From a virus: a stretch of 22,329 nucleotides of DNA. The notes beneath the pieces are model-generated. The model was not told where the DNA came from and ran no database searches. It saw only the letters and a list, made by a program, of their open reading frames with translations. Numbering within the stretch: the first letter of the stretch is position 1; the number at the start of each line of letters is the position of its first letter. Both the position numbers and the translations under genes were made by a program. The stretch covers positions 1 through 22,329 of the IMG/VR virus record IMGVR_UViG_3300025872_000336. One strand, written 5' to 3'. Of the stretch, positions 1-22,329 are shown one piece after another.

Positions 1-958
1 AGATGGTGTAAAACGGCACATAGTCGGTTTCCTCGTTACTTAGGATTTCGTTCCCCGAAAAATGCACCCGTCTTAGTTCTGCGATCCCATCCCCGTCGTA
101 GTCAGTCTTTAGGTAGCACTCGAACACTTCAACCGTCTGCATGGATTTGTCGAGACTTGGCTCCATGTAGGGCTGTTCGTCACGGTTGTATCTTGCAATG
201 TACTCGGCACTAAACTCAAGGTCGTTGTAGACCGGAAGGTTCATCACGATTTCAGGATCAAACCCCATTGAAACAAGATCCGACCTCGTGATGAGTTTCC
301 TGTGCGCGACAAACGGTGTGTCTCGAACAGTTTTTCCTGCCTTGGAGATCAAGAACTCTTCGGGAGGCACGTTCTCGACCTTAATCTTTCCGGCTTTAGT
401 TTTCTTCATCAGCGCGACGTTATGGACACGCATGACTTGGCCGTCAATATCCTGCTCAATTGTCTCTTGCGCTGCGATCTCCATCGTCCCGTCTGACATA
501 AGCATAGCTAGCTCATCGTCTGTCAGGTTCGCGTACTGTTCCTTGGTGACGCTTATCGAATCGTCCCAGTAGGCTTTAATGACACCGACCTTCTGAAGGA
601 TCGCGTCCTTGAACCAGTCGTGCATGATCGAAATGCCAGGGTTCTGCTTCATCAGCACCCAGTTGCAATACTCGGTAGCTTGCATTGCCATAGGCTCATC
701 ACCTGGGCCCACAGGCTCGAATACACCGATTTGATCGGCAGACGTAAACAAACGCATGAGAGGAGGAAGCATCCCGTCGATAGCTTCTGCAACCTCGCCG
801 GTTACGATCTGGCTTCGACCCTCCACCTCGTTACCGTAGGGGTCACGCATGTAGCTGGTGAGCGCGTTCTTACGTTGCTCGACCGTCTCGGTCTCCAAGA
901 AACCTATCGCGTTATCAATCTCACCTTGGAGAATCGCCTTTAATCGTCCGTCATCCAT
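1..958 (-). CDS. Portal protein, P22-like (3' end missing)
   Basis: The frame is open from an ATG at 958 to the left edge, giving the first 319 residues. The portal forms the dodecameric ring at the capsid vertex through which DNA is packaged and ejected. The N-terminus starts MDDGRLKAIL and contains a segment on engineered-looking acidic turns (TDYDGDGIAELRRV, near residues 285-300) that I associate with podoviral P22-like portals. Its position directly after the large terminase is the classic head-module order. The ATG follows the terminase TAA with no gap, so translation is probably coupled. The family call rests on recognised sequence style and gene order. The C-terminal half lies outside the window. 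Confidence 0.85.
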   Translation of the reverse strand, partial: MDDGRLKAILQGEIDNAIGFLETETVEQRKNALTSYMRDPYGNEVEGRSQIVTGEVAEAIDGMLPPLMRLFTSADQIGVFEPVGPGDEPMAMQATEYCNWVLMKQNPGISIMHDWFKDAILQKVGVIKAYWDDSISVTKEQYANLTDDELAMLMSDGTMEIAAQETIEQDIDGQVMRVHNVALMKKTKAGKIKVENVPPEEFLISKAGKTVRDTPFVAHRKLITRSDLVSMGFDPEIVMNLPVYNDLEFSAEYIARYNRDEQPYMEPSLDKSMQTVEVFECYLKTDYDGDGIAELRRVHFSGNEILSNEETDYVPFYTI

Positions 959-2215
959 TTAGACCACCCAAGATACGTTAGGTTTCAGCGGTTTAGACCA
1001 ACTTGTTTGCTCTGACATACCAACCGCAAGATACCGAAATGCGTCGCTCGCATGAGATGCCCAATCGTGCAAGGGCTTATCCCAATAGACTTGACGCTTA
1101 TCGTCGTATTGTCTCCGATAATTGCGTAGTGCGTCCACTCCACGCTTAGTCTTGGAGTCGAACCAACAAAAGGGAATCAGCCTTCTCACGGCTTGTATCC
1201 CATCGTCAACACCCATTCTCGGCACAATTGTGATGTTTAGCCCTGCTTCTTGTAGGAGTTCTAGCCTAGACCGTCCCGATCCTAACTCCCTCACTTGCAC
1301 ATCGTGGGGTAGTAACTGCTCGGCCAACTCATAGTGATTAGTTCTCAGCCAGTTCACATACCAGTCAAGCCCCTGACCGTGGTTCTCCACAAAGTCAATG
1401 AGTCGTGTCTCTAAGCCCACTCTTTGACATACCCAGATCGCAGTGGAGTCGCCTATCCCTAGATCCCAGGCGCAGTAAGTCTTAGCCAATCCATCTACAG
1501 GGATGTCATGGAATCGCTCAGACGGTAGCTCATTGAGAAGCTGTCCGTAGTAACTTCCTTCGATTGCTGAGTCAAAGGAACACTCAAACTCCTGTAGATA
1601 CTTGTCGTCTCCCATCTCGGACTTGGCTGCATCGAGTTCAGCCTGAGGGATAAGACCAGTTTCGGATGCTCGGAACTCAAGCAGTGCCCAATCGTTATGC
1701 TGCTCTGCATGGTCTCTTAAGGTCTTGAAGTGGTTGTTTCCCTTTGGGGTTCCGAGGAATAACGCCCATCCCATTCTGTCCGATAGGGCCGGACGAACCA
1801 CTTCCGACCAAATTTTAGGGTTCTGGTCGCCGAATTCGTCGAATACAACGCCGTCAAAATACTGTCCTCTAAGAGAGTCTGGGTTATCAGACCCTGCAAG
1901 CTGGATGCGTCTACCCCAGAAATCAACCCGAAGTTCTGCAATATTCGCGGTGGCGTTGAGGGGCTCGGTAAACTTGAGGAGGTAATCCCAGATGACTCGT
2001 TTTGTCTGGGAGTAGGTAGGCCCAATGAACGCATATCTTGGAGCCTCCTTTGTGTTTTCTATCGCTGCTCTAATGAGATGGTTGACAGCAGAGACTGATT
2101 TTCCCATACGACGGTGAGCAACAACGACTCCGAATCGCTTGTCTGCAAGCGCATGGTGGATCTGTAGCTGTTGCGCTCGAGGTGCATACGGAATGACTAT
2201 TCTGGTTGCGCCCAT
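959..2215 (-). CDS. terL: Terminase large subunit
   Basis: This is the ATP-driven DNA packaging motor and headful or site-specific nuclease, 418 aa. The N-terminal ATPase has a Walker A-like segment AHRRMGKS (33-40), Walker B VVFDE (123-127) and a coupling motif GTP (155-157). The C-terminal RNase H-like nuclease shows the expected acidic residues: D251 in AWDLGIGDS, D305 in LLPHD and D391 in HASDAF. The start ATG lies within the last codons of the small-subunit gene (19-nt overlap) and the gene ends directly at the portal ATG. The length is normal for a compact TerL and all key residues look intact. Confidence 0.95.
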   Translation of the reverse strand: MGATRIVIPYAPRAQQLQIHHALADKRFGVVVAHRRMGKSVSAVNHLIRAAIENTKEAPRYAFIGPTYSQTKRVIWDYLLKFTEPLNATANIAELRVDFWGRRIQLAGSDNPDSLRGQYFDGVVFDEFGDQNPKIWSEVVRPALSDRMGWALFLGTPKGNNHFKTLRDHAEQHNDWALLEFRASETGLIPQAELDAAKSEMGDDKYLQEFECSFDSAIEGSYYGQLLNELPSERFHDIPVDGLAKTYCAWDLGIGDSTAIWVCQRVGLETRLIDFVENHGQGLDWYVNWLRTNHYELAEQLLPHDVQVRELGSGRSRLELLQEAGLNITIVPRMGVDDGIQAVRRLIPFCWFDSKTKRGVDALRNYRRQYDDKRQVYWDKPLHDWASHASDAFRYLAVGMSEQTSWSKPLKPNVSWVV

Positions 2216-2481
2216 GTCACTTGTAAAGCAACTGGTTGCCCGTCCTGACCTGTTACCTCTGTTCTTGCCAATTTAGGTATGTGGTACTCGATAGCCCGCA
2301 AGTAAATATCGCAAGCCTTTTCTGGGCTTTTCTGCGCTACTTCGTTTAACCACATAGCAAAACGAGGTGCGTTTAGTTCAGCCATCTTTGCAATGGCTTC
2401 CCGTACTGCCGCAGTAGATTTGTTAGGCGCACCCTTCGGTCTACCTAATCCTGCGTTTGGAGGAATCCATTTGTTTTCCAC
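2197..2481 (-). CDS. terS: Probable terminase small subunit
   Basis: A 94-aa protein encoded directly upstream of the large terminase and overlapping it by 19 nt. The N-terminus has a GRPKGAPNKST stretch (13-23), a basic AT-hook-like segment often seen in phage small terminases. Helices follow, then a LARTEVTGQDGQP segment (72-84) of the same type. The small subunit recognises phage DNA and loads the motor. The start is GTG at 2481, because in-frame TAA and TAG lie immediately upstream. The nearest SD-like GGAG is about 12 nt away, which is long. The call depends on gene position and N-terminal pattern, since these proteins diverge quickly. Confidence 0.75.
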   Translation of the reverse strand: MENKWIPPNAGLGRPKGAPNKSTAAVREAIAKMAELNAPRFAMWLNEVAQKSPEKACDIYLRAIEYHIPKLARTEVTGQDGQPVALQVTWAQPE

Positions 2482-2500
2482 TGTATTTTACTACTCCATT

Positions 2501-2516
2501 GTTGTTTGTTAACAAC
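2501..2516. repeat. Inverted repeat / GTTAAC-centred palindrome before terS
   Basis: The 38-nt gap between the ADP-ribosyltransferase-like gene and the small terminase holds GTTGTT-TGTT-AACAAC (6-bp arms). Inside it is a perfect 10-bp palindrome at 2506-2515. No T-run follows on either strand, so it does not look like a terminator. A protein-binding site, for example a packaging signal, is possible but not shown. Confidence 0.35.
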
Positions 2517-2519
2517 GCT

Positions 2520-4034
2520 TTACATGCCTTCTTCATCTCTGCGACGAAGATACTCTAAGACAGCAGGACTAAGTAAACCTGCTCCTACTGTACCTATTCC
2601 TGCTAGCAAGTCAGCTTCTTTTGCTCTTGCTGGATCGAAGGCGGCAAACCTAGACCTAATGCGAGACGGATCTGTAATTGCGTAAATGTCTGTCAGTTCG
2701 TCATATGCTTTTTGTCCAGGGTCGTAAGTTTGTTTCATTACGACACCTGGTTTACGTTGTGCAATAGCTTCTTTTATAAGCTCATTGTAACTTTCATCTC
2801 TGTATCTTGACCCCTTAAAGTCTTTTACATTCATCCCTTCTGTTCTTATCATCAAAGGCATGACGTTAGCACCTTGAGGTATTCCAAGAGCGTAATAGTC
2901 AGCATCTAATGACTTTATGTCGCTGAACGCCTTATTTAATTCTTCTAAGGCTTTCGGGTCTTTTTGAAACTCTGGTAGGTTTTCCCATCCACCCTCGTTA
3001 CTCGCTTTATAGAGTCGAGCCGCGTCAGGGTCTTTCTTTTGAATGTTCGCAAGTATTTTTCTGTACTCTTCGGGAGTATCCCAAAGAACACTACCTCCGT
3101 TTGCCTTCTCGTACCTTTCCCATAGTTTATTTTGGTCAACAGCAGAAGGAATTTTCGCCAAGGCTTTATCGTAAGCCTCTTTCCTTACAGCCATCCTTGC
3201 CAACATCTCTGATTCTTCTTTGTAATCCCCTAGCTGTGGTCTATTTGAATAGAAATCTTGCTGTACGCCATACTTGTTCAAAACATCGCCAAACTTTTTC
3301 TCAGCCTCGAATCTTTCATCTGACACTTTTGCGGCAATGTCTCTTTGCTTAAAAGTAGCATCTTCCAACTTGACGGTTAGATCCTCTACTTTGTTCCAAT
3401 CTCTAGCTTTTTCAGCAGCAGCCAATTCTCTGTTGATAGCGTTTATTTCTCTACCTTCTCCAAGTAAAGAATATCCAACAGCAACTTGTGGCTTTGAGGC
3501 GGCAAAATCAGCCCTTTTTGCTGACGGCGCACCAGTTGTAGCACCCCTGAATTGTTTATCAAAGTTTCTAATATCCCCAGTTGTGCCATGATAAGCATCA
3601 ACAAAACCCATTGCCCTAGCGCGATCCATCGCTGTGTTTGCTTCAGGTAAACCGAGCATCTTTACAGCGTTTTGTCTCGCTATCTCTAGAGCATCGTCTC
3701 TCGGAGCAGAACTTAACGACCTTTGTACAGCCATACTTGCGCCAGGAATTTGGCCTGCCTTAGCTAAAGTAGCCGCTACAGCGAACGGCGCAACCGAGCT
3801 ATACAGTTGACTAGCAACACTTGCCTGTTCACCTAGTCTGTAAGCATCAGACATCTGCTGTGCTTGTGGATCCATCACCGAATACGTCGGGTTCCTGCCC
3901 GTAAACCCTAGTAGACCTTGTGCTACAGGACTCGTCTGCCCATACCCTGGAAGCGAACTCACACCTCTCGGTAACTGCTCCGGCAACGGAGGCAGGAACT
4001 TCTCTTCATCCAGCAGACCTTTTCTGCGCTTCAC
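2520..4034 (-). CDS. ADP-ribosyltransferase-like protein in the packaging cluster
   Basis: A 504-aa protein with GTG start at 4034, whose GTGA overlaps the stop of the preceding gene. Residues 1-110 are low-complexity and probably flexible. A YHGTT motif (148-152) resembles the NAD-contacting first strand of ADP-ribosyltransferases of the phage polyvalent-protein type. A segment AASKPQVAVGYS (178-189) matches the second conserved strand. The closing DPSRIRSRFAAFDPA (455-469) matches the usual C-terminal end of such domains. Between them lies a large insert (about 195-440), helical and charged in its first part (195-250). A hydrophobic patch (476-488) is near the C-terminus. The third catalytic residue cannot be assigned. 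Substrate unknown; it might be a virion-delivered effector. Confidence 0.6.
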   Translation of the reverse strand: MKRRKGLLDEEKFLPPLPEQLPRGVSSLPGYGQTSPVAQGLLGFTGRNPTYSVMDPQAQQMSDAYRLGEQASVASQLYSSVAPFAVAATLAKAGQIPGASMAVQRSLSSAPRDDALEIARQNAVKMLGLPEANTAMDRARAMGFVDAYHGTTGDIRNFDKQFRGATTGAPSAKRADFAASKPQVAVGYSLLGEGREINAINRELAAAEKARDWNKVEDLTVKLEDATFKQRDIAAKVSDERFEAEKKFGDVLNKYGVQQDFYSNRPQLGDYKEESEMLARMAVRKEAYDKALAKIPSAVDQNKLWERYEKANGGSVLWDTPEEYRKILANIQKKDPDAARLYKASNEGGWENLPEFQKDPKALEELNKAFSDIKSLDADYYALGIPQGANVMPLMIRTEGMNVKDFKGSRYRDESYNELIKEAIAQRKPGVVMKQTYDPGQKAYDELTDIYAITDPSRIRSRFAAFDPARAKEADLLAGIGTVGAGLLSPAVLEYLRRRDEEGM

Positions 4035-4327
4035 TTTTTGTTCCTCGCCGAGATTGCCTTTGCTTTTGCTCTTGCATCTTCCTTACTACTTGCACCCCAT
4101 GCCTTTAGACTCAGTAAAAGTCTAGTAGGGCTACCATCAGGTTTACGCTCTGGCCCTGGCATGTTACCCATTCTCGCTAGGAAAGACGCTCTGCGCGGGT
4201 TATCTCCGCTCTTAACAGGAGCCTTCAGGTTAGAACCAGGGTTTGCAGCCTCGTAAGACTTCCGGCCTTTCTCGTTTAGGCCACCCTTAGCGTTCTTACC
4301 TTCTTTGCGAGTCCAAGCGGCAGTCAT
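4031..4327 (-). CDS. Small basic phage protein (DUF6321-like)
   Basis: A 98-aa, strongly basic protein. The N-terminus MTAAWTRKEGKNAKGGLNEKGR and the middle NPRRASFLARMGNMPGP match a small phage family I recall as DUF6321, of unknown function. Its ATG overlaps the upstream stop as ATGA, and its TGA overlaps the GTG of the next gene. The high Lys/Arg content suggests nucleic acid or capsid binding, which is inference. Packaging-cluster location is consistent with an accessory head role. Confidence 0.7.
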   Translation of the reverse strand: MTAAWTRKEGKNAKGGLNEKGRKSYEAANPGSNLKAPVKSGDNPRRASFLARMGNMPGPERKPDGSPTRLLLSLKAWGASSKEDARAKAKAISARNKK

Positions 4328-4479
4328 TTCTTTTTCTTCACACCGGCTTCAGAAAGCGCAATCGCACGAGCCTGGGCAGGGCTTTTTACAATCGGGCCAC
4401 CTTTGCCTGAATGTAGCTTTCCAGCCTTGAACTCGTTGTAAACCTTACTGATCTTCTTCTCAGCCTTGGTCTTTTTCAT
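4324..4479 (-). CDS. Small basic protein (51 aa, DUF6496-like)
   Basis: A short gene starting at ATG 4479 with a good SD (GAGGA, 5 nt spacing). The protein begins MKKTKAEKKISKVYNEFKAG and contains KSPAQARAIALSEAG near the C-terminus. I recognise this as a small family in phages and bacteria resembling DUF6496 (VYxEFKxGxLxSG ... QAxAIALSEA). It has ATGA overlaps at both ends. Function unknown. The conserved pattern makes it very likely real despite its size. Confidence 0.75.
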   Translation of the reverse strand: MKKTKAEKKISKVYNEFKAGKLHSGKGGPIVKSPAQARAIALSEAGVKKKK

Positions 4480-4634
4480 TTCTTCCTCGCTGCTCTCATG
4501 TTATCCACAAGATTCGGGTAGGGTCTGCCAGCAGATGCGGCCATAGCCTTAGCGGACTTCTTCTCAGACTTGGAAAGAGGTTCACTCTTCCCCAGTTTCT
4601 TCGGTCTCGCCTTCTCCCATATCGCCTTCTTCAT
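4476..4634 (-). CDS. Small basic protein (52 aa)
   Basis: The frame is open back to 4661, but the ATG at 4634 has a strong SD (GAGGA, 5 nt away) and gives less overlap with the upstream gene, so it is preferred. The protein begins MKKAIWEKARPKKLG and ends with a GRPYPNLVDNMRAARKK segment, a pattern I have seen in phage head-region hypotheticals. It overlaps the upstream gene by about 53 nt in another frame and the downstream gene by ATGA. Function unknown; basic and probably helical. Confidence 0.7.
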   Translation of the reverse strand: MKKAIWEKARPKKLGKSEPLSKSEKKSAKAMAASAGRPYPNLVDNMRAARKK

Positions 4635-5067
4635 CGCTTTCCTCGTCTGTGATAGGGCCACCAGTCACCCACGCTGCACAAGTTCTTAACGCAGCGCACT
4701 TAAAGTCAAATATCTCGCAGAAACCAAGATCGCCAGCATCGACCGCCGACCAATCATCTTCTTCGCCTAAACCTTGTTCAATACAGTCGAGCATGGACTG
4801 CTTTTGGTTGAAGGCAGCGCAGTTACCACAACGAGACTTTTTTGCTTGCTCACCAGAAACACGCCACTTAGCACCCATATCGCGCCAATATTGACTATTA
4901 GGCTCGTTAGGGTTCATAGGCCCGTATTGAGCCTTATCTATCGCTTTCTGACGGTTTTTAAGGTTAACCTCGATATCTTGTGTCGCAATCGGACAGTCTG
5001 ATGATTCTTCGTCCTCGCCGTTTTGTTTAACGACGATCATTACCTTCGGCGAAAGCAAGCCTTTCAT
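4582..5067 (-). CDS. Acidic protein with HiPIP-like cysteine pattern
   Basis: A 161-aa protein of unrecognised function. Its central part has Cys80-x2-Cys83-x2-Phe86, then Gly115-Phe-Cys117-x2-Phe120, then Cys130-x2-Trp133. This spacing resembles high-potential iron-sulfur proteins (CxxCxxF ... GxCxxF ... GWCxxW), which bind one [4Fe-4S] cluster. Extra cysteines are at 25, 95 and 124. The C-terminal 25 residues are nearly all Glu, Asp and Gly. The start has AAAGG 7 nt upstream and an ATGA overlap with the 25-codon gene before it. A zinc-binding fold is the main alternative. Confidence 0.65.
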   Translation of the reverse strand: MKGLLSPKVMIVVKQNGEDEESSDCPIATQDIEVNLKNRQKAIDKAQYGPMNPNEPNSQYWRDMGAKWRVSGEQAKKSRCGNCAAFNQKQSMLDCIEQGLGEEDDWSAVDAGDLGFCEIFDFKCAALRTCAAWVTGGPITDEESDEEGDMGEGETEETGEE

Positions 5068-5141
5068 TTTTTAGCCTTTTGTGGTTGTAAAGGAATGCCT
5101 ACTTTCCGGTCGTACCTGATGGGCACAGGAGGCACTTTCAT
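5064..5141 (-). CDS. 25-aa peptide gene, coupled at both ends
   Basis: A tiny gene missed by usual length cut-offs: ATG at 5141, TGA at 5064-5066. Peptide starts MKVPPVPIRYDRKVGIPLQP and ends in lysines. Its ATG overlaps the stop of the glycosyltransferase (ATGA) and its TGA overlaps the ATG of the next gene (ATGA). It exactly fills the gap between two genes with four-nucleotide overlaps at both ends, and this is the main evidence that it is real. Proline-rich and basic; function unknown. Confidence 0.55.
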   Translation of the reverse strand: MKVPPVPIRYDRKVGIPLQPQKAKK

Positions 5142-5830
5142 TCTGTAGGGAGACGGTAGTGTCTTGCTATCCCTGGTTCGTTTTTCCACAGCCATGCTGC
5201 TGCCTCCTTGATGTTCTTAGAGTCGTCCTTACCCACACTTTGACTGCCTGCGTGGTGAACGTAACTCCTTGAAACAAAATGCTTAAAGTCACATACCGTG
5301 AGTGTATGACAAAACACGTTATCTGAAAACCAATTGATCGGAGGAAACCTGACTGTTTGGAAGGCTTCCCTGGTCACATAAGCAAAGATCGGCGCAATGA
5401 CGCTCGTTTCTTTGATCGTCTGTTCTTCTGCCCATTTCATCCCGTGTCTTGCACCACCCTCGAACCGGATGTTCTGAGCCTCTAGGATATTGTCAGACCT
5501 TGCACCTAAAACACCGACTTTATGCCCAGCTTTTTGTAGATGCTCGGCATCCTCAAGAATGAGTCTATAAGAGTCTGGAGTCAGGCAGATGTCGTCGTTG
5601 GCAATGATGACTGCATCGTGGTGTTGGAATGCGTCGTCCATGATCCGGTTGTAGGCATCACCAAAGTTACCCGCCGAGTTGAGTACCCACTTGTAAATTC
5701 GTTCGTCCATTGTCTCGGTTCTGCTCGACAGATATATCGACGCTTCTTTGGCGTATAGACGGATGCTCGACAACGTGATTTCAAGACTTGGACTCCCTAC
5801 CGTACAAATGAGTATCGGAACTTTTTTCAT
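5138..5830 (-). CDS. Glycosyltransferase, GT2-like (GT-A fold)
   Basis: A 230-aa protein starting KKVPILICTVGSP, a typical first strand of a GT-A nucleotide-sugar domain. GNFGDAYNRIMDDA (54-67) is followed by AVIIANDDICLTPDS (73-87). The NDD at 78-80 is the likely DxD-type metal and sugar-nucleotide site. It would transfer a sugar to an unidentified acceptor: virion protein, modified DNA base or host surface glycan. The gene overlaps the end of the DUF616 gene by 50 nt and has AGGA about 9 nt before the ATG. The pairing of two glycosyltransferases suggests a sequential pathway. Confidence 0.75.
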   Translation of the reverse strand: MKKVPILICTVGSPSLEITLSSIRLYAKEASIYLSSRTETMDERIYKWVLNSAGNFGDAYNRIMDDAFQHHDAVIIANDDICLTPDSYRLILEDAEHLQKAGHKVGVLGARSDNILEAQNIRFEGGARHGMKWAEEQTIKETSVIAPIFAYVTREAFQTVRFPPINWFSDNVFCHTLTVCDFKHFVSRSYVHHAGSQSVGKDDSKNIKEAAAWLWKNEPGIARHYRLPTE

Positions 5831-6482
5831 ACTCCGCCATCCTATGGTGAGCTACCACCTGAAAGTATTTGTTATCCATGAGGTTTTCTGTGCAAACATT
5901 GACCTCTAACCCGTTTCTGTCTGCGATGATCGGAAACGACAGTTGATCCTGTAGCGTCCATTTCATCATCTCAATCCACCAGTCTTGGTTTGCTTGAGGA
6001 TTGATGTAACTCCGCTTCCAACACAAAACCCCGCCAGCAATAAGACCTGCGTCCTGCGGCCACCCTTGATCCCGATAGTGCTCGACCTGAGCCAAGATAG
6101 GTTGATCTCGATACTTGACCATATCCCAACATTCTCCGGCCTCCTGATAGATACAAGTCCGCCAAGGATGTTGAAATGCCGCCATCGTATCTCCGGCCTG
6201 GTCGATCATGTAAGCCACAAACTCAGGGCTTGTAATCCTTATCGACCCGTCTATCCAGATCACATAATCCTCAGCAAACTCTAACTTGTCTGGGAATACC
6301 TTGAACCACTTGGCATCCATACGAGGATCTGAGAAACGTCTGCTTGTGATGACTTGCTGCCATCCCTGAGGCTTCTTAACACCGTCCAGGATTGCGTAGA
6401 AGGCCGTAGGAACGCTTTGTTTGACCGCGTAATGTAACGGGTCATAGTTACCAAAGATAGCCGTGTAGACCGCCGCATTCAT
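5781..6482 (-). CDS. DUF616-family glycosyltransferase-like protein
   Basis: A 233-aa protein with three hallmarks of DUF616 (TOD1/MUCI70-like): AVYTAIFGNYDPL at the N-terminus (4-16), SDPRMDAKWFK (51-61) and YVIWIDGSIRI (73-83). The WIDGS segment probably takes the DxD role. The start at 6482 is needed to keep the first motif. Oddly, the T-run of a terminator ends two bases before this ATG and no SD is visible. It is first in the minus-strand packaging block and overlaps the GT2-like gene by 50 nt. Confidence 0.8.
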   Translation of the reverse strand: MNAAVYTAIFGNYDPLHYAVKQSVPTAFYAILDGVKKPQGWQQVITSRRFSDPRMDAKWFKVFPDKLEFAEDYVIWIDGSIRITSPEFVAYMIDQAGDTMAAFQHPWRTCIYQEAGECWDMVKYRDQPILAQVEHYRDQGWPQDAGLIAGGVLCWKRSYINPQANQDWWIEMMKWTLQDQLSFPIIADRNGLEVNVCTENLMDNKYFQVVAHHRMAEYEKSSDTHLYGRESKS

Positions 6483-6511
6483 ACAAAAAAACGCCCAACG
6501 TCGCGTCGGGC
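6483..6511 (-). terminator. Intrinsic terminator closing the small-gene operon
   Basis: Read on the minus strand, an 8-bp stem (GCCCGACG with CGTTGGGC, one G-T pair) has a CGA loop and is followed at once by seven Ts. It lies after the 62-aa gene (ends 6535) and right before the DUF616 start codon. It probably ends the accessory operon. Transcription of the packaging genes would need read-through, antitermination or an undetected promoter. Confidence 0.85.
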
Positions 6512-6534
6512 AAAGGAGGGGAAGGAGCCTACAT

Positions 6535-6723
6535 TCATTTTAACCCATACCTTATTTCTTTGAGAATCTCCTCTGCTTGCAGTCTTAGGTCTATAGCTTT
6601 CCTGTGTAGCTCTACAGACAGATTGACAATTGCTAATGCTCGTTGTTCAAGAGCACTTGTTGACTGTGCTTGCTCGATGATGTCTTGTGCTGCGCTCATA
6701 GCTGCTGCTTCGTTTAGATTCAT
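6535..6723 (-). CDS. Hypothetical helical protein (62 aa)
   Basis: Last gene of the minus-strand small-gene operon. It begins MNLNEAAAMSAAQDIIEQAQ and is predicted by eye to be almost entirely amphipathic helix, with Leu/Ile spacing that could form a coiled coil (residues 10-58). ATGA overlap with the winged-helix gene and a GAGGG SD 4-5 nt upstream support the start. No family recognised. The stop lies 24 nt before the terminator hairpin. Confidence 0.65.
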   Translation of the reverse strand: MNLNEAAAMSAAQDIIEQAQSTSALEQRALAIVNLSVELHRKAIDLRLQAEEILKEIRYGLK

Positions 6724-7037
6724 GCGACCCTCAGATTAAACGGATTATTAAAGAAACTAACGCTTTCCTCTTGCTTTTCCAGGACAGGCTTAAACTTCTT
6801 CTTCGGTCTTGACACTTTCTTGACCTCGTACTCGTCCTTGACCCACTCCCAAACACGTTCCTTGGTAAACGGGTCTATCCTAAACGATGTCTTTATACAG
6901 CCTTTCTTTAGCAGAGCGTTTAGGCAGTTCACAGTCGTTTGCTTGTCGATCTTTGTCTGTAGCCTCACTGACTTTAGGTCAGCAGGTGTCTTACGCTTTT
7001 TCAGGTAAGTAAGAATCTTCTTTTGCTCGTCAGTCAT
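6720..7037 (-). CDS. Winged-helix DNA-binding protein
   Basis: A 105-aa protein. The frame extends to 7070, but the ATG at 7037 gives an ATGA overlap with the DUF3310 gene and has GAGGA 5 nt upstream. Residues 1-65 read as a winged helix: DEQKKILTYLKKRK (helix 1), ADLKSVRLQTKID (helix 2), KQTTVNCLNALLKKGCI (recognition helix) and a wing ending at VWEWV. A basic tail (KKVSRPKKKFKP) follows. A transcription regulator, possibly of phage genes, is likely; the target is unknown. Confidence 0.65.
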   Translation of the reverse strand: MTDEQKKILTYLKKRKTPADLKSVRLQTKIDKQTTVNCLNALLKKGCIKTSFRIDPFTKERVWEWVKDEYEVKKVSRPKKKFKPVLEKQEESVSFFNNPFNLRVA

Positions 7038-7306
7038 TTTATCCTCGCTATCTCTCTTTCTAAGTACCAAATAGCCTTCTTGAGATCTTCAACATTTTTA
7101 CCCTTTAAGCTACTTCTCCAAACGTATTTAGTAGCATTACCGAGGTTGAAGTTCATATGCTCCGCGATCTCTATGCACTCTACGCCAGACGGGTGTGATG
7201 TGTAGTGCTTAGGATGGTTCACGTTGTCTTGACCTTCCCATTCAGCGCAGCAATGTCCGCATCTTGGACATTCAAAAGAATCTTTCATATTGTGATCGCC
7301 ACTCAT
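7034..7306 (-). CDS. DUF3310 protein with N-terminal cysteine cluster
   Basis: A 90-aa protein. The start is ATG 7306 (ATGA overlap with the upstream gene and AAGGAG SD 9 nt away) rather than the longer frame to 7357. Residues 29-88 are a clear DUF3310 domain: VNHPKHYTSHPSGVECIEIA, then NLGNATKYVWR and EDLKKAIWYLEREI. This domain is related to T7 gp1.7, a nucleotide kinase, so a nucleotide-metabolism role is plausible. Ahead of it is Cys13-x2-Cys16-x2-Cys19-Cys20, which may bind zinc. Confidence 0.85.
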   Translation of the reverse strand: MSGDHNMKDSFECPRCGHCCAEWEGQDNVNHPKHYTSHPSGVECIEIAEHMNFNLGNATKYVWRSSLKGKNVEDLKKAIWYLEREIARIK

Positions 7307-7566
7307 ATGTTGCGCTCCTTTAACTTGGCTTCGATGGCACGGTAAAAACCCAAACAATCAAACCAAGGTGAATTACTAGCATCAATTTTTTGAGATAGAT
7401 AAATCAAGTCATGTATCTCTTCATCAGTCAAGCCAACCCATTGCTTCAGTGCCAATCGGCGCAGTTCGACGGCTGATTCCCTGCCCGTGCTATTGCTTAT
7501 TCGTTTTTGCACAAACTCAGCGTCCAGCGCATCAGCCAGCCGCAGGGCTTTGGGTTGTGTGCTCAT
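7303..7566 (-). CDS. Small accessory protein, family B copy 3
   Basis: An 87-aa protein with QWVGLTDEEIHD (42-53) and a C-terminal AIEAKLKERN (77-86). The same two motifs occur in the next two genes to the right, so these are tandem paralogues. This style of protein is common in phages of Burkholderiales (established by general acquaintance, not searched). The N-terminal 40 residues are unlike the other copies. ATGA overlaps at both ends. The K-E codons near the C-terminus spell AAGGAG, the SD of the next gene. Confidence 0.65.
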   Translation of the reverse strand: MSTQPKALRLADALDAEFVQKRISNSTGRESAVELRRLALKQWVGLTDEEIHDLIYLSQKIDASNSPWFDCLGFYRAIEAKLKERNI

Positions 7567-8030
7567 GCGTTCTTCTCCTTTAGCTTGGCTTCAATGGCTT
7601 TACCAAATGCTTTGATACCGTAATTACTGCCATGCTGATAAAGATACTTATCTGCATATTCATAGATCTCTTCATCCGTCAGCGCAACCCATTCACGCTT
7701 TGGTGGTTTGCTTGAAATACAAGTAACCGTATAAGGCCTGCCACACTGGCAACTCCATGCCACAGGCCCGTCTGCTGGTGTCTTTGCGTTTTTGTTTTCG
7801 CTCATGTCAAAGTTTTGCAGGTCGAATGAATTGGCCCACGCCACCGGCTCATGTTCATCTTTTACGATTTCATCAACACGTTCTTGTGATGTGTCGTCGG
7901 CATCGACAAGTGCTTGGCGTAAAACGGCAATGGCTTCGATGTAGTAATTTTTATCGCCTGTTTCCATCAGCATCTCTGCGCTTGCATCCTCTAGCACTTC
8001 TATCGCTTCTTCAATGGCTTCTCTGCTCAT
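7563..8030 (-). CDS. Accessory protein, family B copy 2 (composite)
   Basis: A 155-aa protein. Residues 1-75 are a separate helical N-terminal part. Residues 76-88 (MSENKNAKTPADG) closely match the very N-terminus of the next paralogue (MSENKTAKTPTDDG), and the rest repeats the family pattern REWVALTDEEIYE (112-124) and AIEAKLKEKN (145-154). It therefore looks like a complete family B protein fused behind an extra domain. CxC residues at 94 and 96 and Cys104 lie in the middle. ATGA overlaps flank it. Met76 could be an internal start but has no SD. Confidence 0.65.
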   Translation of the reverse strand: MSREAIEEAIEVLEDASAEMLMETGDKNYYIEAIAVLRQALVDADDTSQERVDEIVKDEHEPVAWANSFDLQNFDMSENKNAKTPADGPVAWSCQCGRPYTVTCISSKPPKREWVALTDEEIYEYADKYLYQHGSNYGIKAFGKAIEAKLKEKNA

Positions 8031-8290
8031 GTGTTCTTCTCCTTTAGCTTGGCTTCGACGTCTCGGGCAAATCGGTACATTTTCCGATCTTCCTCGTACC
8101 CGCTCATATCGTGTATCTCCTCATCCGTCAGCCCAACCCATTGCTTTGGTGCAACGTAAAGCCTGTCGCCTAGCCTTATGTCTTTAGCGTTGTCCCATGC
8201 GACCATTGGCCTGCCTGTTTTCTCGAACAGGTAAACATGCGCTACATGTCCGTCGTCCGTTGGTGTCTTTGCTGTTTTGTTCTCGCTCAT
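8027..8290 (-). CDS. Small accessory protein, family B copy 1
   Basis: An 87-aa protein beginning MSENKTAKTPTDDG and carrying QWVGLTDEEIHD (50-61) and DVEAKLKEKN (77-86). It is the simplest of three adjacent paralogues. The nucleotide sequence around its start resembles the middle of the copy 2 gene (the stretches ending near 8292 and 7805), which indicates a duplication. ATGA overlap with the 61-aa gene; SD GAGGGG 7 nt before the ATG. Function unknown. Confidence 0.65.
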   Translation of the reverse strand: MSENKTAKTPTDDGHVAHVYLFEKTGRPMVAWDNAKDIRLGDRLYVAPKQWVGLTDEEIHDMSGYEEDRKMYRFARDVEAKLKEKNT

Positions 8291-8472
8291 GCCATATCCC
8301 CTCTATAAAGTTGCCAAGCATCGCTAAGTTCTTCCCTAGCAATACTTACCCTAAGCCTCATGTGGTCAAGATCGTCAAGAAGAACTCTTAACTCGTTGGG
8401 ATGCACCATCACATACGTTGTTTCGTCTGCTAGCTTTCTTAGCAGTGCGTAGGCTTTTTCTTTGTCTGTCAT
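8287..8472 (-). CDS. Hypothetical protein (61 aa)
   Basis: A small helical protein beginning MTDKEKAYALLRKLADETTY with a leucine-rich middle (LRVLLDDLDHMRLRV). ATGA overlaps at both ends and an AGGGGA SD about 5 nt before the ATG support it. No family recognised; it may form a coiled-coil dimer. Confidence 0.6.
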   Translation of the reverse strand: MTDKEKAYALLRKLADETTYVMVHPNELRVLLDDLDHMRLRVSIAREELSDAWQLYRGDMA

Positions 8473-8696
8473 GACTGTCCCCTTGCTCGGATGGCGGCGG
8501 CAAACTCGTATCCCTGCAACTTCACGCCTTTGATTTCCTCACACACCTCCGCACACGCCTCACGCTCGGCAGCAGCAACAAGAACAGCGAAATGGACAAG
8601 CTCAGTTACACCCCAACGCGCTGGTTCTACCCAGTTGTTTCCTGTGCGTACAAGCCCAGCCTCTCGCGCCATCTTGACAATTTCATCTTGGGTCAT
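8469..8696 (-). CDS. Small accessory protein, family A copy 1
   Basis: A 75-aa protein beginning MTQDEIVKMAREAGLV. The longer frame to 8759 would overlap the 45-aa gene, and the ATG at 8696 has GGGGGT 8 nt upstream, so the short start is chosen. It shares MAREAG, VAAAEREACAEV and the C-terminal AAAIRARG with two other genes (9078-9182 and 9466-9705). Function unknown. The RARG codons contain AAGGGG, which serves as SD for the next gene. Confidence 0.65.
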   Translation of the reverse strand: MTQDEIVKMAREAGLVRTGNNWVEPARWGVTELVHFAVLVAAAEREACAEVCEEIKGVKLQGYEFAAAIRARGQS

Positions 8697-8697
8697 T

Positions 8698-8835
8698 TCA
8701 ATACCCCCATCGAATACGGAAGCACACCAGATACAGGTGCAGTACAAATTCGCTGCCACTACCCACGAACCCCACAGCGAAGCAGGGCCACTTGCGCGGC
8801 AAGAATTCAGTAGTTAGATGTAAACTTTTTCGCAT
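8698..8835 (-). CDS. Small hydrophobic protein (45 aa)
   Basis: ATG at 8835 has a strong SD (GAGGT, 5 nt spacing) and the TGA ends one base before the next gene's ATG. The protein starts MRKSLHLTTEFLPRKWPCFA. Residues 19-41 are hydrophobic with few charges, a possible membrane segment, and the tail is RIRWGY. It fills a 142-nt gap between two genes. No family confirmed. Confidence 0.5.
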   Translation of the reverse strand: MRKSLHLTTEFLPRKWPCFAVGFVGSGSEFVLHLYLVCFRIRWGY

Positions 8836-8838
8836 ACG

Positions 8839-9081
8839 TTACCTCTGCGGATTAAAGCCAAGCCGACGCATTCCTAACTCGATGAGCATTGCGGCATCTT
8901 CAAGGCGATTTTGACTGCTGCTCATGCCGGTCTGCCATTCGCCGCCTACGCGTTTGCCAACAATAGCCACCGTGACAATCTCTCCAGATTTGGCGTCTTC
9001 CAGCCACTGCTCAAGCATGGTTACGGCCTCAGAGTTGTCATGGGTTGTAACTTTGATAAACGGTTTGATGTTGTTTGTCAT
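8839..9081 (-). CDS. Hypothetical protein (80 aa)
   Basis: The start is ATG 9081 (ATGA overlap with the 34-aa gene, AAGGGG SD 6 nt away) rather than 9123. Protein begins MTNNIKPFIKVTTHDNSEAV. A middle segment IVTVAIVGKRVGGEWQTG suggests two beta strands, followed by a helix with AAMLIELGMRRLGF at the C-terminus. Resembles small phage proteins of unknown function; no named family. Confidence 0.65.
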   Translation of the reverse strand: MTNNIKPFIKVTTHDNSEAVTMLEQWLEDAKSGEIVTVAIVGKRVGGEWQTGMSSSQNRLEDAAMLIELGMRRLGFNPQR

Positions 9082-9182
9082 GTGTTTCCCCTTGCTCGTA
9101 TGGCAGCGGCGTATGTTGGCCATTCAAGCAGTGTGTTTTTGTTCTCACACACCTTCGCACACGCCTCACGCAATTCGCTCAA
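9078..9182 (-). CDS. Miniature family A protein (34 aa, TTG start)
   Basis: A short gene hidden in a different frame. TTG at 9182 overlaps the upstream TGA (TTGA) and its own TGA overlaps the next ATG (ATGA). The peptide contains LREACAKVCEN and TYAAAIRARGNT, matching the second half of the two longer family A proteins. The usual N-terminal MAREAG part is missing, so it is either a remnant that still links translation or a working short form. An AAGGA lies about 15 nt upstream, weak for an SD. Confidence 0.5.
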   Translation of the reverse strand: MSELREACAKVCENKNTLLEWPTYAAAIRARGNT

Positions 9183-9469
9183 TGTTTGGAATCAAGATCC
9201 TTTTTGAACGCTTCGATTGACGCCAGAAGTGAATTACGAGCCACTCCTGTTAATTCGCAGACCTTCCCGACGACGACATCCACTGATTCAGTATAGTCCG
9301 GGGCTGTGAGGTCCATCGGAAACACAAGTTGACGACGCGGAAATGATGGATTGCTAAAAACAAAGAGGCGATCATTCAGGGCTTGTTCTAAAACAGACCA
9401 CCCTTGAGACTTTAGAAAGTCCCTCATGTCAATCGGGGAAATGGTCTGGTCGATTTCAGCGCCGGTCAT
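9179..9469 (-). CDS. Hypothetical protein (96 aa)
   Basis: Begins MTGAEIDQTISPIDMRDFLK. A central segment SFPRRQLVFPMDLTAPDYTE looks like a conserved beta-turn-beta block, followed by a helix EAFKKD at the end. I have seen related proteins with RRQLVFP and APDY in phages and plasmids, but no function is known to me. ATGA overlap with the upstream family A gene and an AGGGG SD 6 nt before the ATG support the start. Confidence 0.65.
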   Translation of the reverse strand: MTGAEIDQTISPIDMRDFLKSQGWSVLEQALNDRLFVFSNPSFPRRQLVFPMDLTAPDYTESVDVVVGKVCELTGVARNSLLASIEAFKKDLDSKH

Positions 9470-9705
9470 TGCTCACCCCTTGCTCTGATGGCGGATGCGA
9501 TATTGCCGCACCTGAATTTTGCGTGACCGTATGGTTCGTCCTGCGCCTGCTCGTCTGCCACCTTCGCACACGCCTCGCGCTCGGCAGCGGCAACAAGGGC
9601 AGCGAAGCGTTCAAGCTGAACATTTCCCGTGTAGCAAGTCCCCCATCGCGGATCAAACTCAATACCTACCTCCCGCGCCATGCGGATAATGTCTTCTCTG
9701 TTCAT
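9466..9705 (-). CDS. Small accessory protein, family A copy 3
   Basis: A 79-aa protein with MNREDIIRMAREVGIEFD at the N-terminus, LVAAAEREACAKVADEQ in the middle and ASAIRARGEQ at the end. It is the closest relative of the 75-aa gene at 8469. Two cysteines lie in the variable parts (YGHAKFRCGN and GTCYTG). ATGA overlaps at both ends; SD GAGGG about 4 nt before ATG. Function unknown. Confidence 0.65.
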   Translation of the reverse strand: MNREDIIRMAREVGIEFDPRWGTCYTGNVQLERFAALVAAAEREACAKVADEQAQDEPYGHAKFRCGNIASAIRARGEQ

Positions 9706-10064
9706 GCCACCCTCAACTTTTCAGAGATCCTTGCCTTCCAAGAGTTCCAGTCCTCTCCTGGCCTAGCAGGACAATTTACTTTCGCTGCCATTTCAGCAGT
9801 ACCTTTCTCTGTCGCCCACCACACAACAACCTTCTCTTGTGCAGGTGCGATCTCTAGTTCATCTTCCCATCTTCCCTGGTTCAACCACGTAGCAGGATGC
9901 GGGATAAACTCCTGTCCCGTACCCTTCACCTGGTAATACTTATTGTGCGTCACTAAAGCCTCTACAGCAGACTTTTGCTCTTGTGGCGATAGTTTGGCCC
10001 ATGCTTTCTGTGCAGCACGTTTAGCGACCTTTCTTGGGTATTTGCTCCAGAACTCCTCGAACAT
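9702..10064 (-). CDS. Phage replication-protein C-terminal-like protein
   Basis: A 120-aa protein starting MFEEFWSKYPRKVAKRAAQK, with IPHPATWLNQGRWEDE (54-69). These two motifs occur in the C-terminal part of many phage and plasmid replisome organisers, where they are thought to bind the helicase. Here the part stands alone with no N-terminal DNA-binding domain. First gene of the minus-strand operon: AAGGAG SD 6-7 nt upstream and a promoter candidate about 45 nt further up. Could be a helicase-loader-like accessory or a remnant; the first is favoured as it is intact. Confidence 0.65.
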   Translation of the reverse strand: MFEEFWSKYPRKVAKRAAQKAWAKLSPQEQKSAVEALVTHNKYYQVKGTGQEFIPHPATWLNQGRWEDELEIAPAQEKVVVWWATEKGTAEMAAKVNCPARPGEDWNSWKARISEKLRVA

Positions 10065-10106
10065 TGTTTTCTCCTTTTGTTAGGAAATCTCAATGTAAAC
10101 CTTATT

Positions 10107-10135
10107 TTTATTGTTGACTGTCGTCTTGTTGACAA
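10107..10135 (-). promoter_or_regulatory. Candidate sigma70-type promoter for the small-gene operon
   Basis: On the minus strand, TTGTCA (10135-10130, 5 of 6 to the -35 consensus) is followed after 17 nt by AATAAA (10112-10107, 4 of 6). Transcription would start near 10100, about 35 nt before the first ATG. The AT-rich context and lack of another promoter-like pair nearby support it; evidence is by eye only. Confidence 0.4.
10111..10133. repeat. Direct repeat TTGTTGAC x2, possible operator
   Basis: Two identical copies of TTGTTGAC at 10111-10118 and 10126-10133, 15 nt start to start. They overlap the candidate -10 and -35 elements, the usual place for repressor sites. The 15-nt spacing is not a full helix turn multiple. 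No repressor gene has been linked. Confidence 0.4.
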
Positions 10136-10185
10136 TCTTCTACTTCTCTTTACTTTAGACATAACTTCCCCAAGGGTGGTAGCAC

Positions 10186-10416
10186 TCACCTTACCCAGCA
10201 GGGGTCTCTTCTGGATGTTCCCCGCCTAGTACAGCCTAAGCCAGCGATTCTCTCCACCTCTTGCTTGTCCCACCCATGTACAAGAGGCTTAGTCCAGTAC
10301 CTCACTGACAGTCTGGATCGGCATGAAACGGGGTGTTTCGCCAGCCGGTGTTTACTTCCGCGCAACCCATGCAGGTTCTTAATAACGCTCGGAGTACGGT
10401 CCGGTAGAAAAAGAAA
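10186..10416. other. Gene-free region with several hairpins (possible structured RNA or origin)
   Basis: No convincing gene in this 230-nt stretch. It holds many self-complementary segments. CCTCTTG/CAAGAGG lies inside CTAAG/CTTAG inside GTAC/GTAC (about 10228-10304). GGC-AT-GAAAC/GTTTC-GCC is at about 10319-10341. GGGG/CCCC is near 10204-10226, AACC/GGTT near 10366-10379 and CGGA/TCCG near 10390-10403. Stems are short but stacked in one nested set. It is richer in G and C than its flanks. Either a structured RNA or an origin could explain it. A frame on the minus strand ending at 10186 is open through the region but has no ATG. Confidence 0.4.
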
Positions 10417-10502
10417 AAGCCGTTAAGGATGTACCCTGGTGGTAGTTCCCTTCAAGAGAAAAGGGACAGGGCACATTCCTAACGGCTTACATCTGCTACC
10501 AC
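10417..10502 (-). terminator. Long terminator hairpin with potential pseudoknot
   Basis: Arms 10417-10432 and 10473-10488 pair over 15 of 16 positions (one A-C mismatch, one G-T). Inside, CCCTG (10434-10438) pairs with CAGGG (10467-10471) and TCCCTT (10447-10452) with AAGGGA (10461-10466). On the minus strand the stem is followed by TTTTTCTTTTT, so it terminates the 117-aa gene that ends at 10521. The 8-nt bulge GTGGTAGT (10439-10446) is complementary to CTACCAC at 10496-10502, just outside the stem, allowing a 7-bp pseudoknot. Confidence 0.7.
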
Positions 10503-10520
10503 ACAGACAAACTAATCTTA

Positions 10521-10874
10521 TCAGATCTCCACAACCTTGCAAGTCCAACCTTCTTTCAACTTACCCCATCCATGAACCTCTATCTTCCAGCCTGCTCGCA
10601 AGATAGCCGGAAGATGTTCGCTCTCTGCAATCTTCTTCACTCTAGCCGAGACATTACCTCTTGAGGTCGTCTGAACTAAAAGGGTCTCCTCGTCCTTGAG
10701 ACAAAGTATGTCGCCTATTCCAAACAAGTCCTGGCGTATACGAGCCCAAGGGTTCCAGTGCTCGACGATCTGACACAAATAACCACGTTCACGAAGCGCA
10801 GCTAAAGACCTCTGAGTAGGACTTACAGACGAACGGCGTTTCTTTTTGGTATCAGCGGCAGAGATTGTCGTCAC
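10521..10874 (-). CDS. Putative PD-(D/E)XK-fold nuclease-like protein
   Basis: A 117-aa protein, start GTG at 10874 with no clear SD. A helix SPTQRSLAALRERGYLCQIV (18-37) is followed by RQDLFGIGDILCL (47-59) and ETLLVQTTS (63-71), then a helix, AGWKIEVHGWGK and a strand. This is the layout of restriction-like folds (helix, strand with Asp, strand with ExK). Asp55 is a likely metal ligand, but the ExK place reads Gln68-Thr-Thr, so activity is uncertain. I recall similar proteins with QTTS in phages. It is transcribed alone on the minus strand, divergent from the plus-strand block. Confidence 0.5.
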   Translation of the reverse strand: MTTISAADTKKKRRSSVSPTQRSLAALRERGYLCQIVEHWNPWARIRQDLFGIGDILCLKDEETLLVQTTSRGNVSARVKKIAESEHLPAILRAGWKIEVHGWGKLKEGWTCKVVEI

Positions 10875-10943
10875 GATGACAGTCTTATGTGATTGATAAG
10901 CCTAAGATTACTCCATCGACACAAACAAACAGGGGCTAGCAAA
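10875..10943. promoter_or_regulatory. Divergent intergenic region with start signals of the plus-strand block
   Basis: This 69-nt gap separates oppositely oriented genes, so promoters for both directions should lie here or just inside the coding ends. A weak plus-strand pair TTGTCG (10865-10870) and TGTGAT (10888-10893), 17 nt apart, matches 4 of 6 bases at each box. GGGG at about 10931-10934 is the likely SD for the ATG at 10944. Confidence 0.3.
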
Positions 10944-11219
10944 ATGGCAACAGCAAAAGAAGAACTAGAAGCAAGGCGCAATGTAGCAATGGATGCAATG
11001 GTCATCACAAAGTGTGACTTGCAGCGCAACGTTAGATATATCCGCAGCCAAAACAACTGGATGAAAATCACCAGGCATAAAAATTCGTTTTGTTTTGCAA
11101 GAGGATATGCAGGACAGCCTAAAGCCAAGGACATTGACATCTTCCCATTTACTTGGGTAGCCAACTGGAATGAAGCAATAGAAAAAGCAAAAAGCACACT
11201 TGCTTGGATTGAAATTTAA
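10944..11219 (+). CDS. Hypothetical early protein (91 aa)
   Basis: First gene of the plus-strand block. The frame opens at 10893, but ATG 10944 follows a GGGG SD and gives MATAKEELEARRNVAMDAMV. Predicted helix at 1-20, then mixed strands with FPFTWVANWNEAIEKAKSTL near the C-terminus. No family recognised. Basic and small, typical of early phage genes. Confidence 0.55.
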   Translation: MATAKEELEARRNVAMDAMVITKCDLQRNVRYIRSQNNWMKITRHKNSFCFARGYAGQPKAKDIDIFPFTWVANWNEAIEKAKSTLAWIEI

Positions 11220-11224
11220 CAACC

Positions 11225-11240
11225 AGGGGCTTCGGCCCCT
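11225..11240 (+). promoter_or_regulatory. UUCG-capped hairpin directly before an SD
   Basis: Perfect 6-bp stem AGGGGC / GCCCCT closed by a TTCG tetraloop, an unusually stable small hairpin. There is no T-run after it; instead AGGAG and an ATG (11253) follow within 13 nt. It could act as a weak pause or terminator, protect the 3' part of the message, or affect ribosome access. Confidence 0.6.
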
Positions 11241-11252
11241 ACAGGAGCCAAC

Positions 11253-11396
11253 ATGAAAATCATACTCACACAAGAGCAGTTAGAAAAAATCATCAAGGAA
11301 TATTTTGACAACGACTACAACATCAAGATCAACGAGATTGTATTTGCAGCTAACGTAGAACAGTTCTGCACGATCTACACAAAGGAAACACCATGA
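11253..11396 (+). CDS. Small protein (47 aa)
   Basis: Starts MKIILTQEQLEKIIKEYF after AGGAG (7 nt). Ends with TGA overlapping the next ATG (ATGA). The protein is acidic-helical at the start and has IKINEIVFAANVEQFCTIYT, which suggests two strands. Function unknown; small phage proteins beginning with an LTxEQL helix of this type are common. Confidence 0.6.
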   Translation: MKIILTQEQLEKIIKEYFDNDYNIKINEIVFAANVEQFCTIYTKETP

Positions 11397-11527
11397 GCGT
11401 TGACTACGATGCTTGGCTAGACAGAAAACTTTACGAATACGACAGAGAGAGGGAACAGAATGACTACCAACAACAGTTGGAACAACAGGAGTACGAACTT
11501 GACCAAGTACAAGATAACGAGGAGTGA
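11393..11527 (+). CDS. Small Gln/Glu-rich protein (44 aa)
   Basis: Begins MSVDYDAWLDRKLYEYDRER, then Gln- and Glu-rich helix to the end. ATGA overlap with the previous gene. It overlaps the 43-aa membrane peptide gene (11460) by 68 nt in another frame, so one of the two may not be translated, or both are. Start position and coupling favour it being real. Confidence 0.5.
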   Translation: MSVDYDAWLDRKLYEYDREREQNDYQQQLEQQEYELDQVQDNEE

Positions 11528-11591
11528 CTGGGCACTATGCGCGCTATTGGGGATTTGCTACGGAACACTGCTCTACCTGTTCATAAAGTAA
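11460..11591 (+). CDS. Nested membrane peptide (43 aa)
   Basis: ATG at 11460 with SD GAGGG 7 nt upstream, in a different frame from the 44-aa gene it overlaps. The N-terminus MTTNNSWNNRSTNLTKYK is polar and basic. Residues 23-42 (DWALCALLGICYGTLLYLFI) are a clear single transmembrane segment. It ends 11 nt before the next gene's ATG. The good SD and the well-formed polar-then-membrane architecture are unlikely by chance. Possible roles: host inner-membrane factor or superinfection exclusion; none shown. Confidence 0.5.
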   Translation: MTTNNSWNNRSTNLTKYKITRSDWALCALLGICYGTLLYLFIK

Positions 11592-11602
11592 CGGAGCCAA
11601 AC

Positions 11603-12133
11603 ATGAAATTCAACGAACTTAGAAAGATCAACGTAACCGAGAAGGTCGAGAAGAAAAACGGCCTTTCTTACCTCTCTTGGGCCTGGGCCGTGGATACATT
11701 GTTGCAACACGATCCTACTGCAACTTGGGAGTACAAGCCTTACCAAACCTGGAATGACACGGTTATGGTGTTCTGCGAGGTAAAAGCATTCGGCGTATCT
11801 CGCACTGCACAACTGCCTGTCATGGATCACCGCAACAAAGCGATCTCTAACCCTGACGCTTTCCAGGTCAACACGGCTATGCAGAGGTGTCTAGCTAAAG
11901 CTATTTCGCTCCACGGTATCGGGCTCTACATATACGCTGGAGAGGATCTGCCAGATGAAGATAAGCCTTCCGTAGACGACCACATAAAAACGCTATCAGA
12001 GGCGAAAACAGTTGATGATCTGAAAGCAGCATTCACAGGCGCGTACAAAGTGTTTAAGAACGATCCTGATGCTATTAAACAAATCGACGCGGCTAAGGAA
12101 CAACGCAAGAAAGAACTGACGGAGATCAAATGA
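11603..12133 (+). CDS. Single-strand annealing protein-like (DUF1071)
   Basis: A 176-aa protein. The start is ATG 11603 with GGAG 7 nt upstream, not the frame's earlier ATG. The N-terminal half matches DUF1071: INVTEKVEKKNGLSYLSWAW, an acidic Q/W stretch, VNTAMQRCLAKAISLHGIGL (89-108) and YIYAGEDLPD. DUF1071 proteins are grouped with phage single-strand annealing proteins, which pair complementary DNA strands during recombination. The YqaJ exonuclease and NinB downstream fit a complete annealing-type recombination module. The C-terminal third is charged and helical. Confidence 0.85.
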   Translation: MKFNELRKINVTEKVEKKNGLSYLSWAWAVDTLLQHDPTATWEYKPYQTWNDTVMVFCEVKAFGVSRTAQLPVMDHRNKAISNPDAFQVNTAMQRCLAKAISLHGIGLYIYAGEDLPDEDKPSVDDHIKTLSEAKTVDDLKAAFTGAYKVFKNDPDAIKQIDAAKEQRKKELTEIK

Positions 12134-12432
12134 GTCAGATTCTCTCCATTGCCAAGCAATCAGGGGTTCTCATCTCACACCGAGATGAGTTCCTGAAGTC
12201 GGTGGAAAAGTTTGGCCGGTTGATGCTCAACAAGTCTAAACCGCTAACGCCAACACAAACGGCTTACTTAGAAGTACTCGATGACTGGATGTCTCTAAAC
12301 GATCTGGCTAACAAATTTGGTTGCACACCACAGAATGCGCTAAAAATGATTCGTGCTCTGGAGGCTCGCAAGTTGGTAACGAAAGAAAAACTTTACAGGA
12401 AATCCTGGGCCTACTACTACAAGAGAAAATGA
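12130..12432 (+). CDS. Winged-helix DNA-binding protein (100 aa)
   Basis: Begins MSQILSIAKQSGVLISHRDE. Residues 39-97 form a winged helix: LTPTQTAYLEVLDDW, MSLNDLANKFGCTPQNALKMIRALEARKLVTKEKL and a tyrosine-rich wing. ATGA overlap with the annealing-protein gene. MarR-like small regulators look similar. It may regulate the block or bind DNA during replication; no target visible. Confidence 0.65.
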   Translation: MSQILSIAKQSGVLISHRDEFLKSVEKFGRLMLNKSKPLTPTQTAYLEVLDDWMSLNDLANKFGCTPQNALKMIRALEARKLVTKEKLYRKSWAYYYKRK

Positions 12433-12782
12433 ACCTAAACACATTCGAAGAAGGACTGCTGGACTCGATCCAGACAGAGCGCTGCAAGAAACTGCTTTGG
12501 TCTGTCATCCAACTTGCAGTCGATGATGCTTGCAAAGCACCCTACAAAACTAGACCGACAGACGAAACGATTACCGCACTTAGGTTCCTATTCGGAGACC
12601 TCCACGAGTCAGGGCTCGACAGCTACCTGATGTGGCTTGACGTTGACAGCAAAGAGTTCAAGAGACGCATGGTCAATGCCATGTTCTCAGAGCGTCACGA
12701 TAAGTTTACTGACTTCGAGAGACGAGCCTTTCGAGCCAACTACAACTGGTATCTGAGAAATGAGATCAATCCTAACGACTGA
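12429..12782 (+). CDS. Conserved phage hypothetical protein (117 aa)
   Basis: Start at ATG 12429 (ATGA overlap); the frame is open further upstream to 12321, which would overlap the winged-helix gene by over 100 nt. Protein begins MNLNTFEEGLLDSIQTERCK and includes AVDDACKAPYKTRPTDETIT and LDSYLMWLDVDSKEFKRRMV. I recall related phage hypotheticals but no function. Overlaps NinB by 23 nt. Confidence 0.7.
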   Translation: MNLNTFEEGLLDSIQTERCKKLLWSVIQLAVDDACKAPYKTRPTDETITALRFLFGDLHESGLDSYLMWLDVDSKEFKRRMVNAMFSERHDKFTDFERRAFRANYNWYLRNEINPND

Positions 12783-13179
12783 GACTGACCGTAGGAGGGT
12801 CATAGAGGCCATAGAAGCCACGGAACTTGGTTACATGGTAACTATTACCAAACCACCTCGAACAGCGGCTCAGAATCGGTTTTATTGGTCGATCCTGACA
12901 GCTTGTGCGGAACAACTTATGGGCCAGCAATACACCCAGGACATCTGGCACGAGTGGGCTAAGACAAGGTTTCTTCCCTCTCGTGTTGTTGAACTTCCTG
13001 GAGGTATCGTAAAAGAGATCGAGCCTTCGACTGCTTCGCTTACCGTGTCAGAGTTTTCAGACTTAGTAGAGCAGCTTCTACAGTACGCAATCGAGAAGGG
13101 CTTAGTCTGGACAGATGAAATGAAGGACGCTGAACTTGACTTAAGGAAGATCAATGTACTCAAACAAAAAGTTGCTTGA
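12760..13179 (+). CDS. ninB: NinB-family recombination protein
   Basis: A 139-aa protein with ETDRRRVIEAIEA (7-19), LGYMVTITKPPRTAAQNRFYWS (23-44) and a C-terminal segment on SEFSDLVEQLLQYAIEKGLVW (97-117). The RTAAQNRFYW signature and the helical C-terminus match NinB, the lambda Orf recombination mediator that loads on SSB-coated ends and substitutes for RecFOR. It overlaps both neighbours. Placement between the annealing protein and the exonuclease fits this role. Confidence 0.85.
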   Translation: MRSILTTETDRRRVIEAIEATELGYMVTITKPPRTAAQNRFYWSILTACAEQLMGQQYTQDIWHEWAKTRFLPSRVVELPGGIVKEIEPSTASLTVSEFSDLVEQLLQYAIEKGLVWTDEMKDAELDLRKINVLKQKVA

Positions 13180-13447
13180 GGCTTGCAGGCATCTGCCTTG
13201 CGGATCTTGTTTCTGTGAAGATGGAACTGTAGTCGCTGCTCATAGGAACCAAGGCAAAGGTATGGGCATTAAAGTATCTGATGCTTTAGTAGCATCTCTT
13301 TGCTACAAATGCCACTCATACTTAGACCAGGGAAAAGAAATGTCTCGTGAAGAACGACGAGACTTCTGGAACCAAGCGTACATAAACACAATGCAAGCAA
13401 TGATCGAACGAGGGATACTAAAGGTGCAACATGGAACAAAGAACTGA
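13154..13447 (+). CDS. DUF1364 (YbcO-like) putative nuclease
   Basis: A 97-aa protein. Cys11, Cys16, Cys19 and Cys21 at the N-terminus, His30 in VVAAHRNQGKGMGIKVSD and Cys50-x2-Cys53-His54 in LCYKCHSYLDQG fit the DUF1364 pattern (YbcO and relatives), a zinc-bound HNH-like fold found in lambdoid recombination regions. It would cut DNA during recombination or replication, by family inference. It overlaps NinB by 26 nt and the exonuclease by 17 nt. Confidence 0.8.
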   Translation: MYSNKKLLEACRHLPCGSCFCEDGTVVAAHRNQGKGMGIKVSDALVASLCYKCHSYLDQGKEMSREERRDFWNQAYINTMQAMIERGILKVQHGTKN

Positions 13448-14027
13448 TGATTGGTTTAAGGCAAGGTTAGGGCATCTAACCGCTTCACGGGCCTCAGACG
13501 CGCTTGCGAAACCTGGAACGGCTACACGTAGGAACTACCAGATTCAACTCGTCACAGAGCGTCTGACGGGACTACAAAGCGATTCATTCACGAATGCAGC
13601 TATGCAATGGGGTACGGAACAAGAACCCGTTGCTAGGGCAGCCTACGAAGTCCATACAGGCCATTTCGTCGAGCAGACAGGGTTTCATACTCACAAGTCG
13701 ATAAAGTGGCTTGGAGCGTCTCCTGATGGCTTTGCAGGGTCGGGGTTGATCGAGATTAAGTGCCCTAACTCAAACACTCACGTTGATTACTTACTAGCTA
13801 AGGAGGTTCCCACTAAATACAAACCACAGATGCTCACTCAAATGCTCGTCACGGGACGTACTTGGTGCGACTTTGTGTCGTTCGACCCAAGACTGCCTGA
13901 ACATCTTCAACTATTCGTCGTTCGTTACGAGCCAAAGCCGGAAGAGCTAACCAAGATCGAGGCTGATCTGGTTGCCTTTCTCAACGAAGTTAATCAAATG
14001 GAAGAATCGCTATGCCAAAAGAACTAA
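13431..14027 (+). CDS. YqaJ-type viral recombinase exonuclease
   Basis: A 198-aa lambda-exonuclease-like protein. Early basic part MEQRTDDWFKARLGHLTASR (1-20) fits the usual N-terminal RxxxW/SR pattern. GTEQEPVARA (61-70) holds the conserved Glu63/Glu65. Asp99 in ASPDGF and Glu108-x-Lys110 in LIEIKCPN are the metal-binding catalytic residues; all appear intact. It would chew one strand from a double-strand end to make ssDNA for the annealing protein. It overlaps the next gene by 16 nt. Confidence 0.9.
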   Translation: MEQRTDDWFKARLGHLTASRASDALAKPGTATRRNYQIQLVTERLTGLQSDSFTNAAMQWGTEQEPVARAAYEVHTGHFVEQTGFHTHKSIKWLGASPDGFAGSGLIEIKCPNSNTHVDYLLAKEVPTKYKPQMLTQMLVTGRTWCDFVSFDPRLPEHLQLFVVRYEPKPEELTKIEADLVAFLNEVNQMEESLCQKN

Positions 14028-14233
14028 CAGGATCAATCAGCAAGAACAAGAAAAAAGAGAAGGATGTTCACCCAGACTACCGAGGTTCAGCAATGATAAA
14101 CGGTGTCGAATACTGGATCTCAGGATGGGTCAATGAGGGTTCCGACGGGAAGTATCTTGGGCTAAAGTTCCAGCAGAAAGACGGGGAAACTAGACCCGCT
14201 AAGACTAACAATGACGAGGATGTGCCATTCTAA
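14012..14233 (+). CDS. Small protein with SSB-like C-terminal tip
   Basis: A 73-aa protein beginning MPKELTGSISKNKKKEKDVH. Residues 20-55 look like a small beta domain (GSAMINGVEYWISGWV). It ends DEDVPF, very close to the DDDIPF tip by which bacterial SSB recruits RecA loaders, RecO, ExoI and other partners. It comes directly after the exonuclease. Hence it may bind DNA weakly or recruit host recombination proteins. Its TAA overlaps the next ATG (TAATG). Confidence 0.65.
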   Translation: MPKELTGSISKNKKKEKDVHPDYRGSAMINGVEYWISGWVNEGSDGKYLGLKFQQKDGETRPAKTNNDEDVPF

Positions 14234-14463
14234 TGTTAAGCGTACACCACCAAACCATGCTGAAAAAGGCGTTTGCAAAGCGTCCTGCAAATATTTCGGA
14301 TGACTCTCCGGTCTTAGAGAGGGTCATTCACATCATCAAGTCTGAGGCTCCTGAGTGTTTCTGGAAGCCTTCAGAGTTGGAAAAACGGAGGTTCTTCAAT
14401 GCACCACGGCCAGGAACTCCTCACGAGGATGCGGTCTATCCGTTCCCGAAAGGCTTACTATGA
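14233..14463 (+). CDS. Hypothetical protein (76 aa)
   Basis: Begins MLSVHHQTMLKKAFAKRPAN and has a segment ECFWKPSELEKRRFFNAPRP. TAATG overlap with the previous gene and ATGA overlap with the next one support it. No family recognised. Confidence 0.5.
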   Translation: MLSVHHQTMLKKAFAKRPANISDDSPVLERVIHIIKSEAPECFWKPSELEKRRFFNAPRPGTPHEDAVYPFPKGLL

Positions 14464-14648
14464 ACAATTGGAGAGAGTTAATCGAGAATCAGACGAGGAC
14501 AGAAAAGTTCAGACCCGTCGAGGAAATCTGGAGGGAGCGGGGGTGGATTCCACCGTCAACCGAGTGCCCAGACACAATGGCAAAGCACAAAGCGTTTAAG
14601 GAGTGGTCGATCCGTGGAATCGTGGATCAACCTTATCAAGCAAGTTAA
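14460..14648 (+). CDS. Hypothetical protein (62 aa)
   Basis: Starts at ATG 14460 by ATGA overlap; the open frame runs back to 14355 but that part overlaps the preceding gene. Protein begins MNNWRELIENQTRTEKFRPV and has a Trp-rich WRERGWIPPSTECP turn. Shares the last 35 nt with the next gene in another frame. Function unknown. Confidence 0.55.
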   Translation: MNNWRELIENQTRTEKFRPVEEIWRERGWIPPSTECPDTMAKHKAFKEWSIRGIVDQPYQAS

Positions 14649-14850
14649 GTCATCTGATGTTGGAGAGATAGCGGCAGCGTATGAAAAAGCGTTGCCGTTT
14701 GTCGTTCAGGACTGGGCAAAGATGATCTTAAAGTTAGCTAAAAGCAAACGACTTCCGATTATTGAGAAGATCGAAAAGGTACACGGTGACAAGATCGGGC
14801 AAATGGTGCGAGACGAAGTTACCGCGCAACACAAAAGACTTAAGACTTAG
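14614..14850 (+). CDS. Hypothetical helical protein (78 aa), last of the plus block
   Basis: GTG start at 14614 with AAGGAG about 10 nt upstream. Mostly helical, basic at the C-terminus (DEVTAQHKRLKT). Its TAG at 14848-14850 lies inside the 3' end of the oppositely oriented holin gene. No terminator separates the two transcripts. Confidence 0.55.
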   Translation: MESWINLIKQVKSSDVGEIAAAYEKALPFVVQDWAKMILKLAKSKRLPIIEKIEKVHGDKIGQMVRDEVTAQHKRLKT

Positions 14851-15265
14851 CCGGAGGGACAACACCCTTAACGCGTTCAAAACTCCTCATTCCAGCAATC
14901 CCCAACATACCGCTCAAAATAACCCATAGAGCGTCGGTATCTAGCATGGGAGGAGGTTTTACCTCTCGCGGGACGATCTGTTCTGCTTGCATCCAAGTCC
15001 ACGCCCAGACTAAAAGCGGGTAAGCAAGGAATTGGTAGAACATCGCTCCCGCACCAACCCAACCGATAGCAGGTCTCCAGCCAGCAACAAACATATTCTG
15101 GTTGGCGGCTTCGACCTTGTTGACTTCCATTTGACCGAGATCAATCGCCTGGTCGATACGCTTGGCTTCTAGCTCAAGCTCCATGCGTTCTTTGTCGGAT
15201 GTGTGCAGGTCTCCGATAACTTTTCCGACGCTATCAACGATGGAAGAGATTCCGAGCAGGTTCAT
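14840..15265 (-). CDS. Holin, 3-TM GTA-holin-like
   Basis: A 141-aa protein. Start at ATG 15265 (ATGA overlap with the endolysin) is preferred over 15289. The helical N-terminal half (residues 1-60) contains a KERMELELEAKRIDQA heptad-like segment. Membrane segments follow at about 64-92 (AIGWVGAGAMFYQFLAYPLLVWAWTW) and 111-127 (ALWVILSGMLGIAGM). This layout matches the GTA-holin-type family (PF11351). It would permeabilise the inner membrane to release the endolysin. Its 3' end overlaps the converging gene by 11 nt. Confidence 0.8.
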   Translation of the reverse strand: MNLLGISSIVDSVGKVIGDLHTSDKERMELELEAKRIDQAIDLGQMEVNKVEAANQNMFVAGWRPAIGWVGAGAMFYQFLAYPLLVWAWTWMQAEQIVPREVKPPPMLDTDALWVILSGMLGIAGMRSFERVKGVVPPAKS

Positions 15266-15762
15266 AGCTTGAGCGTCCTGTTTATCCAACCCAACATGAA
15301 CTTCATCTGGCTTCTGTCACGGGTAACAATGTCTCGATAACGAGCAATCTTTGCTAGCGCGTAATAAGCGACAAAGAGCTCTGGATTAGCTTGGTTGAGT
15401 GCTGATATAGTCTTGGGCCCGATAACGCCGTCTGGGGCCGTTTTGACGCATATCTGGGCAAGTTTGATGGCTACAGGTACGCCAGCATTGACAGCAAAGT
15501 TAAAGAGAGACGAGGCTATAACGTCATGCGTTAAATCATCGCCTTTGATCTTGTCCCAGAAGTTCTCTTTATAGAAGTCTCGGACTAACTGTGTCGGAGG
15601 TGTCTCTTGGTAGTCAATATGCTGCCAGCCCTCCCATTTGGGGTGCATCTTGCGAGCAATACCCGCATAAGTCTGACCGCCTCGGTCGCCTTGGACTTCG
15701 TGAAGGACGTAACCTCCTTCGTCCTCCATCATCTTGTCAAACGCTTGTTCAAAGTTAGCCAA
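15262..15762 (-). CDS. Endolysin, GH108 N-acetylmuramidase type
   Basis: A 166-aa protein read from a TTG start at 15762, which has GGGGG 7-8 nt upstream; no in-frame ATG lies near the domain start. The catalytic region reads MMEDEGGYV (11-19; Glu15 the likely acid) and QTYAGIARKMHPKWEGW (30-46), typical of GH108 with its GGxTxxGI-type segment. APDGVIGPKTISALN (109-123) is a peptidoglycan-binding repeat. It cleaves cell-wall glycan at lysis. No signal peptide is seen, so export depends on the holin. Confidence 0.85.
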   Translation of the reverse strand: MANFEQAFDKMMEDEGGYVLHEVQGDRGGQTYAGIARKMHPKWEGWQHIDYQETPPTQLVRDFYKENFWDKIKGDDLTHDVIASSLFNFAVNAGVPVAIKLAQICVKTAPDGVIGPKTISALNQANPELFVAYYALAKIARYRDIVTRDRSQMKFMLGWINRTLKL

Positions 15763-16690
15763 CGGCTTGCCCCCTAAAGTATGCAGTCCCCTCGATAACC
15801 TCGACAAGTTCTGGAGGCAAGAGTAGACCATCTCTGAAACATAAGACAGCAAAACCTTGACACCAGGGAACGGGGTTGTCCTCGATATAAGAAAACTGAC
15901 CGCCATCAGGATCGGCAAGCATACCTGTAGACACACCGTATCTACGTCCTCGATAGTCGCCCCATCCTTTGACTTCCAAAAGATGAGTATGCCCTGAGAC
16001 CGTAGAGATGCCTGCTTTTAAGGTGTTGTTGTAACCGGAGTGGATACCCGAATGTTGGAGCCTGTGCTTAATCATGCAGATGTCATTGACCATGACAGAC
16101 CAACTGACAGACCACTCAGGTAGATGGTCTTTGAGCGTCGTTCCTTGGATGCCTTTGTACTCAGGGACAGATCCTGCTAATCTTTTGTCAAACCGTATGT
16201 CGTGGTTGCCTGTGGTTCGATGTAAGAAAGTGCCTAGACCTTTACAGGCCTTGACGATCTGATCCATATGCCACTGAACCGCTTCGAGTTCATCACGCAG
16301 ACTTGTGACTGGAGACCAATCCATAGGGCCGTACTTAGAGATAGTCCCGCCATCGAGAATATCTCCGTTTGCGATAATCGCTTTTGGCTTTAGGATCTTG
16401 ATGAGTTTTAAGAGAGCATTGAACCCCGCGGAAGGTTCTCCAGGCATGAAGTGAGCGTCAGAAAATACGATCACATAACCTTCAGTTTCTAGCGTCGCTC
16501 GCCTACGATTTTCTGGTAAGGTAAAACGAGCGTCTTTTGTAGGAAGAAGGATGTTGTATTTCTTCTCGATTGCCCTTCGTCGCTCGTAAACATTGCGAAG
16601 AGTAAGACCGATACGATCTGAAATCTTAGTTGGGCTTCCTAGTTCTTTCCAGACTCTGATGAACTCTTCATCTTCTGACTTTTTTCTCAC
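15755..16690 (-). CDS. Metallophosphoesterase with N-terminal HTH
   Basis: A 311-aa protein. Residues about 10-48 form a helix-turn-helix segment (SPTKISDRIGLTLRNVYERRRA). The catalytic part shows SDAH (77-80: Asp78, His80), GDILDG (109-114), GNHD (161-164), a His209 and GHTH (233-236): all metal-ligand motifs of calcineurin-like phosphoesterases. The reaction could be phosphodiester cleavage of a nucleotide or nucleic acid; the HTH points to DNA. It overlaps the endolysin and is unusual inside a lysis cassette. Confidence 0.8.
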   Translation of the reverse strand: MRKKSEDEEFIRVWKELGSPTKISDRIGLTLRNVYERRRAIEKKYNILLPTKDARFTLPENRRRATLETEGYVIVFSDAHFMPGEPSAGFNALLKLIKILKPKAIIANGDILDGGTISKYGPMDWSPVTSLRDELEAVQWHMDQIVKACKGLGTFLHRTTGNHDIRFDKRLAGSVPEYKGIQGTTLKDHLPEWSVSWSVMVNDICMIKHRLQHSGIHSGYNNTLKAGISTVSGHTHLLEVKGWGDYRGRRYGVSTGMLADPDGGQFSYIEDNPVPWCQGFAVLCFRDGLLLPPELVEVIEGTAYFRGQAVG

Positions 16691-16934
16691 GCCAAGCTCC
16701 GCGCTCTATGCTCTGGATCATCTTGCGCGGAATCACCAAAGACTGAGCGATTGCGTCGTCAGTCAATGACTGACAAATTTTCACGCCCTGCTTGGTATCT
16801 CCTAATAAGAATCCTATAGAGACAACAAGCGGAACCTGAAAGTCCTTGGCTTTCTCTGGGCTATCACCCCACCCAAGAGTGTCGTGGCAGGCATCTTCCC
16901 AAACTACTTTAACTATCGGAAGATTGTGCTTCAT
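16668..16934 (-). CDS. Hypothetical protein (88 aa)
   Basis: Begins MKHNLPIVKVVWEDACHDTL. A central stretch VPLVVSIGFLLGDTKQGVKI suggests beta strands and is followed by AIAQSLVIPRKMIQSIERG. Small phage proteins with this arrangement (WxDxxxDxxxW, then VGFL and IPRxMI) occur in lysis or tail regions but have no known function to me. Overlaps both neighbours by about 25 nt. Confidence 0.6.
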   Translation of the reverse strand: MKHNLPIVKVVWEDACHDTLGWGDSPEKAKDFQVPLVVSIGFLLGDTKQGVKICQSLTDDAIAQSLVIPRKMIQSIERGAWREKKVRR

Positions 16935-17127
16935 TCTTCTTATCTTTTATGGCATGGAACCATTTCCAGACAAGCCAGCCGGACTGTAACACAATGTAGA
17001 GCAAGGTAGCAACTGCAACCCATTCATTCAGAGTCAGACCACCAACAGTCACGGCTGTTGTGATTGCTACCGGAGGAGTGGCTTTTGCGACTTCTACCAG
17101 TACGTCTGACTTCTGTTCGGGTGTCAT
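16909..17127 (-). CDS. Small membrane protein, possible second holin
   Basis: A 72-aa protein beginning MTPEQKSDVLVEVAKATPPV. Residues 33-56 (LNEWVAVATLLYIVLQSGWLVWKW) form one strong membrane segment, preceded by a weaker hydrophobic stretch (20-31). The tail is charged (KDKKNEAQSSDS). A short holin-like or pinholin-like factor is plausible next to the endolysin cassette. ATGA overlap with the tail-associated gene upstream. Confidence 0.6.
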   Translation of the reverse strand: MTPEQKSDVLVEVAKATPPVAITTAVTVGGLTLNEWVAVATLLYIVLQSGWLVWKWFHAIKDKKNEAQSSDS

Positions 17128-17486
17128 CTCTCAATCCAACTCACAGTATCTTCATCCCATGAGTACATTTTACCGTCAGTTGGCATGGGTGTGGGAGCCT
17201 CCCAAAGGCAAGAACCAGCGTTTAGCACCCAACTAGCAAAAGGTTGTGGCGGTATAAAAGCATCTCGCACTGCATCATAGGTGTATCCAATGCCTGCGTA
17301 GTTCTTTCTGAATGGTGTACCGTTAGGATGCTGACCGCCTTGGGTGTTGTAGCTTGTACGCTTACAAGGCTGCCCTCTTATCTCAGCGTAGCGCACTTCC
17401 CAATCAATACCTTCTTCGCCTTCGTCCTTGCCGACAATGACTTCGGTAACGATGTTATTTGCGTCTAAAAAAGCGTAGTGAGCCAT
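17124..17486 (-). CDS. Tail-associated protein, cyanophage-type family
   Basis: A 120-aa protein beginning MAHYAFLDANNIVTEVIVGK. It contains RKNYAGIGYTYDAVRDAFIP (60-79) and PTDGKMYSWDEDTVSWIE at the C-terminus. I recall this pattern from tail-fibre neighbourhoods of marine and freshwater phages; the function is unknown and it is probably structural. It follows the oxygenase gene closely (stop-to-start at 17486). Confidence 0.7.
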   Translation of the reverse strand: MAHYAFLDANNIVTEVIVGKDEGEEGIDWEVRYAEIRGQPCKRTSYNTQGGQHPNGTPFRKNYAGIGYTYDAVRDAFIPPQPFASWVLNAGSCLWEAPTPMPTDGKMYSWDEDTVSWIER

Positions 17487-18088
17487 TATGCCTCCAGCCG
17501 TAATCCAGTTAAATCAACTTCTTCCCCAATCATTCCAACTGGGAAGGTGTTAAACGATAGAGAAATTCTAGTTTCTTCGCCCTGCACTTGCGGAACCATA
17601 TGTTGCGCTGACGAAGGGAACAGAATCAGCTTGCCTGCCGTAGCCTCAAACCACCAAGACTCGGAGTTGTACTGGTTCCACTCTAGCGGAGGGAATTTGA
17701 TCTGTTGATACCCGTCACGGTAGAAGTAAATCCTGTCATCAGGATTGGTCTGAACATAGAACACACCTGAAACGTAACTGTTAGGGTGTGCATGTTTGTG
17801 ATGGAATTGCCCTGGCTCCGAGTAATTACACCAGCTTTGCGTGACTCTCAGGCTGACATCGTGCTTTGGATTGGCAGTGGCTTTGAAGTATTCCGATACA
17901 CAGTCCTCAATCCAAGAGCGTAGACCCGTCATAACCGGATCACGCAGCACAAAGTTGTTGGTTGAGGTTGTATTACCCATGTTAGGACGGGTTTCTAACT
18001 CACGGACAAAGAACAACTCCTCATCCGTAAGTTCCCTTCCTAACTCAAAGAATCCTACGGGTGTGGGGAATAAATGGTGTATGTTCAT
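17486..18088 (-). CDS. 2OG-Fe(II) oxygenase family protein
   Basis: A 200-aa protein. HHKHAHPNSYVSGVFYVQT (96-114) and GKLILFPSSAQHMVPQVQGEETRISLSFN (152-180) are the two halves of the metal centre in the putative 2OG-Fe(II) oxygenase family (PF13759/TIGR02466). The distal His163 and the Arg174 that would hold 2-oxoglutarate are present; the first metal pair falls among His97, His99 and His101. Such enzymes hydroxylate side chains or nucleobases. The gene sits within the tail-fibre cluster, so a virion-protein substrate is possible. Confidence 0.85.
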   Translation of the reverse strand: MNIHHLFPTPVGFFELGRELTDEELFFVRELETRPNMGNTTSTNNFVLRDPVMTGLRSWIEDCVSEYFKATANPKHDVSLRVTQSWCNYSEPGQFHHKHAHPNSYVSGVFYVQTNPDDRIYFYRDGYQQIKFPPLEWNQYNSESWWFEATAGKLILFPSSAQHMVPQVQGEETRISLSFNTFPVGMIGEEVDLTGLRLEA

Positions 18089-19065
18089 TATGCAAACTGT
18101 ATGTTGCCAGTACCGGCCGTAAACGATGTGATCTTGTACCCACCAGATAGACTTGTACTGTAAGTAAGACCACCACCTGGATTGGAAATAGAGTAAGCGT
18201 CTGAGTATTTCAGGATGACAATGCCTGAGCCGCCTGCGCCTCCATTAAAATAACCACCAGACTGCCCACCTGCACCGCCGCCGCCACCTGTATTAACACC
18301 TCCAGGATCGCCGTTAGCGGTTAGATTAGACTTGCCGCCACCACCAGAACCTCCTGTTCCTGCCGTAGTCCCGCCACCAGCATCTCCGCCGCCACCACCA
18401 GCGTAGTAAGTAGCTGTCCCTGTAATTGATGACTGTAAGCCTATACCGCCATTACCTCCTGTGTTAAAAGCGCCAGCGACACCGGCAGCACCCGCGCCCC
18501 CACCGCCACCGCTTTCGTAATTAGATTGATTTCTTGATGCGCCGCCATCATATCCTTGTCTTGCTGCGCTAATATATGAAGAGCCAGGATATACGCCTAC
18601 TCCACCAGGGAAAGTTGCTGGCACAGAGCCACCACTAGCACCACTACCTCCGCCACTTCCACCATTCCCACCAAGCCGATTTGCTGCTGACCCGCCATTA
18701 CCACCGCCGTAACTTGTGACTGTGCTGAATATAGAATTTGAGCCTGAAGTTGAGTTTGTGCTACTTGGGTAGCCTAAACCACCAGTACCGCCACCGCCGA
18801 TAGTTACGGTTACATTTGTTAAAAGGGAAACAGCAGGATTGGTTCCAGTGCTATAGCCACCCGCACCGCCACCAGCCCCAGGAGACCCGCCACCACCACC
18901 CCCGCCAGCAACAACAAGGTACTCAACAGCGATAGACGAAACAACAATAGGCCATGTGCCTTGCTTTTGCGCTAACTGCGCCTCTGTCAGTGACCAAACA
19001 CCTTTGGCTGAACTTGTACTTGGTATGTTTGCGGGGCCGATTATCCCGCCGTTACCTCTAGGCAT
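18088..19065 (-). CDS. Glycine-rich tail adhesin
   Basis: A 325-aa protein. Residues 1-45 are an attachment-like head (RGNGGIIGPANIPSTSSAKG, then WSLTEAQLAQKQGTW). Residues 50-300 are largely runs of Gly with short Ser/Ala/Asn turns (GGGGGGGSPGAGGGAGGYS and many similar), then SGIVILKYSDAY and a short C-terminal domain. Such glycine-rich domains form polyglycine-II stacks in T4-like adhesins (gp38 of phage S16) and occur in tail-tip proteins. The likely role is host receptor binding. TAA/ATG contacts with neighbours are tight. Confidence 0.75.
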   Translation of the reverse strand: MPRGNGGIIGPANIPSTSSAKGVWSLTEAQLAQKQGTWPIVVSSIAVEYLVVAGGGGGGGSPGAGGGAGGYSTGTNPAVSLLTNVTVTIGGGGTGGLGYPSSTNSTSGSNSIFSTVTSYGGGNGGSAANRLGGNGGSGGGSGASGGSVPATFPGGVGVYPGSSYISAARQGYDGGASRNQSNYESGGGGGAGAAGVAGAFNTGGNGGIGLQSSITGTATYYAGGGGGDAGGGTTAGTGGSGGGGKSNLTANGDPGGVNTGGGGGAGGQSGGYFNGGAGGSGIVILKYSDAYSISNPGGGLTYSTSLSGGYKITSFTAGTGNIQFA

Positions 19066-19073
19066 GGCAACTC

Positions 19074-19448
19074 CTAGCTAATATCTTCGTAAGAGCAAAC
19101 AACTTTCAAGTCGCTAGACGTTCCAGCCGTAGCACCTAGTGAGCGATCTTCCTCTAGGTAAATGTAAGCGTCTTTATCAATCACTACCAAAGTAGAGTCA
19201 GCAGGAACTACAACCGTAGACGCTATCTGTGTGGCCGTACCACCTAGCGCAGCAGCAGAGTAGTAGTTGATCGTTATCTCTGCGTTGCTAGTTCCATCTA
19301 CGTTAGACACATACAGCGAGTTGATCTTTAAGACCTTGCCTGAACTTGCTGCATTGCTCAGGATAGAGGTCGCAGACGTAGACGATAGATCAACCGTAAC
19401 GGTCTTGCCGTTTATGGTTGTCGGTGAGAGTAGGTTTGGAGCTGCCAT
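19074..19448 (-). CDS. Small virion or tail-fibre-associated protein
   Basis: A 124-aa protein beginning MAAPNLLSPTTINGKTVTVD. Rich in Ser, Thr and Ala with short beta strands (VLKINSLYVSNVDGTSNAEI, TLVVIDKDAYIYLEED). Resembles beta-rich head- or tail-decoration proteins common in marine and freshwater phages. Position between the adhesin and tail-fibre genes with 8-nt gaps suggests it is structural. Function not proven. Confidence 0.6.
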   Translation of the reverse strand: MAAPNLLSPTTINGKTVTVDLSSTSATSILSNAASSGKVLKINSLYVSNVDGTSNAEITINYYSAAALGGTATQIASTVVVPADSTLVVIDKDAYIYLEEDRSLGATAGTSSDLKVVCSYEDIS

Positions 19449-19456
19449 GTTTGTTC

Positions 19457-22246
19457 CTATCCGAAAATCATTGCTGCTGTCACAGGACTAAAGCCACTAC
19501 CACCGGATGCGGTAGACCAAGACAAACCACCAGATCCGTTACTGGTTAAAACCTGCCCGTTTGATCCGTAGCCTGTAGGGAATGTGTAGGTGTTTGTTGA
19601 AGTTGCCTGAGAGGAGTTAGCCTTCAATCTTAGAATCTTGATGCCAGATACATTGGCAGAGTAAAGCTCAAGATACGGATCGTTTCCTGCTCCCTGCTGA
19701 ATAGAGACAGAATCGCCAAAGATTGCCGCACCAGCATCAGAAAGGCTTGCGTAGGTATTACCCTGGATTAGCTTACCTGTCGTTCCATCGAACCTTGCAA
19801 AAGCGTTATCACTCGCTGAAGCAGGGCCAACAACATCGCCAGTACCACCTGATGCCGACAAGGTTCCAGCAGAGTAAGTAAGGCCGGAACCTACTGTGAC
19901 ATTGCTAAACCCGCCTGTGCCATTACTCCCCAATAACTGAGAAGATGTTCCGCTTGTTGCAGGAGCGTAATCAGTGCTTGATACGGCTGCCGCTATAACA
20001 CCTGACGAGGCTTTTAGTAGGCCCGTGGTTGTTGCAGCCTTTATTAGCTTTCCTGTGGTGCTATCAAAAAGCGCAATCTGACTATCGGTCGATGAAGATG
20101 GGCCTACAACGTCACCAGAACCTGATGCCGTAGAAGCAATCGTAATGCTTCCATTGCCGTTCGTGATAGTAATGTTAGAACCAGCAGTCAGAGTTGATTT
20201 ACTCAGCAAGCCTGTCGATGTATTACCAATCATCAACTGACCGTCGGTAAACGAAGATTGACCAGTACCGCCATTAGCAACCGGCAGGGTTCCAGTAACA
20301 CCCGTCGTTAAAGGCAATCCTGTGGCGTTAGTCAACGTACCCGACGAAGGTGTGCCTAGCGCACCACCGTTCACAACAACAGCACCAGAAGAGCCTACGT
20401 TGACCGCTAAAGCAGTCGCTACGTTGGTTCCTAGTCCTGATATACCCGTAGAAACAGGAAGACCTGTGGCGTTGGTTAGGGTTCCTGAGGTAGGGGTTCC
20501 TAATGCACCACCGTTAAGGACAAAGGCTCCGGCAGACCCTACGCTTACACCGAGTGCAGTCGCTACATTTGTGCCTAAGCCAGACACGCCTGTTGATATT
20601 GGTAGACCCGTGACGTTGGTTAACGTACCGGAAGAAGGTGTCCCTAACGCTCCCCCTGGTGCAACATAATCAGTACCAGCAGCAGCATTAGCAAACCCAC
20701 CAGCATTATTGCCCTTTAAGATCGCAGTTCCGTTTGTTGCAGGTGCGTAGTCAATACCAGAAGAAGCAGTCGAAAAGGCTCCAGCACCATCACCCTTAAG
20801 AATCCCTGTTCCTGACGTTGCGGGAGCATAGTCCGTTCCTGATGTAGCTGCGTAAATAACACCGCTTACAGCCTTCAATACGCCCGTTGTAGACGCTGCT
20901 TTTACTAACTTCCCTGTAGTCCCGTCAAACAATACGATTTGATTAGCAGTCGCAGAAGATGGGCCTACAACGTCACCGGTTCCAGCAGGAGATGCCCAGG
21001 TGAGAGCAGTACCGTTCCAGCTTAAGTAAGTGCCTGAGCTTGTTGGGGCAGTAACAAATCCAGTTGCACCAGAGCCAGTTTGTACGGCTATTCGGTTAGC
21101 AGCACCACCTGCAAGATTAGTCGCCGTGGTTGCGCTTGTTGCGGATGTCGCGCTTGCGGCAGCACCCGTAATATTAATGCCCCATGTCCCGCTAGCACCA
21201 GAACCCGTCAAGGAAGGTACACCGAGGTTCGTACGGGCATCTGCCGCAGAAGATGCACCTGTACCACCATCTGCTACAGCAAGGTCTGTAATGCCTGTTA
21301 TTGAGCCGCCAGAGATAGAGACTGAATTTGCTGCTTGCGTAGCAATAGAACCCAAACCAAGATTCGTTCTGGCTGTTGACGCAGAGGCTAAGTCAGAGAG
21401 GTTGTTCGACCGATAAGCGTACGTCGTGTCTTGACCTGTCGCTGTAACACCTAAGTTCGTCCTAGCGTCAGCAGCAGAAGATGCGCCTGTTCCACCATCG
21501 GCAACCGCAAGATCGGTAATCCCTGTGATCGAACCGCCCGTAATAGAAACGCTCGATGCCGCTTGCGTTGCGATCGTTCCTAGACCGAGGTTCGTACGGG
21601 CAGAGGATGCGGAAGCTAAATCAGAAAGATTGTTAGCCCTGAATGCGTAGGTTGTATCTTGTCCGGTCTCGGTAATCCCAAGGTTTGTGCGAGCGTCTGC
21701 TGCTGTTGCTGCGCCTGTACCACCTCGTGCTACAGATAAGGTTCCTGTAGTGCCTGCAACGATAGGAAGACCAGTAGCATTTGTAAGTGTTGCCGCTGAA
21801 GGTGTACCAAGGTCTGGCGTTGTTAAAGCCGGAGAAGTCGCTCGTACTACATTGCCCGTTCCTGTGATTGCAGAAAACGATAAGTTTCCTGAACCATCTG
21901 TCGCTAAAACTGTGTTCGCTGATCCATCCGAAGAGGGAAGCACAAACGTGAGATTGGACGCAAGCGACGCAGCAGACCTTAGTTCCGTGTAGTTAGAACC
22001 GTTGTCTGCATCCTCACCTAGTCTTACTCGGCCTGCGTTAGCCGTGACACCTGAGACCGTAAGAACATCGTTCGTTGTAAAGGTGTCGCCATCGAGTCCA
22101 GCTTGTTGATTCTTAAGCTGACTCATCAACTCCCGAATAGCGTTGTTGATGTTGCTAGGCGCACAACCCTCGGCAATGTCAATACCGTCTATGTCGGTGT
22201 TGTTGCCTGGAGTTGAGGAAAACTCAGAGATCTTTGTCTTTGCCAT
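19457..22246 (-). CDS. Long repetitive tail fibre protein (929 aa)
   Basis: The N-terminus MAKTKISEFSSTPGNNTDID with INNAIRELMSQLK (33-45) is the usual virion-attachment part of podoviral tail fibres. The shaft (about 140-830) consists of Thr/Ser/Gly/Ala-rich repeats in three classes: a 76-aa unit from residue 205, a 48-aa GGALGTP unit from 531, and a GDVVGP unit at 424, 711 and 803. The C-terminus (after 850) has a less repetitive beta-rich head (PYLELYSANVSGIKILRLKA) ending MIFG. No S74 chaperone is visible. It probably trimerises and contacts the host surface. Confidence 0.85.
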   Translation of the reverse strand: MAKTKISEFSSTPGNNTDIDGIDIAEGCAPSNINNAIRELMSQLKNQQAGLDGDTFTTNDVLTVSGVTANAGRVRLGEDADNGSNYTELRSAASLASNLTFVLPSSDGSANTVLATDGSGNLSFSAITGTGNVVRATSPALTTPDLGTPSAATLTNATGLPIVAGTTGTLSVARGGTGAATAADARTNLGITETGQDTTYAFRANNLSDLASASSARTNLGLGTIATQAASSVSITGGSITGITDLAVADGGTGASSAADARTNLGVTATGQDTTYAYRSNNLSDLASASTARTNLGLGSIATQAANSVSISGGSITGITDLAVADGGTGASSAADARTNLGVPSLTGSGASGTWGINITGAAASATSATSATTATNLAGGAANRIAVQTGSGATGFVTAPTSSGTYLSWNGTALTWASPAGTGDVVGPSSATANQIVLFDGTTGKLVKAASTTGVLKAVSGVIYAATSGTDYAPATSGTGILKGDGAGAFSTASSGIDYAPATNGTAILKGNNAGGFANAAAGTDYVAPGGALGTPSSGTLTNVTGLPISTGVSGLGTNVATALGVSVGSAGAFVLNGGALGTPTSGTLTNATGLPVSTGISGLGTNVATALAVNVGSSGAVVVNGGALGTPSSGTLTNATGLPLTTGVTGTLPVANGGTGQSSFTDGQLMIGNTSTGLLSKSTLTAGSNITITNGNGSITIASTASGSGDVVGPSSSTDSQIALFDSTTGKLIKAATTTGLLKASSGVIAAAVSSTDYAPATSGTSSQLLGSNGTGGFSNVTVGSGLTYSAGTLSASGGTGDVVGPASASDNAFARFDGTTGKLIQGNTYASLSDAGAAIFGDSVSIQQGAGNDPYLELYSANVSGIKILRLKANSSQATSTNTYTFPTGYGSNGQVLTSNGSGGLSWSTASGGSGFSPVTAAMIFG
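20297..20656 (-). repeat. 48-aa GGALGTP repeats in the tail fibre gene
   Basis: GGALGTP begins at residues 531, 579 and 627, each followed by SGTLTNxTGLPxxTGxSG. Unit length 144 nt; two full copies and a partial third, differing by a few residues. Confidence 0.85.
21218..21634 (-). repeat. 76-aa duplicated unit in the tail fibre gene
   Basis: Residues 205-280 and 281-343 (the second incomplete) share NNLSDLASAS, ARTNLGLG, IATQAA, SGGSITGITDLAVADGG and DARTNLGV. The period is 228 nt and the copies differ at only a few positions. A partial earlier copy starts near residue 173. Confidence 0.85.
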
Positions 22247-22248
22247 GT

Positions 22249-22329
22249 TTACTCCGCTTGCATCCCAGAAATCAACGGTGCAAAGCCTAGATCCTCAGCT
22301 TTCTTCCGTAATGCCTTAGAAACAGGCTC
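22249..22329 (-). CDS. Unknown protein, 3' end only (26 aa)
   Basis: The last 26 codons of a gene entering from the right edge end at TAA 22249-22251, two bases before the tail-fibre ATG. The visible C-terminus begins EPVSKALRKKAEDLGFAPLI and ends MQAE; helical and charged. No function can be given from this piece. Confidence 0.55.
   Translation of the reverse strand, partial: EPVSKALRKKAEDLGFAPLISGMQAE

Follow-up and report, generated by a model that had tools for sequence, protein, structure and literature searches.

The hairpin at 10417-10502 of the window (the whole stretch of viral DNA that was analysed, 22,329 nucleotides, IMG/VR record IMGVR_UViG_3300025872_000336) is probably the 3' half of a stand-alone phage RNA gene of ~100 nt, in which a knot is tied to the terminator and whose product acts in trans. 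The RNA would belong to a widespread and apparently undescribed kind of structured RNA from uncultured phages, with unusually strong covariation and a predictable start and end. It would also show an intrinsic terminator welded into a pseudoknot that has kept its length and pairing through sequence turnover. The parts of the proposed unit and its upstream neighbour are as follows, in the direction of transcription.

10521-10874, minus strand: 117-aa gene, upstream neighbour outside the unit ("nuclease-like" was an impression of the preliminary description)
10537-10542, minus strand: -35-like hexamer TTGCAA, seen in the sequence, within the end of the 117-aa gene and 16 nt 5' of the -10 hexamer
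10515-10520, minus strand: -10 hexamer TAAGAT, part of the extended -10 TGATAAGAT, which runs into the upstream gene's stop codon; RNA start predicted at 10508
10504-10508, minus strand: P1 5' strand GUCUG, the predicted 5' nucleotides of the RNA; pairs with 10491-10495 and covaries
10496-10502, minus strand: A, GUGGUAG, 7 nt of the 8-nt P1 loop and 5' strand of the pseudoknot, from covariation
10491-10495, minus strand: P1 3' strand CAGAU, from covariation
10467-10488, minus strand: S1 5' strand (11 bp, A·C mismatch, 10 bp), from folding and covariation
10447-10466, minus strand: S2, inner 7-bp hairpin, whose length and loop vary among relatives
10439-10445, minus strand: A', CUACCAC, the bulge and 3' strand of the pseudoknot, from covariation and a stem-independent scan
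10417-10438, minus strand: S1 3' strand, from its length across relatives
10408-10418, minus strand: U-run UUUUUCUUUUU, terminator-like RNA 3' end; the T-run is kept in relatives not chosen for it
10399-10403, minus strand: P0 3' strand CGGAC, alternative partner of GUCUG at 10504-10508, which needs a transcript past the U-run
10125-10398 (borders approximate), minus strand: D block of type D1, ~250-300 nt, structured and conserved, from linkage and covarying helices

The minus-strand RNA of 10400-10520 was found to have a fold energy of -51 kcal/mol (z = -6.5). In this fold an 11-bp and a 10-bp helix flank an A·C mismatch, and the inner hairpin of 7 bp and a bulge of 8 nt lie beyond them. The preliminary description had given a 16-bp arm with one mismatch; the single mismatch holds, and folding corrects the length to 21 bp. 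Its 8-nt bulge with 7 bases complementary to 10496-10502 was borne out by the sequence, in which CUACCAC (10439-10445) can pair with GUGGUAG at every base. The latter sits as the loop of a 5-bp hairpin, P1 (10491-10508), which was missing from that description, and the A:A' helix already appears in the nested fold of a 74-nt intermediate. As in an intrinsic terminator, a stable GC-rich hairpin is followed by a U-run; this region consists of two runs (10414-10418 and 10408-10412), and its first two U are shared with the end of S1. A simple terminator scan did not list the site, probably because of the bulge.

Comparison with relatives revealed that the loop and the bulge covary. In IMG/VR at least 80 close relatives of the upstream 117-aa gene were found, and the same architecture followed the gene in more than half of them. 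Compensated pairs include GTGGTAG/CTACCAC, GTGGAAG/CTTCCAC, GTAGAAG/CTTCTAC, GTCGAAG/CTTCGAC, and others. Among 59 distinct relatives, the whole structure was 94.5% paired, compared with 79.2% in shuffles and 32-51% when slid, and 0 of 500 shuffles reached the observed values. The pseudoknot helix alone was 95.9% paired in the same set, with double changes in 5 of its 7 pairs. Two pseudoknot positions contain all four Watson-Crick types, namely alignment columns 10/81 (AU 24, GC 17, CG 10, UA 5) and 12/79 (CG 21, AU 20, UA 9, GC 6). Moreover, all seven A:A' pairs form in 112 of the 113 aligned relatives, which carry 33 different 7-mers. Compensatory changes at 10439-10445 and 10496-10502, on which the preliminary description had made its claim depend, are thus abundant, and the U-run hairpin with a pseudoknot-forming bulge survives with their support. 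By this comparative evidence the complementarity is confirmed to lie far beyond chance. A helix that crosses the hairpin carries compensatory changes, as in a pseudoknotted RNA, and the pairing is, judged from the aligned sequences, real, a change on one side being matched on the other.

Pattern searches extended these results. A DNA pattern for one stem version matched at least 120 stretches, a few of them chance coding matches, and the window's own stem version was rarer (17 stretches); a scan for variants of one stem version gave chance matches only. In a second scan the 5' hairpin and the T-run alone were queried and the stem was left out. A stem lay beside the T-run in 72 of the 93 matches scored. 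The exact 7-mer complement was present in 71 of these 72 and in 0 of the 21 matches without a stem. The stem sequence was far more diverse in the second set, so the central CUCAUGC/GCAGCAG seen in the first set is not shared by all. Five relatives (L095, L112, L142, L148, and L185) lack P1 and have a longer A:A' helix, of about 8-12 bp by eye; in L142 the extended A:A' reads GTGCCGACACAC/GTGTGTCGGCAC. Another relative, L304, resembles a decayed or recombined copy in which the 5' hairpin and half of S1 remain. The S2 loop and the linker, which were checked for a conserved unpaired sRNA seed, vary in alignments A1 and A3.

The pattern of mismatches indicates which molecule and strand are under selection. 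Helix cells contain G·U 117 times and A·C 14 times (p = 2e-21, with cells treated as independent and the sequences being related), an asymmetry that implies selection on the RNA of the minus strand; as read from the alignments, the direction is clear. It was considered whether the element could act as DNA instead, as a cruciform or a recombination or nuclease site. Such a role would agree with the near absence of G·U from the kissing helix (1 in 413 cells of alignment A1, whereas P1 and S1 use G·U) and with the HNH genes that often come next. It is nevertheless very improbable, given the strand-specific G·U over A·C asymmetry in P1 and S1 and the directional nature of the U-run and the promoter. 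For the scarcity of G·U in the kissing helix, strict helix geometry may be the reason, and no firm explanation is offered beyond it.

Further analysis of the upstream region revealed a promoter motif at a fixed position. Among 78 distinct upstream sequences, some of which come from closely related phages, a T stands 7 nt upstream of the element's first G in 95%, and a -10-like hexamer was found at -12 or -13 in 58. Many unrelated upstream contexts also have TTGACA/TTGCAA-like -35 hexamers at the usual spacing, and the upstream sequences fall into 42 groups. In the window the promoter motif, which the preliminary description had not mentioned, is of the sigma70 type and overlaps the stop codon of the 117-aa gene, whose protein has no Pfam or PHROG match. 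Because the promoter position is fixed and the upstream sequences are many and unrelated, the element is very likely its own transcription unit, separate from the mRNA of the 117-aa gene. The RNA is predicted to run from 10508 to the U-runs of 10408-10418, a length of ~100 nt. Given the own promoter motif and the 42 unrelated upstream groups, the earlier view of the hairpin as no more than the end of that gene (there called nuclease-like) is not supported. Resistance to exonucleases or protein binding, proposed with that view for the pseudoknotted end, is a possible candidate role. A hairpin and U-run right after a gene is also what an ordinary terminator of the upstream gene would look like, with the complementarity arising by chance. 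This reading is hardly credible, as it is refuted by the covariation and opposed by the fixed promoter motif, the stem-free scan, the 42 upstream groups, and the linked D blocks.

The dimensions of the fold suggest how the loop may meet the bulge. The S1 3' strand, counted to the U-run, measures 18-21 nt in 109 of 111 relatives, and S2 and the linker vary; no correlation was found between linker length and S1 length among relatives. A constant S1 length would be expected if P1 has to reach the bulge at the far end of S1, a distance of about two helical turns. By a rough count this reach is tight, since P1 lies a few nt from the base of the ~20-bp S1, and it would seem to need side-by-side packing of the helices, an open lower S1, or intermolecular pairing. 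In the last case, loop and bulge would pair between two RNA molecules. A homodimer of this kind would give the same covariation and would account for P1 being close to the base of S1 with the bulge far away at its top. It is unlikely, however, because S1 is held at ~20 bp and S2 and the linker are variable, which suggests a constraint on reach within one molecule, and because the five P1-less relatives have ~8-12 bp of A:A' complementarity (by eye) in the same place. Pairing within one molecule is the reading kept below.

Downstream of the unit, linked blocks of ~250-300 nt (D) were found in 149 of 153 cases. The linkage was obtained by lenient chaining, which makes D a mosaic of subfamilies (37, 13, 12, 10, 8, 7, 6, and smaller). 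The largest set, D1, contains covarying helices, and the single-sequence folding energies of D are mostly unremarkable; D is probably a second structured RNA domain. A group I intron or another ribozyme known to Rfam was ruled out for D, as the D blocks scanned gave no match. On the same strand, D is often followed by an HNH gene; a DNA methyltransferase or a PAPS-reductase-like gene stands there in some cases. HNH endonuclease genes follow D in L001, L007, L099, L110, and L146, with an apparently shortened one in L097; a C5 methylase (L114) and a PAPS-reductase-like protein (L049) are among the other cargo. In the window the gene after D is replication-initiation-like (phrog_270).

A second pairing partner for the 5' end was found before D. 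This pairing (P0) exceeds permutation, and its pair 5 covaries (UA 11, CG 7, GC 5; p = 0.0002), with relatedness of the sequences weakening both permutation tests. P0 is seen mainly beside D1-like blocks and is less strict than A:A'; if real, it would take the place of P1 in read-through RNA. A cis-acting leader, likened to an attenuator or a put-type antitermination RNA, could be built from these parts, the pseudoknot competing with closure of the lower terminator stem and so setting read-through into D and the next gene. The element does start at its own predicted promoter start and end in a U-run with D nearly always next, P0 offers an alternative fold for read-through RNA only, and same-strand HNH, methyltransferase, or PAPS-reductase-like genes often come after D. 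Against this, the downstream genes differ widely, when a leader for one gene should travel with that gene, and some flanking genes point in the opposite direction. The leader is accordingly a serious alternative and still rather unlikely, and the function would be either that of a trans-acting RNA or that of a leader with a regulated terminator.

The element occurs in many uncultured water phages, and each of 18 viral contigs (12-57 kb) has a single copy; additional rows were antisense hits of the same place. Blastn against 50,697 phage records returned short chance matches or nothing, and by this search the element was not found in cultured phages. A pattern scan of 84,980 bacterial genomes with one stem version gave 3 matches, about the number estimated by chance, all within ordinary genes and with the remaining structure absent. 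The nearest cultured relatives of the window's terminase and of one relative's capsid protein lie among three genomes, those of the Methylophilales phages Venkman and MEP301 together with MW202481.1. The terminase shares 60.5% identity with Venkman's and the capsid protein 61% with MEP301's, and it is a guess that the hosts are related to Methylophilales. A covariance model of the element gave no match in any of the three genomes. In Rfam scans at gathering and permissive settings, neither the element nor any D block scanned matched a family, and the literature searched, with subscription journals mostly outside its coverage, held no description. The window also encodes recombination genes at 11537-14027 on the plus strand, namely a Sak annealing protein, NinB, and a YqaJ exonuclease (Pfam).

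Occurrence once per phage and in unrelated places makes a trans role the most likely one. In the favoured reading, a sigma70-type polymerase would start at the first G of P1, and P1 and the inner hairpin S2 would form as the RNA emerges. The 7 nt of the P1 loop would then pair with the 7 nt just 3' of S2, after which the last strand would close the ~20-bp S1, and the U-run end would complete an intrinsic terminator. The kissing helix would link the terminator stem, at its top, with the 5' end and so give a compact knot. Together with the promoter and the D block this knot would make up a larger unit, as its 5' domain; part of the transcription would read through into D, and the unit would act in trans as a structured RNA, with or without a protein. 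More tentatively, the unit may represent a new class of phage noncoding RNA, a single gene of ~350-400 nt in which the 5' loop-bulge pseudoknot in the terminator chooses between a ~100-nt terminated RNA and a long RNA with the D block, which would act in trans during infection.

Several known systems resemble parts of this unit. Intrinsic (rho-independent) terminators have the same GC-rich stem directly followed by a U-run. Here, in contrast, the stem is fixed at ~20 bp, a conserved bulge is paired to the loop of an upstream hairpin, and the whole belongs to its own promoter-RNA-terminator unit. The lambda 6S RNA, from PR' to tR', likewise combines a phage promoter, a short RNA, and a terminator; it heads the late operon and depends on Q, whereas the present unit is found in many places. 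HDV-like ribozymes have the strand order helix 1 5', helix 2 5', hairpin, helix 1 3', helix 2 3', with J4/2, including the catalytic C, and P1.1 between the 3' strands of P1 and P2. The likeness is one of fold topology only, and a ribozyme of this kind was ruled out, as 0-1 nt separate A' from the S1 3' strand, leaving no J4/2 catalytic segment, and as there is no Rfam match. A type III toxin-antitoxin RNA (ToxI-like) was also rejected, since there are no tandem repeats and no toxin family among the neighbour proteins scanned. Most of the remaining relatives of the 117-aa gene carry another element in the slot. In L005 (2095-2162) it is the int-alpA RNA (RF02996, 42.8 bits), and in L080 (4378-4445) the same family scores just below the gathering threshold; in these related phages it stands in place of the unit behind the same gene, with a different sequence.

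The PeSL cassettes of T4-like phages consist of a promoter and a stem-loop between genes in shuffled regions, at high density (cited in PMC4503421). Both are small promoter/stem-loop cassettes between phage genes. The present unit differs in that the promoter comes first, its own RNA holds the stem-loop, and a covarying pseudoknot and a D block are added; identity with PeSL, which has many copies per genome, was ruled out by the single copy in each of 18 contigs. The put RNA of HK022, ~70 nt long, lies right after a phage sigma70 promoter (putL) and forms two packed stem-loops (PMC9378689). In architecture the present element is alike, as a predicted RNA directly after a sigma70 promoter whose stem-loops would pack together. 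It differs from put in ending in a terminator-like stem and U-run, and in occurring in many places rather than in early operons.
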